Shown: piece by piece, positions 1 through 64,000 of the stretch | How the letters are laid out: each line of letters begins with the position of its first letter | Position numbering within the stretch: the stretch's first letter is position 1 | DNA from: Streptomyces sp. H27-C3 | GTDB lineage: Bacteria > Actinomycetota > Actinomycetes > Streptomycetales > Streptomycetaceae | Assembly (NCBI RefSeq): GCF_030063415.1 | Contig: NZ_JASITA010000004.1 | Location: 1 to 64,000, forward strand | Direction: 5' to 3' | Length of the DNA: 64,000 bases | The notes under the pieces: model-generated | The model's input: only the letters and a program-made list of their open reading frames with translations | What the model was told of the DNA's origin: nothing | Databases searched by the model: none | Translations under genes and position numbers: made by a program

Positions 1-7
1 CCGCCAC

Positions 8-835
8 CTACCCCACGCACTCCACGTACCGCTCCGCCACCTCCGCCAGGACCTCCGCACCGTCCCGCGCCCACAGCGCCTCGTTGAAGATCTCGACCTC
101 GATCGGGCCGTCGTAGCCCGCCGCGTCGACCCGCTCCCGGAACCACCGGAAGTCGACCGAGCCGTCACCCAGTTGCCCCCGGCCGAGCAGCACACCCGCA
201 GGCAACGGCGTGACCCAGTCGGCCAGTTGGAAAGCGGCGATACGCAACCCCGCGCGCGCGATCTCCGCCCCCACCCGCTCGTCCCACCACAGGTGGTACG
301 TGTCGACGACCACCCCCACCCGCTCCACCGGGAACCGCTCCGCCAGATCCAGCGCCTGCCCCAGGGTCGAGACCACGCAGCGGTCCGCCGCGTACATCGG
401 ATGCAGCGGCTCGATCGCCAGGCGCACACCGCGCTCCGCCGCGTACGGCGCCAGCTCGGCCAGGCAGTCCGCGATGCGTTCGCGCGCCCCGTGCAGGTCG
501 CTGCTGCCCGGGGGCAGGCCGCCCGACACCAGGACCAGCGTGGCCGTGCCCAGCGTCGCCGCCTCGTCGATCGCCCGGCGGTTGTCGGCCAGGGCAGGGC
601 CCCGGTCGTCGCCGGTCAGGAAGCCGCCCCGGCACAGGCTGGTGACGGCCAGCCCCGCGTCCCGCACCAGGCGCGCGGCGCGCTCGACGCCGTACTCCTG
701 GACCGGCGCCCGCCACAGGCCCACACCGGTGACGCCCGCCTTGGCGCAGCCCTCCACCAGCTCCGGCAACGACCACTGCTTGATCGTCTCCTGGTTGAGG
801 CTGAGGCGGGACATAAAGAGAGAGCGGTCAGTCAT
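8..835 (-). CDS. Sugar phosphate isomerase/epimerase (TIM barrel)
   Basis: A 275-residue xylose-isomerase-like TIM-barrel protein (AP endonuclease 2 family). Metal-site and barrel landmarks are visible: IEPLHPMYAADR, VVVDTYHLWWDER and near the C-terminus PIEVEIFNEALW. It probably interconverts keto-sugars or inositol-like intermediates in the cytoplasm. The chosen ATG overlaps the stop of the upstream DUF993 gene by 8 bp, so translation is probably coupled; a second ATG seven codons in (MSRLSLNQ) is also possible. It is the last gene of a three-gene catabolic operon. The exact substrate cannot be read from the sequence. Confidence 0.85.
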   Translation of the reverse strand: MTDRSLFMSRLSLNQETIKQWSLPELVEGCAKAGVTGVGLWRAPVQEYGVERAARLVRDAGLAVTSLCRGGFLTGDDRGPALADNRRAIDEAATLGTATLVLVSGGLPPGSSDLHGARERIADCLAELAPYAAERGVRLAIEPLHPMYAADRCVVSTLGQALDLAERFPVERVGVVVDTYHLWWDERVGAEIARAGLRIAAFQLADWVTPLPAGVLLGRGQLGDGSVDFRWFRERVDAAGYDGPIEVEIFNEALWARDGAEVLAEVAERYVECVG

Positions 836-1991
836 TGGGGACTCCATGCACCGTGAGGAGTGAGCGCATCCGGGACTCCGCCAGTCCCGGGTCGGGGAAC
901 AGGCCCAGCCCGTCCGCCAGTTCGTACGCGCGCGCCAGATGCGGGAGCGAGCGCGCCGACTGGAGGCCGCCGACCATGGTGAAGTGGCTCTGGTGGCCCG
1001 CCAGCCAGGCGAGCAGCACCACGCCCGTCTTGTAGAAGCGGGTCGGCGGCTGGAAGAGGTGCCGGGACAGCTCGACCGTCGGGTCGAGGAGTTCACGGAA
1101 GCCCTTGCTGTCCCCCGTGTCCAGCACCCGTACCGCCTCCGCCGCGAGCGGCCCCAGCGGGTCGAAGATGCCGAGCAGCGCGTGGCTGAAGCCGTGGTCG
1201 TCGCCCGCGATCAACTCGGGGTAGTTGAAGTCGTCCCCCGTGTAGCACCGCACGCCGCGCGGCAGCCTGCGCCGCACCACGATCTCGCGCTGGGCGTCGA
1301 GCAGCGAGATCTTGATGCCGTCGACCTTGTCCGGGTGGGACGCCACGACCTCCAGAAAGGTCTCGGTCGCCGCGTCCAGGTCCGCGCTCCCCCAGTAGCC
1401 GTCCAGCGCCGGGTCGAACATCGGGCCCAGCCAGTGCAGCACCACCGGCCCGCTCGCCTGGCGCAGCAGATGCCCGTACGTCGCGAGGTAGTCCTCGGGG
1501 CCACGCGCCGCCTCGGCGAGCGCCCGTGACGCCATCAGGATCGCCCGCGCCCCGGACGACTCTACGAGGGCGAGCTGCTCCTCGTACGCCGCCGTGACCT
1601 CGGCCAAGGTGTTTACGCCGGGGGCGAGTTGGTCGGTGCCGACGCCGCACGCGATCGTGCCGCCGACCGCCTTCGCCTCCGCGCCCGAGCGGCGGATGAG
1701 CTCCGCCGCGCCCGCCCAGTCCAGGCCCATCCCCCGCTGCGCGGTGTCCATCGCCTCGGCGACGCCCAGGCCGTGCGACCACAGGTGGCGCCGGAAGGCG
1801 AGTGTGGTGTCCCAGTCGACCGCCGCGGGCGAGTCGGGCGACACGTCGACGTACGGGTCGGCCACCACATGGGCCGCCGAGTACACCGTCCGGGAGGCGA
1901 GCGCCGGGCCGCCCGACGCGGGGGTGAGCGGCACGGCCCTCGGTTCGTACGGGCGGGTGCGCCCGTCGGCGTGCGGCAGGAGGATCGTCAC
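828..1991 (-). CDS. DUF993 family protein, dihydrodipicolinate synthase-like
   Basis: A 387-residue protein recognised as the DUF993 family, which is distantly related to DapA-type aldolases. The stretches VDGIKISLLDAQRE and CYTGDDFNYPELIAGDD are typical and would hold the Schiff-base lysine in an aldolase-like barrel (inference: the lysine in GIKIS). It lies between a Gfo/Idh/MocA dehydrogenase and a sugar isomerase, overlapping both by a few bases. The most likely role is carbon-carbon bond cleavage or dehydration in an uncharacterised sugar-acid or cyclitol pathway. The biochemical reaction of the family is not established to my knowledge. Confidence 0.8.
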   Translation of the reverse strand: MTILLPHADGRTRPYEPRAVPLTPASGGPALASRTVYSAAHVVADPYVDVSPDSPAAVDWDTTLAFRRHLWSHGLGVAEAMDTAQRGMGLDWAGAAELIRRSGAEAKAVGGTIACGVGTDQLAPGVNTLAEVTAAYEEQLALVESSGARAILMASRALAEAARGPEDYLATYGHLLRQASGPVVLHWLGPMFDPALDGYWGSADLDAATETFLEVVASHPDKVDGIKISLLDAQREIVVRRRLPRGVRCYTGDDFNYPELIAGDDHGFSHALLGIFDPLGPLAAEAVRVLDTGDSKGFRELLDPTVELSRHLFQPPTRFYKTGVVLLAWLAGHQSHFTMVGGLQSARSLPHLARAYELADGLGLFPDPGLAESRMRSLLTVHGVPND

Positions 1992-3139
1992 AGCGAGAGC
2001 TCCGGTACGTCGTAACGGCGGCCCTCGGCCGATGACTTGAGCCCGAGCTCAGCCAGCTGCACACCGCGCGCGCCCGCCAGCAGGTCCCAGGTGTACGGCT
2101 CGTCGAGCGCGACATGGCGCAGGAACAGCTCCCACTGCGCCTTGAATCCGTTGTCGTAGGTGGCGTTGTCCGGGACGTCCTGCCACTGCTCGCGGAACGA
2201 CTCGGTCGCGGGAAGGTCCGGGTTCCAGACGGGCTTGGGGGTGGAACTGCGGTGTTGGACACGGCAGTTGCGCAGTCCCGCGACCGCCGAGCCGTGTGTG
2301 CCGTCGACCTGGAACTCCACCAGCTCGTCGCGGTGCACGCGCACCGCCCACGAGGAGTTGATCTGGGCGACCGCGCCGCCCTCCAGCTGGAAGATCCCGT
2401 ACGCCGAGTCGTCCGCGGTGGCGGCGTACGGCTTGCCCTGCTCGTCCCAGCGCTGCGGGATGTGTGTCGTGACGTGCGACTGGACGGTCCTGACCCGGCC
2501 GAACAGCTCATGCAGGACGTACTCCCAGTGCGGGAACATGTCGACGACGATGCCGCCGCCGTCCTCCGCCCGGTAGTTCCACGACGGGCGCTGCGCGTCC
2601 TGCCAGTCGCCCTCGAAGACCCAGTATCCGAACTCGCCGCGCACCGAGAGGATTTCGCCGAAGAAACCGCCGTCGATCAGCCGCTTGAGCTTGAGCAGGC
2701 CCGGCAGGAAGATCTTGTCCTGGACGACGCCGTGCCTGATCCCGGCGTCACGCGCGAGCCGGGCCAGGCCGAGTGCCGCGTCGACCCCGGTGGCCGTCGG
2801 CTTCTCCGTATAGATGTGCCTGCCGGCCGCGATGGCCTTCTTGATGGCCTCCTCGCGGGCGGAGGTGACCTGCGCGTCGAAGTAGATGTCGACGCTTTCG
2901 TCGGCGAGAACCGCGTCGAGGTCCGTAGACCATTCGGTCAGCCCGTGCCGCTCCGCGAGCTCCTTCAGTGCGTGCTCCCGCCGGCCCACCAGGACCGGCT
3001 CCGGCCACAGGACCGTGCCGTCGCCGAGGTCCAGGCCGCCCTGCTCGCGTATGGCGAGGATGGAGCGGACGAGGTGCTGGCGGTACCCCATCCGCCCGGT
3101 AACGCCGTTCATGGCGATGCGCACTGTCTTGCGTGTCAC
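1988..3139 (-). CDS. Gfo/Idh/MocA family oxidoreductase
   Basis: A 383-residue NAD(P)-dependent dehydrogenase. The N-terminus IAMNGVTGRMGYRQHLVRS is a Rossmann dinucleotide-binding segment, and GRHIYTEKPTATGVDAAL carries the family E-K-P motif. The C-terminal half is the alpha/beta domain that binds the sugar. First gene of the operon. Its start is 95 bp from the divergent lacI-type start, with the palindromic operator between them, so it is probably repressed by that regulator and induced by the pathway sugar. A 4-bp overlap (ATGA type) couples it to the DUF993 gene. Confidence 0.88.
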   Translation of the reverse strand: MTRKTVRIAMNGVTGRMGYRQHLVRSILAIREQGGLDLGDGTVLWPEPVLVGRREHALKELAERHGLTEWSTDLDAVLADESVDIYFDAQVTSAREEAIKKAIAAGRHIYTEKPTATGVDAALGLARLARDAGIRHGVVQDKIFLPGLLKLKRLIDGGFFGEILSVRGEFGYWVFEGDWQDAQRPSWNYRAEDGGGIVVDMFPHWEYVLHELFGRVRTVQSHVTTHIPQRWDEQGKPYAATADDSAYGIFQLEGGAVAQINSSWAVRVHRDELVEFQVDGTHGSAVAGLRNCRVQHRSSTPKPVWNPDLPATESFREQWQDVPDNATYDNGFKAQWELFLRHVALDEPYTWDLLAGARGVQLAELGLKSSAEGRRYDVPELSL

Positions 3140-3162
3140 GAAAGGTCCCTCCGTACGGCCAT

Positions 3163-3176
3163 AGCAAGCGCTTTCT
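3163..3176. promoter_or_regulatory. LacI-type operator in the divergent promoter region
   Basis: AGCAAGCGCTTTCT is centred on the perfect palindrome AAGCGCTT (3166-3173), the usual form of a LacI/GalR operator with a central CG. It lies between the divergent dehydrogenase (start 3139) and the LacI regulator (start 3235), where it could control both. That the adjacent LacI protein binds it is inference. Confidence 0.7.
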
Positions 3177-3234
3177 ACACGCTATGAAGCTAGCCTGCGG
3201 ACAGCGACTCGGACAAGACCCGGAGGACGACCAG

Positions 3235-4305
3235 ATGACAGTGACCTTGGCGGACGTGGCAGCCCGCGCCCAGGTGTCGCCGGCCACCGTCTCCCGCGTG
3301 CTGAACGGCAACTACCCGGTCGCCGCCACCACCAGGGAACGGGTGCTGCGCGCGGTCGACGACCTCGACTACGTACTCAACGGACCAGCCAGCGCGCTGG
3401 CCGCCGCCACTTCCGATCTCGTCGGCATCCTCGTCAACGACATCGCGGATCCCTTCTTCGGGATCATGGCCGGGGCGGCGCAGTCGCAGATCGGCGGCCA
3501 GGAGGGGACGGGCCGGGCGGGCGGCGAGAAACTCGCGATCGTCTGCAACACGGGCGGCTCCCCCGAACGCGAGCTGACGTACCTCACGCTGTTGCAGCGG
3601 CAGCGCGCCGCCGCGGTGATCCTGACCGGCGGCGCGATCGAGGAGCCCGCGCACCTGGCCGCGGTCGCGTCGAAGCTGGCGAAGCTCACGGACGCGGGCA
3701 CCCGGGTGGTGCTGTGCGGCCGGCCTCCGCTGGGCGGGGACGACGACGGTTCGTCGATCACCGCCGCGCTCACCTTCGACAACCGCGGCGGCGGGCAGCG
3801 GCTCACCGAACATCTGCTCGCGCTCGGACACCGGCGGATCGGTTACGTCGCCGGTCCCGTGGAGCGCACGACCACCCGGCACCGCCTTGAGGGCCACCGC
3901 GACGCGCTGGCCGCGGCGGGACTCGACGAGGACCAGGATCGGCTCACGCTGCACGGCCCGTACGATCGCGGGTCCGGCTACGACGCCACCATCGAACTCC
4001 TGCGCCGCGCACCCGACTTGACCGCGATCGTAGCGGCGAACGACACGGTGGCACTGGGCGCGTACGCGGCCCTGCGCGACCGGGGCCTGCGCATCCCGGC
4101 CGACATATCGGTGGCGGGCTTCGACGACCTGCCGTTCTCGGTGGACGCGGTGCCGGCGCTGACGACCGTACGGCTGCCGCTGTACGAGGCGGGCGCGCGG
4201 GCGGGCCGCCTGGCCATGGGCCGTGAGACGGCGCCGCCCGGCGGCATCGCGTCGGTACCGGCGGAGTTGATGGTGCGGGGATCGACGGGGGCGCCGCGGG
4301 GCTGA
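3235..4305 (+). CDS. LacI family transcriptional regulator
   Basis: A 356-residue repressor. The N-terminal helix-turn-helix is clear (TLADVAARAQVSPATVSRVL), followed by a hinge with the minor-groove helix (ASALAAATSDLVGIL) and a periplasmic-binding-protein-like ligand domain ending in GFDDLPFSVDAVPALTTVR. I chose the ATG at 3235 because it puts the HTH at the very N-terminus; the open frame starts about 100 bp earlier, but that extension contains no HTH sequence. It is divergent from the isomerase/DUF993/dehydrogenase operon and is presumably its local repressor. Confidence 0.9.
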   Translation: MTVTLADVAARAQVSPATVSRVLNGNYPVAATTRERVLRAVDDLDYVLNGPASALAAATSDLVGILVNDIADPFFGIMAGAAQSQIGGQEGTGRAGGEKLAIVCNTGGSPERELTYLTLLQRQRAAAVILTGGAIEEPAHLAAVASKLAKLTDAGTRVVLCGRPPLGGDDDGSSITAALTFDNRGGGQRLTEHLLALGHRRIGYVAGPVERTTTRHRLEGHRDALAAAGLDEDQDRLTLHGPYDRGSGYDATIELLRRAPDLTAIVAANDTVALGAYAALRDRGLRIPADISVAGFDDLPFSVDAVPALTTVRLPLYEAGARAGRLAMGRETAPPGGIASVPAELMVRGSTGAPRG

Positions 4306-4382
4306 GGCCCGTTATGGCGGTGAGGCCCCCCGTGGGTTGAGGCCCCTGCCACCCGACGGGCGCGCGCCCGAAGCACTCCCGC

Positions 4383-4412
4383 TCCCCTCCCCTCCCCTCC
4401 CCTCCCCTCCCT
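4383..4412. repeat. (TCCCC)n tract; G-quadruplex motif on the minus strand
   Basis: Five TCCCC units followed by TCCC lie in the gap between two convergent genes. On the minus strand this reads as six G-runs of three to four separated by single A residues, a textbook parallel G-quadruplex pattern. On the minus strand it is only 11 bases past the stop of the binding-protein gene. Confidence 0.8.
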
Positions 4413-4422
4413 CTTGTCCCTC

Positions 4423-5283
4423 CTACGGCGCCAGCGCCCGAGCCACCGCGTCGAAGAACCGGGCGTGCGCGGCACGGCTGGCCGGGAGTTCGGGGTTCCA
4501 GGGGATGACGCGGGCGTCACCGAAGCGGGCCGGGTCCACGGGGACGGCGTTGGCGCGGCCGTCGGCCAGGACGATGCGCGGGGCGAGCGCGACGGCTTCG
4601 GACCAGCCGGTCGTCGACCAGCTCGCACCGCCGCCCGGGGGCCGGTCCAGCAGGTTGACGCCCAGGGCGGCCAGGGCCCGCAGATCGGGCCAGGCGTGCG
4701 GCCTGGCCAGGTGCACCTGGTCGGCGCCCGCCGCGGAGAGGGCCAGCACCCCGGGCGGGTCCGGCAGGGCCGAGGCCGCTCGCAGCCGCCCGCGCGCCGC
4801 GTCCAGGGCGGCCTCGGCGGCGGGGTCCTCCATACCGCCGAGCGAGGCCGCGAGCGCGGCGAACCGCTCCCTGACCTCGTCGAGCGACCGCCCCTGCCCC
4901 ACGTCGAGCACCACCAGCGGCACCTGCTCCTCCAGGTGCTTGGCGGCCTCCGGGGCGATGCCGTACGCCAGATTGCCGCCGTAGCTGACGGCCACGACGA
5001 GATCGGGGGCGGCGGCCAGCAGCCGCTCGGGGTCGAGGGTCTCGCCCGCCCCGAAGTACGCCACCTCGTCGAGCGCGAGCAGGCCGGACTTGGCCCGGTC
5101 GGGGGCGTCGCCGTCGTGGTAAGAGCCGAAAATGCCGAGCGGGCGGATGCCGTGGTCCAGCAGGGTCGCTCCCGCTTGTATGTACGCGACCACCCGGGTG
5201 GGGCGTCGCGGAGCCGACGACAGCTGTCCTCGGTCGTCGGTGAATGTCCAGGTGCCTGTGGGTGTGGGTGTGGGTGCTGTCAT
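4423..5283 (-). CDS. Siderophore/metal binding-protein-fold protein without signal peptide
   Basis: A 286-residue protein of the class III periplasmic binding protein (TroA/FecB) fold. Its opening TWTFTDDRG and the following PTRVVAYIQAGATLLDHG closely resemble the corresponding PWSFKDDRG and IVAFTGTAAALHDYG of the siderophore lipoprotein encoded at 46.5 kb. No signal peptide, Tat motif or lipobox is present: the ATG at 5283 starts MTAPTPTPTG, and a 22-codon upstream extension is also not signal-like. No permease or ATPase is adjacent. It is probably a cytoplasmic ligand-binding protein or a mis-evolved transporter subunit; role unknown. It is divergent from a MarR-GNAT gene. Confidence 0.7.
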   Translation of the reverse strand: MTAPTPTPTGTWTFTDDRGQLSSAPRRPTRVVAYIQAGATLLDHGIRPLGIFGSYHDGDAPDRAKSGLLALDEVAYFGAGETLDPERLLAAAPDLVVAVSYGGNLAYGIAPEAAKHLEEQVPLVVLDVGQGRSLDEVRERFAALAASLGGMEDPAAEAALDAARGRLRAASALPDPPGVLALSAAGADQVHLARPHAWPDLRALAALGVNLLDRPPGGGASWSTTGWSEAVALAPRIVLADGRANAVPVDPARFGDARVIPWNPELPASRAAHARFFDAVARALAP

Positions 5284-5336
5284 GGCCCAGTCCTGCCCCA
5301 CCCGGGTCTTCCGTACGCGGCCGACCCGTCGTAGCG

Positions 5337-5349
5337 TTGACTCAGTCAA
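5337..5349. promoter_or_regulatory. Candidate MarR operator palindrome
   Basis: TTGACTCAGTCAA is a perfect inverted repeat (TTGAC-TCA-GTCAA) in the divergent region between the binding-protein gene and the MarR-GNAT gene, followed by a third half-site GGTCAA. The size and position suit autoregulation by the MarR domain protein. Binding is inferred. Confidence 0.55.
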
Positions 5350-5395
5350 GGAAGGTCAAGGAACACCCGGAGTGGATCACGGAGTGGATGCGATC

Positions 5396-6331
5396 ATGCA
5401 CCTTCATGAAATCCGCGCGTTCAACCGCTTCCACACGAACCTCATCGGCGCGCTCGACTACGGCAAGCATCTGCACACGCCGTACACGCTGACCGAGTCC
5501 CGGGTCCTGTACGAGCTGGCCCACTCCTCCCGCACGGACGCGGTGGACCTGCGCGTGAGCCTCTCCCTCGACGCCGGTTATCTGAGCCGCCTGCTGACCA
5601 AGTTCGAGCGGGCCGGCCTGGTGGAGCGGGGCCCCTCCATGACCGACGCCCGCCGCCAGCGCGTCACCCTGACCCCGCGCGGGCGGGAGGCCGCCGCTCT
5701 GCTCGACGAGCGCTCGCGCGAAGCCGTCGGCTCACTGCTGTCCGGCGTACCGCCCGATGACCGGCGGCGCCTCGCGGCGGCCATGTGCACGGTCCGCGAC
5801 ATACTCGGCCAGAGCAGGACCCGGCCCCCCGAAGAGCCCGTGCTGCGCGACCCGGTCCCCGGCGACCTGGGCTGGATCGTGCAGCGGCACGGCGTGCTCT
5901 ACGCCGCCGAGTTCGGCTGGAACACCGACTTCGAGGGCCTGGTGGCCCGCATCGTCGCGGACTTCGCGCAGGATCACGACCCGTATCTGGAGCGGGTCTG
6001 GATCGCCGAGCTCGACGGGCGACCGGTCGGCTCGGTGATGTGCGTACGGGACGACGCACCCGGCACCGCCCGTCTGCGGCTGCTGTTCGTCGATCCGGCC
6101 GCGCGCGGCCACGGCCTGGGAGAACGCCTGGTCGGAGCGGTGGTGGAATTCGCATACGAGGTGGGCTACCGGGAAGTCCTCCTGTGGACCAATGATGTGC
6201 TCGTGGCCGCGCGCAGGATCTACCAGCGTGCCGGCTTCACGCTCGTCGCCGAGAAACCGCACCGGTCGTACGGCGTGGATCTGGTCGGCCAGGACTGGCG
6301 ACTGCCCTTGCAGGAAGGAACAGCGAAATGA
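5396..6331 (+). CDS. MarR-type winged helix / GNAT acetyltransferase fusion
   Basis: A 311-residue bifunctional protein. Residues 1 to about 145 form a MarR winged helix (ESRVLYELAHSS, LDAGYLSRLLTKFERAGLVE, then the wing DARRQRVTLTPRGRE). Residues about 155-311 form a GNAT N-acetyltransferase domain with the acetyl-CoA loop VDPAARGHGLGERLV and a C-terminal AARRIYQRAGF. Start chosen at ATG 5396 behind GGAG at 5381; in-frame GTGs at 5372 and 5384 are alternatives. It overlaps the next isomerase gene (ATGA), so the two are co-translated. This architecture is widespread, but ligands and acetylation targets are usually unknown. Confidence 0.85.
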   Translation: MHLHEIRAFNRFHTNLIGALDYGKHLHTPYTLTESRVLYELAHSSRTDAVDLRVSLSLDAGYLSRLLTKFERAGLVERGPSMTDARRQRVTLTPRGREAAALLDERSREAVGSLLSGVPPDDRRRLAAAMCTVRDILGQSRTRPPEEPVLRDPVPGDLGWIVQRHGVLYAAEFGWNTDFEGLVARIVADFAQDHDPYLERVWIAELDGRPVGSVMCVRDDAPGTARLRLLFVDPAARGHGLGERLVGAVVEFAYEVGYREVLLWTNDVLVAARRIYQRAGFTLVAEKPHRSYGVDLVGQDWRLPLQEGTAK

Positions 6332-7134
6332 AGTACGCCTTCTCCACCCTTGGGGTGCCCGGCATGCCGATGCGTGACGTGGCGCGTCTGGCGACCGCCA
6401 CCGGCTATCAGGGCGTGGAACTACGCGCCCACCCCGAGGAGCCGATCCACCCGGGCAGCAGCGCGAGCGAGCGCGCGGACGCCGTGGCGGAGTTCGCCCG
6501 CGAAGGCATCGAGATCCTGACCGTGGCGGGGTACGCGCGGGTGGCGGCGCCGGGTGAGGACCTGCCGGTGCACGAGGAGATCGGCGGCCTGCTGCGCCTG
6601 GCCCGCGACCTGGGCGCCTCCTACATCCGGGTGTTCCCCGGCGGCGGCGAGCAGAGCGCGGACGAGGCGGACGCGACGGCGGCCCGCCGGCTGGGCGTGG
6701 CGGCGGAACACGCGGCGGACATGGGCGTACGCATCCTCATGGAGACCCACGACTCGCACCGCACGGGCGCAGCCGCGGCCCGCGTGCTCGGCCCGGTCGG
6801 CCACAAGAACGCGGGCGCTCTGTGGGACGTGATGCACACCTGGCTGGGCGAGGAAACCCCGGCTGCTTCACACGCGGTTCTGGCCCCCCAGCTCGGCTAC
6901 ACCCAGGTCAAGGACATCGCGTCGACGGAGGACAAGACCCCGCTGGCCCTGGGCGCGGGCGTGCTGCCGCTGGCGGACTGCGTGGCGCAGCTGGTCGCGG
7001 CGGACGAGGGCCACGCGGACACCTGGCTGTGCTGGGAGTACGAGAAGCGCTGGTACCCCCAGGCGGCGGACCTGCCCCCGATGCTGGTGGCGGGACGCGA
7101 GTACCTGGAGGGGCTGGTGGCGGCGGGGCGCTGA
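6328..7134 (+). CDS. Sugar phosphate isomerase/epimerase
   Basis: A 268-residue TIM-barrel protein of the xylose isomerase-like family. Visible landmarks are YQGVELRAHPEE, VRILMETHDSH with the metal-binding Glu and His, GALWDVMHTW and WEYEKRWYPQ. The ATG overlaps the TGA of the MarR-GNAT gene. It resembles the first gene of the window only at fold level. The coupled regulator suggests a small inducible sugar-modifying unit; substrate not identifiable. Confidence 0.83.
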   Translation: MKYAFSTLGVPGMPMRDVARLATATGYQGVELRAHPEEPIHPGSSASERADAVAEFAREGIEILTVAGYARVAAPGEDLPVHEEIGGLLRLARDLGASYIRVFPGGGEQSADEADATAARRLGVAAEHAADMGVRILMETHDSHRTGAAAARVLGPVGHKNAGALWDVMHTWLGEETPAASHAVLAPQLGYTQVKDIASTEDKTPLALGAGVLPLADCVAQLVAADEGHADTWLCWEYEKRWYPQAADLPPMLVAGREYLEGLVAAGR

Positions 7135-7138
7135 GGGT

Positions 7139-7168
7139 GAGGCGCGGGGCGCGAGCTCCGAGCGCCTC
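7139..7168. terminator. Possible bidirectional terminator between convergent genes
   Basis: GAGGCGC (7139-7145) and GCGCCTC (7162-7168) form a 7-bp stem with a GC-rich 16-nt loop, in the 89-bp gap between the convergent isomerase and EamA genes. There is no U-tract, as is usual in Streptomyces. Weak evidence. Confidence 0.3.
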
Positions 7169-7223
7169 GCGCTGCCTCCGCCGCGACGCTCACCACGGAC
7201 GACCGGCTCCTCATGGACGCGGT

Positions 7224-8147
7224 TCAAACAGGCAACTTACCTGGCGCTTCCGCCCCGAGGCCCGGCTCGGTCACCGGCGCGAGCGGGCGCCGTCGCCGTA
7301 CCGGCTGGGAGGCCGGCGCCACCCCGCTCACCAGGAGCGCCGCCGCGCACCAGCGCAGCGGGCTCATGGACTCGTCGAGGAACAGCGCCGCCGAGGACAT
7401 TCCGAAGACCGGCACCAGGAGCGAGAACGGGGCTACGGACGACGCGGGGTAGCGGCGCAGCAGGTAGCCCCAGGCGCCGAAGCCGAAGATGGTGGTGACC
7501 CAGGCGACGTACAGGATCGCGCCCGCGCCGCCCCAGTCCAACGCGCGCAGGGCGGCCAGGTCCGCGTCCGGGCCTTCGACGAGCAACGACAGGGCGAGCA
7601 GAGGCAGTACGGGCACGACACTCACCCACACCATGAAGTTGAGCGCGTCGGGCGCGGCCGCCTTGCGGGTGAGTACGTTGGAGATGCCCCAGCAGGCCGC
7701 CGCGGCGATGATCAGCGCGAAGCCGAACAGGGGCCCCGAAGCGCCCTCGTCCACGGCGGCGACGACGATCCCGCCGAGCGCCACGGTCATGCCCAGGGCC
7801 CTGACCCGGCCGGGCCGTTCGCCCAGGGCGAGTGCGGCGAACAACACCGTGAACACGGCCTGGATCTGTAGCACCAGCGAGGAGAGCCCGGCGGTCATCC
7901 CTGCGTCCATCCCGGTGAATAGCAGCCCGAACTTGCCTACGCCCAGGGCGAGCCCGACGCCGATCACCCACTTCCAGGCGACCTTGGGACGGCCCACGAA
8001 GAAGACCGCGGGCAGCGCCGCGACGAGGAAGCGCAGGGCGGAGAAGAGCAGCGGCGGGAAGTGGTCGAGGCCGACTTCGATGACGACGAAGTTGACCCCC
8101 CAGAGGGCGGCGACGAGAGCGGCGAGAGCGATGTGTGCGGGGCGCAT
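7224..8147 (-). CDS. EamA family (DMT) transporter
   Basis: About 307 residues with ten predicted hydrophobic helices in two EamA repeats, beginning IALAALVAALWGVNFVVIEVG, typical of drug/metabolite exporters in the cytoplasmic membrane. The C-terminus is Arg/Pro-rich and cytoplasmic. I prefer the ATG at 8147 (MRPAHIAL), which places the first helix near the N-terminus; an ATG nine codons upstream at 8174 is possible. It is divergent from a LysR regulator, a common arrangement for metabolite efflux genes under ligand-induced control. Confidence 0.88.
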   Translation of the reverse strand: MRPAHIALAALVAALWGVNFVVIEVGLDHFPPLLFSALRFLVAALPAVFFVGRPKVAWKWVIGVGLALGVGKFGLLFTGMDAGMTAGLSSLVLQIQAVFTVLFAALALGERPGRVRALGMTVALGGIVVAAVDEGASGPLFGFALIIAAAACWGISNVLTRKAAAPDALNFMVWVSVVPVLPLLALSLLVEGPDADLAALRALDWGGAGAILYVAWVTTIFGFGAWGYLLRRYPASSVAPFSLLVPVFGMSSAALFLDESMSPLRWCAAALLVSGVAPASQPVRRRRPLAPVTEPGLGAEAPGKLPV

Positions 8148-8258
8148 GCCTTGAGGATCGCCGTCTGCGACCATGTAGCACCAGCACGGATTTCTTCATG
8201 ATTGAATTCAGCGTTGCTTATGGGTGAGCACGAGTGAGTACGAATGAAGGGGTACGAG

Positions 8259-9176
8259 GTGCTCGATCTGTCCCGGCTGCGCGCGTTGCACGCGGTCTCG
8301 GTCCACGGCTCGGTCGGCGCGGCGGCCGTCGCGCTGGGCTATACGCCCTCCGCGGTCTCGCAGCAGATCGCCAAGCTGGAGCGCGAGACTCGTACGACCC
8401 TGCTGGAGCGGCAGGGCCGGGGCGTTGCGCTCACTGAGGAGGCCCGTCATCTGGCCGACACCGCGCAGGAGTTGCTCACGATCATGGAGCGCGCCGAGAC
8501 GACCCTGGAGGAGCGCAGGGGCAGGCCGGGCGGTCGGCTCACGATCGGCGCCTTCGCCTCGGCGGCCCGCGGCCTGCTCCCCGGCGTACTGGCCGAACTG
8601 GCCCACCGTCACCCCGCGTTGGACGCCCGGATGACCGAGGTCGACCCGCATCTCTCGGTGGACCTGGTGGCCCGGGGCGTGCTCGACCTGGCCGTCGCGC
8701 ACGACTGGGACATCGCCCCGCTGCCCGCCCCCGACGGCGTGGAGCAGGCGGTCATCGGCGACGACCTGTGCGATCTCCTCGTGCCGGAGCGGCACCCGCT
8801 GGCCGCGCGGAAGTCCGTACACCGCCAGGATCTGTCGGGCCAGCGGTGGATCTGCCAGCCGCCCGGCACGGTCTGCCACGACTGGCTCGTGCGCACCCTG
8901 CGCGCGGCGGGCTGCGAGCCGGATCTGGTGCACCGGGCGGAGGAGAACCACACCCAGATCGCCCTGGTCGCGGCGGGCCTGGGGGTCGCGATGATCCCCC
9001 GTCTGGGCCGCGGCCCGCTCCCACCCGGTGTGCTCGCCGTCCCGCTGGACCCGGTCCCGGTCCGCCGCCTCTACGCCCTGTGGCGCACGGGCGCGGCCCG
9101 CCGGCCCGCGATCACCGAGACCGTACGCACGCTCCAGGAGCACTGGCCGCACGTGCAGGGGGACCACAACGGCTGA
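8259..9176 (+). CDS. LysR family transcriptional regulator
   Basis: A 305-residue LTTR with N-terminal winged HTH (LRALHAVSVHGSVGAAAVAL, TPSAVSQQIAKLERE) and a C-terminal substrate-binding domain ending with conserved AAGLGVAMIPRLG. I chose the GTG at 8259 because AAGGGG sits six bases before it and the product then starts LDLSRLRALHAV as in homologues; an ATG at 8244 lies inside that Shine-Dalgarno sequence and has no good site of its own. It probably controls the divergent EamA exporter. Confidence 0.88.
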   Translation: MLDLSRLRALHAVSVHGSVGAAAVALGYTPSAVSQQIAKLERETRTTLLERQGRGVALTEEARHLADTAQELLTIMERAETTLEERRGRPGGRLTIGAFASAARGLLPGVLAELAHRHPALDARMTEVDPHLSVDLVARGVLDLAVAHDWDIAPLPAPDGVEQAVIGDDLCDLLVPERHPLAARKSVHRQDLSGQRWICQPPGTVCHDWLVRTLRAAGCEPDLVHRAEENHTQIALVAAGLGVAMIPRLGRGPLPPGVLAVPLDPVPVRRLYALWRTGAARRPAITETVRTLQEHWPHVQGDHNG

Positions 9177-9646
9177 CCACCGCACCCGTGGATCGGCGGG
9201 TCGGCGGACCACCGGGCCCGCAGTAGCCCATCTCGGCGCCACAGCAGAACCATCCGCACCATTTCCGGAAATCCACGCATTCCGGGGAACCCCCGGCGAA
9301 CCATTTCCGTCCAACATGCGTGCTGCCGCTGAGTCTCCGCAGAGCGGTGTCGGCCCTCGCTGCTGGCTGCGATCGCTGACTCCCCTCTCCAACCGCCTGC
9401 GGCCGGCAGCACAGCCGCCACCGGTGCGCCCCCCTTCGTATGCGCCGGTGGCGGCTCCCCGCCCGGCGCAGGTCCGGGCGCAGACCCCCGTACCGCTCCC
9501 CCGTTCGGCCGCTTCCTGGGGTCGGCAATGCCTTTCTCCTGCCGCGCCTCTTGACCTGGCAGTAATTTTCCGGATATCCGTGAGTCATTGGCAGTTTCTT
9601 TCAATTCCCTTGCCAAGCTTGTCGAGTACGGCCGGAAGGAGCTCAC
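9177..9646. other. 470-bp intergenic region between LysR and GH3 genes
   Basis: No convincing gene on either strand. It holds one strong hairpin (9413-9456) and, at the right end, the AAGGAG ribosome binding site (9636-9641) of the GH3 gene. The last 100 bp before that gene are noticeably AT-richer than the surroundings and probably contain its promoter; no clear -35/-10 pair could be assigned. Confidence 0.5.
9413..9456. terminator. Strong hairpin, likely terminator
   Basis: AGCCGCCACCGGTGC (9413-9427) pairs with GCGCCGGTGGCGGCT (9442-9456) over 15 bp with one G-U wobble and a 14-nt loop. It lies 240 bp past the LysR stop and 190 bp before the GH3 start. No U-tract follows, so it may be an attenuating or insulating structure rather than a classic terminator. 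Confidence 0.5.
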
Positions 9647-11473
9647 GTGCACCATCACCGCACCTCCAGACGCACCCTGCTCACCGCGACCGCCGCGGTG
9701 GCCGCCGCGGTCGCCACCGCACCCGTCGCGGTCGCGGACACCCCATCGGTTTCTGCCAAGGACCGGCCCCAGGGCCGTCTGAAGCGGCTCATCTCCCGGA
9801 TGAGTCTGGAGGAGAAGGTCGGCCAGCTCTTCGTGATGCGGGTGTACGGACACTCCGCCACCGCGCCCGACCAGGTCGACATCGATCTGAACCTCAAGGA
9901 GATGGGGGTCAGGACGGCTGCCGAGCTCATCGCGAAGTACCACGTCGGCGGCATCATCTACTTCGTCTGGGCGCACAACACCCGCTCCCCGCACCAGATC
10001 GCCGACCTCTCCAACGGCATCCAGGAGGCCGGGCTCGCCCAGCCCACTCCCCTGCCGTTGCTCATCTCCACCGACCAGGAGCACGGCATCGTCGCCCGCG
10101 TCGGCAGGCCCGCCACGCTGATGCCCGGCGCGATGGCGCTCGGGGCCGGCGGCTCGCGTTCCGACGCGCGCAAGGCGGCACAGATCGCGGGCGCCGAGCT
10201 GGCCGCGATGGGCATCGTGCAGAACTACGCCCCGGTCGCCGACGTCAACGTCAATCCGGCGAACCCGGTCATCGGCGTACGGTCCTTCGGATCCGACCCA
10301 CGGGCCGTGGCGGAGCTGGTCGCCGCGCAGGTCAAGGGGTACCAGGGCGCCGGGGTGGCCGCGACGTCCAAGCACTTCCCCGGGCACGGCGACACCAAGA
10401 CCGACAGCCACTACGGGCTGCCCACCATCGACCACACCGCCGAGCAGTGGGAGCAGCTGGACGCCCCGCCGTTCCGGGCAGCGATCGCCGCCGGCATCGA
10501 CTCGATCATGACCGCGCACATCCTGGTCCCGGCCCTCGACCCGGCCGAGGACCCCGCCACGCTGTCGCGCCCGATCCTGACCGGCGTCCTGCGCGAACGG
10601 CTCGGCTACGACGGGGTCGTCGTCACCGACGCCCTGGACATGGCGGGCGTGCGCGAGAAGTACGGCGACGACCGCGTGCCCGTCCTCGCGCTCCTCGCGG
10701 GCTGCGACCAGCTGCTGAACCCGCCGAACCTGCCCGTCGCCTGGAACGCCGTGCTCAAAGCGGTCCGAGAAGGCGAGGTGAGCATGGCCAGGGTCGACGA
10801 GTCCCTGCTGCGCATCCTGCGGCTCAAGGAGAAGCTGGGGCTGCTGCGCGACCCGTACGTCTCCCACCGGGGGGTCGACAGGACCGTGGGGACCCGTTCG
10901 CACCTCGCGACGGCGGACCGGATCGCCGAGGAGACCACGACCCTGCTGTCGAACAAGTCGAGGCTGCTGCCCCTCAGCCGCCGACAACACCGGAGGATCC
11001 TGGTCGTCGGCGCTGACCCCGCCTCGCCGTCCGGGACCACGGGACCACCCACCGCCGTCCTCGCCGACGCGCTGACCGAGCTGGGCTTCACCGTCACGAA
11101 GCTGCCCACCGGGACCGCCCCGACCCCGGCGAAGATCAGCGAGGCGGTGACGGCGGCCGACGGGATGGACGCCGTGATCGTGGGGACGTACAACGTCTCG
11201 GCCACCAGCACGCAGCGCACGCTGGTCGGTGCGCTGGGGGCGACCGGGGTGCCCGTCGTCACCGTCGCGATCCGCAATCCGTACGACATCGCGCAGCTCA
11301 GCGGGTTCGGCGCCAGTCTGGCGACGTACTCCTGGACCGATGTCGAACTGCGCGCCGCCGCGCGGGTGATCGCGGGCCGGGCGGATCCCGAGGGGCGGCT
11401 GCCCGTGCCGGTGCAGCGGGCGGACGATCCGACCAAGGTGCTCCACCCGGTCGGGTACGGCCTGTCCTACTAG
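9647..11473 (+). CDS. Secreted GH3 beta-N-acetylhexosaminidase/beta-glucosidase
   Basis: A 608-residue exported glycoside hydrolase family 3 enzyme. The N-terminus has a Tat signal (TSRRTLLTATAAV) ending in AVAD. KHFPGHGDTKTDSH (about residue 241) is the NagZ-type His/Asp motif, and VVTDALDMAGV (about residue 327) carries the catalytic nucleophile Asp, so N-acetylglucosaminidase activity on peptidoglycan or chitin fragments is most likely. A C-terminal GH3_C-like domain follows, ending in HPVGYGLSY. It starts with GTG five bases after AAGGAG. Followed by an 11-bp-stem hairpin. GH3 specificity is not fully predictable. Confidence 0.9.
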   Translation: MHHHRTSRRTLLTATAAVAAAVATAPVAVADTPSVSAKDRPQGRLKRLISRMSLEEKVGQLFVMRVYGHSATAPDQVDIDLNLKEMGVRTAAELIAKYHVGGIIYFVWAHNTRSPHQIADLSNGIQEAGLAQPTPLPLLISTDQEHGIVARVGRPATLMPGAMALGAGGSRSDARKAAQIAGAELAAMGIVQNYAPVADVNVNPANPVIGVRSFGSDPRAVAELVAAQVKGYQGAGVAATSKHFPGHGDTKTDSHYGLPTIDHTAEQWEQLDAPPFRAAIAAGIDSIMTAHILVPALDPAEDPATLSRPILTGVLRERLGYDGVVVTDALDMAGVREKYGDDRVPVLALLAGCDQLLNPPNLPVAWNAVLKAVREGEVSMARVDESLLRILRLKEKLGLLRDPYVSHRGVDRTVGTRSHLATADRIAEETTTLLSNKSRLLPLSRRQHRRILVVGADPASPSGTTGPPTAVLADALTELGFTVTKLPTGTAPTPAKISEAVTAADGMDAVIVGTYNVSATSTQRTLVGALGATGVPVVTVAIRNPYDIAQLSGFGASLATYSWTDVELRAAARVIAGRADPEGRLPVPVQRADDPTKVLHPVGYGLSY

Positions 11474-11510
11474 GGCTCCTGCTGGGCCCTCCTGCTTGGG
11501 CCTCCTGCTA

Positions 11511-11544
11511 CGGCCTGTCCGGCCCCGATCCATCGGACAGGCCG
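11511..11544. terminator. Hairpin terminator after GH3 gene
   Basis: CGGCCTGTCCG (11511-11521) and CGGACAGGCCG (11534-11544) form an 11-bp perfect stem with a 12-nt loop, 38 bp past the GH3 stop. Just before it are three imperfect repeats of the form GGGC(C)TCCTGCT. Confidence 0.7.
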
Positions 11545-11722
11545 CAGGGTCGCGCCGGACTGCCCGACGCCGATCCGCCGGGAGGGCCTCGCTGCCCCAA
11601 CAGGCGTACGCGCCCTACGCCACGCCCCCGCGCACCACCCTCGAGTGACGCAAAGCCCGCCGCGCCTCTGGCGTGCGCCCGCCCGTGCGGGCCACGCTGG
11701 GGGGAGGGATCGGGGGTTCGGC

Positions 11723-12337
11723 ATGCGGATGGACCGGTTCACGGGGGTGGTGTGCGCCCTGCTGCTCGCGTCGGCGGCGCTGACCTCGTGTCAGAAGCCG
11801 GCCGGGCAGGAAAGCGCGGCGAGCGGGTCCACCGGCGCGGTCACCCCTTCCGGGTACGGCGCGACCTTCCTCGGCGTCGCCGAGTGCAGCTCGCGCGGGC
11901 GTGACTTCCGTGAGGTGTCCTGCGGCAGCGAGAAGGCCTCGGCCCGGGTGCTCGACCGCCACGACGGCCGCCCGGCCGAGGGCGCCCCGTGCCCGCCGAC
12001 GACGGACTTCGTGCTGCACATCTCGGAGAGCAGGCCGGCCTTCGACGAGGACGGCGACGGCGCGGTGCCGCGCGGCTACGCGTGCATGCGCAACCTCGAA
12101 GAGCCCCATGCGGGCGACCCGGGCCGGGGCGGCGGGCCACGCACCGTGGTCGGCGACTGCCTCTACACGGCGCGCGAGGGCCAGGTGAAGGAGACCGCCT
12201 GCGACGGATCGGGCGAGACGGCTCCGAGGTTCGAGGTGACGGACGCGGTGGCGCGGCGCGCGCAGTGCCCGCCGTCGACGCGGCTGTTCGTGCGATTGGG
12301 CGGGGCCGAAGCAGTGGGCTGCGCCCGCCGGGTGTGA
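11723..12337 (+). CDS. Putative lipoprotein with septum-formation-like domain
   Basis: About 204 residues. A lipoprotein signal peptide (VCALLLASAALTSC) gives a lipidated Cys near residue 24. The mature part has two internal repeats of the pattern DC-(L/F)-x5-G-x3-E-x-x-C followed by PP-S/T-T, each with paired cysteines, as in small extracytoplasmic domains found with septum-formation proteins (inference). ATG at 11723 or 11729 could start it. Stand-alone gene, convergent with the S37 peptidase; function unknown. Confidence 0.7.
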   Translation: MRMDRFTGVVCALLLASAALTSCQKPAGQESAASGSTGAVTPSGYGATFLGVAECSSRGRDFREVSCGSEKASARVLDRHDGRPAEGAPCPPTTDFVLHISESRPAFDEDGDGAVPRGYACMRNLEEPHAGDPGRGGGPRTVVGDCLYTAREGQVKETACDGSGETAPRFEVTDAVARRAQCPPSTRLFVRLGGAEAVGCARRV

Positions 12338-12380
12338 ACAGCCACCACGGCGGGCGCGGCCCCAAAACGCTGTCGAAGCG

Positions 12381-13805
12381 CTACGGCCGCAGCATCTGCT
12401 CGCGCTCGATGTCGCTCTTGTCGAGCTTCGCGTCGAACTTCGCCAGCGGCTTCGCCTTCGCCGCGTCCTCCTGGACGGCCGCCGGAGCGACCCCTGCCCA
12501 TTGAAGGATCTCGGCGGTGGCCTTCGCCTTCTCGGCCGGCACGAGACCCGCGACATTGGCGCCGTGGTTGGCACCCGGCGCGGTGTAGACGTAGGAGTCG
12601 CGCGCGCCCCTGCTCAGGTGGAAGGGCTCGGCACCCCACGGGTCGTTCTGCCCGTACACGAAGAGCATCTGGTCGGCGTTGTGCCGCACCCAGTTGTCGA
12701 CGTCACGCATCGCACCCGGATTGAACTTCATCGGGATCTCGCGCGGCACGTACGCGCGCGGCGTGAAGTACTCGGGCCCGTACTTCATCAGGCCCTTGAG
12801 GTGCGGGTACTCGACCATCGGGGCACCCAGCTGGGTGCCCGCCTGGTAGTAGTACGGCGTGTAGGTGTTCAGGCCCTGGTCCGTGTACGCGGAGAAGCCC
12901 GAGATGGAGTCCACGTAGTCGTAGATCTCCTGGTCGGAGGCGTCCGGGGCGGGCACGGCCGCGCAGTCGGCGGCCAGGCTGTACTGCCAGAAGGCCCAGA
13001 CGAAGTCGAGGACCGTGGACTCGTACGCCTTGTCCAGGGTGCCGATCGTCTGGAAGGTGACGCCGTTCGCAGTCGCCCACTCCTGGTACTTGGCGCTCAG
13101 CGGGCCACGGCGCTCCAGCGCCTCGCGCTGCACCGCGTTCAGCTTGTCGCGGCACTCGCGGGTGCCGACGTTGCGGAAGAACCGGTCGTACGCCGAGTCC
13201 TCGTTGTTCACCACGTCGTTGGGCGCGACGTACGCGACGACACCGTCCATGTCACGCGGGAAGTGGCGCTCGTAGTAGGTGGCGGTCATGCCGCCCTTGG
13301 AGCCACCCGTGGACAGCCAGTTCTTGGAGTAGATCTTCTTCAGCGCCGTGAAAATGCGGTGCTGGTCGCTCGCGGCCTGCTTGATGTCGAGCTTCGACCA
13401 GTCCGCCGGGCTGGGCCGGGACGGGGTGAAGAAGCGGTATTCCATCGACACCTGGTTGCCGTCGACGATCCGGGTCGGCTCACTGCGGCTGGGGTTCGTC
13501 GAGACGTTGTAGCCACTGGTGAAGAAGACCGTCGGGCGGTTGGTGTCCTTGTGCAGCAGGGTTATTCGCTGCTTGAAGGTGCCCTTGGACGGGTGCCGGT
13601 GATCGACCGGCTGAGTGTAGTTCAGTACGAAATAGCGGTAGCCGGTGTACGGCTTTTCCTCTATGAGGCTCATCCCCGGTATCGCGAGGATCCTGTCCTT
13701 GATGTCCGGCTCGGCGGCGGTGGCCGCCCCGGCCGGTGCGCTGCTGATTCCGACGGTGCCTATGAGCACCGCGAACGACAGCAGCCATCTGAGCGCTTTG
13801 CGCAT
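12381..13805 (-). CDS. Secreted S37 family tripeptidyl aminopeptidase
   Basis: A 474-residue secreted serine peptidase of the S37 (prolyl tri/tetrapeptidyl aminopeptidase) family. Signal peptide MRKALRWLLSFAVL to APAGAATA at about residue 30. The nucleophile serine is Ser169 in STGGSKGG; the acid and base are probably the Asp in YGQNDPWGAEPF and the His in PGANHGANVAG. The enzyme removes tripeptides from extracellular proteins or processes secreted proproteins. Start chosen at the ATG directly before the signal peptide; the 10-codon longer frame has no signal character. Confidence 0.9.
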   Translation of the reverse strand: MRKALRWLLSFAVLIGTVGISSAPAGAATAAEPDIKDRILAIPGMSLIEEKPYTGYRYFVLNYTQPVDHRHPSKGTFKQRITLLHKDTNRPTVFFTSGYNVSTNPSRSEPTRIVDGNQVSMEYRFFTPSRPSPADWSKLDIKQAASDQHRIFTALKKIYSKNWLSTGGSKGGMTATYYERHFPRDMDGVVAYVAPNDVVNNEDSAYDRFFRNVGTRECRDKLNAVQREALERRGPLSAKYQEWATANGVTFQTIGTLDKAYESTVLDFVWAFWQYSLAADCAAVPAPDASDQEIYDYVDSISGFSAYTDQGLNTYTPYYYQAGTQLGAPMVEYPHLKGLMKYGPEYFTPRAYVPREIPMKFNPGAMRDVDNWVRHNADQMLFVYGQNDPWGAEPFHLSRGARDSYVYTAPGANHGANVAGLVPAEKAKATAEILQWAGVAPAAVQEDAAKAKPLAKFDAKLDKSDIEREQMLRP

Positions 13806-13939
13806 TCGTCCTCCCCTGTAGTCACAGACGACCACGCGAACCTAGCGGCGCAACTGTCGCTCCACCAGACCTTGTTGAGGGGAGGGTGCATGGGATACAG
13901 GGGACAACGGGAATAGCCGAAATCAGCGGGTATCGGCGC

Positions 13940-13972
13940 GAATCAGCAGAGAATCAGCAGAGAATCAGCAGA
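13940..13972. repeat. Three tandem 11-bp repeats at the end of a small secreted-protein gene
   Basis: GAATCAGCAGA occurs three times head to tail (13940-13950, 13951-13961, 13962-13972), followed by a partial fourth copy GAATCCAG. The TGA stop of the adjacent minus-strand gene lies inside the third copy. Confidence 0.9.
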
Positions 13973-14342
13973 GAATCCAGCCACTGGATGCCTTCTTGTT
14001 GCCGACGGAACCCACCGAGCGGACACAGCGGTTGAGGGCGTAGACCGTCACCGGGCCGGCCCGGACGGTGAAAGTGCCGCTGTCCTTGGCGATGCGGCTG
14101 CCGCGCGCCTGGAGGGTGACCGACATCTTCTGGCGTACGCCGGGCCGCTTGGCCACGGCCATGGCGCACACGTACTGGCGGCTCTTGTAGATCCGCAGCT
14201 CACCGGTGGCGAAGGTGACCGTTCTGACCTTGCGGCCGGAGCAGCTGGCGGCGGCCTCGGCGCCCTGGATACCCGGACCCGCCAGGGCCAGGCCCGAAGC
14301 CGCGATCACCACGGCAAGTCCGTACGCCAGCTGCTTTCTCAT
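13965..14342 (-). CDS. Small secreted protein with paired cysteines
   Basis: 125 residues with a Sec signal peptide (YGLAVVIAASGLALAGPG, cleavage near AEAAA). The mature protein of about 95 residues has four cysteines (near AASC, QYVC, NRC and terminal WILC), probably two disulfides, and resembles an all-beta secreted Streptomyces domain of unknown function. ATG at 14342 is preceded by GGGGA. The stop codon falls in an 11-bp tandem repeat, so repeat length changes could alter the C-terminus. Not recognised further. Confidence 0.72.
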   Translation of the reverse strand: MRKQLAYGLAVVIAASGLALAGPGIQGAEAAASCSGRKVRTVTFATGELRIYKSRQYVCAMAVAKRPGVRQKMSVTLQARGSRIAKDSGTFTVRAGPVTVYALNRCVRSVGSVGNKKASSGWILC

Positions 14343-14476
14343 TTCCCCACTCGTCCCATTCGCCCCACCCGACCCGACCACCCCACCGAACATCCGTACC
14401 ACCTTCGCTCACAGGAGCGTACGTGCGTACGGACGCGTGGGAGGTGGGGGGTGGTTGCACCGACGTGGCAGGCCGT

Positions 14477-17400
14477 TCAGACCGTCGCGGGCTCGTCCTC
14501 GCCGATGAAGGACCGCCACAGCCGCGCGTAGCTGCCGTCCAGCGCGAGCAGCTCGTCATGCGTGCCGTCCTCGACGACCCGCCCGTGGTCCATGACGACC
14601 ACCCGGTCCGCCCGCGCCGCCGTCGTCAGCCGGTGCGCGACGACCAGCGTGGTGCGGCGGCCGGTGAGACGGTCCGTGGCCTGGTTGACGTGGGCCTCGG
14701 TGGCCAGGTCGAGGGCGGCGGTCGCCTCGTCGAGCAGCAGGACGTCGGGGTCGACGAGCTCGGCGCGAGCCAGCGCGATGAGCTGGCGCTGGCCGGCCGA
14801 CAGATTGCGGCCGCGCTCGGCGACCTCGTGGAGGTAGCCGCCTTCGAGGGTGGCGATCATGTCGTGGGCGCCGACCGCGCGTGCCGCCGCCTCGACCTCC
14901 GCGTCGCTCGCGCCGGGCCGCCCGTACGCGATGGCGTCGCGGACCGTACCGGTGAAGAGGTACGCCTCCTGCGGGACGACGCCCAGGCGGTGGCGGTACG
15001 CCGTCATGTCCAGGTCGCGCAGGTCGGTGCCGTCGGCGGTGACCCGGCCGCTGGTCGGGTCGTAGAACCGGGCGACCAGCTTGACCAGGGTGGACTTGCC
15101 CGCGCCGGTCTCGCCGACGAACGCGACGCTCTGGCCCGCCGGGATGCTCAGGGAGATCCCGGTGAGGGCCTCCTCGGGCCCGTCGGCAGTGCCGTACTGG
15201 AACGACACGTCCTCGAAGGCGATCTCGCCGCGTAGCGACAGGACGTCCAGCGGCTCGGTGGCGGCGGCGGTCGACGTGGGCTCCTGGAGGAGCTCCTGGA
15301 TGCGTCCCAGCGAGACGGTCGCCTGCTGGTAGCCGTCGAAGACCTGGGAGAGCTGCTGCACAGGGGCGAAGAACAGCTCGATGTAGAGCAGGTACGCGAC
15401 GAGCGCACCGGCGGTGAGGGTACCCGCCTCGATCCGCCCCGCGCCGACGATCATTACCGCGGCGGCGGCCACCGACGACAGCAGCTGGACGAACGGGAAG
15501 TAGATGGAGATCAGCCACTGGCCGCGCACCCGCGCCTGACGGTAGCTGTCGCTGCGGGCGGCGAAGCGCTCGGCGCCGCTGCGCTCGCGGCGGAAGGCCT
15601 GCACGATACGCAGCCCGGCCACCGACTCCTGGAGGTCGGCGTTGACCAGGGCGACGCGGTCGCGGGCCAGCTCGTACGCCTGGACGCTCTTCCTGCGGAA
15701 GAAGTACGTGCCGAAGACCAGGATCGGCAGGGTCGCGAAGACGACCAGGGCCAGCTCCACGTCGATGACCAGGAGGGCGACCATGACGCCGAAGAAGGTG
15801 ACGACGGAGACGAAGGCCGTGACCAGGCCGGTCTGCAGGAACGTGGACAAGGCGTCCACGTCGGTGGTCATGCGGGTCATGATGCGGCCGGACAGTTCGC
15901 GCTCGTAGTAGTCGAGGCCGAGCCGCTGGAGCTGCGCGAAGATCTTGAGCCGCAGCGAGTAGAGGACGCGTTCGCCGGTGCGTCCGGTCATCCGCATCTC
16001 GCCGGTCTGCGCCGTCCACTGGATGACGACGGACAGCAGCGCGAGGGCGGAAGCCGCCCAGACGGCGCCGAGGGAGAGCTGGGTGACGCCCTCGTCGATG
16101 CCGTGCCTGATCATGACCGGCAGGAGCAGGCCCATGCCCGCGTCGATGGTCACGAGCAGCAGGCTGATCAGCAGGGGCAACCGGAAGCCGCGGAGCAGCC
16201 GGCGCAGCCCGTAGGACTCCTCGGCCCGCACGGCGCGCGCCTCGTCGATGTCCGGTACGTCGTCGGCGGGCGGCAGCGCCTCGACCTGCGCCAACAGCTC
16301 GGGGGTCGCGGTCATGCCGGGGGCGTGGTCGGTCGCCGTGTCGGGCGCGGTCTCGTCGCGCACCCACAGCTCGGGCGTGATGCCGCGCTCGGCGTCGAAC
16401 TCCGCGTCGAGCTCGGCCTGTACGCAGCGGTCGTCGGGCTCCGCGGTGGCCACCGGCAGCACGTGCCCCGGTGATACGCCGCCGAGCTCGTCGGGGTCGG
16501 TGAGCAGCCGCCGGTAGAGCGCGGAGCGGCGCTGGAGCTCCTCGTGGGTGCCGATGTCGGCGAGCCGGCCGCCGTCGAGGACGGCGATGCGGTCGGCGAG
16601 GTTGAGGGTGGAGCGGCGGTGCGCGATCAGCAGGGTGGTGCGCCCGGCCATGACGGACTTCAGCGCTTCGTGGATCTCGTGCTCCACGCGCGCGTCCACG
16701 GCCGACGTGGCGTCGTCGAGGAGGAGCAGGCGCGGATCGGTGAGGATGGCGCGGGCCAGTGCGAGGCGCTGGCGCTGGCCGCCGGAGAGGCTGAGCCCGT
16801 GTTCGCCGACCGTCGTGTCGTAGCCGTCGGGCAGCTCGGAGACGAACCGGTCGGCCTGGGCGGCGCGGGCGGCGGTCTCGATCTGCTCCTGGGTGGCGTC
16901 GGGGAAGCCGTAGGCGATGTTGGCGCGCACGGTGTCGGAGAACAGGAAACTGTCCTCGGGTACGAGCCCGATGGCCGCCCGCAGCGATTCGAGCGTCAGC
17001 TCACGCACATCGTGGCCGCCGATCAGGACCGCGCCGCGTGACACGTCGTAGAAGCGGGGCAGCAGCAGCGAGACGGTGGACTTGCCGCTGCCCGACGAGC
17101 CGACGACGGCGACGGTCTCGCCGGGCGCGATGCTCAGCGAGAAACCGTCGAGGACGGGGCGGTCGGTGTCGTAGCCGAACGACACGTCGTCGAATTCGAC
17201 GGTGGCGGGTGCGTCGGCGGGCAGTTCTTTGGTGCCGTCGGCGATGGACGGCTCGGTGTCGATGAGCTCCAGGACGCGCTCGACGCCGGCCCGTGCCTGC
17301 TGGCCGACGGTCAGGACCATGGCGAGCATCCGGACGGGCCCGACGAGCTGCGCGAGGTAGGTGGAGAAGGCGACGAAGGTGCCGAGGGTGATCTGGCCAC

Positions 17401-18208
17401 GGGTGGCCAGCCAGCCGCCGAGCGCGAGCATCGCGACCTGCCCGAGTGCGGGTACGGCCTGCAGGGCCGGGGTGTAGCGGGAGTTCAGCTTCACGGTACG
17501 CAGGCGCCCGGCGAACAGACGGCGGCCGACCTCGCGCAGCTTGCCGGTCTCCTGGTCCTCCTGGCCGAAGCCCTTCACGACGCGTACGCCGGAGACGGCG
17601 CCGTCGACGACGCCCGCGACGGCGGCGGCCTGGCCCTGGGCGTACCAGGTGGCGGGGAAGAGCCGGACGCGGCTGCGCTTGGCGATGAACCACAGCGCGG
17701 GGGCGACGGCCAGCGCGACGAGGGTGAGCGGCAGCGAGAGCCACGCCATGATCGCGATGGAGATGATGAAGAGCAGCACGTTCCCGATGGTCATCGGGAG
17801 CATGAAGAGCAGGCTCTGGATCAGCTGGAGGTCGCTGGTGGCGCGCCCGACGACCTGGCCGGTGGACAGCTCGTCCTGCCGCTTGCCGTCGAGGCGGCTG
17901 ATGGTCCCGTACATCTCGGTGCGCAGGTCGTGCTGGACGTCGAGGGCGAGCCGCCCGCCGTAGTAGCGCCGGATGTACGTCATGACGTACACGACCAGGG
18001 CCGCGATGATCAGCAGCCCGGTCCACACGGCGAGGGAGCGGGAGTGCTCACCGATGACGTCGTCGATGACGATCTTGGTGATCAGCGGCACGAGGGCCAT
18101 CACCGCCATGCCGCCGAGCGAGGAGCCGAGCGCGAGCACCACGTTCCGCCGGTACCGCCAGGCATAGCCCGTCAGCCGCCGTGCCCACCCTTGATCTGCC
18201 GCCGCCAC
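14477..18208 (-). CDS. Fused double ABC exporter (TMD-NBD-TMD-NBD)
   Basis: A 1243-residue full-length ABC exporter, with two ABC_membrane domains each followed by an ATPase. NBD1: Walker [11 protein letters not shown], signature [14 protein letters not shown], Walker [14 protein letters not shown]-loop LIAHRRS. NBD2: Walker [11 protein letters not shown], signature [14 protein letters not shown], Walker [14 protein letters not shown]-loop VVAHRL. NBD1 has Asp in place of the catalytic Glu, so the exporter is asymmetric like heterodimeric BmrCD/TM287-288 systems, here on one chain. A roughly 110-residue acidic linker joins the halves. GTG start behind GGGAGG. Substrate (drug, lipid or peptide) unknown. 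Confidence 0.9.
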
Positions 18209-18330
18209 TGCTGCCTCCCGGTCGTCCTGTGCTGCCGGAAGTCACCAACGCGGTGAAGTGCGGATTTCATCCCGCCGCAACAGAATGCGGCCGGCAGCAC
18301 GGACGTCCGTTCGGGAGCCGGAGTGCGGGC

Positions 18331-19248
18331 TCAGGGCTTCGGCACCGCCGGGATCGCCTCGCTCGGGGTCTGCGTCGGGGCGTACAGGGTCGACGCGGCG
18401 GCCGTGGGGTTGAGGGCCTTGTGGATCGCCTTGGACACGGCCTGGATGGTGTTCACGCCGTCCTTCATGGCCGGGTTGTCGTGCGTGAGGACGGTCATCG
18501 CGTAGTTGTGGCGACCGCCCGTGAACGCGCCCATGGAGTGCACCCGCCAGCCGTGCGTGGAGCGCGGCAGCCAGCCGTTCTTGACCTGGATGGTGGCGGA
18601 GGAGGGGGCGCCCGCGGGGGTGCCCCAGCGCTGGGAGGAGATGACCTTGCGCATCAGGCCGAGGATGTAGCCGCGCGAGTTGTCGCTCAGCACGGTGTTC
18701 TTCGCGGTGAGCAGGTCGAGCAGCTTCTGCTCGTCGCGCGCGGTGACCTGTGTCAGGCCCCAGTAGCGTCCGGCGCCGGGCACGGTGTCGGTCATCCTGG
18801 CCGCCTGCAGGAACTTCTTGATCTTCGTCGGGCCGAGCTGCGCCCACAGCGCGCTGGTCGAGTCGTTGTCCGACTTGGTGATCATGGCGGTGGCGAGCTT
18901 GGTCTCGCGGGCCGTCAGGAAGCGGCTGGTCTTCTTGGCGTCCCACAGCAGTGCGGCGAGGACGGTCGTCTTGACCACGCTCGCGGAGTCGTACTTCTGC
19001 GTGGCGCGCAGGGTGCACGTGGTCTTGGTGGTGCGGTCGTGCAGCGAGATCGCCGTCAGCGACTTGCGTCCTCTGAGCGCGGTGGTGATGTCCTTGGTGA
19101 GCTTGGTCGCGAGCCCGGCCTTGACCGAGGTACAGGCCACCATCGGCGCGGGAGCGGCGGCGGCGGGCGCCGCGGCGGACAGCGGCACAAGAACGGCCCC
19201 GGCCAGGGCTGTGGCTATGGCGGCGCGCGTTATTCGGTGGTGCGTCAT
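18331..19248 (-). CDS. Secreted class A beta-lactamase-fold serine hydrolase
   Basis: A 305-residue exported protein with an Ala-rich signal peptide (residues 1-32). All three penicillin-recognising motifs are visible: SxxK as Ser90-Val-Val-Lys93, SDN at 126-128 and K-N-G at 223-225. No Glu166-type omega-loop motif (ExxLN) is evident, so it is more likely a peptidoglycan-directed D,D-peptidase-like or orphan hydrolase than a true beta-lactamase (inference). Stand-alone gene between the exporter and the TPP-enzyme operon. Confidence 0.8.
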   Translation of the reverse strand: MTHHRITRAAIATALAGAVLVPLSAAAPAAAAPAPMVACTSVKAGLATKLTKDITTALRGRKSLTAISLHDRTTKTTCTLRATQKYDSASVVKTTVLAALLWDAKKTSRFLTARETKLATAMITKSDNDSTSALWAQLGPTKIKKFLQAARMTDTVPGAGRYWGLTQVTARDEQKLLDLLTAKNTVLSDNSRGYILGLMRKVISSQRWGTPAGAPSSATIQVKNGWLPRSTHGWRVHSMGAFTGGRHNYAMTVLTHDNPAMKDGVNTIQAVSKAIHKALNPTAAASTLYAPTQTPSEAIPAVPKP

Positions 19249-19411
19249 GGTGTGGTTCCCCGTCCCCGTTGGTTACTGCTTCAGATGACCCGCAGGGGGC
19301 GGAAAGGTTGTACGGGGCGCACACGTCCGTTCGATACAGGTGTGTAACAGGCGTTATCAACCGAGGCGGACGCCCGTGCGGTGCGGGAGACGCTGCCCCC
19401 CGCACCCCACT

Positions 19412-21097
19412 TCAGCTGTCGCCGTTCTCCAGGTGCGTCGGGGCGAACATCCGCAGCAGCGACGGGAGTACGACGACCGAGGGCCCCGGCTCCGACAGGG
19501 CCCTCGCCAGGTCCTCGCGCAGGGCGTCGGGGGTCGTGCGGGTCGCCGGGACGCCGAAGGACTCGGCCAGGGCCACGAAGTCCGGGCGGGAGAGTTCCGT
19601 GCCGGTGCTCTCGCCGAAGGCGTCCGTCATGTACTCGCGGAGGATGCCGTAGCCCCCGTCGTCGACGATCAGCCAGGTGACCGGCAGGTTGTACTGGCGG
19701 GCCGTCGCGAGCTCGGCGATCGAGTACATCGCGCCGCCGTCGCCGGAGACCGCGAGGACCGGCTTCGTGCGGTCGGCCGCCGAGGCGCCGAGCGCCGCCG
19801 GGAAGCCGTAGCCGAGGCCGCCCGCGCCCTGCGCGGAGTGCAGCGCGCCCGGCCACGCGGACCAGGCCCAGTAGGCCAGGATCGTCATGTCCCAGAAGCT
19901 GGGCGAGGTGGCGGGCAGGGCGTCCCGCACCGAGGCGAGGACGCGCTGCTCCAGGTCCAGGCCCTGGGACGCGATACGGGCCCGTACGGCGGTGAGGACG
20001 GTGCGTACCCGCTCGGCCGCCGTCGGGTCCGCGCGCTCGGGGACGGTCTCCAGGAGCGCGGAGAGCGCCAGTCGCGCGTCGGCGTGGATGCCGAGCGCCG
20101 GGTAGTTCGACTCCAGCTTGCCGAGGTCCGCCTCGATCTGGACGACCCGGCCGCGCGGGCGGAACGTGCCGTAGTTCGAGGACAGTTCACCGAGGCCCGA
20201 GCCGACCACGAGCAGGACGTCGGCGTCCTCCAGGAGGTCGGTGGTGTGCCGGTCCTCCATCCAGGACTGGAGCGACAGCGGGTGCTCCCAGGGGAAGGCG
20301 CCCTTGCCGCCGAAGGTCGTGACGACCGGCGTGTTCAGCCGCTCGGCGAGCGCGAGCAGCTTGCCGGCCGCGTCGGAGCGTACGACTCCGCCGCCCGCGA
20401 TGATCGCCGGACGGGACGCGGTGGACAGCAAGTGGGCTGCCAGCGCGGTCAGTTCGGGGCGCGGGGGCAGCTCACGCGGGGTCGCGTCCATGGCCGTGAC
20501 GACCGGCAGCATCGTCTCAGCGAGGAGTACGTCCTGCGGGATCTCGATCCACACCGGGCCGTGCGGGGCGGCCAGGGCCGACTCCCACGCCTCGGCTATG
20601 GCGGACGGGATCTGCGAGGCGGAGCGCACCGTGTGCACGGACTTCACGATGTCGCGGAACGACGCCTTCTGGTCGCGGAGTTCATGCAGATAGCCGTGCC
20701 GGCCGCCGCCGAGTCCCGCGGTGGGGATCTGGCTGCTGATCGCGAGGACGGGGGCGGAGGCAGCCGCCGCCTCCTGGAGCGCGGCCAGCGAGGTGAGCGC
20801 GCCGGGCCCGGTGGACAGGAGCAGTGGCGCGGCCTCGCCGGTGACGCGGCCGTAGGCGTCGGCGGCGAAGCCCGCGTTGTTCTCGACGCGCAGTCCGATG
20901 TACGTCAGCGAGGAGCGGCGCAGCGCGTCGAACATGCCGAGCGCGTGCTGTCCCGGCAGCCCGAAGACGGTGGTCGCGCCGAGGCCTTGCAGCGTCTCGA
21001 TGACGAGGTCGCCGCCGTTGCGGCCGGGGGGCCGGTTGAGCGCCGCGGTGGTCTGCGCCTCGGTGGGGCGCAGCACCAGGTCGTGGTCGTGGGTCAC
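19412..21097 (-). CDS. Thiamine pyrophosphate-dependent enzyme (acetolactate synthase-like)
   Basis: A 561-residue three-domain ThDP enzyme. The N-terminal PYR domain has [15 protein letters not shown] and the activating-Glu region [18 protein letters not shown]; the central domain carries [11 protein letters not shown]-type sequence; the C-terminal PP domain has the diphosphate/Mg motif [12 protein letters not shown] ending in DDGGYG. It is last in an operon with agmatinase (4-bp overlap) and a symporter. In homologous actinobacterial loci these genes accompany guanidino-compound or polyamine use. The exact 2-keto acid is unknown, and acetolactate synthesis is unlikely to be its role in this context. 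Confidence 0.85.
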
Positions 21098-22071
21098 TTC
21101 GACGCCCTCGCCGCCGAGATCTGACGGGACATGATCGTGGTCAGCTCGTACGCCGTGTGGGAGGCGGCGACGGAGGTGATCTCGGCGTGGTCGTAGGCCG
21201 GGGCGACCTCGACGACGTCCGCGGAGACCAGGTTGCAGTCGGAGAGGCCACGGATGATCTCAAGGAGCTCGCGCGAGGTCAGGCCGCCGGCCTCCGGGGT
21301 GCCGGTGCCGGGGGCGTGCGCCGGGTCCAGGACGTCGATGTCGATGGAGATGTAGAGCGGGCGGTCGCCGATGCGCTGGCGCAGCTGGTCGGCGACCTCG
21401 TCGACGCCGCGTCGCATGACGTCGGCCGAAGTGACGATGCCGAAGCCCATCTTGGCGTCGTCGTCCAGGTCCTTCTTGCCGTACAGCGGGCCGCGCGTGC
21501 CGACGTGGCTGAGCGCCTCGGTGTCGAGGATGCCCTCCTCGACGGCCCGGCGGAACGGGGTGCCGTGCGTGTACTCGGCGCCGAAGTACGTGTCCCAGGT
21601 GTCCAGATGCGCGTCGAAGTGCAGCAGCGCGACCGGGCCGTGCTTCTTGGCGACCGAGCGCAGCAGGGGCAGCGCGATGGTGTGGTCACCGCCGAGGGTC
21701 ATCATGCGGGCGCCGCTGCCTAGCAGGTCGTCGGCGGCGGCCTCGATGGTGTCGACGGCCTCGTTGATGTTGAACGGGTTCGCGGCGATGTCACCGGCGT
21801 CGGCGACCTGCGCGAGTGCGAACGGCGAGGCGTCCTGCGCCGGGTTGTACGGGCGCAGGAGACGCGATGCCTCGCGGATGGCGTTGCCGCCGAAGCGGGC
21901 TCCGGGCCGGTAGGAGACCCCGGAGTCGAAGGGCACTCCGACCACGGCGACGTCGGTCCTGCCGCCGACCTCGTCGAGGCGGGGCAGCCGGGCGAACGTC
22001 GCGGGTCCTGCGTACCGCGGGATGCGGGACGAGTCGACGGGGCCGCGCGGCTGCTGCTCGTTGCTGCTCAT
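21094..22071 (-). CDS. speB: Agmatinase/guanidinobutyrase (ureohydrolase)
   Basis: A 325-residue arginase-superfamily enzyme with all binuclear Mn ligand motifs: [21 protein letters not shown] and [14 protein letters not shown]. It hydrolyses a guanidino group to urea; agmatine and 4-guanidinobutyrate are the usual substrates in this subfamily. It overlaps the TPP-enzyme gene by 4 bp and is 40 bp downstream of the truncated symporter gene. The divergent PucR regulator at 22.9 kb is the likely controller. The gene symbol is given on family grounds; guanidinobutyrase activity cannot be excluded. Confidence 0.88.
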
Positions 22072-22111
22072 GTGAAATTCCTTTTTTTGCGCTTCGTTGC
22101 GTTTTGAGACT

Positions 22112-22678
22112 CTAAAGGGTGGTGGCGGCCTCGGGTACCGGTTCCGCGCCCCGGCCCGCCAGCCGCTCCCGCCAGGCCGCGAGCACCGCCGTGCCGGTCG
22201 GCGGAGTGGCCAGGCTGACGACGACGTACGTCGCGAGCGACAGCAGCAGCCCGTAGTGGATGGGCTCGTTGGTGAGGATGCCGTAGACCGACATCAGGCC
22301 GACGACCGCGATTCCGCCGACGGTCACCGAGGCCAGCGCCTTCCCGCCGTAGCGCAGGTCGAGCATCTCGGAGACGGTGTGGACCTTCAGGCGGGCGATG
22401 CGCGCCGAGAAGAACACGGAGAGCGCGAGCAGCCCGAGGCCGATGACGAAGACCATCCAGGCGCCGGAGAGGCCGTGCTTGTAGCCGAGGCCGACGCCAC
22501 CGATGGTGGAGGCGCCGCCGAGGACGATGGCGGCCATCGTCCCGGAGTACATGGTGGGGCCGAGGCGGCGGCCCGCGGCCAGGAACTCGCTCCTGGACTT
22601 GGCGCGGCGCATGCCCCACCAGCCCATCACGAGCATGCCTGCGAGATAGACGACGATCACCGCATAGTCGACAGCCAT
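22112..22678 (-). pseudogene. Sodium:solute symporter with internal deletion
   Basis: 188 in-frame codons match only the two ends of an SSS transporter, which is normally about 480-550 residues. Residues 1 to about 112 are a normal N-terminus (MAVDYAVIVVYLAGM, then SGTMAAIVLGGASTIGGVG and SEMLDLRYGG). The sequence then jumps directly to C-terminal-type sequence ([34 protein letters not shown]). About 300 residues, including most of the Na+ and substrate sites, are missing, with the frame kept. The ATG has a good GGAGG. Probably non-functional as a transporter; a short stable membrane protein cannot be excluded. First gene of the agmatinase operon. Confidence 0.75.
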
Positions 22679-22724
22679 GGGCTTTCCTCCGCTTCGTGCA
22701 CTTCGGGGACCGGGGTGAGAGTGC

Positions 22725-22751
22725 GGGGAGTACGGGGAGTACGGGGAGTAC
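22725..22751. repeat. Three tandem 9-bp repeats in the operon leader
   Basis: GGGGAGTAC is repeated three times without interruption (22725-22733, 22734-22742, 22743-22751), plus a partial fourth copy, about 50 bp upstream of the symporter start and in the divergent promoter region with pucR. Confidence 0.9.
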
Positions 22752-22876
22752 GGAGCGCGGCGGCTGCTGGGGATGTGTGGGGGGCAGGGGCCACGGCCCA
22801 TTCTCCGTGCGGTTTGACCCTAGGTGACCGAGAAGCGACGCTGAAGTGTACGTTTCATCCACTCTCAGCACCTCAT

Positions 22877-24550
22877 ATGGATGGACCATCCACCATGCCG
22901 GATCAGACCCCGCCGACCCCGCCCACCCCGCCCATCACCCTCGCGGCGCTGCTCGCCCGCGAGGAACTGGGGCTGCGCCTGGTGGCAGGACCGGTGACCA
23001 CCTCCACCGGCGCGGACACGGCGATCCACGCGGACACGGCGATCCACTGGGTGCACACCTCCGAGATGGCCGATCCGTATCCCTATCTGCTGGGCGGCGA
23101 GCTGCTGCTGACGGCGGGCGTCCTGCTCGGCGACGCGGACCACTACGTGTCCCGCGTCGTGGCGGCGGGCGCGGCGGCGCTCGGCTTTGGCGTGGCGCCG
23201 GTGTACGACACGGTGCCCGACGCGCTGGCCGAGGCGTGCGAGCGGTACGGTCTTCCGCTCGTCGAGGTCCCGCCGCAGACGCCGTTCACGGCGGTCGCCC
23301 GCGCGGTGTGGCGCCTGATGGCCCAGGCCCGCCACCACGAGCTGCGCCGGGTGTCGCAGGCCCAGCAGGGCCTGGCCACGGCGGCGGCCAGGCCCGACCC
23401 GGTCCCGGCGGTGCTGCACCAGCTGGCGACCCGGCTCGGCAGCAGCGGCAGCGGCAGCGGCAGCGGCAGCGGCTGGACGGTACTGCTCGGCCCGGACGGC
23501 ACGGAGATCGCCTCGGCGGGCGGCACCCCGACGCCGGAAGTGCGCGGGGCCCTGAATCGACTGGCGCATGTGGTCAACCCCTCGCTGCGGGGTGCGGTGG
23601 GGGGCGGGGCCACTGGGGGCGGTAGCGCGGGAGGCGGGGGCGCGAGTGGCGGGGGCGGCGCGCGATCCGGGGGCGCGGGCGGGGGCGAGGGCGCCCTGCC
23701 GCAGCGGCCCGCGCCCTCCTCCGCCACGGACGCCGTCGGGGACACCCACCTCGCCGCGTACGCCCTCGCCGGCGGCCAGGATCTCGTCCTCGGTGTGGCT
23801 GCCGACCGGCGTGAAGGCGGGGACCACACCATCGCCGGGGTCGCCGCAGTCCTGCTTTCGCTGCTGACCACGCCACACCAGGGCGCCGCCGAGGCCGGCC
23901 GGACCACCGCGCTGGTGCGACTGCTGCTCGGGGCGGACCCCACCGACGTGGCTCCGCTGCTCGGCGCGGGTGACTGGACCGTGGTGCACGCCCGCCCCAC
24001 CGACGGAGGCAGCCACGACCACCTGTCCGCCGCCGCCCTGGGCGCCGCGCTCGGCAGCGCCCTGTTCGCCCCGGACGCGAACGGCGCCGTACAGATCCTG
24101 CTCACCGGGGACCGCGACATCGCCCCGCAGCCCGGCTGGACCCTGGGCGTCGGCCCACCCGTACCGCCGCATAACCTGCCCGCCGCCGCCACCCGCGCGG
24201 CCCAGGCCGCACGCCGGGCCGCGGCGACCCACCTCGACCTGGTGCGCGACCGCGGGGAGGCGGGCACCGGGCTCACCTCACTGGTCGCGCCCGACGAGGC
24301 CCGCGCCCACGCGCGCGTGCGGCTCGCCCCGATCTCCGCGTCCCCCGCGCTGACCGGGACCCTGCGCACCTGGCTCTCGCTGCACGGCAGCTGGGACCGT
24401 ACGGCCGTCGCACTGAACGTCCACCGCAATACGGTCCGCCAGCGCATCGCCCGCTGCGCGGCCCTGCTCGGCGCCGATCTGGACGACGCGGACGTACGCA
24501 TGGACCTCTGGTTCGCGCTGCGCTGGCTGGAAGAGCCGGGCAAGGTGTGA
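22877..24550 (+). CDS. PucR family transcriptional regulator
   Basis: About 557 residues. The N-terminal PucR domain (ITLAALLAREELGLRLVAG, LLGGELLLTAGVLLGDADHY) senses purine or nitrogen metabolites in the family. The C-terminal PucR_2/CdaR helix-turn-helix is SLHGSWDRTAVALNVHRNTV followed by RQRIARCAALLG. Between them are two unusual low-complexity segments: a (Gly-Ser)n stretch at about residue 190 and a roughly 35-residue Gly/Ala/Ser linker at about residues 237-272. The PucR domain also contains a perfect 18-bp tandem duplication (ADTAIHADTAIH). ATG 22877 or 22895 may start it. It is divergent from the agmatinase operon and is its probable activator. Confidence 0.85.
   Translation: MDGPSTMPDQTPPTPPTPPITLAALLAREELGLRLVAGPVTTSTGADTAIHADTAIHWVHTSEMADPYPYLLGGELLLTAGVLLGDADHYVSRVVAAGAAALGFGVAPVYDTVPDALAEACERYGLPLVEVPPQTPFTAVARAVWRLMAQARHHELRRVSQAQQGLATAAARPDPVPAVLHQLATRLGSSGSGSGSGSGWTVLLGPDGTEIASAGGTPTPEVRGALNRLAHVVNPSLRGAVGGGATGGGSAGGGGASGGGGARSGGAGGGEGALPQRPAPSSATDAVGDTHLAAYALAGGQDLVLGVAADRREGGDHTIAGVAAVLLSLLTTPHQGAAEAGRTTALVRLLLGADPTDVAPLLGAGDWTVVHARPTDGGSHDHLSAAALGAALGSALFAPDANGAVQILLTGDRDIAPQPGWTLGVGPPVPPHNLPAAATRAAQAARRAAATHLDLVRDRGEAGTGLTSLVAPDEARAHARVRLAPISASPALTGTLRTWLSLHGSWDRTAVALNVHRNTVRQRIARCAALLGADLDDADVRMDLWFALRWLEEPGKV
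23012..23047 (+). repeat. Perfect 18-bp tandem duplication inside pucR
   Basis: GCGGACACGGCGATCCAC is present twice in direct succession (23012-23029 and 23030-23047), duplicating six codons (ADTAIH) of the sensor domain without a frameshift. Confidence 0.95.
23447..23470 (+). repeat. GGCAGC hexanucleotide repeat (Gly-Ser linker) in pucR
   Basis: Four uninterrupted GGCAGC units, preceded by a degenerate GGCAGCAGC, encode an alternating Gly-Ser run between the sensor domain and the central domain. Such repeats change length by whole codons through slippage. Confidence 0.9.
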
Positions 24551-24608
24551 CGCACGGCGTACGGCTTTGATCTGGACAGCCTCTGTGACCCATGGGTAAC
24601 TTAAGCTG

Positions 24609-24622
24609 AGCAAGCGCTTAGC
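24609..24622. promoter_or_regulatory. AAGCGCTT-type palindrome upstream of acyl-CoA dehydrogenase
   Basis: AGCAAGCGCTTAGC, with perfect core AAGCGCTT (24612-24619), lies 33 bp before the acyl-CoA dehydrogenase start. It shares 11 of 12 leading bases with the LacI-linked operator at 3163. Context suggests a TetR-type fatty-acid regulator site (KstR2-like AnCAAGnnCTTGnT half-sites); the cognate protein is not in this part of the window. Confidence 0.45.
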
Positions 24623-24654
24623 CGCGTCGACCGAAGCCAAAGGGAGGGCGTCCC

Positions 24655-25812
24655 GTGCGCCGTACTGTGTACAACGAGGACCACGAGGCGTTCCGGGACA
24701 CCATCCGGGCCTTCATCGAGGCCGAGGTCGTTCCGGTCTACGACGAGTGGTTCGCGGCGGGCCAGGCGCCCCGCGACTTCTACTACAAGCTCGGTGAGCT
24801 TGGCGTCTTCGGCATCGAGGTGCCGGAGGAGTTCGGTGGCGCGGGCCTGGAGACCTTCAAGTTCGAGGCCGTCATGGCCGAGGAGACCGCCCGCGCGGGC
24901 GTCAGCTTCGGTGGCTCCGGCGTGCACGTACTGCTCTGCCTCCCGTACCTCAAGGCGTACGCGACCGACGAGCAGAAGAAGCGCTGGCTTCCCGACTTCG
25001 TCTCCGGCGCCTCGATGTACGCCATCGCCATGACCGAGCCCGGCACCGGCTCCGACCTGGCCGGCATGAAGACCACCGCCAAGCTCTCCGAGGACGGCAC
25101 GCACTACGTCCTCAACGGCGCCAAGACCTTCATCACCGGTGGCGTCCACGCCGACCGCGTGATCGTCTGCGCCCGCACCGCCGCGCCCACCGCCGAGGAC
25201 CGCCGCCACGGCATCTCGCTGTTCGTGGTGGACACCAAGGCCGAGGGCTACGCGGTCGGCCGCAAGCTCGACAAGCTGGGCCTGAAGGTCTCCGACACCG
25301 CCGAGCTGTCCTTCTCCGACGTCAAGGTCCCGGTCGACGACCTGCTCGGCGAGGAGAACAAGGGCTTCTACTACCTCGGCCAGAACCTGCCGCAGGAGCG
25401 CCTGGGCATCGCCGTCGGCGCGTACGCGCAGGCCAAGGCCGCGATCCGGTTCGCCCAGCAGTACGTGCAGGAGCGCACCGTCTTCGGCAAGCCGGTCGCC
25501 GCGTTCCAGAACACGAAGTTCGAACTGGCCGCCTGCAAGGCCGAGGTGGACGCCGCCGAGGCGGTCGTCGACCGCGCGGTCGAGGCCATCGACGCCGGTG
25601 AGTTGACGGCGGCCGAGGCCGCGTCCGCGAAGCTGTTCTGCACCGAGGTCGCGCACCGCGTGATCGACAAGTGCCTTCAGCTGCACGGCGGCTACGGCTT
25701 CATGAACGAGTACCCGATCGCCCGCCTGTACGCGGACAACCGGGTCAACCGCATCTACGGCGGCACCAGCGAGGTCATGAAGATGATCATTGCCAAGGAC
25801 ATGGGCCTGTAG
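24655..25812 (+). CDS. Acyl-CoA dehydrogenase
   Basis: A 385-residue FAD-dependent acyl-CoA dehydrogenase. Landmarks: FGIEVPEEFGGAGLETFKFE, the flavin-site signature YAIAMTEPGTGSDLAGMKT, KLGLKVSDTAELSFSDVKVP and the C-terminal LHGGYGFMNEYPIARLYAD then IYGGTSEVMKMIIAK. It introduces an alpha,beta double bond in beta-oxidation. GTG start behind AGGGAGGG. It is followed 72 bp later by a TesB thioesterase, so the pair may work together on acyl-CoA turnover. Chain-length specificity cannot be read. Confidence 0.92.
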   Translation: MRRTVYNEDHEAFRDTIRAFIEAEVVPVYDEWFAAGQAPRDFYYKLGELGVFGIEVPEEFGGAGLETFKFEAVMAEETARAGVSFGGSGVHVLLCLPYLKAYATDEQKKRWLPDFVSGASMYAIAMTEPGTGSDLAGMKTTAKLSEDGTHYVLNGAKTFITGGVHADRVIVCARTAAPTAEDRRHGISLFVVDTKAEGYAVGRKLDKLGLKVSDTAELSFSDVKVPVDDLLGEENKGFYYLGQNLPQERLGIAVGAYAQAKAAIRFAQQYVQERTVFGKPVAAFQNTKFELAACKAEVDAAEAVVDRAVEAIDAGELTAAEAASAKLFCTEVAHRVIDKCLQLHGGYGFMNEYPIARLYADNRVNRIYGGTSEVMKMIIAKDMGL

Positions 25813-25884
25813 ACCGGTAGATCAGCAGCCCTTCCTCCGACCCGCAGAACCGTCTTCCACCTGTAGAGCTGTAGAACTGCCTTC

Positions 25885-26757
25885 ATGAATCCGGCACTTC
25901 ACTCCCTCCTCGATCTGCTCGACCTTGAGCAGATCGAGGAGGACATCTTCCGGGGCGTGAGCCGCTCGGCCATCGTGCCCCGCGTCTTCGGCGGCCAGGT
26001 CGCGGCCCAGGCCCTGGTCGCGGCCGGCCGCACCGTCCCCCAGGACCGCACGGCGCACTCCCTGCACGCGTACTTCCTGCGCGCGGGCGATCCTGGAGCA
26101 CCGATCGTCTATACGGTCGACCGCATCCGGGACGGCCGCTCCTTCACCACGCGCCGCGTCGTCGCCGTCCAGCACGGGCAGCCGATCTTCCACCTCTCCG
26201 CGTCCTTCCAGACGTACGAGGAGGGCCTGGAGCACCAGGCGGACATGCCGCCCGCACCGGACCCCGAGACGCTGCCCACCGCCGCCGAGATGCTGCCGCG
26301 CTACGCGGACGCCTTCCGTGACCCGGGGGTCGTGGACCGCCTGATCGAGGCCCGCGCGGCCGTGGACCTGCGGTACGTCGACGCACCGCCGTGGGGCAGC
26401 GTCGGGCAGCCGCGCGAACCGCGCTCGCAGGTGTGGTTCCGTACGAACGGCAAACTGGCCGACGACCCGCTGCTCCACCTCTGCCTGGCCACGTACGTCT
26501 CCGACATGACCCTGCTCGACTCGGTGCTGCTCGCACACGGCCGCGGCGGCTGGGCGACCGGTGATGTCGTCGGTGCCTCGCTCGACCACGCGATGTGGTT
26601 CCACCGGCCCTTCCGGGCGGACGAATGGCTGCTGTACGACCAGGAGTCGCCGTCGGCGTCGGGCGGGAGGGGGCTCGGCCAGGCCCGGATCTACACGCGG
26701 GACGGGCAGCTGGCGGTCACCGTCATCCAGGAAGGTGTGGTGCGCGTACCGCGCTAG
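25885..26757 (+). CDS. tesB: Acyl-CoA thioesterase II
   Basis: A 290-residue double-hotdog thioesterase of the TesB family. The first hotdog has VFGGQVAAQALVAAGRTV and HSLHAYFLRAGDPGAPIVY; the second has TYVSDMTLLDSVLLAHG, with the catalytic-region Asp, and SLDHAMWFHRPFRADEWLLY. It hydrolyses medium/long acyl-CoA to free acid and CoA in the cytoplasm. Located just downstream of the acyl-CoA dehydrogenase on the same strand. Confidence 0.92.
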   Translation: MNPALHSLLDLLDLEQIEEDIFRGVSRSAIVPRVFGGQVAAQALVAAGRTVPQDRTAHSLHAYFLRAGDPGAPIVYTVDRIRDGRSFTTRRVVAVQHGQPIFHLSASFQTYEEGLEHQADMPPAPDPETLPTAAEMLPRYADAFRDPGVVDRLIEARAAVDLRYVDAPPWGSVGQPREPRSQVWFRTNGKLADDPLLHLCLATYVSDMTLLDSVLLAHGRGGWATGDVVGASLDHAMWFHRPFRADEWLLYDQESPSASGGRGLGQARIYTRDGQLAVTVIQEGVVRVPR

Positions 26758-26821
26758 TCCGGGACGGGGCCCAGGGCGACATGGTTCGCGTCTGTCCCTG
26801 ATCGGACATACGGTCCAAGAC

Positions 26822-27796
26822 ATGACCGAACCGGGCGAGCAGGGCCCACCCGTCCCTCAGGGTGAAAGCACCACCACCGTGATCGTCGCGGCGGTCGCGA
26901 ACCTCGGTATCGCCATCGCGAAGGCGGTCGCCGGTGTCGTCAGCGGCTCCAGCGCGATGCTCTCCGAGGCGGCCCACTCGGTCGCCGACACCGTCACCGA
27001 GCTGATGCTGCTCACCGCGCTCAAGCGCAGCGAGAAACCCGCCGACGAGGACCATCCGCTCGGCTACGGCCCGGAGCGCTACATCTGGGCGATGCTCGCC
27101 TCCGTCGCCACGTTCGTCGGCGGCGCGGTCTTCGCCATCTACGACGGCGTCCACACCCTCGTCCACGGCGAGGAGCTTGGCGACCCGCTCATCTCGTACA
27201 TCGTGCTCGCGGTCGCCTTCCTCCTGGAGGGCTATTCGCTGCGCACGGGCGTCAAGCAGGTCCGCGGCGAGGCGGCCCGCTTCGGCACCCCGGTCGGCCA
27301 CTACCTGCGCTTCACCCCCGACACGGCGGTCAAGGCCGTCGTGATGGAGGACTCGGCGGCGCTGGTGGGGCTGCTGCTCGCTGCGGGCGGCCTGCTCGGC
27401 GGCCAACTCACCGGCTCGGGCGTGTGGGACGGCCTCGCATCGATCCTGATCGGCCTGCTGCTCGTATACGTCGCCTGGGTCCTCGGCCGCAGCAACGCCC
27501 AGTTGCTGATCGGCCGCGCGCTGCCGAGGGAGATGCGCGAGATCGTACGGTCGGAGCTCCTGTCCGTGCCGCACATCATCGGCGTACTGGAGCTGACGAC
27601 ACTCGTCCAGGGTCCGCACGAGGTACTGATCGCCGCGAAGATCGACTTCCGGGACGTGTCGAGCGCCGAGCAGATCGAGTGGGCCTGCGAGGAGGCGGAG
27701 CAGCAGCTGCGCGAACGCTTCCCCGCGATCCGCCGCGTCTATCTGGACCCGACGCCGGGCGCCGGTCAGAGCAGACCGGCCGCGTCCAGCAGGTAG
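26822..27796 (+). CDS. Cation diffusion facilitator (CDF) family transporter
   Basis: A 324-residue inner-membrane divalent cation/proton antiporter. The first helices include ANLGIAIAKAVAGVVSGSSA and the metal-site motif SEAAHSVADTVTE (HxxxD). EDHPLGYGPERYIWAMLASV is the second CDF signature, and VVMEDSAALVGLLLA carries the second metal-site helix (here E-D rather than the common H/D-x3-D). The C-terminal cytoplasmic regulatory domain ends the protein. Probable Zn/Mn/Co export. It overlaps the convergent phosphatase gene by 31 bp at their 3' ends. Confidence 0.9.
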   Translation: MTEPGEQGPPVPQGESTTTVIVAAVANLGIAIAKAVAGVVSGSSAMLSEAAHSVADTVTELMLLTALKRSEKPADEDHPLGYGPERYIWAMLASVATFVGGAVFAIYDGVHTLVHGEELGDPLISYIVLAVAFLLEGYSLRTGVKQVRGEAARFGTPVGHYLRFTPDTAVKAVVMEDSAALVGLLLAAGGLLGGQLTGSGVWDGLASILIGLLLVYVAWVLGRSNAQLLIGRALPREMREIVRSELLSVPHIIGVLELTTLVQGPHEVLIAAKIDFRDVSSAEQIEWACEEAEQQLRERFPAIRRVYLDPTPGAGQSRPAASSR

Positions 27797-28545
27797 GCCG
27801 TCATCGGGTCGTAGTAGCGCGGGTCGGTGACATGGTCGTCGAGCGGAATGGTGACCTGCAGCGTCCCCTCCGACTCGGCGAGGAAGAGCGCCGGGTCGTT
27901 GGAATCGGCGTACCCCATGGCATCCAGCCCACGCTGCCCCGCGCAGCCCGCCCATCCGTGGTCGGCGACGACGAGGTCGGGCAGCGCACGACCCTCGTGC
28001 TCCATCCCGTCGAGAATGGCCCGCATCGGCTCCGGCGAATGGGTGTGCCACAACGTCGCGCCGCGCTCCAGCACCGCGACATTGGCGAACTGGAACACCA
28101 TGCCCTCGTCCGCGGTGAGCCCACCCGGGATCTGCACGATCTCGCAGCCGGCGGCACGCAAGGCCTCGGCGGTCTGCCGGTGCACGTCGAGTAGCCCACC
28201 GGGATGCCCGGTCGCGAACAGCACCCGCTCCTTGCCCGCCGCGGCCTTGCGCAACCTGGCCGCCATCCGCTCCAGGCCGTCGACGGTCAGCTCGGGATCA
28301 ATGGTGTCCTGCCCGGCACGGTGCCCGGGATCGTCACTGACCCCGCAGCGCTCGGCCATCACGGCAAGAACGTCCTGCTCGTCCGTCCACCGGTCACCGA
28401 GTTCCAGCCCGAGCCAGTAGTGACGGTCGCCGTTGGCGAGCTTGCGGTAGTGGGAGAGGTTGTTGTCGCGCGGGGTTGCGACATCTCCGGCGATCCGGGT
28501 ACGGACAAGATGGTCGACAAGGTCGACGCGGCTGGGTATCGGCAT
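27766..28545 (-). CDS. Phosphatase family protein (PF15698-like)
   Basis: A 259-residue cytoplasmic protein recognised as the actinobacterial family annotated as phosphatase. Visible conserved stretches are RVLFATGHPGGLLDVH, IVQIPGGLTADEGMVFQF, LPDLVVADHGWAGCAGQRG and ADSNDPALFLAES, whose Asp/His clusters suggest metal binding. ATG at 28545 chosen because upstream in-frame sequence is basic and unlike the family start. Its substrate is unknown to me. It is tail-to-tail with the CDF gene and shares its last 31 bp. Confidence 0.75.
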   Translation of the reverse strand: MPIPSRVDLVDHLVRTRIAGDVATPRDNNLSHYRKLANGDRHYWLGLELGDRWTDEQDVLAVMAERCGVSDDPGHRAGQDTIDPELTVDGLERMAARLRKAAAGKERVLFATGHPGGLLDVHRQTAEALRAAGCEIVQIPGGLTADEGMVFQFANVAVLERGATLWHTHSPEPMRAILDGMEHEGRALPDLVVADHGWAGCAGQRGLDAMGYADSNDPALFLAESEGTLQVTIPLDDHVTDPRYYDPMTAYLLDAAGLL

Positions 28546-29022
28546 GAGCCCATTGTGCCGCGCGGTACGCGGAGCATGCCTGCTGTCTTGGGAGGTGGAC
28601 GGGCGGGGAATCGCCCGGGTCACCGGGCCTGTGGCCACACGAGCCGTTCGCCACCACCCCCGAGGCGCGCGCTGCTCGTGAGGCGGGCGAACCAAGGGAA
28701 GCGGCCGAGGCCATGGCACCGATGGGTGTCACTCTCCCCGCTGAGGACGTACACGCGTTCATCTCCGGGCCGGCCATCGTCGTTGACGCGATCGCGCTCA
28801 CTGTCGCCCGATGGAGGAGGAGAAAGCCGTAGTCCTGGTGCTGATGAGGGTGCGCGCGGACGCCGCGAAGAAGCTGATCTCGCACATCTCCGTCGGGACA
28901 CACGTCCCGGGTTGATCACGGCGATGTAGCGGACATTGGGACTGTCCGCTACATCGGGTCAGCAGCCATCTTTACTCGCCATGGGATAGATCGGAAGAGC
29001 TCAGTACCGGTCATAGCGGTGT
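28546..29022. other. Intergenic debris region beside the Rhs immunity gene
   Basis: This 477-bp stretch has no complete recognisable gene. On the plus strand a reading frame is open from about 28569 to a TAG at 28830, with coding-like third-position GC and the ending ALTVARWRRRKP; only an internal ATG (28713) is available, so it looks like a gene fragment. A second short frame (28811-28915, MEEEKAVVLVLMRV) overlaps it. Beyond lie a perfect 14-bp inverted repeat (28922-28956) and a 15-base string identical to a sequencing adapter (28988-29002). Confidence 0.5.
28922..28956. terminator. Perfect 14-bp inverted repeat
   Basis: CGATGTAGCGGACA (28922-28935) and TGTCCGCTACATCG (28943-28956) are exact reverse complements separated by 7 nt (TTGGGAC). 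It lies 66 bp past the stop of the immunity gene on the minus strand, so a terminator for the Rhs operon is the simplest reading; no U-tract follows. A recombination or protein-binding site is possible. Confidence 0.6.
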
Positions 29023-29568
29023 TCACGACGCGAGAATGTCGTCGTTGGAGTCGAACTCATGCTCATCAGGGGGAAATTCGTCGAAGTAAATCGTGTCGGC
29101 TTCCCCGGTGAGAACGGAGAGGAGGAAGTGTGCGCAGGGGTGGGGGTGGTATTCCCATTCCGGGCCTCGGCCCTCGTTGAACAGAGTGGTCCACTCCTCC
29201 GGCTTCTGCCCCGGCCGGCGGAGCCAGTACAGCATGGCGCCGCTGCCCTCGATATAGGCCCAGGGCAGCACCTCGGCCCCGTCGCCTCCCAGCAGTTGCG
29301 GGGGTTTGGGCTCATTTTCCCACAAGTTGGCCAGGATCTTCGCGCATTCCCTGGCCTGGTCGAGGAGGTTGTAGCCCTGGTCAGGGCATTCGGGGTCGAG
29401 GAGCCAGATGGTCTCGTCGAAGACTCCGCCTCCGTAGGTCTCGACGAGTTCCTTGTAGTCCTGCGGCAGGGCGGTGCCGAGCTGCTGCTCTACGGCGGCC
29501 CAGTCCCGTGAGCGGCGGGGGCTGGTAGGAGGAACGAGCACGGTAAGGCGTTCAACGGCGGGGTGCAT
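29023..29568 (-). CDS. SMI1/KNR4 (SUKH) family immunity protein
   Basis: A 181-residue soluble protein with the SUKH signature near its start (LPQDYKELVETYGGGVFDE) and later WAYIEGSGAMLYWLRR. SUKH proteins are established immunity proteins for polymorphic nuclease toxins. It sits 27 bp downstream of the Rhs toxin gene on the same strand, the standard toxin-then-immunity order, so it very likely neutralises the toxin tail encoded next to it. Confidence 0.85.
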   Translation of the reverse strand: MHPAVERLTVLVPPTSPRRSRDWAAVEQQLGTALPQDYKELVETYGGGVFDETIWLLDPECPDQGYNLLDQARECAKILANLWENEPKPPQLLGGDGAEVLPWAYIEGSGAMLYWLRRPGQKPEEWTTLFNEGRGPEWEYHPHPCAHFLLSVLTGEADTIYFDEFPPDEHEFDSNDDILAS

Positions 29569-29595
29569 CTGGATTGGCGTCCTTTCTCTGTGGTG

Positions 29596-32500
29596 TTACG
29601 CGGGCTTGGGGACGTTCAGGATAGTGAGGGTGTTGACGCTCTCGCCGCCTTCGTAGGGGGTGAAGGAGAAGCCCTTGTTTCCTCTGGCCTCCAGCGTGAG
29701 CGCGAGGGGGACGACATCGCTCGGGTCGTTGGTCCGGTAGATGGGTGTGACTTTGTAGTCGATGGTCTCACCAGTCCTGTCGACCGCCCTTCTGATCTGG
29801 TCTTCGATATGCTTCATGACCGGCGTGTTGGCATTTCGGTGCATGGTGACGAAGTTACGTAGGTCCTTGTTGGAGCCGCCGATCTGGGCACCCAGCAGGT
29901 GGGTTTTGTGGAGTTCCTTGTACTTCTGGTATCCGGGGATCATCTTGGGGGGTCTCGTTACCCCTCCCGTCATGTCTGCTTCGATCCGGGCGCTCATGCC
30001 GGTGGCACGTCCGCCCGGGCCGGGAGCGCCGTACTGAACGCGGCCACCCCAGGTGACGTCGGCCTCGTCGCAGGGTGAGAGCCCCAGCGGGTCCGCCTGA
30101 GTGTGCGGGTTGTCGACGTAGGCGGCGGGGTTCGGCGCCGGGTCGATTCCCAGCGGGTCCAGCGTGAGGTAGCGGCCCGTCTCCGGGTCGTAGTGGCGGA
30201 AGTAGTTGTGATGCAGGCCTGTTTCCGGGTCGTAGTACTGGCCCGGGAAGCGCAGAGGGGTGTAGGCGGTGGCGTCATGGTTCCACGCGGTGGCGCCCCA
30301 GAGGGTGCTTCGGGCGCGCCAGGCGATGGTGCCGTCTTCGTCGACGAGCTCGGTGGGAGTGCCGATCTGGTCGCTGACGATGGCGAAGAACCGCTGGTCG
30401 ATGACCTGTTGTGGCGCCTGGACCAGGGACTTCGTCTCCGTCTGGGAAAGCGGCGCGAGCCCGTCGTGGTCCCAGGTGAGGGTGATCAGTTCGGGCGATT
30501 CGGTGACCTGGGTTGTCTGTTCGGTGAGGGTGCTGCCGTCCCAGGTGAAGCGGGTCTGCTCGGCGATGCTTCCGTCGGCGGCGAGCCGCTGTTTGGCGAT
30601 GCGGCGCCCGAGTGGGTCGTACACATAGCGCCACTGGGTGCCGTCCGGGGTGGTGGCGGAGGTGAGGCGGTCCTCGGCATCCCACGTGTAGCGCCAGATG
30701 TCTGGCTTGCGCGACAGGCGCCGCTTGCGCCGCAGGATGGTGCGCCCTGCTGCGTCGTATTCAAAGTGGGTATTTCCGGCGCTCGTCAGGTGGGTGCCCC
30801 GGTAGGCGCGCGGGCCTTGGGACTGGTCTCCGGGGTGCTGATCCGGCCATGACGCGTGGGTCTGGTTGCCCGCGTCGTCGTAGGCGTAGGTCTCGGTCCA
30901 GTTCGCCGCGTTGACTCTGGTGACGCGCCCGGCCTGGTCGAGGGTGAAGGTGCGCCGGCCGGTGTCCTGGTCGCTGGTCGCGGTCAGATGGCCGTCCTCG
31001 CGGTGCGTGAATGTCCGCTGGATCTGCGGTCGGGTACGGCCGGCCACGGTGAGGGTCTGGCCGGCGACATGGCCCTGCCCGTCCCAGGCGAACGCGAGGG
31101 AGAAGCGATCGCCCAGACTTCGCTGGATCTCGCGGCCTGCCGCGTCATGCTGGAGGGAGAAGACGCGGCCCGCCACGGTGAGGTCTTCGTAGCTGCCGAC
31201 GCTGTCGTAGGAGTAGGCCGTCGTGACGCCGGCGGGCGTGGTACGGCCGGTGCGGCGCCCCGCAGCGTCGCAGGAGGTGGCAAGCGTGTGGCCGTCGATC
31301 AACTGGGCAACGACGCGGCCGACGGCGTCATACTGGAACTCCAGGGAGCAGTCAGGGCTGATGGCTCTCAGCAGGCGGCCACACAGGTCGTTCTCGAAGG
31401 CGGTGACCTGGCTGTCGATGGTCTTCTCGACCATCTGACCGATCGAGTCGTAGCGGTAGGTGATGATCTGCCCGGCGGAGTTGGTGTTCCGGGTGAGCCG
31501 TCCGTTGGCGTCGTACTCGTAGGCCCTGGTGTGGTCGTCGAAGTCGGTCTCCTCGACGAGCTGCCCGGCGGGGTCAAAGCGGTAGGCCCACGTCAGGCCC
31601 TGCGGGTTGGTGACGGCTGTCAGCCGTAGCTCGGCGTCGTAGGCGAAGGTATGGCGTGTCCCGTCCGGGCCGGTCTGGGCCGTCAGCAGATCGAAGTGGC
31701 TGTAGTCGGAGCGGAGCGTCCCGCCGAGCGGATCGGTGTGCAGGACGCAGTTGCCCTCGCCGTCGAATGCCCACGTTTCCCTCGCGCCATCGGGACCTGT
31801 GCGCGACAAGAGCTGGCCCTCGACCGACCATGTCAGGCGGGTCAACCCGCCCCCAGGGCCGGCGGTCGCCACGACGCGCCCGAAAGCGTCGTACTCGTGG
31901 TGGCTCACAGCGCCCGAGGCGACGGTGACGGTTACGGGCAGTCCGGCCTCGTTGCAGACGGCCTCTACACGCCCACCGAGCGGGTCGGTGACGGCCTGGA
32001 CCGTGCCGCAGGCGCCGATGGTGTAGCGCGTCGTCTCCCCGCTGGGGTCGGTCAGGGCGGTGCAGTTGCCCACCTCGTCGTAGGCGTACTGCCACGAAGT
32101 GCCGTCGGGTAGCTCCACCGTCGTGGCGAGGTTGAGGTTGTTGTAGGTGAAGCGGGTGGTGCCGCCATCGGGCCGGGTCGCCTTCAGGGGCATGCCCAGA
32201 TCGTTGCTTTCGAGCCTCGTCGTGTGCCCGAGCTGGTCCGTTGAGGCGATCACGTGCTGGTGGGCGTCGTAGTTCGTGATGACGGTGTCGCCCACCGGGT
32301 CGATCTCGGCAATGATCAGACAGACATCGTTGATGACGTAACGGAACGTGGCGCCTGCGGCGCTGGTGACCTCGGTGACGCGACAGTCGGGCCAAGCCGG
32401 ATGGGCGCTGTCGTAGGTGAAGGTGTTCGCCATATGCCCGGCCTCGCCGCCCTGGGCGATGCAGCGGTCCTGGTCGTCATAGCTGTAGTCGTAGCGACTG

Positions 32501-34254
32501 TGGTTGGTGTCTTGCCAGGACGTGATGCGCAGGTTTTCGTCGTAGATCAACCGGAGTGGCAGACCGGATGAATTGGTGACGGCGGTGAGGTTACCGTCGG
32601 TGTAGCCGTACTGCTTAATGGTGGCGTCGGAGCCGTCTTCGGAGCCCCTCGCGAGCTTGAGATGGGTCAGTCGACCGTCGTTTACAGTGATCTTGAGGTG
32701 GTATCCGCCGCTGTGGCGGATACCGAGCGGGGTGCCCTCGGGATCGTAGTCGAAGTCGACCGTGTTGCCGTTGCGGTCAGATATTCGCTCGAGGAGCGCC
32801 AGTCCGCCGGCGGGCGGAGCGAACCGGCGGCTGTGTCCGGTGAGGGGGTCGTCGATCCGGTATCCGCCGTCGTCCAGGTAGGACAGCGCCCAGCAGGGCC
32901 CAGCCTCAGGCAGAACTCGGGCATCGGGCGACTCGGGGTGAGGATACGCAAGCAGCATGCCGTCTTCGGTGACGAAGACGACGCCTTCTTCATCGATTTC
33001 GAGGCGTTGGTCGATGGTCGATGACCAACTGGGGCCGAACCAAAAGCCGGTGCGGTAATCGGAGGCGGCACGTCGGCTGAAGGTCAGCGGGAGGGTTCCG
33101 GGCAGAGTGATATCGGTCTGGGCGAGGAACATCTGCCCCGTTGCCGCGTCAACGGGGTCGCCGCAGCCCTTGATCTTGGTCTTGAACCGGTTGTACGCGC
33201 CCCTCGCGCCGTCGGCGATCGACCCGCGCGCGGACTTGGTCAGACCGAGCACGGACTTGCCCATGGCCTTCATGCCGCCGCGCGCCACCGCGAGACCGCC
33301 CTTGAGGCCCTTGGCGAGTCCGCCGAGGGTGGTCAGCCCCTTCATCCCCGGGATGCAGTCCAGCGCGGCGAACGCCACATCCCACAGGGATGCTTCGCCC
33401 TTGCGGTACTTGTTGAGTGTGTCCGCGAGGACCACGAGAGCCGCGGCGAGGACGATCAGCGCGATCGGCCCGCCGATGATCATCGCGACGATGCCCAGGA
33501 CCGCGACGACGACCTTGCAGACGGCGACGATGGTGTCCCAGTTGTCGGTGACCCAGTCCCCGACCTCCTCCCACCACTTCCGGTTCTGAATCCCCGCGTC
33601 GGAAGCCTCGTCGAGCTTGTCCTTCGTCTCCTTGGCGGCGTCCTCACGCATCTTGCGGGCATCGGCGGCCATCTTCTTCGCCGCGTCCAACGCACTGTTC
33701 GCCGACGACACATCCGACTTCGCCGCACCCTGGGCGCTCTTCGCGGACTGCGCGTTACGGGTGGCCGCCCGCACCTTGTCCTCATCAGGCTTCGGCGTGC
33801 CCTTCTTCTCCTTGTCCTTCTGGAAGTCCTCGGACTCCTTCGTCGCCCGCCCCACCCACGAATCGGCGTCCGTCAACCGGGTGGTCGCCGACTTCAAGTC
33901 CGCCTGCGCCGCACGCCCGTTCACCAGAGCCTTGTCCGCCAACGCCTGCGCCCGCTCCAGCTTCGGCCAGTACGCCGCCAACGCGTCCCCGGCCATCCCG
34001 TAGGACTTCTCCAACTTCCTCAGATGCTTCGGAACATCCTCGAACTCATCCTGGAACGCCTCCGCGGACTTCCCCGCCCACTTCAGGACCGCTTCCTCAC
34101 TGGCCATCCCCTTGACCAGCCGCAACGCATCCGACACATCATCAGCAAAATCCTGCAACTCCCGCGACAGGGACTTCACCCGCAGCGGATCACCCGGCGC
34201 CGGATCCGACTCCAGATCCAACACATGCCAATCACCCGGCCGATTCGCCGCCAT
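29596..34254 (-). CDS. Rhs/YD-repeat polymorphic toxin with C-terminal nuclease-like domain
   Basis: A 1552-residue contact-dependent-type toxin. The N-terminal roughly 250 residues are helical with a WXG-like segment (KWAGKSAEAFQDEF) and long Ala/Lys coiled coil, typical of type VII-secreted actinobacterial toxins. A hydrophobic pair of helices follows (VLGIVAMIIGGPIALIVLAA). A DUF6531 domain (GDPVDAATGQMFLAQTDI) leads into many YD repeats (YRYDSIGQM, YAYDDAGNQ) and the Rhs core end YYDPETGLHHNYFRHYDPE / YLTLDPLG. The variable tail of about 160 residues contains HKTHLLGAQIGGSN, DLRNFVTMHRNANTPVM and YKVTPIY, resembling DNA/RNA non-specific (His-Me finger) endonucleases; His about 1452 would be catalytic. 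ATG at 34254. Confidence 0.88.
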   Translation of the reverse strand: MAANRPGDWHVLDLESDPAPGDPLRVKSLSRELQDFADDVSDALRLVKGMASEEAVLKWAGKSAEAFQDEFEDVPKHLRKLEKSYGMAGDALAAYWPKLERAQALADKALVNGRAAQADLKSATTRLTDADSWVGRATKESEDFQKDKEKKGTPKPDEDKVRAATRNAQSAKSAQGAAKSDVSSANSALDAAKKMAADARKMREDAAKETKDKLDEASDAGIQNRKWWEEVGDWVTDNWDTIVAVCKVVVAVLGIVAMIIGGPIALIVLAAALVVLADTLNKYRKGEASLWDVAFAALDCIPGMKGLTTLGGLAKGLKGGLAVARGGMKAMGKSVLGLTKSARGSIADGARGAYNRFKTKIKGCGDPVDAATGQMFLAQTDITLPGTLPLTFSRRAASDYRTGFWFGPSWSSTIDQRLEIDEEGVVFVTEDGMLLAYPHPESPDARVLPEAGPCWALSYLDDGGYRIDDPLTGHSRRFAPPAGGLALLERISDRNGNTVDFDYDPEGTPLGIRHSGGYHLKITVNDGRLTHLKLARGSEDGSDATIKQYGYTDGNLTAVTNSSGLPLRLIYDENLRITSWQDTNHSRYDYSYDDQDRCIAQGGEAGHMANTFTYDSAHPAWPDCRVTEVTSAAGATFRYVINDVCLIIAEIDPVGDTVITNYDAHQHVIASTDQLGHTTRLESNDLGMPLKATRPDGGTTRFTYNNLNLATTVELPDGTSWQYAYDEVGNCTALTDPSGETTRYTIGACGTVQAVTDPLGGRVEAVCNEAGLPVTVTVASGAVSHHEYDAFGRVVATAGPGGGLTRLTWSVEGQLLSRTGPDGARETWAFDGEGNCVLHTDPLGGTLRSDYSHFDLLTAQTGPDGTRHTFAYDAELRLTAVTNPQGLTWAYRFDPAGQLVEETDFDDHTRAYEYDANGRLTRNTNSAGQIITYRYDSIGQMVEKTIDSQVTAFENDLCGRLLRAISPDCSLEFQYDAVGRVVAQLIDGHTLATSCDAAGRRTGRTTPAGVTTAYSYDSVGSYEDLTVAGRVFSLQHDAAGREIQRSLGDRFSLAFAWDGQGHVAGQTLTVAGRTRPQIQRTFTHREDGHLTATSDQDTGRRTFTLDQAGRVTRVNAANWTETYAYDDAGNQTHASWPDQHPGDQSQGPRAYRGTHLTSAGNTHFEYDAAGRTILRRKRRLSRKPDIWRYTWDAEDRLTSATTPDGTQWRYVYDPLGRRIAKQRLAADGSIAEQTRFTWDGSTLTEQTTQVTESPELITLTWDHDGLAPLSQTETKSLVQAPQQVIDQRFFAIVSDQIGTPTELVDEDGTIAWRARSTLWGATAWNHDATAYTPLRFPGQYYDPETGLHHNYFRHYDPETGRYLTLDPLGIDPAPNPAAYVDNPHTQADPLGLSPCDEADVTWGGRVQYGAPGPGGRATGMSARIEADMTGGVTRPPKMIPGYQKYKELHKTHLLGAQIGGSNKDLRNFVTMHRNANTPVMKHIEDQIRRAVDRTGETIDYKVTPIYRTNDPSDVVPLALTLEARGNKGFSFTPYEGGESVNTLTILNVPKPA

Positions 34255-34616
34255 CACGCATCCCCCGTCACACCCGAACCACAACCACCAGCAACCGCAC
34301 GTATGAGCGAAGTTACTAGGTCCGGGTTCGCGGCGCGAAGAGCGCCCCACTTCTCAGAGCGGGAGATCAGATCGCCGCGCCGAAGGGGCGGGTGCACGAA
34401 GCCGCACATCCGATCCCATAGCCAATGCGAGCGATCAGACACAGGATCTCCACGCCATGCCCTCAGATGCGCCCAAGTGTCCTGGGCCACACGCGCTCTG
34501 TCCGCTTTCGCCCGCATCGATCCACAAGACAAGTCAGTTCGCTCTGGCGAAACCACGGACCCCATGGATAACGTCGTTTCTCTTGACTGATCCGTTGTCT
34601 CAACCCGGAGTTGCCT
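34255..34616. other. 362-bp intergenic region between Rhs and lipoprotein genes
   Basis: It should contain the divergent promoters of the Rhs operon and of the lipoprotein/secreted-protein pair. Third-position statistics are mixed and no family is recognisable on either strand, although the minus strand is open with protein-like sequence (LISRSEKWGALRAANPDLV). CGGAG at 34606-34610 is the ribosome binding site of the lipoprotein gene. Confidence 0.4.
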
Positions 34617-35270
34617 GTGAAGCGCCGTACCTTGCCCGCTGCTGCCGCGTTCGCCGCAACCGCAGCACTCTTGCTGACGGCCTGTGGCAACGGCGACGAG
34701 AAGCCAGAAGCCGACGGCAAGATCGCGGGCGCGGAACAGGGCGACAAGACGTCGGCCTCGCCCAGCGCCACACCATCGGACGCCGCCGGTCGTCCCAAGA
34801 TCGAGCTTCCTGCGGACATCAAGTACATCTTTGACTGGTCCAGAACAGGCGATAAGAACAAGGACACTGTTCTGAACGACGGCGAACAGTTCATCAAGGC
34901 CACGGACATGGCCATCGCCGAGCAGGACCCGCAGCACCAGGCCTACTCCTTCTACTCCGAAGGAGAGATTTCAGCGACCACGCAGACATACGTCCAAGCA
35001 CACGTGGACAGAAAGATCCGGACCACGGGGACTTATCGCTTCTACGATGCCACCGTGTCCCTCAACAAGGACAGCACTGCCTCTCTCATTTACTGCGAGG
35101 ACCAGAGCAAGGCATTCGGAAAGAGCATCAAGACTGGAAAGATCGACAAAACTCCCGTCACAGAGAAGAGCTATGTCCTTTACAACACCACATTGAGGAA
35201 AAATAGGCAGGACATCTGGGTCACCACGAAGATGTTCATGCAAAGGGGGAACACGAAGTGCCAGCCCTGA
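34617..35270 (+). CDS. Putative lipoprotein
   Basis: 217 residues. The signal peptide RTLPAAAAFAATAALLLTAC ends in a lipobox, with the lipidated Cys at about residue 22, followed by a Lys/Asp/Ser-rich spacer. The mature domain (about 150 residues) is an SnoaL/NTF2-like mixed fold by appearance (GTYRFYDATVSLNKDSTASLIYCEDQ, then VLYNTTLRKNRQDIWVTTKMF). GTG at 34617 is six bases after CGGAG; a TTG two codons earlier is an alternative. It overlaps the next gene by 13 bp, so the two are one transcript. Function not recognised. Confidence 0.75.
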   Translation: MKRRTLPAAAAFAATAALLLTACGNGDEKPEADGKIAGAEQGDKTSASPSATPSDAAGRPKIELPADIKYIFDWSRTGDKNKDTVLNDGEQFIKATDMAIAEQDPQHQAYSFYSEGEISATTQTYVQAHVDRKIRTTGTYRFYDATVSLNKDSTASLIYCEDQSKAFGKSIKTGKIDKTPVTEKSYVLYNTTLRKNRQDIWVTTKMFMQRGNTKCQP

Positions 35271-36301
35271 TTCTCAAGAAAATAGCCGCAGTCGCTCTCG
35301 TCGCCAGCACGAGTTTTTCACTTACCCCATCCCTTGCGATGGCTGACGACCCCCTGAACCAGTCGCCCCCAACGCCGACAAACAATCCCTCAGCCGATGT
35401 CGACGGCCGAGAACTCTCGGTCAAAGCTGGCGGCGTTGTCTACGACCGCTCCAAGAACGGCAAGGGAACCAACGCGGGTCCCGTCGCCGCCGCCGGTAAC
35501 TGGACGCCGCCTGCGTGCTGGTACGCCCCGAAGTACAGCCCCGATCAGCTCAAGAAGACCGTGGAGCCTATCTGGGCAGCCGAATCCACCGGCTACGAGT
35601 GGGAGGCCACCCAGCGAAAGCGCTACGTGGAAGGCGTCCCCTACAAGGATTTCAACGCCGAGAAGACCGGCAAGGGTTACTGGTGGGACTCCTACGTCAA
35701 CATGGCCCGCATCGGTGAACCCGGCGCGCTCGCCTGCAACAAGCCCTACTTCTGGGTCGACACCGGCGAGCCGCCGCCCGCCGACGTTCCCGAGGCCATC
35801 ACCCCGGAAATACTCGCCCAGCTCGCCTATGCCGAAGTCCGCGTACCCGACACCGAGATCGCACTCGCGCCCGCAGCCAACACCAAGGTCAACCTGCCCA
35901 CTTGGGCGTGGCTCGACAAAGCCGAGTTCAAGCCCGTCTCCGTCACCGCGTCGGTCCCCGTCCTGAACCTCGAAGCCACCGCCACAGCCACCCCGCATTC
36001 CCTCCGGATCGAGCCCGGCACCAAGGACGCCGTGCTTCACCCCGCCTCCGGCGAGTGCCCCATTAACGGTGACGGGTCCATCGGGACGCCGTTCGCCAAG
36101 GGCTCCGCCAACGAGACCCCGCCCTGCGGGCTCACCTACCTCCGCGCCTCCGGCGACGGCGCGTACAAGCTCCAGGCCACCATCACCTGGAAGATCACCT
36201 GGGGCGGCACCGGAGACCCAGGACCGAACAACCTCCCCGACGGCACCTTCGGCACCACCCAGGACATCACCGTCCAGGAAATCCAGGCCATCAACCGCTG
36301 A
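35258..36301 (+). CDS. Secreted protein of unknown function
   Basis: 347 residues with a Sec signal peptide (ILKKIAAVALVASTSFSLTPSLAMA, cleavage near residue 29). The mature part is Trp/Tyr-rich with NWTPPACWYAPKYSPDQLKK, KGYWWDSYVNMARIG and a C-terminal beta-rich segment (LQATITWKITWGGTG); cysteines are paired. GTG start with GGGGGA upstream. Translationally coupled to the lipoprotein. In streptomycetes such pairs occur near type VII-secreted proteins (recollection, not checked), so a role at the cell surface with the Rhs system is possible but unproven. Confidence 0.72.
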   Translation: MPALILKKIAAVALVASTSFSLTPSLAMADDPLNQSPPTPTNNPSADVDGRELSVKAGGVVYDRSKNGKGTNAGPVAAAGNWTPPACWYAPKYSPDQLKKTVEPIWAAESTGYEWEATQRKRYVEGVPYKDFNAEKTGKGYWWDSYVNMARIGEPGALACNKPYFWVDTGEPPPADVPEAITPEILAQLAYAEVRVPDTEIALAPAANTKVNLPTWAWLDKAEFKPVSVTASVPVLNLEATATATPHSLRIEPGTKDAVLHPASGECPINGDGSIGTPFAKGSANETPPCGLTYLRASGDGAYKLQATITWKITWGGTGDPGPNNLPDGTFGTTQDITVQEIQAINR

Positions 36302-36314
36302 GCCGCACGCGAAG

Positions 36315-36920
36315 CTACGCGCCCACCGCAGTGAACGCCCCGTGCGCCAAGCGGCGCAGCAGCGCTTCCATCGTCGCGCGGCCCGGCAGGCCGTTGCCGT
36401 ACGAGCTCAGGTGCGGGGTCGAGTTGAGCAGGCCGAACACCGCGTGCACCGCCGAGCGCGCCTCGGTCTCCGGCGTGGCCGGGTTCAGCTCCCGTACGAC
36501 GGTGACCCACAGCTCGACGTACTGGCGCTGCAGCTGCCGCACCCGCTTGCGGTCGCTCTCGCGCAGGCGGTCCAACTCGCGGTCGTGCAGGGTGATCAGC
36601 GGGCGGTCGTCGAGGGCGAAGTCGATGTGGCCGTCGATGAGCGAGGCCAGGACGGCTTCGGGGCCCACGGCCGCCGCCGCGACGCGCAGTTTGCCGCCGT
36701 CGAGCAGCCGCTCACTGATGCCCACGAGCAGCTCGGCGAGCATCGCGTCCTTGCCCGCGAAGTGGCGGTAGAGACCGGGGCCGCTGATACCGACCGCGGC
36801 GCCTATCTCGTCGACGCCCACACCGTGGAAGCCGCGCTCGGCGAAGAGGCGGGCGGCCTCCCTGAGGATCTGCTCGCGGCGGGTCGGGGCCGCGACGCGG
36901 GCGGCGGCATTGGTACTCAT
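36315..36920 (-). CDS. TetR family transcriptional regulator
   Basis: A 201-residue repressor with N-terminal HTH (REQILREAARLFAERGFHGV, IGAAVGISGPGLYRHFAGK) and an all-helical ligand domain. A palindrome GTTAGCGGTCGTTAAC lies 22 bp upstream of its start, and two more copies lie in front of the acyl-CoA carboxylase operon at 37.4 kb. The arrangement indicates autoregulation and repression of leucine/branched acyl-CoA catabolism, with an acyl-CoA as probable inducer (inference). Confidence 0.88.
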   Translation of the reverse strand: MSTNAAARVAAPTRREQILREAARLFAERGFHGVGVDEIGAAVGISGPGLYRHFAGKDAMLAELLVGISERLLDGGKLRVAAAAVGPEAVLASLIDGHIDFALDDRPLITLHDRELDRLRESDRKRVRQLQRQYVELWVTVVRELNPATPETEARSAVHAVFGLLNSTPHLSSYGNGLPGRATMEALLRRLAHGAFTAVGA

Positions 36921-36929
36921 GGGGTCATT

Positions 36930-37328
36930 CTAGACCGAGTGGTTAGCGGTCGTTAACCTCTGGGACCCCCCCCAGGGCCGACCTGCCACCGTCAGCGCTC
37001 GCAGCAGCCACTCCACCGGGCCCAGCCGGTGCCGCCGCATCAGCCTCGCGCTGAGGGCCGGCTGTGCGGCGTACAGGACCAGCGCCCCGCACAGCACCGC
37101 CGCCGTGCCCACCCTGCCGTACAGGCCGAGGCCGTAGCCGGTGAAGACCGGTGCCATGACGAGCGACTGGGTGAGGTAGTCCATGAGGGCCATGCGGCCG
37201 GCGGGCGCCAGGAGGGCGACCGCGCGGGCGCCGCGCGGGGTGCGGAGCCACAGCAGCAGGGCGCTCGCGTACGCGGCGGTCAGGGCGGGCGCCGTGACCG
37301 TGCCGACGGCGAGTGCGAACAGCTCCCC
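36930..37328 (-). pseudogene. DUF418 membrane protein fragment (5' truncated)
   Basis: About 130 codons that match only the C-terminal end of DUF418 membrane proteins: LLAPAGRMALMDYLTQSLVM, TGYGLGLYGRVG and LGPVEWLLRALT. The frame is closed upstream by an in-frame TAA (37329-37331), with no start codon before the family motif and no N-terminal two-thirds (normally about 400 residues). The missing part is not present upstream, where the carboxylase promoter region begins. A remnant left by deletion. Confidence 0.75.
36942..36957. promoter_or_regulatory. TetR operator, copy 1
   Basis: GTTAGCGGTCGTTAAC, an imperfect palindrome just upstream of the tetR start, matches the two copies before the carboxylase operon at 14-15 of 16 positions allowing for orientation. 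Consistent with autoregulation. Confidence 0.75.
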
Positions 37329-37436
37329 TTACGACAAGGGTCATCCCGGAGAACGAAATCCGCAGCAGAATCCACAACCGATTCCGCCATCGCAACCGCA
37401 GCGGAATCCGCCGGAAGATTCACCCTGGACAGAGCT

Positions 37437-37452
37437 GTTAGCGCTCGTTAAC
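37437..37452. promoter_or_regulatory. TetR operator, copy 2
   Basis: GTTAGCGCTCGTTAAC lies 73 bp before the carboxylase beta-subunit start. It differs from copy 1 by a single base. Confidence 0.8.
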
Positions 37453-37462
37453 CTGAAGGGGC

Positions 37463-37478
37463 GTTAACGCTCACTAAC
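37463..37478. promoter_or_regulatory. TetR operator, copy 3
   Basis: GTTAACGCTCACTAAC, centred 26 bp after copy 2. Its reverse complement GTTAGTGAGCGTTAAC fits the same palindromic consensus. Two sites 26 bp apart would let two repressor dimers bind nearly in phase on the promoter. Confidence 0.75.
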
Positions 37479-37524
37479 ATCACTTCGGCCGGGCACACCC
37501 GACCGGGCAAGGGGGCTCGACGAG

Positions 37525-39141
37525 ATGCGGCAGGCACCGGTGCTTTCCAGCACCGCCGATCCGGCGACCGAGGCATGGCGGGCCAATGAGGCGGCCCATC
37601 GGAAGCTGGTGGACGAGCTGCGCGGGCGGCTGTCCGCGGCCTGGCTCGGCGGCGGTGAGAAGGCACGCGCCCGGCACACCGCCCGCGGCAAGCTGCTGCC
37701 CCGCGACCGGGTGGACACGCTGCTCGACCCAGGATCGCCCTTCCTGGAGCTGGCCCCGCTGGCCGCCGAGGGGATGTACGGCGGGGCGGCCCCGGCCGCC
37801 GGTGTGATCGCCGGGATCGGGCGGGTCAGCGGCCGCGAGTGCGTCATCGTCGCCAACGACGCCACCGTCAAGGGCGGTACGTACTACCCGATGACGGTCA
37901 AAAAGCATCTGCGGGCCCAGGAGGTGGCGTTGGAGAACCGGCTGCCGTGCCTGTACCTGGTGGACTCCGGCGGCGCCTTCCTGCCCATGCAGGATGAGGT
38001 CTTCCCGGACCGTGAGCACTTCGGGCGGATCTTCTACAACCAGGCCCGGATGTCCGGCGCGGGCATCCCGCAGATCGCCGCGGTGCTCGGGTCCTGCACG
38101 GCGGGCGGGGCGTACGTCCCCGCGATGAGCGACGAGGCCGTGATCGTGCGGAATCAGGGCACGATCTTCCTCGGCGGCCCGCCGCTGGTGAAGGCCGCGA
38201 CCGGCGAGGTCGTCACCGCGGAGGAACTGGGCGGCGGCGAGGTGCACTCCCGGACCTCCGGCGTCACCGACCACCTCGCGGAGGACGACGCACACGCCCT
38301 GCGCATCGTGCGCAACATCGTCGCGACGCTGCCGAAGCGCGGTCCGCTGCCGTGGTCGGTCGAGTCCGTCGAAGAGCCCAAGGTCGATCCGGCCGGGCTG
38401 TACGGCGCGGTGCCGGTGGACTCCCGCACCCCGTACGACGTGCGGGAAGTCATCGCCAGGACGGTCGACGGCTCACGGTTCCAGGAGTTCAAGGCGGAGT
38501 ACGGGCAGACCCTGGTCACCGGATTCGCCCGGATCCACGGCCACCCGGTCGGCATCATCGGCAACAACGGCATCCTGTTCTCCGAATCCGCCCAGAAGGG
38601 CGCGCACTTCATCGAGCTGTGCGACCAGCGCGGCATCCCTCTCGTCTTCCTGCAGAACATCTCCGGCTTCATGGTCGGCCGGGACTACGAGGCGGGTGGC
38701 ATCGCCAAGCACGGCGCCAAGATGGTGACGGCGGTGGCTTGCACACGCGTGCCGAAGCTGACGGTCGTCGTCGGCGGTTCCTACGGCGCGGGGAACTACT
38801 CGATGTGCGGCCGGGCGTACTCACCGCGCTTCCTCTGGATGTGGCCCAACGCGAAGATCTCGGTGATGGGCGGCGAGCAGGCCGCGTCCGTGCTGGCCAC
38901 CGTCAAGCGCGACCAGATCGAGGGGCGCGGCGAGGAATGGCCTGGGGAGGCCGAGGAGGCCTTCAAGGACCCGGTCCGCGAGCAGTACGAGACCCAGGGG
39001 AACGCCTATTACGCGACAGCGCGGCTGTGGGACGACGGGGTGATCGACCCGTTGGAGACCCGGCAGGTGCTGGGTCTGGCCCTGACGGCGTGCGCCAACG
39101 CCCCCCTGAATGAGTCCGCTTTCGGCATCTTCCGGATGTGA
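37525..39141 (+). CDS. accD1: Acyl-CoA carboxylase beta subunit (methylcrotonyl-CoA type)
   Basis: A 538-residue carboxyltransferase subunit with both crotonase-fold halves: [58 protein letters not shown], then [20 protein letters not shown] and [20 protein letters not shown]. With the biotin-bearing alpha subunit, HMG-CoA lyase and an acyl-CoA dehydrogenase downstream, it fits 3-methylcrotonyl-CoA carboxylation in leucine breakdown. First gene of a four-gene operon, preceded by two TetR operators. Symbol given by analogy with S. coelicolor from memory. Confidence 0.9.
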
Positions 39142-39148
39142 GTGACCG

Positions 39149-41293
39149 ATGACCATGTTCGACACAGTGCTGGTCGCCAATCGTGGCGAGATCGCGGTTC
39201 GCGTCATCCGTACGCTGCGCGAGCTCGGCGTGCGCTCAGTGGCCGTCTTCAGCGACGCGGACGCAGACGCCCGGCATGTCCGGGAGGCGGACACGGCGGT
39301 ACGGATCGGTCCCGCGGCCGCGTCCGAGAGCTATCTGTCGGCGGACCGGCTGCTGGCCGCGGCTGCCCTCAGCGGCGCCCAGGCCGTCCACCCGGGCTAC
39401 GGCTTCCTCGCCGAGAACGCTGCCTTCGCGCAGGCCTGTGCGGACGCCGGGCTCGCCTTCATCGGCCCGCCGCCCTCCGCCATCTCCCTCATGGGCGACA
39501 AGATCCGCGCCAAGGAGACGGTGCGGGCGGCAGGTGTGCCGGTGGTGCCGGGTTCTTCGGGCAGCGGCCTGACCGACGACCAACTGGCCACCGCGGCACG
39601 TGAGATCGGCATGCCCGTGCTGCTGAAGCCCTCGGCGGGCGGCGGCGGCAAGGGCATGCGTCTGACCCGCGTCGAGTCCGCGCTGGCCGAGGAGATCGCG
39701 GCGGCGAGACGAGAGGCGCGGGCGTCCTTCGGGGACGACACGCTGCTGGTGGAGCGGTGGATCGACCGCCCCAGGCACATCGAGATCCAGGTCCTCGCCG
39801 ACGGCCACGGCAATGTGATCCACCTCGGTGAGCGCGAATGCTCGCTGCAGCGCAGGCACCAGAAGGTGGTGGAGGAGGCCCCCTCGGTCTTCCTCGACGA
39901 GGCCACCCGTGCGTCGATGGGCGAGGCGGCGGTCCAGGCCGCGCGCAGTTGCGGCTACCGGGGCGCGGGCACGGTGGAGTTCATCGTGCCGGGGACCGAC
40001 CCCTCCTCGTACTTCTTCATGGAGATGAACACCCGCCTCCAGGTCGAACACCCGGTGACGGAGCTGATCACCGGCATCGACCTCGTCGAGTGGCAGCTGC
40101 GCGTCGCGGCCGGCGAGGAACTGCCCTTCGCCCAGAAGGACATCACGCTCACCGGCCACGCCATCGAGGCCCGCATCTGCGCGGAAGACCCGTCCCGGGG
40201 CTTCCTCCCGTCCGGCGGCACGGTGCTTTCCCTGCACGAGCCGCAGGGCGACGGCGTACGGACGGACTCGGGCCTCGCCGAAGGCACCGAGATCGGCAGC
40301 CTCTACGACCCGATGCTGTCGAAGGTCATCGCGTACGGCGCCGACCGTGCGACCGCGCTGCGCAAGCTGCGGGCGGCGCTGGCGGACACCGTCACCCTCG
40401 GCGTCCCGACCAACGCGGGCTTCTTGCGCCGTCTGCTGGCCCACCCCGACGTCGTCACCGGCGACCTGGACACGGGCCTGGTGGAGCGCGACGTGGACAG
40501 CCTGATCCCGGACGGCGTACCGCCCGAGGTGTACGAAGCGGCTTCCGCCGTACGGGACTTCGGCCTGCGGCAGATGGCCCGGGAGGACGCCGGTGGCTGG
40601 ACCGACCCCTTCGACGTACCGAGCGGCTGGCGGCTCGGCGGCACACCCGCGCCCGTCAGGCACTGGCTGCGCGTGGCCGGATTCGACCCCGTCGAGCACC
40701 GGACGGCGGCCGGCAGCAACGCCCAGGTGTCCGAGCGCCGGGTGACCGTCACGGTGGGCGGCGTCGTGCACACCTTCCGGCGGGCGGGCAGCTGGCTGGG
40801 CCGGGACGGGGACAGTTGGAACGTCGTGGACCACGACCCGGTGGAGGCCACGCTCAGCGGCGCCGCGCGGGGCGGCGCCGACACGCTGGCCGCGCCGATG
40901 CCGGGGACCGTGACCGTGGTGAAGGTCGCCGTCGGGGACCGGGTCGAGGCCGGGCAGAGCCTGCTCGTCGTCGAGGCGATGAAGATGGAGCACGTCATCT
41001 CGGCCCCGCACGCCGGCACGGTCACCGAGCTCGATGTGCGGCCCGGCTCCACGGTCGCCATGGATCAGGTCCTGGCGGTGGTCGCCCCGGCAGAATCGGC
41101 GGAATCGGCAGGAACGGCGGAATCAGGGGCCTCGAAGGCATCTGCCAGGCCTGGCACCCCAGCGGCCGAACCGGGCGAACCGGGCGAAGCGACCGCCTCG
41201 GGCACCCCGGCCACGTCGGCCGAAGCGACCGCCGCACCCACCGTCGCAGCGGCCGTCGCAGCCCCCGTCGTACCGACCGAGGAGGAGAAATGA
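39149..41293 (+). CDS. accA1: Biotin-dependent acyl-CoA carboxylase alpha subunit
   Basis: 714 residues. The N-terminal biotin carboxylase has [19 protein letters not shown], an ATP-grasp glycine loop [14 protein letters not shown] and the catalytic [13 protein letters not shown] and [15 protein letters not shown] motifs. The C-terminal biotinyl domain carries VEAMKMEHV with the biotinylated Lys at about residue 612. Unusually, about 68 extra residues follow that domain, an Ala/Pro/Glu/Ser-rich tail ending in TEEEK that is absent from typical family members. Overlaps the HMG-CoA lyase gene by 4 bp. Confidence 0.92.
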
Positions 41294-42219
41294 CGCTGCC
41301 CATGGTCGTCCCGGTGGACGACCTGCCGCCCCGGGTCCGTATTCACGAGGTGGGCCCGCGCGACGGGCTGCAGAACGAGAAGACGGTCGTGCCCACCGAC
41401 GTGAAGGCCGAGTTCATCCACCGGCTCGCAGCAGCCGGACTCACCACCGTCGAGGCGACCAGCTTCGTGCACCCCAAGTGGGTGCCCCAACTCGCCGACG
41501 CCGAGCAGCTGTTCCCGATGCTGGCCGGCCTCGACATCGAGCTCCCCGTGCTCGTACCGAACGAACGCGGCCTGGACCGCGCCCTCGCCCTGGGCGCGCG
41601 CCGCATCGCCGTGTTCGGCAGTGCGACCGAGACCTTCGCGAGCCGCAATCTCAACCGGACCGTGGACGAGTCGCTCGCCATGTTCGAGCCGGTCGTCGCG
41701 CGGGCCCGCGCGGACAAGGTCCAGGTCCGCGGCTATCTCTCCATGTGCTTCGGCGACCCGTGGGAGGGCCCGGTCCCGGTCCCCCAGGTGGTCAGGGTCG
41801 CGAAGGCCCTCGTAGACCTCGGCTGCGACGAGCTGAGCCTGGGCGACACGATCGGTGTGGCCACCCCCGGCCACGTCCGGGCCCTGCTCGCCGCCCTCAA
41901 CGAGGCGGGCGTGCCCACCACCGCCATCGGGGTCCACTTCCACGACACCTACGGGCAGGCCCTCTCCAACACCCTCGCCGCCCTCCAGCACGGCGTCAGC
42001 ACCGTGGACGCGTCGGCGGGCGGCCTCGGCGGCTGCCCGTACGCGAAGAGCGCTACCGGGAACCTCGCCACCGAAGACCTCGTATGGATGCTCCAGGGCC
42101 TCGGTGTCGAAACCGGGGTCGATCTCGGCCTGCTCACCGCCACCAGCGTGTGGATGGCCGAACGGCTGGGCCGCCCCAGCCCCTCCCGCACTGTCCGCGC
42201 CCTCTCCCCCAAGGAGTAA
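41290..42219 (+). CDS. hmgL: Hydroxymethylglutaryl-CoA lyase
   Basis: A 309-residue HMGL-like TIM barrel. [20 protein letters not shown] carries the catalytic Arg and Asp, [20 protein letters not shown] the metal-binding HxH, and [19 protein letters not shown] the catalytic Cys loop. It cleaves HMG-CoA to acetoacetate and acetyl-CoA, the last step of leucine degradation. The ATG overlaps the TGA of the alpha-subunit gene. Confidence 0.93.
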
Positions 42220-42225
42220 GCAGCA

Positions 42226-43386
42226 ATGCCGCTCGACCACCGGCTCTCCGCCGAGCACGAGGAACTCCGCCGCACCGTGGAGGCGTTCGCGCACGATGTC
42301 GTCGCCCCCAAGATCGGCGACCTCTACGAACGCCATGAATTCCCGTACGAGATCGTCCAAGAGATGGGCCGGATGGGCCTGTTCGGGCTGCCCTTCCCCG
42401 AGGAGTACGGCGGCATGGGCGGCGACTATCTCGCCCTGGGCATCGCTCTCGAAGAGCTGGCCCGCGTCGACTCGTCGGTGGCGATCACCCTCGAAGCGGG
42501 CGTCTCGCTCGGCGCGATGCCGGTGTTCCGCTTCGGCACGGAGGAGCAGAAGCGCGAGTGGCTCCCCCGCATGTGCTCCGGCGAAATGCTGGGCGCGTTC
42601 GGGCTGACCGAGCCGGACTGCGGATCGGACGCGGGAGGCACCAGGACGACCGCGGTGCGCGACGGCGACGAGTGGGTGATCAACGGCTCCAAGTGCTTCA
42701 TCACCAACTCGGGCACCGACATCACCGGCCTGGTCACGGTCACCGCGGTCACCGGCCGCAAGCCCGACGGCAAGCCCCTCATCTCCGCGATCATCGTCCC
42801 GTCCGGCACCCCGGGCTTCACGGTCGCCGCGCCGTACTCGAAGGTCGGGTGGAACGCGTCGGACACCCGCGAGCTGTCCTTCTCCGACGTGCGGGTCCCC
42901 GCCGCGAACCTGCTCGGCGAAGAGGGCCGCGGTTACGCCCAGTTCTTGCGCATCCTCGACGAGGGCCGGGTCGCCATCTCGGCACTCGCGACGGGCCTCG
43001 CGCAGGGCTGTGTGGACGAGTCGGTGTCGTACGCCAAGGAGCGGCACACCTTCGGCCGGCCCATCGGCTCGAACCAGGCCATCCAGTTCAAGATCGCCGA
43101 CATGGAGATGCGCGCCCACATGGCCCGCATCGGCTGGCGCGACGCGGCGTCGCGCCTGGTCGCCGGTGAGCCCTTCAAGAAGGAAGCGGCGATCGCGAAG
43201 CTCTACTCCTCCACGATCGCCGTCGACAACGCGCGTGAGGCCACTCAGATCCACGGCGGGTACGGCTTCATGAACGAGTACCCGGTGGCCAGGATGTGGC
43301 GGGACTCCAAGATCCTGGAGATCGGCGAGGGCACGAGCGAGGTCCAGCGGATGCTGATCGCCCGCGAGTTGGGCATGACGGGCTGA
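42226..43386 (+). CDS. acdH: Acyl-CoA dehydrogenase (isovaleryl-CoA type)
   Basis: A 386-residue flavoenzyme. Landmarks: FGLPFPEEYGGMGGDYLALG, GAFGLTEPDCGSDAGGTRTT, WVINGSKCFITNSGTDITG, IHGGYGFMNEYPVARMWRD and EIGEGTSEVQRMLIARELG. The operon context (carboxylase, HMG-CoA lyase) points to isovaleryl-CoA or a related branched short-chain substrate. It begins 6 bp after the lyase stop. Symbol by analogy with the S. coelicolor locus, from memory. Confidence 0.9.
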   Translation: MPLDHRLSAEHEELRRTVEAFAHDVVAPKIGDLYERHEFPYEIVQEMGRMGLFGLPFPEEYGGMGGDYLALGIALEELARVDSSVAITLEAGVSLGAMPVFRFGTEEQKREWLPRMCSGEMLGAFGLTEPDCGSDAGGTRTTAVRDGDEWVINGSKCFITNSGTDITGLVTVTAVTGRKPDGKPLISAIIVPSGTPGFTVAAPYSKVGWNASDTRELSFSDVRVPAANLLGEEGRGYAQFLRILDEGRVAISALATGLAQGCVDESVSYAKERHTFGRPIGSNQAIQFKIADMEMRAHMARIGWRDAASRLVAGEPFKKEAAIAKLYSSTIAVDNAREATQIHGGYGFMNEYPVARMWRDSKILEIGEGTSEVQRMLIARELGMTG

Positions 43387-43636
43387 CGCCACGGTCGTAC
43401 GGACCCGGAGCGCCGGAGCCTGGCTCGGCCCCTGGTCCGGGCGCCGCGTCCAAGCCGGGGCGGCGCCCCCTCCAGGGCCGCCTCGGGGCCGCGCCCGCGC
43501 GTCGGGCCGGGCCGAGCCCGGGCGCCAAGGCGGGGAGCCGGACGCAGCGCCGCCCGGCTCCCCGCAGCCCCGTCAGCCCACCGCCCCGGCGCCATCAAAC
43601 CCCGCACCCCGCGTCTGGCACGCTCACAGCGGCGCG

Positions 43637-44446
43637 TCAGGCCCCCGCGGCCACGTCGGGTGCGGTCGGCGCATCTGCCGCCGCAGCCACATCGATCACC
43701 GCAGCCACATCCGGGTGGAGCACCCGCGCCAGGAAGGCCTGTGTGCGCACATGCTTCGGCCGGCCCAGGACCTCCTCCGGCGTGCCCTCCTCGACGACGC
43801 TGCCCTCGTCCATGAAGACCACCCGGTCCGCGACATCGCGCGCGAAGCCCATCTCGTGCGTGACGACCAGCATCGTCATGCCCTCGTCGGCGAGCTTGCG
43901 CATGACACCCAGCACATCGCCCACCAGCTCGGGGTCGAGTGCGCTGGTCGGCTCGTCGAAGAGCATCAGCTCGGGGCCCATCGACAGCGCCCGTGCGATG
44001 GCGACGCGCTGCTGCTGGCCGCCCGAGAGCTGTGCGGGGAAGCTCTCCTCACGGTCCGCGAGGCCGACCTTGGCAAGGTTCTCCCGCGCTACGCGGCCCG
44101 CCTCGGCCTTGTCGCGTCCGAGCACCCTGCGCTGGGCGATGGTGAGGTTCTCCAGGACGTTCAGGTGCGGGAAGAGGTTGAACTGCTGGAAGACCATGCC
44201 GATCCGGCGGCGTACCGCGTCGAGGTCGACGTCCGGGTCGGTGAGGTCGACGCCGCCGACGGTCACCGTGCCGGCGGTGGGCTCCTCCAGCAGGTTCACG
44301 CAGCGCAGCAGGGTCGACTTGCCGGATCCCGAGGGGCCGATGACGCAGACCACCTCGCCGCTCCGCACGGTGAAGTCGATGCCGCGCAGCACTTCGAGGT
44401 CGCCGAACGACTTGTGCAGGCCCTGGATCTCGATCGCCTCGGTCAT
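43637..44446 (-). CDS. Polar amino acid ABC transporter ATP-binding protein
   Basis: A 269-residue ATPase: Walker [17 protein letters not shown]-loop [13 protein letters not shown], signature [15 protein letters not shown], Walker [16 protein letters not shown]-loop VVTHEMGFA. This is the GlnQ/GluA type. A roughly 25-residue Ala/Val/Asp-rich tail extends past the usual end. It follows the permease gene by 7 bp in a binding protein-permease-ATPase operon. Confidence 0.92.
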
Positions 44447-44453
44447 GACGCGA

Positions 44454-45284
44454 TCACCTCGCCTTTGCGTGACGGGCCTCTAGGCGCCGTACGAGATAGC
44501 CGAGCGGGATGGTGACCAGCAGATAGCACAGACCCGCTACGAAGATGGGGGTGGTGTTGGCCGTCGTACTGGCCAGGTCGCGGCCGAACTTGGTGAGTTC
44601 GCGCTGCTGGAGCGTGACTCCGAGGAAGAGCACCAGCGAGGAGTCCTTGAAGAGCAGGACCAGTTCGTTGGTGAGCGGCGGCACGATGACCCGGAAGGCC
44701 TGCGGGATCACGATCGAGCGCATCGCGGTGGCGTGCGACATGCCCAGGGTGCGGGCCGCCTCCAGCTGTCCGCGCGGGACGGCCTGGATGCCCGCCCTGA
44801 TCGTCTCGGCCATGTAGGCGGCGGCGACCAGGCCGAGGGCGACGGCGACCTGTCCGTACGCGCCGCCGGGGAACGACACTCCGGGGAAGGCGAGCGGGAC
44901 GCCCACGCCGACGAAGATGAAGATCAGCAGGGCGGGCAGGCCTCGGAAGAACTCGATGTACGCCATGGCGATCCAGCGGTACGGCGCCACGGACGAGAGC
45001 CGCATCAACGCGACGACGAGCCCCAGGACCAGACCCACGCCGAAGCCGGTCAGCGTGTACACCACGGTGTTGAGCAGGGCGACCGTGATGATGTCGGGGA
45101 AGAGCTCCTTGGCGACGGACGGGTCCAGGAACTGCTCCTGGAGCACGGTCCAGTCGGCCAGCGCCCCCACGACCACCACGATGACCGCGAAGACGGCGTA
45201 CTGCACGCCGCGCGAGATCCGGCGGCGGCGGCGCGGTGACATCCGCTTCCGCACCGTCGGCTTCTCGGGGGTCAGGGTCGTCAC
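44454..45284 (-). CDS. Polar amino acid ABC transporter permease
   Basis: A 276-residue inner-membrane permease of the HisM family. The family TM region begins [20 protein letters not shown], and the EAA loop is [20 protein letters not shown] followed by [17 protein letters not shown]. The N-terminus is basic ([12 protein letters not shown]) before the first helix. GTG at 45284 chosen because it overlaps the binding-protein stop (GTGA). Only one permease gene is present, so it probably forms a homodimer. Confidence 0.9.
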
Positions 45285-46114
45285 TGGGCGTCGGCACCCT
45301 TCGGCATCGGGCCGATCCACTGCTCGTACAGCTTCTTGTACGTGCCGTCCGCCTTGGCCTTCTTGATGGCCTTGTCGATCAGTTCGACGAGCTTGGCGTT
45401 GCCCTCCTTGCGGACCGCGAAGCCGTACTGCTCACCGGTGTCGAGGTTGCCGACGATCTCGTACTTCGCCGCGGTGGCGGGGTCCTTGAGCCAGTTCTGC
45501 ACGACCGGGTAGTCCTGCACGATGACATCGACCTGCCCGGTGCGCAGCCCGTTGAGCTCGGCGTCGGAGCTTTCGAAGGACTGCGGGTCGGCGCCGTGCT
45601 TGTGGGCGAAGTCCTCACCGGTGGTGGAGGACTGCGAACCGAGCTTCAGTTTCTGCTTGGTGATGTCCTCGACCGTCGACGCCTTGATGCCCTTGCGGGC
45701 CAGCAGGGCCTGGGTGGCCTCGAAGTAGGGCGTGGAGAAGGCGAGGTTCTGCTTGCGCTCCTCGGTGATCGTCATACCGGCCGCGGCGACGTCGCAGACG
45801 TTGGCATTGAGGTCGGCGCCGGTCTTGATCGTCTCGAAGGACTTGTCGACGATCTCCTGCTTGACGCCGAGATCCTTGGCGACCAAGTCGATCATGGACA
45901 CATCGAAGCCGACGACCTTGCCGTCCCTCTCCGACTGGAAGGGCGCGTACGGGAGGTGCGTACAGGTGGTGATCTGGCCTGCCTTGACCAGTTTCGCACC
46001 CTTCACGGTGGCGCCGTCGTCGCTGCTGCTGCACGCACCGAGCGTCAGGGCCAGCGAGGCGGCGGCACACACCGTCGCGGTGCGGCGGAAGGGCAGGCGG
46101 CGGGACGGGCTCAT
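45281..46114 (-). CDS. Amino acid ABC transporter substrate-binding lipoprotein
   Basis: A 277-residue lipoprotein of solute-binding family 3. The lipobox is LTLGAC after a Tat-like SRRLPFRRTATV start, followed by CSSSDDG. Binding-domain landmarks: HLPYAPFQSERDGKVVGFDV, VCDVAAAGMTITEERK, FSTPYFEATQALLARKG and GTYKKLYEQWIG. Glutamate/glutamine-type ligands are usual for the family. First gene of a three-gene operon, divergent from the siderophore locus. Confidence 0.92.
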   Translation of the reverse strand: MSPSRRLPFRRTATVCAAASLALTLGACSSSDDGATVKGAKLVKAGQITTCTHLPYAPFQSERDGKVVGFDVSMIDLVAKDLGVKQEIVDKSFETIKTGADLNANVCDVAAAGMTITEERKQNLAFSTPYFEATQALLARKGIKASTVEDITKQKLKLGSQSSTTGEDFAHKHGADPQSFESSDAELNGLRTGQVDVIVQDYPVVQNWLKDPATAAKYEIVGNLDTGEQYGFAVRKEGNAKLVELIDKAIKKAKADGTYKKLYEQWIGPMPKGADAQ

Positions 46115-46507
46115 GAATTCCCCTTGCACAGGAGGGTCGGACCCGCGGATCCCCATTGATTCGCGATCAAGTGTCCACACACTGTCGGAGCGGCAGAAGA
46201 AAGTCCACCACTTGTTTTTGTCCGCGAAACACTCGCCTCTGGCCAGGGTTTGCGCATGCCCGGCTCACGGCTCTCACGGCACCACCGCGTATCGGCAGAA
46301 GCCACACGAACGGGACCCGCCACCGCGCGCCGCGGGCGGGTGCGGGCGTGACCGCGTGCACGGTCCTCGCCGGGCGTCGCTGCGGCGAGATCGTCGCCCG
46401 GGGCTCATCAGGACACCACCCCGCCGAGGTGCGTGAGGTTAGGCTAACCTACCTTCGAACTTGCCCCCGTGGTGGATCTCGCCGCACCTACGAAAGCAGA
46501 CAGCGCC
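46115..46507. other. 393-bp divergent regulatory region with iron box
   Basis: It separates the amino acid transporter operon from the siderophore locus. The only clear element is the iron box at 46434-46452. The left third is comparatively AT-rich (CCACTTGTTTTTGTCC near 46208), probably holding the transporter promoter. No small gene is convincing. Confidence 0.5.
46434..46452. promoter_or_regulatory. DmdR1/IdeR iron box
   Basis: TGAGGTTAGGCTAACCTAC matches the actinobacterial iron-box consensus TTAGGTTAGGCTAACCTAA at 17 of 19 positions and is itself palindromic. It lies 56 bp upstream of the siderophore lipoprotein start. Iron-loaded DmdR1/IdeR would repress the locus. I found no second iron box between here and the decarboxylase gene. 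Confidence 0.92.
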
Positions 46508-47545
46508 ATGCCCCGAGCCCGAGCTTCTCACCTCCCCCGCCTCTCCCGCCGCGGCCTCCTCGCCGCGGGCGGCGCCATCGGCATCGGCGCCGCACTGACC
46601 GCCTGCGGAGAGACCTCGGCGAAGAGTGAGGGCGAGGGCGCGAGCGCCAAGAAGTCCGGCCCCTGGTCCTTCAAGGACGACCGCGGCAAGACGGTCAAGG
46701 CCAAGAACACCCCGACGAGCATCGTCGCTTTCACCGGCACCGCCGCCGCCCTCCACGACTACGGCGTCGCGGTCAAGGGCGTCTTCGGCCCGACCCGGAC
46801 CAAGGACGGCAAGGCCGACGTGCAGGCGGGCGACCTCGACATCTCCAAGGTCGAGATCATCGGCAACACCTTCGGCGAGTTCAACGTCGAGAAGTACGCC
46901 GCGCTCAACCCCGATCTCCTGGTCAGCGCGATGTGGGAGAAGGACGTGCTCTGGTACGTCCCCGAGCAGTCCGCGAAGAAGATCTACGCGGTGGCTCCGA
47001 GCGTCGCCCTGTGGGTCTCGCAGACGAACATGCCCAAGGCGATCCAGCGCCACGCGGACCTCGCCGAGTCCCTCGGCGCGGACCTGAAGGCCAAGAAGGT
47101 CACCGACGCCAAGGCCCGCTTCGAGAAGGCCTCCGCGCGGCTGCGGCAGGCCGCCAAGTCCCGGCCCGAGATCACCGTCCTGGTCGGCTCGGCCAGCCAG
47201 GACCTCTTCTACGTCTCCCTCGCGAAGACGTCCGCCGACACGCTCTACTTCGAGGAACTGGGCGTGAAGTTCGTCAAGCCGAAGGTGGACTCGGCGGGCT
47301 TCTTCGAGGGGCTCAGCTGGGAGAACCTCGGCAAGTACAAGGCCGACATCATCATGATGGACAACCGCACCTCGGCCCTGCAGCCCGCGGCGCTCAAGGA
47401 CAAGCCGACCTGGACCGGGCTGCCCGCCGTCAAGGCCGGGCAGGTCATTCCGCGCACCACGGAGCCGATTTTCTCCTACGACAAGTGCGCCGTGATCCTC
47501 GAGGACCTCGCCAAGGCCGTCGAGACGGCCAAGAAGACCGGCTGA
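46508..47545 (+). CDS. desE: Ferric-siderophore ABC transporter binding lipoprotein (DesE-like)
   Basis: A 345-residue lipoprotein of the class III binding-protein fold. The N-terminus has a Tat motif (LSRRGLLAAGGAIGIG) and lipobox LTAC. The mature protein opens with GPWSFKDDRGKTV and IVAFTGTAAALHDYGVAVKG, very like S. coelicolor DesE as I remember it, and ends SYDKCAVILEDLAKAVE. It captures hydroxamate ferric siderophores outside the membrane. An iron box precedes it. Since the neighbouring biosynthetic enzymes are not DesD-like, the true ligand may not be ferrioxamine; the symbol reflects homology only. Confidence 0.85.
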   Translation: MPRARASHLPRLSRRGLLAAGGAIGIGAALTACGETSAKSEGEGASAKKSGPWSFKDDRGKTVKAKNTPTSIVAFTGTAAALHDYGVAVKGVFGPTRTKDGKADVQAGDLDISKVEIIGNTFGEFNVEKYAALNPDLLVSAMWEKDVLWYVPEQSAKKIYAVAPSVALWVSQTNMPKAIQRHADLAESLGADLKAKKVTDAKARFEKASARLRQAAKSRPEITVLVGSASQDLFYVSLAKTSADTLYFEELGVKFVKPKVDSAGFFEGLSWENLGKYKADIIMMDNRTSALQPAALKDKPTWTGLPAVKAGQVIPRTTEPIFSYDKCAVILEDLAKAVETAKKTG

Positions 47546-47591
47546 TCCCGCGCACCGACCCGCCGCCCCCCCCCTGACCAGGAGGCCCCAC

Positions 47592-47870
47592 ATGACTGCG
47601 ACAGCCGCCGACATCACCTGGCTGGTACGGGACGAGGCGGCGCCCGCCGCGCTGGAGGCCATCGGCGCGGTACCCGCGGCCCGGACTGCCGGGCGGGCTG
47701 CCCGAGGGGGCGCCGTACGCCTGGATCGCCGGCGAGGCCTCCTGCGTACGGGCGCTGCGCCGCCATCTCGTGCGGAGCGCGCATTCGACCGCAGGCGCGT
47801 CACGTTCGTCGGGTACTGGCGGCGGGGGCTCAGCGAGGAGCAACTGAGGGAACAGGCCGAGGAAGCATAA
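47592..47870 (+). pseudogene. Siderophore-interacting protein (ferric reductase) fossil
   Basis: Only the C-terminal third of a SIP-type NAD(P)H/FAD ferric-siderophore reductase is left. It starts in frame with DITWLVRDEAAPAALEAI, then the homologous sequence jumps to another frame (GAPYAWIAGEASCVRALRRH, from about 47680) and returns at about 47775 to the first frame (AFDRRRVTFVGYWRRGLSEE). The second shift looks like loss of one G (CGGAGCGC for CGGGAGCGC). The FAD domain is gone. In S. coelicolor an intact reductase gene lies here, from memory. Non-functional remnant. Confidence 0.85.
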
Positions 47871-47895
47871 GCAGGAGACCTGTTCACGTCGGTGA

Positions 47896-48066
47896 GGCCG
47901 TAGTGGCCGGGGCGAAGGCCGGTGGGCGTCAGTATTTGAAGCTCAGCACGCGAAGTTCGCCCTGCCCGATTGCGAGCCGACGTCCACGGACCTCGTGGCC
48001 GTCCTGGACCTGATCGCCGGCCATGCCGAGCAGTACCCGGGAGACTCTCTTGACCACGCCTGCTGA
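47896..48066 (+). other. Unrecognised coding-like fragment before the decarboxylase gene
   Basis: An open frame of 56 codons without a start ends in DLVAVLDLIAGHAEQYPG, then SLDHAC and TGA. Codon use is coding-like and the sequence is amphipathic, but I do not recognise a family. It overlaps the possible start of the decarboxylase gene in another frame and may be another relic of the decay that removed the reductase. Confidence 0.3.
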
Positions 48067-49618
48067 CGCGCCACTCGACGGAATCGGTCACCCCGGCGCC
48101 CCCGGCCAACACGGTTACCGTGATGGCGCGTTCACAGAGCCGAAGCCCCGCTGCGGCCCGTCCGCCGTCGCGGGCGGCGCCCACGGCCCCGCGGTTCTGC
48201 GGGAGTTGACCGGCGTCGTGATCGACGCGCTCACCGAGGGCGCCGCGGAGCGGGGCGGGCCACTGCCGGCCGGCGGGCCCGACACCGTCGCCGCCGAGGT
48301 ACGGGCCGTCTGCTCGCCCGCGCTGCCCGCGCGGGGCACCGGCGCCGAGGAGGCGCTCCGTACCCTCGTCAAGGCCGTGACCAAGGGCGCCGCCGATCCC
48401 GCCGACCCGTACTGCGTCGCCCATCTGCACTGCCCGCCGCTGGCGGTCGCCGCCGCCGCCGACCTGGCCGCGTCCGCGCTCAACCCGTCCATGGACTCCT
48501 GGGACCAGGCACCCGCCGCCGGGGTCATCGAGGACGAGGTCACCGGCGCGCTCGCCGCGCTCGTCTACCCCGGGCTGCCGCGGCCCGACGCGCTGATCAC
48601 CAGCGGCGGCACCGAGTCCAACCTGGTGGCGCTGCTGCTGGCCAGGGAGCGGGCGCGGGCCGTCGGAGAGCGCACGGTGCAGGTGGTGTGCGGGACCAAC
48701 GCGCACCACAGCGTGCAGCGGGCCGCCTGGATGCTGGGGCTGCCGACCCCCGCCACCGTCGCGTGCCGGGGCGGGCGCATCGCGCCCGAGGCGCTGGAGC
48801 TGGTGCTCACGGAGTACGAGGGGGCGCCGATCCTGGTGGTGGCCACCGCGGGCACCACCGACGAGGGTCTGATCGACCCGCTGCCCGAGATCGCGAGGAT
48901 CGCCGCCGCGCACGACGCCGAGTTGCATGTGGACGCCGCGTACGGCGGGCCGCTGCTGTTCAGCGACCGGCTCGCGCCGCGCCTGGTGGGCATCGAGTCC
49001 GCGGTCTCCGTCACCTTCGACCTGCACAAGCTGGGCTGGCAGCCGGTCGCGGCCGGGCTGCTCGCCGTCCACGACACCCGCACTCTGGAGCATCTCGGCT
49101 TCCAGGCCGCCTACTTGAACGCCGACGACGACACCGAGGCAGGGCTGCCCGACCTTCTCGGCCGCTCCATCCGCACCTCGCGACGCCCCGACGCCCTGAA
49201 GATCGCGGTGACCCTGCGGGCCCTGGGACGTGAGGGCCTGGGCGCGCTGGTCGAGCACTGTGTCGACACGGCGCAGGGACTCGCATCGGCGATCGCCGCG
49301 CGGCCCGAACTGCGGTTGCGCCCCGGCCCCCTGGGCATCAGCACCGTGCTGTTCCGCCCGGTCGCAGCCGACCGGCTGCCGGCCGCCGCGGGCGACGAGC
49401 TCGTCGCGGCCATTCGGCGCCGGCTGCTCGAAGAGGGCCGGGCGGTCCTCGGTCGTGCGGTGGCCGTCGACAGCGACGGACAGCGGAAGTTGTGGCTGAA
49501 GGCCACGCTGCTGCACCCGGCGTTCCACCCCGCTGACCTCACCGGGCTGCTCAAGCTGGTCGCCGACTGCGCGGCGGACCGCGCACACTCCCCCCACATC
49601 CCTGGAGCCACCGGATGA
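48050..49618 (+). CDS. PLP-dependent group II decarboxylase (lysine/diamine siderophore pathway)
   Basis: About 522 residues. The PLP lysine is in VSVTFDLHKLGWQPVAAG; other landmarks are LHCPPLAVAAAADLAASALN, LITSGGTESNLVALLLARE, and the aspartate in HVDAAYGGPLLF. It would decarboxylate lysine to cadaverine or 2,4-diaminobutyrate to 1,3-diaminopropane. The active-site segment is nearer to diaminobutyrate/RhbB-type enzymes than to DesA as I recall it. TTG at 48050 follows GGGAG at 48039 and is preferred; ATG at 48023 lacks a ribosome site. Four-bp overlap with the monooxygenase gene. Confidence 0.82.
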   Translation: MTTPADAPLDGIGHPGAPGQHGYRDGAFTEPKPRCGPSAVAGGAHGPAVLRELTGVVIDALTEGAAERGGPLPAGGPDTVAAEVRAVCSPALPARGTGAEEALRTLVKAVTKGAADPADPYCVAHLHCPPLAVAAAADLAASALNPSMDSWDQAPAAGVIEDEVTGALAALVYPGLPRPDALITSGGTESNLVALLLARERARAVGERTVQVVCGTNAHHSVQRAAWMLGLPTPATVACRGGRIAPEALELVLTEYEGAPILVVATAGTTDEGLIDPLPEIARIAAAHDAELHVDAAYGGPLLFSDRLAPRLVGIESAVSVTFDLHKLGWQPVAAGLLAVHDTRTLEHLGFQAAYLNADDDTEAGLPDLLGRSIRTSRRPDALKIAVTLRALGREGLGALVEHCVDTAQGLASAIAARPELRLRPGPLGISTVLFRPVAADRLPAAAGDELVAAIRRRLLEEGRAVLGRAVAVDSDGQRKLWLKATLLHPAFHPADLTGLLKLVADCAADRAHSPHIPGATG

Positions 49619-51036
49619 ACGCCCCGATCGCCGAAGAAGAGATTCTCGACCTGCTCGGTGTGGGCATCGGACCCTTCAACCTGTCGCTGGCCGCGCTCGC
49701 CGACGGCGTACCGGAGCTGAGCACCGCGTTTCTGGAGCAGCACACCGCCTTCCACTGGCACCCGGGACTACTCATCGGGGGCGCCACCCTCCAAGTCCCT
49801 TTCCTGGCAGACCTGGTGAGCCTGGTGGACCCGACCAGCCCGTGGTCGTTCCTGAACTACATACGGATCCGGGAGCGGCTCTTCCCCTTCTACTTCGCCG
49901 AGCGCTTCCACCTGGACCGCGCGGAGTACGACGCGTACTGCCGCTGGGCCAGTGAGCAGCTGCCGTCCTGCCGCTTCGGCCACCAGGTGGACACGGTCCG
50001 CTGGGACGCCGGGCGCGAGGCGTTCGAGGTGGACTTCACCCGCCTCGACGCGGACGGCGGCGCCGAGGGCGTCGGCCGCTACTTCGCGCGCAACCTGGTG
50101 CTCGGTGTCGGTACGGCGCCGAAGATCCCGGAGCCGTTGCGGGCCCTCACCCACGACTCGTCCGCCCCGGTCTGGCACTCCGCCGAATACCTGGACCGGC
50201 GCGCGCAGTTGCTGGCCGCCGACCATGTCACCGTGATCGGCTCCGGACAGTCGGGCGCCGAGGTGTTCCTGGATCTGCTGCGCCACCGGCCCGAGGGCAG
50301 TGAGGGGCTGACCTGGCTGACGCGGACCCCGGCGTTCGCGCCGATGGAGTACAGCAAGCTGGGCCTGGAGCAGTTCACGCCGGACTACACGCGCTACTTC
50401 CACGGCCTGTCCGAGCCGGTGCGCGACCGGCTGCTGCCGCAGCAGTGGCAGCTGTACAAGGGCGTCAGCGGCGACACGCTCGGGGAGATCCACGACGAGC
50501 TGTACCGGCGCACGCTGGGCGGCCGGTGGCCCGACGCCGCGCTCACCCCCGGGGTGGCCGTGCGCTCCGCGCGGCGCGCCGCGGACGGCCGGATCGAGCT
50601 GAGCGTGAGCCACGCCCAGCAGGAGACCGAGGCGCGGCTGATGACGGACGCGGTGGTGCTGGCGACCGGTTACGCCGAGCGTCCGGTGGAAGGGGTGATC
50701 GAGCCGCTGCTGCCGTACCTGTCACGGGACGAGGCGGGACGGCCCGACATCGACGCGGACCACCGGCTCGTTCTCGACGAGAAGGTGGGCGGATCGGTGT
50801 TCGTGCAGAATGCGGAGCGGCACACCCACGGGGTCGGCGCCCCGGACCTGGGCCTGGCCGCCTGGCGCTCGGCCGTCGTCCTCAACGCCGTGACCGGGGG
50901 CGGCGCCTACGCGCTTCCTTCGCGTACCGCCTTCACCAGCTTCGGCCTGGGCGGCGCCACGGCGACTTCCGCCGCGTCGGCCGTCCGCCGCGCGGCGGAC
51001 GGCGCGTCCCGGAGCGAGGGACTGCACACCAGGTAG
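49615..51036 (+). CDS. Lysine/ornithine-type N-monooxygenase (siderophore)
   Basis: A 473-residue class B flavin N-hydroxylase. The FAD motif is LLGVGIGPFNLSLAALADG, the NADPH motif VTVIGSGQSGAEVFLDLL, and the family hallmark ATGYAERPVEG is present; WHPGLLIGGATLQVPFLADL is conserved in the IucD/DesB family. It hydroxylates the terminal amine of the diamine made by the upstream decarboxylase. ATGA overlap with that gene. A gap of 47 bp separates it from the synthetase. Confidence 0.9.
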   Translation: MNAPIAEEEILDLLGVGIGPFNLSLAALADGVPELSTAFLEQHTAFHWHPGLLIGGATLQVPFLADLVSLVDPTSPWSFLNYIRIRERLFPFYFAERFHLDRAEYDAYCRWASEQLPSCRFGHQVDTVRWDAGREAFEVDFTRLDADGGAEGVGRYFARNLVLGVGTAPKIPEPLRALTHDSSAPVWHSAEYLDRRAQLLAADHVTVIGSGQSGAEVFLDLLRHRPEGSEGLTWLTRTPAFAPMEYSKLGLEQFTPDYTRYFHGLSEPVRDRLLPQQWQLYKGVSGDTLGEIHDELYRRTLGGRWPDAALTPGVAVRSARRAADGRIELSVSHAQQETEARLMTDAVVLATGYAERPVEGVIEPLLPYLSRDEAGRPDIDADHRLVLDEKVGGSVFVQNAERHTHGVGAPDLGLAAWRSAVVLNAVTGGGAYALPSRTAFTSFGLGGATATSAASAVRRAADGASRSEGLHTR

Positions 51037-51083
51037 GGCTTGTCACCGTCAACTACCGGCTTTCCAGCAGAAAGAGACCCGTC

Positions 51084-52841
51084 ATGAGCCCGCCGCTGAA
51101 CCACCGGCATCCGACTGTTCCGCAGCCCATGGGCCGGCCGGCCGCGGACTCGATCGCCGATTCCGCCGCTGCCGAGAGCCTGCTGCGCTGCTGGGTGCGC
51201 GAGACCGGCGTGCCGCGACCCGCGGGTGACGTCCTGCGGCTGGACCTGCCCGCCACCGGCACCGCTGTCGAAGTCCCGGTCGCGTACTGGTCGGCCGTCG
51301 GCTGGCACCGTTTCGGCCAGGCCCGTGTCGCCGGAGTCGGCACCCCGCTCGCCGCCCCCGCACTCGCCGCGCTCATCGCCGTCGAGACGGCGGCCGCCGA
51401 CCCCGCCGCCGTCGCCGACCTGACCGGCCGCGTCAGCGACTCCACCCGCCGCGTCGCCGCCTTCGTACGGGCCCGCGCCGACACCCCGCAGGACCCGGAG
51501 GGCACCACACCCTTCCTGGCCGGCGAGCAGGCGCTGATCTGCGGCCATCCCCTGCACCCGACGCCCAAGAGCCGCGAGGGCATCTCCGATGCCGAACTAC
51601 GTTCGTACTCGCCCGAGTTGCGCGGTTCCTTCGCGCTGCACTGGTTCGCCGCCGACCCGTCCGTCGTCAGCGCCGACTCGGCACTCGGCCGCAGCGCGCA
51701 GGACCTGATGGCCGAGCTAGCCGGGGATCCGACCACGCCCGAAGGAACCGTCCTGGTGCCCGCACACCCCTGGCAGGCCAAGGACGTCCTCAGCCGCCCC
51801 GGTGTGCGGGCGCTGCTCGACACGGGGCTGCTGCACGACCTGGGCCCGGCGGGACCCGCCTGGTCACCGACCTCCTCGGTACGGACCGTGTACCGGGCCG
51901 ACGCACCAGTGATGCTGAAGTTCTCGCTCGGCCTGCGCATCACCAACTCCCGCCGCGAGAACATGCGGATCGAGCTGGAGCGCGGTACCGCGATCGACCG
52001 GCTGCTCACCGCGGGCCTCGGTGCGGCGCTGCGCGGTGCGTACCCGGGCTTCGAGATCGTGCGCGATCCCGCGTGGATCGGGGTCGACGCCGCCGACGGC
52101 TCATCCACCGGCCTGGACGTCGTCGTACGCGACAACCCGTTCCCCGGCGGCGCCGACAGCACAACCGCCTTCTGCATGGCGGGACTTGTGTCGGTGCGCC
52201 CCGATCTGCCTGCGGGCCGCTCCCGGCTCGCGGACCTCGTGCACACGGTCGCGGTGCGCACCGGCCGCCCGGTCGCCGAGGTGGCCGAGGAGTGGTTCTC
52301 CCGCTACCTGGAGGCGGTCGTCACCCCGGTGCTGTGGCTGTACGCGAGGTACGGCCTCGGCCTGGAGGCGCACCAGCAGAACACCCTGGTCGTGCTCGAC
52401 GACGAGGGCATGCCGGTGGGCGGCCGCTACCGCGACAACCAGGGCTACTACTTCTCGCCCACCCGCTCCGCCGCGCTCTACCCCTGGGTCCCCGACGTGG
52501 GCCGCGATCTGGGTACGTACGTCGCCGACGAGGTCATCGACGAGCGGCTCGTCTACTACATCGGCATCAACAACCTGCTCGGTCTCGTCGGCGCCCTGGG
52601 GTCCGAGGGTCTCGCCGACGAGCGGGCCCTGCTGCGGCGCGCCGACGCGGCGCTCGGCACACTCGCCGCGGAGCACGGCGACCGGCTCGGGCTCGCCGAC
52701 GTCCTGCGCACCTCGCCCACCCTGAGCTGCAAGGCGAATCTGCTGACGCGGGTGCGGGGCCTGGATGAGCTGACGGGCCCGTTGGAGGCCCAGTCGGTCT
52801 ACGTCGATATAGTCAACCCCCTTGCGGAGGTACACCAGTGA
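51084..52841 (+). CDS. IucA/IucC family NRPS-independent siderophore synthetase (citrate-type)
   Basis: A 585-residue NIS synthetase. It has the type A/B signature GHPLHPTPKSREG, the HPWQ motif (LVPAHPWQAKDVL), TSSVRTVYRADAPVMLKFS with ITNSRRENMRIELERG, and EAHQQNTLVVLDDEGMP. DesD-type (type C) enzymes instead have GHPCFVANNGRIGF-like sequence, which is absent here. It therefore most likely activates citrate or a citryl intermediate and couples it to N-hydroxy-N-acyl-diamine. ATG at 51084 with AAAGAGA upstream. GTGA overlap with the acyltransferase gene. It is the only synthetase in the locus. Confidence 0.85.
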   Translation: MSPPLNHRHPTVPQPMGRPAADSIADSAAAESLLRCWVRETGVPRPAGDVLRLDLPATGTAVEVPVAYWSAVGWHRFGQARVAGVGTPLAAPALAALIAVETAAADPAAVADLTGRVSDSTRRVAAFVRARADTPQDPEGTTPFLAGEQALICGHPLHPTPKSREGISDAELRSYSPELRGSFALHWFAADPSVVSADSALGRSAQDLMAELAGDPTTPEGTVLVPAHPWQAKDVLSRPGVRALLDTGLLHDLGPAGPAWSPTSSVRTVYRADAPVMLKFSLGLRITNSRRENMRIELERGTAIDRLLTAGLGAALRGAYPGFEIVRDPAWIGVDAADGSSTGLDVVVRDNPFPGGADSTTAFCMAGLVSVRPDLPAGRSRLADLVHTVAVRTGRPVAEVAEEWFSRYLEAVVTPVLWLYARYGLGLEAHQQNTLVVLDDEGMPVGGRYRDNQGYYFSPTRSAALYPWVPDVGRDLGTYVADEVIDERLVYYIGINNLLGLVGALGSEGLADERALLRRADAALGTLAAEHGDRLGLADVLRTSPTLSCKANLLTRVRGLDELTGPLEAQSVYVDIVNPLAEVHQ

Positions 52842-53395
52842 CCCCTACTCAGAACCTCCCGTTGACCCTGGCCGACCTGGAGGACGGGATTTTCACCCTG
52901 CGGGCCGTCGACCCCGACGCCGACCTGGCGACGGTGCACGCCTGGATGAACGACCCGCAGGTCGCCCGCTTCTGGGAGACGGCCGAGCCTGCGGAGAAGA
53001 TCGGGGAGTATCTGCGCGGGCAGCTAGCCAGCAGCTACTCCACGCCGTACATCGGCTGCCTCGACGGCACACCGATGAGCTACTGGGAGCTGTACCGCGC
53101 GGATCTCGACCCCCTGCTGACCGGCCGCTACGACGCTCTGCCGCACGACGCGGGCGTGCATCTGCTGCTCGGCCCCTCGGACGTCCGAGGCCGTGGGCTC
53201 GGCGTCGACCTGCTGCGTGCGGTCTCCCACTGGCAGCTGACGAGCCTGCCGGACGCGCAGCGGGTGGTGGCCGAGCCGGACGTACGCAATGTGCGTTCGG
53301 TGCGGGTCTTCGAGCGGGCCGGTTTCCGCAAGGTGCGGGAGATCGACCTGTCCGACAAGCGGGCCGCGCTCATGGTCCGCGAGCGCCCCGCGTGA
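52838..53395 (+). CDS. Siderophore GNAT acyltransferase (IucB/RhbD-like)
   Basis: A 185-residue GNAT of the siderophore acetyltransferase subfamily: ATVHAWMNDPQVARFWE, TPMSYWELYRADLDPL, the acetyl-CoA loop GPSDVRGRGLGVDLLRAV, and AEPDVRNVRSVRVFERAGF. It acylates the N-hydroxy-diamine to give the hydroxamate. GTG start overlapping the synthetase TGA. Last gene of the operon, followed by an 11-bp-stem hairpin. Confidence 0.87.
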   Translation: MTPTQNLPLTLADLEDGIFTLRAVDPDADLATVHAWMNDPQVARFWETAEPAEKIGEYLRGQLASSYSTPYIGCLDGTPMSYWELYRADLDPLLTGRYDALPHDAGVHLLLGPSDVRGRGLGVDLLRAVSHWQLTSLPDAQRVVAEPDVRNVRSVRVFERAGFRKVREIDLSDKRAALMVRERPA

Positions 53396-53400
53396 CGGGC

Positions 53401-53438
53401 CGGGCCGGGGAACAGCCCCGCAGGGCGTCCCCGGCCCG
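53401..53438. terminator. Terminator between siderophore operon and GH20 gene
   Basis: CGGGCCGGGGA (53401-53411) and TCCCCGGCCCG (53428-53438) form a perfect 11-bp stem with a 16-nt loop, starting 6 bp after the acyltransferase stop and ending 13 bp before the convergent hexosaminidase stop. It can serve both directions. Confidence 0.75.
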
Positions 53439-53450
53439 CCCCCGCTCAGC

Positions 53451-55052
53451 TCAGCGCTCGGCCCAGGGCACCTGTGTCGACCGGTAGAAGTCGATGCCGA
53501 GCGCGGCCATCCGAGGACCCTGCGCCCCCAGCCGCACCTTGTACGCGTCCCAGTCGTGCGTCGACGCGGGCGACCAGCCGAGCTCGGCGATGCCGGGCAG
53601 CCGCGGGAACGCCATGAACTCGATGTGGTCGTTGGTCGAGATGGTCTCCGACCACAGCGGCGCCTCGACCCCGAGGACGGAACCGTCCGGCACACCGGGG
53701 AGATACGTCTGCGGGTTCCAGTCGTAGGACCGCCGCACCTCGACGAGGCCCGCCCAACTCAGGCCCAGCGGCGTGTCCTTGTTGTACTTCATGTCGAGGT
53801 ACGCCCGGTCGGCCGGTGAGAGCACCAGCTTGGTGCCCTTCTTCGCCGCGTCGACGACCTTCGTCTTCTCCGCCGCCGAGGTTCCGTCGTAACCCCAGTA
53901 CTGGGCGACGGCGTCCTCGACCGGCCTGGCGCCGGCCAGCTGGTGCCAGCCCATGACCTTCTTGCCGTACTTGCCGACGATGGCCTGCGCCTTGTCCATG
54001 AAGGTCACGTAGTCCTCATGGCTGGTGGAGTGCGCCTCGTCGCCACCGATGTGGATGTACCTGCCCGGCGTCAGCGCGGCGAGCTCCCGCACCACGTCGT
54101 CCAGGAACCTGTACGTGACGGCCTTCGCCGCGCAGAGCGAGCTGAAGCCCACTTCCGTGCCCGTGTAGAGCGGCGGCGCGATCCCGTCGCAGTTCAGCTC
54201 GGCGTACGAGGCGAGCGCGGCGTTGGTGTGACCCGGCAGGTCGATCTCGGGGACGACCTCCAGGAAGCGCGAGGACGCGTACCGCACGATCTCCTTGTAA
54301 TCGGCCTTCGAGTAGTAGCCGCCGGGGCCACCGCCCACCTGCGTCGAGCCGCCGTACGTCGCGAGCCGCGGCCAGGAGTCGATGGCGATCCGCCAGCCCT
54401 GGTCGTCGGACAGATGCAGATGCAGCTTATTGATCTTGTAGAGGGCCATCTGGTCGATGTAGCGCTTGACCTGCTCCACCGTGAAGAAGTGCCGCGATAC
54501 GTCGAGCATCGCGCCCCGGTAGCCATAGCGCGGCACATCCTTGATGGCGCCGCCGACCACCTTCCACGGCCCCCGCTGCCTGGTGTCCTTCTCGACCGCC
54601 GCGGGCAGCAGCTGACGGAGCGTCTGGACGCCGTGGAAGAGTCCGGCGGCCTTGCCAGCGGTGATGGTGACCCCGTACCGCCCGGACTGCAGCCGGTAGC
54701 CCTCCGCGCCCAACGAGCCTTCGGAGCTGAGCCGCAGGCGGATGCCGTCCTTGGCGTCCCGGTTGGTGACCGGCAGCGCGTATCCGGTGGACGGACGCAG
54801 GACGTCCGCCAGATAGGAGCCGATCCGGTGCGCCTCGTGCGAGTCACCGACTCTGATCCGGGTCTTGTCCGAGAGGGCATACGAAGGCCCGCCCTCGGAA
54901 ACGGAGGCGGGCGCGGGGACCACTTGGCCCAACGGTCTTGGCTTCGCCGCTGGTTGGGCAGCGGCGGGGACGGCCGCGACGCTCGTGGCGCCGGCCGCGA
55001 CAACGAGCAGCAGCGGCGCGAGCATGCGGGGAATCGATCTGCGGTGTCTCAC
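53451..55052 (-). CDS. Secreted GH20 beta-N-acetylhexosaminidase
   Basis: A 533-residue exported enzyme. Signal peptide SIPRMLAPLLLVVAAGATSV to AAAQPAA. GH20b domain, then a GH20 TIM barrel with HLHLSDDQGWRIAIDSW, EIDLPGHTNAALASY and the catalytic pair in YIHIGGDEAHSTSHE. It releases GlcNAc from chito-oligosaccharides outside the cell. GTG at 55052 chosen since GAAGGGA lies six bases upstream; a TTG five codons earlier is unlikely. A DasR site lies 85 bp upstream, linking the gene to GlcNAc control. Confidence 0.92.
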   Translation of the reverse strand: MRHRRSIPRMLAPLLLVVAAGATSVAAVPAAAQPAAKPRPLGQVVPAPASVSEGGPSYALSDKTRIRVGDSHEAHRIGSYLADVLRPSTGYALPVTNRDAKDGIRLRLSSEGSLGAEGYRLQSGRYGVTITAGKAAGLFHGVQTLRQLLPAAVEKDTRQRGPWKVVGGAIKDVPRYGYRGAMLDVSRHFFTVEQVKRYIDQMALYKINKLHLHLSDDQGWRIAIDSWPRLATYGGSTQVGGGPGGYYSKADYKEIVRYASSRFLEVVPEIDLPGHTNAALASYAELNCDGIAPPLYTGTEVGFSSLCAAKAVTYRFLDDVVRELAALTPGRYIHIGGDEAHSTSHEDYVTFMDKAQAIVGKYGKKVMGWHQLAGARPVEDAVAQYWGYDGTSAAEKTKVVDAAKKGTKLVLSPADRAYLDMKYNKDTPLGLSWAGLVEVRRSYDWNPQTYLPGVPDGSVLGVEAPLWSETISTNDHIEFMAFPRLPGIAELGWSPASTHDWDAYKVRLGAQGPRMAALGIDFYRSTQVPWAER

Positions 55053-55136
55053 AAGCGGTCCCTTCAAGGGGCAGCGCAGCTGTGGCGTGATGCAGGCGAA
55101 CGGTCACCATGGGTACCGTGCGCCCCACTTCGGGTC

Positions 55137-55152
55137 AAGGGTGTAGACCACT
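55137..55152 (-). promoter_or_regulatory. DasR-responsive element (dre)
   Basis: Read on the minus strand, AGTGGTCTACACCCTT fits the dre consensus (W-S-TGGTCTAnACCA-S-W) with one mismatch, in the right half. It is 85 bp before the start of the GH20 gene. DasR, released by glucosamine-6-phosphate, is the established repressor of such chitin genes. Confidence 0.8.
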
Positions 55153-55202
55153 TCTCGCCCTCAGGAGGGAGGATCCCCGGTCTCCGGTGCGAGAATCCCC
55201 GC

Positions 55203-55769
55203 ATGGCGGAAATCATCCAGAAGGACGGAACATGGACCGTCGACGGCGACACGGTGCGCATCGTGCCGGGCCGGGGCAACCGGGTGCATCCCGTACGGCA
55301 GGCCCTGGGCGAACTCGCTGTCCCGCTGGCGGCCTTGGCGGGCATCGCCTTCGAACCGGGCCGCAAGGGCGGCGGACTGGAGACTACGGCCGCGTGAGGG
55401 CGCGTGCCCGCTGCCGCCGGCGGCCGACGGCCGGCTTCCGGACAGCGCCGACCCCTGTCGCCTCGCCCTGGAGCAGGACCGCACGGGGGTGGCCGCGTAC
55501 TTCGTCGACGAGGTGCGCAACGCGCTGCTGATCGAGCAGGTGCCCGCCGACCCGGTCGACCGTGCGCAAGCCGCACCCGCCGGCCGAGGTCCCGGACGCG
55601 ACACCGCCGGCCCTGACGAAGGCCGACCCCGCGGCGCAGGTCGCCGGCGACGACCATGACGCGCTGCTGCGCAGGCTGCGTGAGCTCGGGGAGCTGCGTG
55701 CATCAGGGCGGGCTCCTCACCGACGAGGAGTTCAGCACGGCCAAACAGGCCGTTCTGAAGCGCCTCTGA
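55203..55769 (+). pseudogene. DUF4429/SHOCT protein fossil
   Basis: The first 55 codons are an intact DUF4429 start (MAEIIQKDGTWTVDGDTVRI, LAALAGIAFEPGRKGG). The frame then stops at 55395, while recognisable continuation persists in other frames: GRLPDSADP, then TGVAAYFVDEVRNALLIEQV near 55490-55545, and finally a C-terminal SHOCT motif (GGLLTDEEFSTAKQAVLKRL) ending in TGA at 55767. The second DUF4429 domain is missing. Several frameshifts plus a deletion make this a degraded gene; translation of a 64-residue stub from ATG 55203 is possible. Confidence 0.82.
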
Positions 55770-55844
55770 GCCAGTACGGCACGATCCTGCCCGATTGCGG
55801 GCAGGATTCTTGCTAAAGTCTCTCCAGAACAGCAGTATCGACGG

Positions 55845-56129
55845 ATGCTCGAACGCCGACCGTCCAGCTCGTCGCACGACGACCTCACCGATCACCTGGT
55901 GCGCAGCACCGCGCTCCCGCGCGGTGAGGCCGCCCGGGTGGTGTTGGACGTACTGGCGTACTTCGACGAGACGACCGAGGAATTCGTCCGCCGCCGCCAC
56001 CGTGAACTGCAGTCCGGCGGCCTGGTGAACACGGAGATCTTCGAGCGGATCGCGGCCGAGCTGCCGCACCGCGCGGTGGCGCCACCGGAGCTCTCGCTCC
56101 GACAGTTGCGCCGCCTCGTCTACGGCTGA
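55845..56129 (+). CDS. Conserved small protein upstream of glmS
   Basis: 94 residues, helical and charged, with LTDHLVRSTALPRGEAARVV, LDVLAYFDETTEEFVRRRHR and PELSLRQLRRLVYG. No signal peptide or membrane segment. I recognise it only as a small hypothetical found before glmS in streptomycetes (from memory). ATG at 55845 gives the most family-like start. It ends 55 bp before glmS on the same strand; co-transcription is possible. Confidence 0.65.
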   Translation: MLERRPSSSSHDDLTDHLVRSTALPRGEAARVVLDVLAYFDETTEEFVRRRHRELQSGGLVNTEIFERIAAELPHRAVAPPELSLRQLRRLVYG

Positions 56130-56184
56130 GCCACGGCCGCGCGACGGCCGGGCACCCACAGGCAAACCTCGGAGGCAATACTTT

Positions 56185-58002
56185 ATGTGCGGAATCGTCG
56201 GTTACATCGGCAAGCGTGACGTCGCTCCCCTGCTGCTCGAAGGCCTGCAGCGGCTGGAGTACCGGGGCTACGACTCCGCGGGCATCGTGATCACCAGCCC
56301 CAAGGCCGCCGGCCTGCGGATGGTCAAGGCCAAGGGCCGCGTCCGCGACCTGGAGTCCCGCGTCCCCAAGCGCTTCGCCGGCACCACCGGCATCGCGCAC
56401 ACCCGCTGGGCCACCCACGGCGTCCCGAGCGACGAGAACGCGCACCCGCACCTGGACACCGAGGGCAAGGTCGCCGTCGTCCACAACGGCATCATCGACA
56501 ACGCCACCGAGCTGCGCGCCAAGCTGATCGCCGACGGCATCGAGTTCCTCTCCGAGACCGACACCGAGGTCCTCGTCCACCTCATCGCGCGCTCCGAGGC
56601 CGAGACGCTGGAGGAGAAGGTCCGCGAGGCACTGCGGCACGTCGAGGGCACGTACGGTCTCGCCGTCATGCACGCCGACTTCTCCGACCGCATCGTCGTC
56701 GCGCGCAACGGTTCGCCGGTCGTTCTCGGAATCGGCGAGAAGGAAATGTTCGTCGCCTCCGACATCGCGGCGCTCGTTTCCCACACGCGCCAGATCGTCA
56801 CCCTTGAGGACGGCGAAATGGCGACCCTCAAGGCCGACGACTTCCGCACTTACACGACCGAGGGTTCGCGTACGACGGCCACGCCGACCACCGTGGAATG
56901 GGAGGCCGAGTCGTACGACATGGGCGGCCACGACACGTACATGCACAAGGAGATCTCCGAGCAGGCCGAGGCCGTGGACCGCGTGCTGCGCGGCCGCATC
57001 GACGACCGCTTCTCCACCGTGCACCTGGGCGGCCTGAACCTGGACGCCCGCGAGGCGCGCGGCATCCGCCGGGTGAAGATCCTCGGCTGCGGCACCTCGT
57101 ACCACGCGGGCATGATCGGCGCCCAGCTGATCGAGGAGCTGGCGCGCATCCCCGCCGACGCCGAGCCCGCCTCCGAGTTCCGCTACCGCAATCCGGTCGT
57201 CGACCCCGACACCCTCTATGTCGCGGTCTCCCAGTCCGGTGAGACGTACGACGTACTGGCCGCCGTGCAGGAGCTCAAGCGCAAGGGCGCCCGCGTCCTC
57301 GGTGTGGTCAACGTGGTCGGTTCCGCCATCGCCCGGGAGGCCGACGGCGGCATGTACGTGCACGCCGGCCCCGAGGTCTGCGTCGTCTCCACCAAGTGCT
57401 TCACCAACACGGTGGTCGCCTTCGCCCTCCTCGCCCTGCACCTGGGCCGTATCCGCGACCTGTCCGTCGCCGACGGCAAGCGGCTCATCGCGGGCCTGCG
57501 CAAGCTGCCCGACCAGATTGCCGAGATCCTGGAGGGCGAGGCAGAGATCAAGAAGCTCGCCGAGGAGTACGCGGGCGCCCAGTCGATGATGTTCATCGGC
57601 CGGGTCCGCGGTTACCCGGTGGCGCTGGAGGCCTCCCTGAAGCTGAAGGAGATCTCCTACATCCACGCCGAGGCGTACCCGGCCTCGGAGCTCAAGCACG
57701 GCCCGCTCGCGCTGATCGAGCCCGCGCTGCCGACGGTCGCGATCGTCCCCGACGACGATCTACTGGAGAAGAACCGGGCGGCGCTGGAGGAGATCAAGGC
57801 CCGCAGCGGCCGGATCCTGGCGGTCGCGCACCGCGAGCAGGAAAAGGCCGACCACACCATTGTGGTGCCGAAGAACGAGACCGAGCTGGACCCGATCCTG
57901 CTGGGCATCCCGCTCCAGCTGTTCGCGTACCACACGGCTCTGGCCATGGGCCGGGACATCGACAAGCCCCGCAACCTCGCCAAGTCCGTCACGGTCGAAT
58001 AG
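56185..58002 (+). CDS. glmS: Glutamine-fructose-6-phosphate aminotransferase (isomerizing)
   Basis: A 605-residue enzyme. Cys2 after the initiator Met is the glutaminase nucleophile (MCGIVGYIGKRDVAP), with THGVPSDENAHPH and the GAT-domain loop VVHNGIIDN. Two SIS isomerase domains follow (ILGCGTSYHAGMIGAQLIEE, SQSGETYDVLAAVQELKRKG and the second from MMFIGRVRGYPVALEASLKL), ending LAKSVTVE with the family C-terminus. It makes glucosamine-6-phosphate, the entry to cell-wall amino sugars and also the DasR ligand. GGAGG at 56170. A 16-bp-stem terminator follows. Confidence 0.96.
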   Translation: MCGIVGYIGKRDVAPLLLEGLQRLEYRGYDSAGIVITSPKAAGLRMVKAKGRVRDLESRVPKRFAGTTGIAHTRWATHGVPSDENAHPHLDTEGKVAVVHNGIIDNATELRAKLIADGIEFLSETDTEVLVHLIARSEAETLEEKVREALRHVEGTYGLAVMHADFSDRIVVARNGSPVVLGIGEKEMFVASDIAALVSHTRQIVTLEDGEMATLKADDFRTYTTEGSRTTATPTTVEWEAESYDMGGHDTYMHKEISEQAEAVDRVLRGRIDDRFSTVHLGGLNLDAREARGIRRVKILGCGTSYHAGMIGAQLIEELARIPADAEPASEFRYRNPVVDPDTLYVAVSQSGETYDVLAAVQELKRKGARVLGVVNVVGSAIAREADGGMYVHAGPEVCVVSTKCFTNTVVAFALLALHLGRIRDLSVADGKRLIAGLRKLPDQIAEILEGEAEIKKLAEEYAGAQSMMFIGRVRGYPVALEASLKLKEISYIHAEAYPASELKHGPLALIEPALPTVAIVPDDDLLEKNRAALEEIKARSGRILAVAHREQEKADHTIVVPKNETELDPILLGIPLQLFAYHTALAMGRDIDKPRNLAKSVTVE

Positions 58003-58030
58003 TCGCAGGGCGGTCACCTCAACCGCACGC

Positions 58031-58076
58031 AAGGGCGGTCTCCGTGCGCGCCACCATGGGCACGGAGACCGCCCTT
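58031..58076. terminator. Strong terminator after glmS
   Basis: AAGGGCGGTCTCCGTG (58031-58046) and CACGGAGACCGCCCTT (58061-58076) pair perfectly over 16 bp with a 14-nt loop, 28 bp after the glmS stop and just before the convergent acetate transporter gene. Confidence 0.9.
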
Positions 58077-58126
58077 TCGCGTGCCGGCGTGCCCAACGCC
58101 GACGTGTGGCTGTCAGCCGCCCGCGG

Positions 58127-58708
58127 TCATCCGATGGCCGTCATCCGGTGGCCGCGAGCGTGGCCAGGCAGGGCCTTCGGCCAGTGGGCGAGGGCCGCCG
58201 TCGCCGCGTACCAGGACGCGGCTCCGGCCACCACGGCCACCCAGCCCGCGGCCTTCGCGAGACCGCCGCTGTCGGCGAACTGCGCGATGCCCAGAAGCAG
58301 GAGCGAGACGCAGAGCAGGCCGTACATGCCCTGCGTGAGCAGCCCGCTGCCCGCGGCGCCGAGGGTGAGGCTCAGGGCGAGCAGGGCCCACAGGAGCAGG
58401 AAGAGACCCGCGGCTTCGGCCGAGACGGCCGCGCCGCCCGCGTCCACCCCCACGCCCCAGGTGAACCAGAAGGCGGCGAGCCCGGCGAAGGCCGTACCGG
58501 TGAAGGCGCTGCCCGCGCGGAACTCGAACAGTCCGGCGACGAAGAGCGCGATGCCGCCGACGAAGAGGCCGAACGGGACGGCGTCCGCCGCCGTCACGCC
58601 GTCGATGACCTCGGTGTGGCCGATACCGAAGGCCAGCAGAGTCAGTCCGAGTGCGAGATGTCCGAGGACGGTGGTGGTGCTTCCCGCAGAGACGTCGTTG
58701 GTGTCCAC
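58127..58708 (-). CDS. GPR1/FUN34/YaaH family acetate uptake transporter
   Basis: A 193-residue membrane protein with six hydrophobic helices. LGHLALGLTLLAFGIGHTEV corresponds to the family's N-terminal NPxP-region helix, but the canonical N-P-A-P-L-G/A-L motif is not evident, so it is a divergent member. Later segments FGLFVGGIALFVAGLFEFRA and TFTGTAFAGLAAFWFTWG-like sequence fit the family well. Probable acetate/succinate permease or a small-acid channel; substrate uncertain. Confidence 0.75.
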   Translation of the reverse strand: MDTNDVSAGSTTTVLGHLALGLTLLAFGIGHTEVIDGVTAADAVPFGLFVGGIALFVAGLFEFRAGSAFTGTAFAGLAAFWFTWGVGVDAGGAAVSAEAAGLFLLLWALLALSLTLGAAGSGLLTQGMYGLLCVSLLLLGIAQFADSGGLAKAAGWVAVVAGAASWYAATAALAHWPKALPGHARGHRMTAIG

Positions 58709-58880
58709 GGCGGGCTCCCTTCGCTGTGCCTGGTGCGTGTACTGCTCTGCGCCCGTTATTTACCCTTCACAAGCACACAATCCCCCCCCTACGCGCGAGT
58801 AGGTTCATCCCCATTCGCACACCGGACCACGCCCTCCCACCTGGGGGTGAGGGCGTCCGGGCAGCGGGCCCGCGAAGGGG

Positions 58881-59402
58881 TTACGGGATCACGATGACCG
58901 GGCGCTGCGCGCGGCGCGCGAGGCGGCCGGCCACCGAGCCGAAGATGCGGCCCACGATGCCGTGCGTGGAGCCGACCACGATGCCGTCGGCCGAGTACTC
59001 CTTGCCGACCTCTTCGAGCTCGTGGCAGATGTCGCCGCCCCGCTCGACGAGGATCCACGGCACCTCGGCCAGATAGTCCGCGCAGGCGAGCTCAAGACCG
59101 AGCACCTCGGTGCGGTGATCCGGTACGTCGACGAAGACCGGCGGCTCACAGCCCGCCCAGACCGTGGTCGGCAGCCGGTTGGCGACATGGACGATGATCA
59201 GGCCGGAACCGAGCCGCCTGGCCATGCCGATCGCATACGCGAGCGCCCGCTCACTGGATGTCGAGCCGTCGAAGCCGACGACGACACCGTGCTGGAAAAC
59301 GGGGTCGCAGGAATGGCGCGTCTGTTCCGCCGCGCGGAGGTCGTCCAGGGGATCGGCGACCTGCTTGCGGTCTGCGGGTTCTGGGATTTCGTGACCGGCC
59401 AT
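58881..59402 (-). CDS. Universal stress protein (UspA family)
   Basis: A 173-residue cytoplasmic protein with one Usp domain: VVVGFDGSTSSERALAYAIG at the start of the fold, and the ATP-binding G-2x-G-9x-G-S/T pattern in GIVVGSTHGIVGRIFGSVAG near the C-terminus, followed by RRAQRPVIVIP. An N-terminal extension of about 37 residues precedes the domain, so a downstream start is possible. Stand-alone; divergent from the membrane protein gene at 59.7 kb. Confidence 0.88.
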   Translation of the reverse strand: MAGHEIPEPADRKQVADPLDDLRAAEQTRHSCDPVFQHGVVVGFDGSTSSERALAYAIGMARRLGSGLIIVHVANRLPTTVWAGCEPPVFVDVPDHRTEVLGLELACADYLAEVPWILVERGGDICHELEEVGKEYSADGIVVGSTHGIVGRIFGSVAGRLARRAQRPVIVIP

Positions 59403-59721
59403 CGGTGTCTCGGCGAAGATCCTCTGGGGATGAGTCGCTTACTGAGGGAGGGAGTGGCTAGAGGTGGTGGAGCTGTGTCCGGGAATCATCTTCCCCATGC
59501 CCTACCCCTGAGGATACGGCCACACTCCTCTCCTGCCCAGAGCCTGCCGCCCTTCACGCGGCGTTTCAGGGAGCATGCCCGAGCCCGGCCCGTAAGGCAA
59601 TGCCGGTTGCCCAGTACAGCCGTCTGCTGAGCGACCCGAGTGATCCCGGGCGATCCGAGTGACCCTGCGGGCCGCCGTCCGTTGGGCCGGGCACCGACCC
59701 ACGCACGTGAGGGAGCCCGCC
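59403..59721. other. 319-bp divergent intergenic region
   Basis: Between the stress-protein gene and the small membrane-protein gene. No gene is supported. It includes a short direct repeat (CCGAGTGA twice, near 59634 and 59653) and GAGGGAG, the ribosome binding site of the next gene. Nothing else recognisable. Confidence 0.4.
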
Positions 59722-60183
59722 GTGTCCGGAATTCCGACCGCCCCCGTGCCCGTGCCGGCCCCGCGCGGCCGGCGCCGCCCCCCCGGCCGCCCGACGCCGC
59801 ACCCGGCGCCGTACGGGCCACCGCCGGCCGATGCCGACTCCGGGGAGCGGGCCGACGGGGACGCGGCGGGCGATGTGGTCCGCTGGGCGGCGTTCAGCCG
59901 CGCCCTCGTCCCCGTGGTCCTCGTCGCGTACGGGACCTCACTCGGCGGCGCCGCCTCGGCCGCGCTGGGGCTGGTCGCCGTGACGACGGTCTGCCGGGTG
60001 CTGCTGCGCCAGTCCGAGCGCGCCGCCGCCGGGGCCGGGCTGGAACAGACCGGACAGACCGGGCAGAACGACCGGCCGGAATGGGCCGAACCCGGTGAGC
60101 CGTATCCCGTCGGTCGTGGCCGGACCGCGCCGGGGGCGCACCGGGGTGGACGTCACGCCGGAGGAAGTGCGCCGGGTGAATGA
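59722..60183 (+). CDS. Small membrane protein upstream of adpA
   Basis: 153 residues. A Pro/Arg-rich, probably disordered N-terminus (about 60 residues) leads to two hydrophobic helices (ALVPVVLVAYGTSLGGAASA and AALGLVAVTTVCRVLL) and a polar C-terminal tail with QTGQTGQ. GTG at 59722 has GAGGGAG seven bases upstream; the longer frame from 59659 adds Arg/His-rich sequence without a ribosome site. I recognise it only as a hypothetical gene occupying this place before adpA. Function unknown. Confidence 0.6.
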   Translation: MSGIPTAPVPVPAPRGRRRPPGRPTPHPAPYGPPPADADSGERADGDAAGDVVRWAAFSRALVPVVLVAYGTSLGGAASAALGLVAVTTVCRVLLRQSERAAAGAGLEQTGQTGQNDRPEWAEPGEPYPVGRGRTAPGAHRGGRHAGGSAPGE

Positions 60184-60551
60184 CGCGATCGAACACGCGC
60201 TCCCGTATCTTTTCAGCCAACTTCGGTCCACTGCCCCACCCTTGGCGTAATGGCTTCCCAACCCCCGTGCCACCAGGGATGAAAGGACCGAATCCGGCTC
60301 TCACACCCTACGGGGACGGGCCATGCGCGAGAGGCGCACTTCCCTGCGGGGCCGACGAGTGGAACGCTTCGTGATCGAATGCTTCGCGCCAAGTTGCCTT
60401 GTCGACATAGCGCCGGATACCGAACTTGTCACGCCGACAGCACGGGACGCAGTAGATTCGATCATGGGTATACACGGCGGGGGAATCGTGCAGGACCGAG
60501 GGGAAAAGTGCAGGACCGAGAGGACGCGAACACCAAGGGGGGCTTAGCGCC
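60184..60551. other. 368-bp region upstream of adpA
   Basis: Long promoter/leader region, as is usual for adpA. It holds a 13-bp direct repeat (60488-60500 and 60508-60520). A 74-codon open frame (60323-60547) exists but its codon use is poor. The immediate adpA ribosome site is weak (GGGGGGC near 60536). Confidence 0.5.
60488..60520 (+). repeat. 13-bp direct repeat in the adpA leader
   Basis: GTGCAGGACCGAG occurs at 60488-60500 and again at 60508-60520, a spacing of 20 bp (about two helical turns), 32-64 bp upstream of the adpA start. Confidence 0.9.
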
Positions 60552-61787
60552 ATGAGCCAGGACTCCACTGCTGTACCGGAGGCCACACGAAAGCTCTCCG
60601 GGCGCCGACGCCGGGAGATCGTCGCCGTGCTGTTGTTCAGCGGCGGCCCCATCTTCGAAAGCTCCATCCCACTCTCTGTGTTCGGCATTGACCGGCAGGA
60701 CGCAGGAGTACCCCGTTACCGACTTCTGGTGTGCGCGGGCGAGGACGGCCCGCTGCGCACCACCGGGGGGCTCGAACTCACCGCGCCCTATGGGCTGGAA
60801 GCGATGAGCAGGGCCGGCACCGTTGTCGTACCGGCGTGGCGGTCGATCACTTCGCCGCCGCCGCCGGAGGCGCTGGAGGCGCTGCGCCGCGCGCACGAGG
60901 AGGGGGCCCGGATCGTCGGCCTGTGCACGGGAGCCTTCGTGCTGGCCGCGGCCGGGCTGCTGGACGGCCGGCCCGCCACCACGCACTGGATGTACGCACC
61001 GACGCTGGCGAAACGCTATCCGTCCGTGCATGTCGACCCGCGGGAGCTCTTCGTCGACGACGGCGACGTGCTCACCTCGGCCGGCACGGCGGCCGGAATC
61101 GATCTGTGCCTGCACATCGTGCGTACGGATCACGGTACCGAGGCCGCGGGCGCCCTGGCGCGCCGGCTCGTCGTACCGCCGCGCCGCAGTGGCGGGCAGG
61201 AGCGCTACCTCGACAGATCCCTGCCCGAGGAGATCGGCGCCGACCCGCTGGCCGAGGTCGTCGCCTGGGCGCTGGAACATCTCCACGAGCAGTTCGACGT
61301 GGAGACGCTGGCCGCGCGCGCCTACATGAGCCGGCGGACCTTCGACCGGCGGTTCCGCTCGCTCACCGGGAGCGCTCCCCTGCAGTGGCTGATCACACAG
61401 CGGGTGCTCCAGGCGCAGCGGCTCCTGGAGACGTCCGACTACTCGGTCGACGAGGTCGCGGGCCGCTGCGGCTTCCGCTCACCGGTCGCGCTGCGCGGGC
61501 ATTTCCGGCGTCAGCTGGGGTCCTCCCCCGCCGCCTACCGGGCCGCCTACCGGGCCCGCAGGCCGTCGTCGGGCGAGGTGCAGTCCGCCCAGGTGCATGT
61601 GTCCCAGATCGCCGCCCAGGCGGCGGAGGCCGTGCCGCAACAGGCCAGGCGGACGGCGGCGGCGAGCATGCCGTCGGGGCCCGCCGCGACCAGCTCGGCG
61701 GCGCACGAACCGGGCAAGCCGAACTCCGACGTCTACACCCACGGCCGCCCCGCACTGCCCGGCCAGCGGGAACGCCCCGTAGGGTGA
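60552..61787 (+). CDS. adpA: AdpA, AraC-family pleiotropic developmental regulator
   Basis: 411 residues. N-terminal DJ-1/PfpI-like dimerisation domain ([54 protein letters not shown]), linker [20 protein letters not shown], then two AraC helix-turn-helix motifs ([38 protein letters not shown]) and a variable polar tail. The sequence is near identical to known AdpA through the DNA-binding domain. AdpA activates aerial mycelium and antibiotic genes. Every leucine codon here is CTx/TTG: the only TTA string in the gene (60716) is out of frame, so it lacks the bldA-dependent codon usual for adpA. Orn follows 5 bp downstream. Confidence 0.95.
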
Positions 61788-61792
61788 GGCGC

Positions 61793-62395
61793 ATGAACGA
61801 TCGCATGGTGTGGATCGACTGCGAGATGACCGGGCTCTCGTTGACGGACGACGCACTCATCGAGGTGGCCGCACTGGTCACCGACTCGGAGCTCAACGTG
61901 CTCGGCGACGGGGTGGACATTGTCGTCCGTCCGCCGGACGCGGCCCTGGAGACCATGCCCGAGGTGGTGCGACAGATGCACACCACCTCGGGGCTCCTCG
62001 ACGAACTGGCGGGGGGCACCACCCTGGCCGACGCCGAGGAGCAGGTCCTGGCGTACGTACGCCAGCACGTCAAGGAGCCCGGCAAGGCGCCGCTGTGCGG
62101 CAACACGGTCGGCACCGACCGCGGTTTCCTGCTGCGCGACATGTCGACGCTGGAGGCCTACCTCCACTACCGGATCGTCGATGTGTCGTCGGTCAAGGAG
62201 CTGGCCCGCCGCTGGTACCCGCGGGCGTACTTCAACAGCCCCGAGAAGAACGGCAACCACCGGGCGCTCGCCGACATCCGGGAGTCCATCGCCGAGCTGC
62301 GCTACTACCGGGAAGCGGTGTTCGTGCCGCAGCCCGGACCCGACTCCGAGACGGCGCGGACCATCGCGGCGAAGTACGTCCTGCCCGCGGAATAA
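61793..62395 (+). CDS. orn: Oligoribonuclease
   Basis: A 200-residue DEDDh 3'-5' exonuclease: [16 protein letters not shown] (first Asp/Glu pair), [20 protein letters not shown] (second Asp), and [20 protein letters not shown] (His and last Asp). It degrades 2-5 nt RNAs and pGpG, the linear product of cyclic-di-GMP, and is important for growth and development in streptomycetes. ATG at 61793 is 5 bp after the adpA stop with AGGGTGAGG upstream, so it may be partly co-transcribed with adpA. Confidence 0.96.
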
Positions 62396-62487
62396 GCGCA
62401 CGCCAGGCCCCTGCTGAACCCGGGCGCGAGCACCCTCGGGAACCCTGTACACTTTTTCTCAGCCGGTCACGGGAAACGACCGGTCAT

Positions 62488-62561
62488 GGTGGGTGTAGCT
62501 CAGTTGGTAGAGCACCTGGTTGTGGTCCAGGTGGCCGCGGGTTCAAGTCCCGTCACTCACC
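62488..62561 (+). tRNA. tRNA-His (GTG)
   Basis: Complete cloverleaf. Acceptor GTGGGTG (62489-62495) pairs with CACTCAC (62554-62560) with one G-U; G at 62488 is the histidine-specific G-1 opposite C73 at 62561. D-arm AGCTCAGTTGGTAGAGC, anticodon loop TTGTGGT giving GTG, and T-arm CGGGTTCAAGTCCCG. CCA is not encoded. Confidence 0.97.
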
Positions 62562-62566
62562 CTGAA

Positions 62567-62606
62567 GAAGAAGCCCCGGTCTGTTGAAACAGGCCGGGGC
62601 TTCTTC
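62567..62606. terminator. Terminator after tRNA-His
   Basis: GAAGAAGCCCCGG (62567-62579) pairs with CCGGGGCTTCTTC (62594-62606). The stem continues inward with T-G and CTG-CAG pairs to a 6-nt loop TTGAAA, about 17 bp in all, directly after the tRNA. Confidence 0.92.
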
Positions 62607-62651
62607 GTGTTCGCGCAGGCCGCGAGCCCGGCCTGATCCGAACGGCACCCC

Positions 62652-62864
62652 CTAGTCGGCCGGGGTGGCCCACTGCTCCGGGCCGACGCCGCGCCAGTCG
62701 ATGAGGTCCGTCTCCTCGACCTCGATCTGGTCCAGGCCGGCCCGGCGCAGGAACTCGACCACGTCCTCGACGCGGTGCGCGCGGCCGAGCGGTTCGCCGC
62801 CGACCACGACCCGGCGCCCGCCGTCCGGCTCCGGCGGATACACGGTCACGGGCTGTCCGTCCAT
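62652..62864 (-). CDS. Small conserved hypothetical protein
   Basis: 70 residues, acidic, with MDGQPVTVYPPEPDGGRRVV, RAHRVEDVVEFLRRAGLDQ and a Trp-containing C-terminus (LIDWRGVGPEQWATPAD). No membrane segment. I recognise it only as a small streptomycete protein; the alpha/beta pattern and coding-like third positions support expression. Convergent with the tRNA. Confidence 0.65.
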   Translation of the reverse strand: MDGQPVTVYPPEPDGGRRVVVGGEPLGRAHRVEDVVEFLRRAGLDQIEVEETDLIDWRGVGPEQWATPAD

Positions 62865-62978
62865 GGTCCCAGCGTGCGGCGCGGTCGGCGGCGGCGCACA
62901 TCGGCGGGCGGCCCCCTCCTCGGCCGCGCCCCCTCCGCGAGCCTCGTCGCCCGCGCTCCTTCCGGCCCCCGCCCGGCG

Positions 62979-64000
62979 TCAGGACGAGGCGCGGGCGATG
63001 AGCCGGGTGGGGAGCATGATCTGTCGGTGCTGGGCCCTGCGGGGGCCCGCCGGGCGCGCCTCGGCGATCTCCTTGAGCAGGACGCGGGCCATCTCCCGGC
63101 CCATCTCCTCGATGGACCAGTGGACGCTGGTGAGCGGCGGGTCCATGTGGTGGGCGATGGACGAGTCGTCGAAGCCGACCAGCGCCACGTCGCCCGGCAC
63201 GCTGCGGCCACGCTCGCGCAGCACCTGGCGGGCGCCCGCCGCCATCACGTCGGACGCGGCGAAGACGGCGTCCAGCTGGGGGCGGCGCTCCAGCAGGTCG
63301 GCCATGGCGCGACGGCCGCCCTCCTCAGTGAAGTCGGCGGGGGCGATCAGGTCCTCGTCCCCGTCGAGTCCGGCCTCGGCCAGGGCCAGCCGGTATCCGT
63401 CGAGGCGGCACTGGGCGCCGTACACGTCGAGTCGTCCGGTGATGGTGGCTATGGTGCGGCGGCCACGGGATATGAGGTGGTCGACGGCGCTGCGCGCGCC
63501 CGCCACATTGTCCGCGTCGACCCAGGCGAGCGGCTCCTCCTCGGAGCGCCGGCCGCTGAGGACGGCCGGGATGCCCAGCTGGACCAGCAGCTCGGGCAGC
63601 GGGTCGTCGGCGTGCACGGAGACGAGCAGCACGCCGTCGACGCGGTGTCCCGCCAGGTAGCGGGCGAGGCGGCTGCGCTCGCGGTCGTTGCCGACGATGG
63701 TCAGCAGCAGCTGCATCTCGGTGTCGTCGAGGGCCGCGCCGACCCCGCGGACGATCTCGGAGAAGTACGGCTCGGCGAAGAAGCGGGCCTCGACCTCGGG
63801 AACGACGAGGGCGATGGCATCGGTCCGGTTGGCCGCGAGCGCGCGGGCCGCACGGTTCGGTACGTATCCCAGCTCGGCGACGGCGGCTTCGACGACGGCC
63901 CTGGTCTCCGCGCTGACACTCGGCGAACCGTTCACCACCCGGGAGACGGTGCCACGCCCGACACCCGCGTGGGCGGCCACTTCTTCCAGGGTCGGCCGCC
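62979..64000 (-). CDS. LacI family regulator, probably CebR-like (5' end outside window)
   Basis: At least 340 residues, cut by the window edge before its start. The HTH is visible (RPTLEEVAAHAGVGRGTVSR, VVNGSPSVSAETRAVV), followed by the hinge helix RAARALAANRTDAIALVVPE and a ligand domain with VWVDADN-type motif LAWVDADNVAGARSAVDHLI and ending VALVGFDDSSIAHHMDPPLT. Position next to orn and tRNA-His matches the place of cebR, the cellobiose-transport repressor, as I remember it from other streptomycetes. The regulated genes would lie beyond the right edge. Confidence 0.85.
   Translation of the reverse strand, partial: RPTLEEVAAHAGVGRGTVSRVVNGSPSVSAETRAVVEAAVAELGYVPNRAARALAANRTDAIALVVPEVEARFFAEPYFSEIVRGVGAALDDTEMQLLLTIVGNDRERSRLARYLAGHRVDGVLLVSVHADDPLPELLVQLGIPAVLSGRRSEEEPLAWVDADNVAGARSAVDHLISRGRRTIATITGRLDVYGAQCRLDGYRLALAEAGLDGDEDLIAPADFTEEGGRRAMADLLERRPQLDAVFAASDVMAAGARQVLRERGRSVPGDVALVGFDDSSIAHHMDPPLTSVHWSIEEMGREMARVLLKEIAEARPAGPRRAQHRQIMLPTRLIARASS

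Follow-up and report, generated by a model that had tools for sequence, protein, structure and literature searches.

The gene pair studied here, a large Rhs-type gene followed closely by a small SUKH-family gene, raises the question of what the variable tail of the large protein would do, whether the small gene is its immunity partner and by which route the toxin would leave the cell. The pair lies in a window of 64,000 nt (positions 1–64,000 of contig NZ_JASITA010000004.1, Streptomyces sp. H27-C3), which is the whole stretch of DNA analysed. We read it as a polymorphic antibacterial toxin–immunity pair in which the toxin would be exported by a type VII secretion system (T7SS) and carries a NucA-type tail that the SUKH protein would block, and give this reading a probability of roughly 0.88.

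Gene organisation and domain architecture

In the interval 29023–34254, the open reading frames of the minus strand account for a pair of genes; frame 1 of the plus strand is interrupted by stops. The Rhs toxin gene (29596–34254, minus strand) encodes 1552 aa in an open frame from an ATG, with support from Pfam and from the NCBIfam YD-repeat and Rhs_assc_core models, and its frame extends 32 codons further upstream to a GTG at 34350. The 181-aa SUKH-family immunity gene (29023–29568, minus strand, ATG start) lies downstream of it across a gap of exactly 27 bp (29569–29595). The coordinates, lengths and spacing proposed in a first-pass annotation of this DNA agree with these open frames, which supply the strand that it had omitted. 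Homologues of equal layout in other genomes speak against a chance arrangement. The G+C content is lower at 28–36 kb (0.61–0.69) than in the rest of the window (0.67–0.74). A 13-mer resembling adapter sequence at 28988–29000 may be a scar of assembly.

The T7SS-style leader and Rhs core that had been proposed from the sequence were both recovered with profile models. The N-terminal leader (residues 1–230; 33565–34254, minus strand) matches T7SS_signal (PF21725) at 29.8 bits (Pfam cut-off 27) and WXG100 at 19.7 bits, below the Pfam cut-off of 27.3, and the N-terminus has a single W-x-G motif (WAG, residues 59–61). Behind the leader lies the only hydrophobic, putatively membrane-associated stretch found by hydropathy (residues 238–283; 33406–33543, minus strand), followed by a DUF6531 domain (residues 365–437; 32944–33162, minus strand; 80.7 bits in Pfam). 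Pfam also reports 17 RHS_repeat stretches and an RHS domain (35.3 bits). The Rhs-associated core end (residues 1318–1392; 30079–30303, minus strand) matches TIGR03696 at 69.4 bits up to residue 1392 and carries DPLGL at residue 1388, presumably a self-cleavage site; the tail after it comprises 160 residues (1393–1552; 29599–30078, minus strand). Pfam, NCBIfam and homologue comparison together place a T7SS/WXG leader, an Rhs core and a variable tail in one protein.

Both ends of this protein are exchanged. At least 79 among the matches listed cover the core end only (starting at query residue 1–4 and ending by residue 70), the mark of other tails on the same core, which supports the alternative tails for which a survey had been suggested. 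The leader protein is 92% identical to that of another Rhs gene of this genome, and its DNA is 91.8% identical over 1022 bp to the same-genome copy, including ~67 bp upstream of the ATG. In total, two other toxin genes of this genome have a nearly identical leader, one with an AHH nuclease domain and one with a YwqJ deaminase domain, the latter sharing the first 91 residues.

Family and predicted fold of the tail

By score, the tail is a NucA-like member of an existing family, PF13930 (Endonuclea_NS_2), which we take to equal IPR044927: the match reaches 62.7 bits on the full protein and 56.6 bits when the tail is scored by itself, against a cut-off of 27, and all ten aligned tails match the model at E ≤ 0.01. 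NCBIfam profiles gave no match to the tail. In the structure model, which is of moderate confidence (mean pLDDT 71.8; 52–65 in the blocks with the histidine and the two asparagines), the tail looks like a beta-beta-alpha-metal (His-Me) nuclease fold. All 15 Foldseek matches of this model at E ≤ 0.001 are chains of Spd1 (2xgr, 2xh3), Streptococcus agalactiae NucA (4qgo), EndA (3owv) or Sda1 (5fgw), which would thus share the predicted fold, at TM-scores of 0.38–0.53 (query length) and an rmsd of at least 7.9; a phmmer search with the tail also matched 4qgo and, weakly, 2xgr. The first-pass annotation had recognised a nuclease-like tail of the His-Me kind from three motifs, all of which are present (MHRNANTPV and YKVTPIY among them), and had named an unrelated fold as the outcome of profile search and structure prediction that would speak against it; the predicted fold is that of a nuclease. 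Its further suggestion of a divergent or new nuclease subtype was not upheld: the tail belongs to an existing family by its PF13930 gathering score, and this score and the fold search together lead us to reject a new fold.

Catalytic positions and the KTH motif

Tail residues H60, N75, N84 and E92 are invariant in all ten aligned tails. Across the 29 tails of a genus sample (30 loci less L004, whose tail is broken; 11 of the 29 rows trimmed to begin up to 40 residues ahead of the match), the histidine, the first asparagine and the glutamate are kept in every tail and the second asparagine in 28. The corresponding toxin residues are the predicted catalytic His1452 (tail H60; 29899–29901, minus strand), the predicted metal-binding Asn1476 (tail N84, Asp in L020; 29827–29829, minus strand) and the conserved Glu1484 (tail E92; 29803–29805, minus strand). 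Catalytic residues follow the same order in an alignment with Spd1, with the same His-to-Asn spacing of 24, whereas Spd1 has RGH where the window tail has KTH. The absence of the usual DRGH, already remarked on from the sequence, thus proves to be a replacement of R-G by K-T in front of an intact catalytic histidine, common to one clade of close relatives. A census of 38 tails, which left out the broken tails L004 and L041, found RGH in 19, KTH in nine, RAH in seven, ALH in two and RTH in one. The interrupted L041 was also dropped from the 10-locus set in the tail alignment and tree. In the tail tree, the nine KTH tails form one clade (support 99/97) nested among RTH, RAH and RGH tails, which rules out a mutation specific to the window.

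The arginine of the DRGH motif contributes to catalysis in the Serratia nuclease, so that activity may be lowered where R-G has become K-T. The KTH tails could accordingly be a weakened or inactive branch that keeps the fold and acts without cutting, for example by binding nucleic acid, or that is decaying, as would fit the confinement of both substitutions to a single clade, the moderate confidence of the model around the site and the interrupted remnant in a further KTH relative, L041. We nevertheless regard this as improbable, because H, N, N and E are invariant in the ten aligned tails, the motif position varies in other homologues too (RAH, RTH, ALH), and all nine tails of the well-supported clade have open tail frames and a SUKH neighbour, which suggests maintained toxicity.

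Linkage to a probable SUKH immunity gene

The immunity protein matches SMI1_KNR4 (PF09346; 29.9 bits, cut-off 25.4) and SUKH_6 (PF14568; 29.1 bits, cut-off 27), in each case over its N-terminal part only. NCBIfam profiles gave no match, and a PDB sequence search returned chance-level matches only (best E 0.17). Its AlphaFold model (pLDDT 92) had no Foldseek match at E ≤ 0.001; the top match, SMI1/KNR4 3d5p, is weak, with E 0.044 and a TM-score of 0.53 when normalised to the target.

A SUKH homologue lies downstream on the same strand, 18–150 bp away, in all ten loci of named relatives, and a SUKH gene is found downstream in 23 of the 29 tail-homologue loci of a 150-genome genus sample that excluded the window. 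Linkage at this frequency across species rules out chance and, with the two Pfam matches, supports the proposed SUKH partner. Homologous tails with no linked SUKH gene, which had been named as evidence to the contrary, do occur in part: six of the 29 adjoin no recognisable SUKH gene, five of them distant (37–41% identity) and one close (L006, 55%). A similar protein of 321–365 aa takes the place of SUKH in L011, L014, L016 and L017, and another protein does so in L020; a tblastn search of 12 kb around L006 found no SUKH homologue (best E 1.3).

Rhs-like proteins have other roles, and many genomes hold several leader-bearing copies, yet a mainly producer-side function (at the surface or in the development of the mycelium, SUKH then being a regulator) is highly improbable given the marks of a conflict system: tail exchange on a constant core, paired immunity genes, orphan immunity homologues and the low G+C at 28–36 kb.

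Proposed mechanism

For the antibacterial toxin–immunity pair, the WXG-type leader would target the toxin to a T7SS machine, while the Rhs/YD-repeat region would encase the tail until it is cut free after DPLGL. The freed Endonuclea_NS_2 domain would enter a competitor and cut DNA and/or RNA, with His1452 as the putative general base, a single metal ion probably held by Asn1476 and Glu1484 nearby. In the producer and its kin, the SUKH protein would bind and block the tail.

A candidate secretion machine and accessory gene pair

The leader suggests export through a secretion machine that has so far received little description. An EssC-like ATPase occurs in 29 of 30 leader-bearing genomes, with cut-offs set after viewing the scores (E ≤ 1e-60 for the leader, E ≤ 1e-180 for the ATPase and E ≤ 1e-60 for the secreted protein described below); with the ATPase threshold relaxed to about E ≤ 1e-90, the co-occurrence table read 29, 1, 34 and 86. 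As the genomes are related, the Fisher p-values for co-occurrence do not come from independent samples, and the better evidence is physical linkage, which is frequent and includes kinase and WXG100 genes. Fifteen ATPase neighbourhoods of about 15–20 kb, from 14 of 35 ATPase genomes (G000 gives two that overlap), contain the ATPase in 15 cases, a WXG100-like cluster in 13 and a kinase in 12 (confirmed for one). The ATPase scores 566.7 bits with the EssC model versus 423.1 with EccCa, both below cut-off, and its putative FHA-like region matches PF16697, which we take to be FHA-like, at 28.8 bits, below the cut-off of 33.2.

Divergent from the toxin gene lie two accessory genes without a Pfam match, one for a 219-aa lipoprotein (34611–35270, plus strand), with homologues beside related toxins, and, overlapping it, one for a 347-aa secreted protein (35258–36301, plus strand), with homologues near leader genes. 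Of 87 leader genes, 20 have a homologue of the secreted protein no more than 6 kb away, and in 19 cases it sits 5′ of the leader gene; 11 of the 20 pairs are divergent, eight are on the same strand and one (G011) is convergent. We give about even odds to a reading in which the leader addresses its cargo to a separate, EssC-like (T7SSd-like) Streptomyces machine rather than to canonical ESX/EccC, with 34611–36301 as an unnamed accessory pair of that pathway. The two proteins might then be envelope factors that serve delivery, anchoring or self-protection at the envelope. A literature search of titles and abstract openings found no paper assigning leader-bearing cargo to a machine in Streptomyces.

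Comparison with known systems

Spd1, NucA, EndA and Sda1 are free nucleases and are not known as toxin tails with an immunity gene. The closer precedent is Tox-NucA, listed in Table 2 of Zhang et al. 2012 (PMC3482391) with T7SS (WXG), RHS and Imm-SUKH. In Tables 2 and 3 of that survey it resembles what we predict for the present locus in its NucA-type tail, RHS repeats, T7SS/WXG export, SUKH partner and actinobacterial spread; the motif given there is GH, N, N, E, of which the window tail has H, N, N and E but T for the G before the catalytic H, and so departs from the strict Tox-NucA motif. The toxin–immunity combination has thus been known since the 2012 survey, and the window adds one more cassette, in which KTH represents a tolerated, directly testable change in a textbook catalytic motif.

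EsaD/EsaG of the Staphylococcus aureus T7SSb (PMC10350083, PMC9616950), in the available parts of these papers, combines, as we propose for the window locus, a T7SS-exported toxin bearing a C-terminal nuclease with a downstream immunity gene. Its nuclease domain is IPR044927 with catalytic H528 (PMC10350083), and the window tail shares this histidine. In contrast, EsaD has a helical N-terminus with PT-TG and no Rhs shell in the description available there (PMC10350083), and it relies on EsaG immunity, not SUKH, in a T7SSb of Bacillota for which EsxBCD/EsaE are the dedicated partners.

T7SSd (Garrett et al. 2024, PMC11217815), as far as the available parts of that paper describe it, resembles the candidate Streptomyces machine in its WXG100, in an EssC-like ATPase whose N-terminal region is FHA-like, as putatively in Streptomyces, in a Ser/Thr kinase near Rhs/WXG substrates and in belonging to Actinomycetota. 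It differs in TsdI, described there as about 1650 aa with a Sec signal and Ig-like domains: no such very large Ig-domain protein was found among the groups present in at least four of the 15 Streptomyces ATPase neighbourhoods, outside which it could lie. The string "Streptomyc" has 0 occurrences in the main text of PMC11217815. A near-identical leader on toxins with three different warheads, tracking one ATPase genus-wide, allows cargo to be assigned to a secretion machine in Streptomyces in a way that can be tested.

Toxin architecture and the nuclease tail

The Rhs toxin gene (29596–34254) encodes 1552 residues from its ATG, and the gene for the 181-residue SUKH protein (29023–29568) begins 27 bp past the toxin stop. 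The toxin leader passes the Pfam T7SS_signal model (PF21725, 29.8 bits against a cut-off of 27), with WXG100 below its own cut-off. A hydrophobic stretch spans residues 238–283, the middle of the protein carries DUF6531 and then 17 RHS/YD stretches, and the Rhs-associated core ends at residue 1392 with DPLGL, leaving a 160-residue tail. These frames and domains bear out the layout read by the first-pass annotation (WXG leader, DUF6531/YD repeats, tail and closely following SUKH gene), whose gene description was accurate but left the strand unstated; both genes lie on the minus strand.

The tail alone scored 56.6 bits against PF13930 (Endonuclea_NS_2, cut-off 27), a family matched at E ≤ 0.01 by all 10 aligned tails, and fell just under the cut-off of PF01223 (Endonuclease_NS, 22.7 against 23). 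A phmmer search of the PDB matched it to NucA of S. agalactiae (4qgo, E = 1e-4), with weaker matches (E = 0.09–0.33) to Spd1 and to 1ql0/1g8t, which we take to be Serratia nuclease. The AlphaFold model, built from 10 sequences, was of moderate confidence (mean pLDDT 71.8), and all 15 Foldseek matches with E ≤ 0.001 were chains of Spd1, NucA, EndA or Sda1, with TM-scores of 0.38–0.53 by query length and large rmsd, so that the topology of the tail is supported and its atomic detail is not. A nuclease-like tail, as first proposed, is thus upheld by a family match over its cut-off and by a fold search that returns nucleases.

Catalytic residues were compared in an alignment of 29 tails drawn from 30 loci of a 150-genome genus sample, with one locus (L004) excluded for its broken tail. 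All 29 tails carry the catalytic His (His1452 in the window), the first Asn (Asn1467) and the Glu (Glu1484), and 28 keep the second Asn (Asn1476). The classical motif at the catalytic His is DRGH, whose Arg has a role in Serratia nuclease. Across 38 tails, the motif reads RGH in 19, KTH in 9, RAH in 7, ALH in 2 and RTH in 1. In a maximum-likelihood tree with several weakly supported deeper forks and some long branches, the nine KTH tails group in a single clade (99/97) that has the lone RTH tail as its sister, with RAH tails and one RGH tail as next relatives. This placement makes KTH a near-tip change within a known nuclease family. The earlier suggestion of a new nuclease subtype is not supported, as the tail belongs to PF13930; its altered DRGH motif reads KTH with the catalytic His kept.

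Linkage of the tail to SUKH proteins

The SUKH protein passes PF09346 and PF14568, both across its N-terminal part only, and its structural model is confident (pLDDT 92.3). The best Foldseek match was the SMI1/KNR4 protein 3d5p (E = 0.044), followed by Syd (E = 0.2); at these values the structural assignment of a SUKH fold is suggestive, and gene linkage is the stronger evidence. A homologue of the SUKH protein lies 18–150 bp downstream, on the same strand, at all 10 named Streptomyces loci with related tails, a count that includes L041, where positions 5992–6929 of NZ_LIVX01000005.1 hold an interrupted KTH tail remnant and then an intact SUKH gene. L041 is a displaced cassette with immunity retained.

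Among the 29 other tail loci in the genus sample, 23 have a downstream SUKH homologue. These include L004, where the SUKH gene lies 557 bp past the stop that breaks the tail frame, and L028, where one SUKH domain is fused in frame to the tail (G141:C1, about 115517–116275, minus strand, within a single open frame of 748 aa) and a second SUKH gene (114221–114733), 568 bp past the fused frame, is truncated by the locus end. L028 is either a toxin–immunity fusion or a small-indel fusion at the overlapping stop and start that occur in relatives L012, L013, L015 and L018. The proposed pairing does not extend to the other six homologous tails (L006, L011, L014, L016, L017 and L020), which have no recognisable SUKH neighbour. 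In SUKH's place, L011, L014, L016 and L017 share a similar protein of 321–365 aa with MTRTTPxRPVD near its start, a candidate alternative immunity family; L020 has yet another downstream protein, and at L006 tblastn found no SUKH across 12 kb. The immunity protein was matched in 94 of the 150 genomes. Many SUKH homologues have no linked tail, some of them at 57–70% identity in genomes that lack a tail match (G095 and G058 among them), a pattern expected of orphan immunity.

An exact 13-mer, GCTCTTCCGATCT, presumably the 3' end of Illumina adapters, lies at 28988–29000 on the minus strand, 22 bp past the immunity stop. Homology to relatives stops at the immunity gene, short of this 13-mer, which occurs once in the whole 8.0-Mb genome and is therefore either chance or an assembly scar.

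Exchange of tails and leaders

A query of 179 residues, made up of the tail and the 19 core residues before it, was matched in 80 of the 150 genomes, the window's own included. Among the listed rows, 79 matched the core end alone (the beginning of the query), as would be expected of alternative tails joined to this core; 64 of the 79 lie in open frames of 1300–1911 aa. Tails of the same family also sit on differing leaders when the 10 named loci are compared with the window toxin. Alignment starts at residue 85 for L037, where the locus begins at a contig edge, at residue 173 for L034, and only at residues 340–365 for five others, four of which have full-length frames with different N-termini (L035, L036, L038 and L043) and one of which is truncated at a contig edge (L039); L040 and L042 have open frames that are shorter, and only a remnant is left at L041.

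The window's genome holds a second Rhs gene (C45:89678–92707), with a core 51% identical to that of the window toxin and an AHH nuclease tail (PF14412, 43.7 bits), and a third gene of 179 aa that joins leader residues 1–91 (91% identical) to a YwqJ-like deaminase domain (38.9 bits, cut-off 25.9). Leader DNA of the two Rhs genes is 91.8% identical across 1022 bp from about 67 bp 5' of the ATG, and beyond it only one more stretch aligns (905 bp, 74%). A shared leader with differing tails is the mosaic expected of polymorphic toxins. The second toxin island (C45:86000–105900) comprises the Rhs–AHH gene, the WXG–YwqJ deaminase gene, a WXG100 gene, an EssC-like ATPase and a 453-aa WXG/T7SS_signal-like protein, the last with matches below cut-off.

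Association of the leader with an EssC-like ATPase

The same genome encodes a canonical EccC on contig C98 (870.8 bits, over cut-off), adjoined by EccD. The EssC-like ATPase is encoded on C45, at a distance of about 7 kb from the second Rhs gene's leader; its scores of 566.7 bits for the EssC model and 423.1 bits for EccCa both fall short of the cut-offs. The ATPase query had a weak or better match in all 150 genomes, many in frames of canonical EccC length, so canonical-type ATPases do not discriminate. With cut-offs set after the score lists were seen (leader E ≤ 1e-60, C45-type ATPase E ≤ 1e-180), a close leader was found in 30 genomes and a close ATPase in 35: both in 29, leader only in 1, ATPase only in 6 and neither in 114. 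The leader-only genome (G050) is an 82% complete draft, and the ATPase-only genomes include G099, with leader pieces at 70–74% identity, and G001, which is 79% complete. The nearest leader gene lies <50 kb from the ATPase on one contig in 19 of the 29 genomes with both; in three more the two are 64, 135 and 1177 kb apart on one contig, and in seven there is no shared contig. This physical linkage is not readily explained by common descent alone.

Fifteen regions around this ATPase were compared, from 14 of the 35 genomes, with two overlapping regions from the toxin's own genome. All 15 contained the ATPase and WXG/leader-like genes; WXG100-like proteins were present in 13 and a Ser/Thr kinase in 12 (one confirmed, 128 bits). 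The FHA-like part of the ATPase gave a below-cut-off match, and large TsdI-like proteins were absent among the gene groups found in these regions.

A lipoprotein and secreted-protein pair

Divergent from the toxin, on the plus strand, are genes for a 219-aa lipoprotein (34611–35270) and a 347-aa secreted protein with a signal-like N-terminus (35258–36301), which overlap by 13 bp. Neither product had a Pfam match at E ≤ 1, and NCBIfam returned only weak, below-cut-off matches for the lipoprotein. The secreted protein was matched in 51 of the 150 genomes at E ≤ 0.001 and the lipoprotein in 66, many weakly, near 1e-4. Close secreted proteins (E ≤ 1e-60) occur in 41 genomes; among genomes with a close leader the count is 27 of 30, among those with a close ATPase 31 of 35, and 10 genomes carry one without a C45-type ATPase. 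Of 87 close leader genes, 20 have a copy <6 kb away; 19 of these copies lie 5' of the toxin (11 divergent, 8 same strand), and the one in G011 is convergent on the 3' side. Most copies are not within 6 kb of leader genes, and 39 of 119 are <60 kb from the ATPase. A tblastn search of the examined flanks of the 10 named tail loci found neither gene of the pair; other leaders are present at four or more of these loci.

Comparison with known systems

The description of Tox-NucA by Zhang et al. 2012 (PMC3482391) includes conserved GH, N, N and E, occurrence in Actinobacteria among others, export by T7SS (WXG), RHS repeats and Imm-SUKH, the same architecture as the window toxin. EsaD/EsaG is described as a T7SS toxin studied in depth, whose nuclease domain is deformed by its immunity protein (PMC10350083, PMC9616950). 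Tde5, presented as a DNase toxin of the beta-beta-alpha-metal kind that has two immunity proteins of distinct structure (PMC13392607), fits the differing neighbours of some tail relatives here. For the export machinery, Garrett et al. 2024 report T7SSd, of five components, in Actinomycetota; the string 'Streptomyc' does not appear in the main text. Three of these components (WXG100, FHA-bearing ATPase and kinase) resemble the Streptomyces ATPase cluster, which, given this likeness, the weak FHA match and the lack of a TsdI-like group, we label T7SSd-like while claiming no membership of T7SSd. What merits follow-up is the association of leader and machine, together with the accessory pair. The original observation is confirmed and its interpretation partly supported; the toxin itself is a further case of a known architecture.
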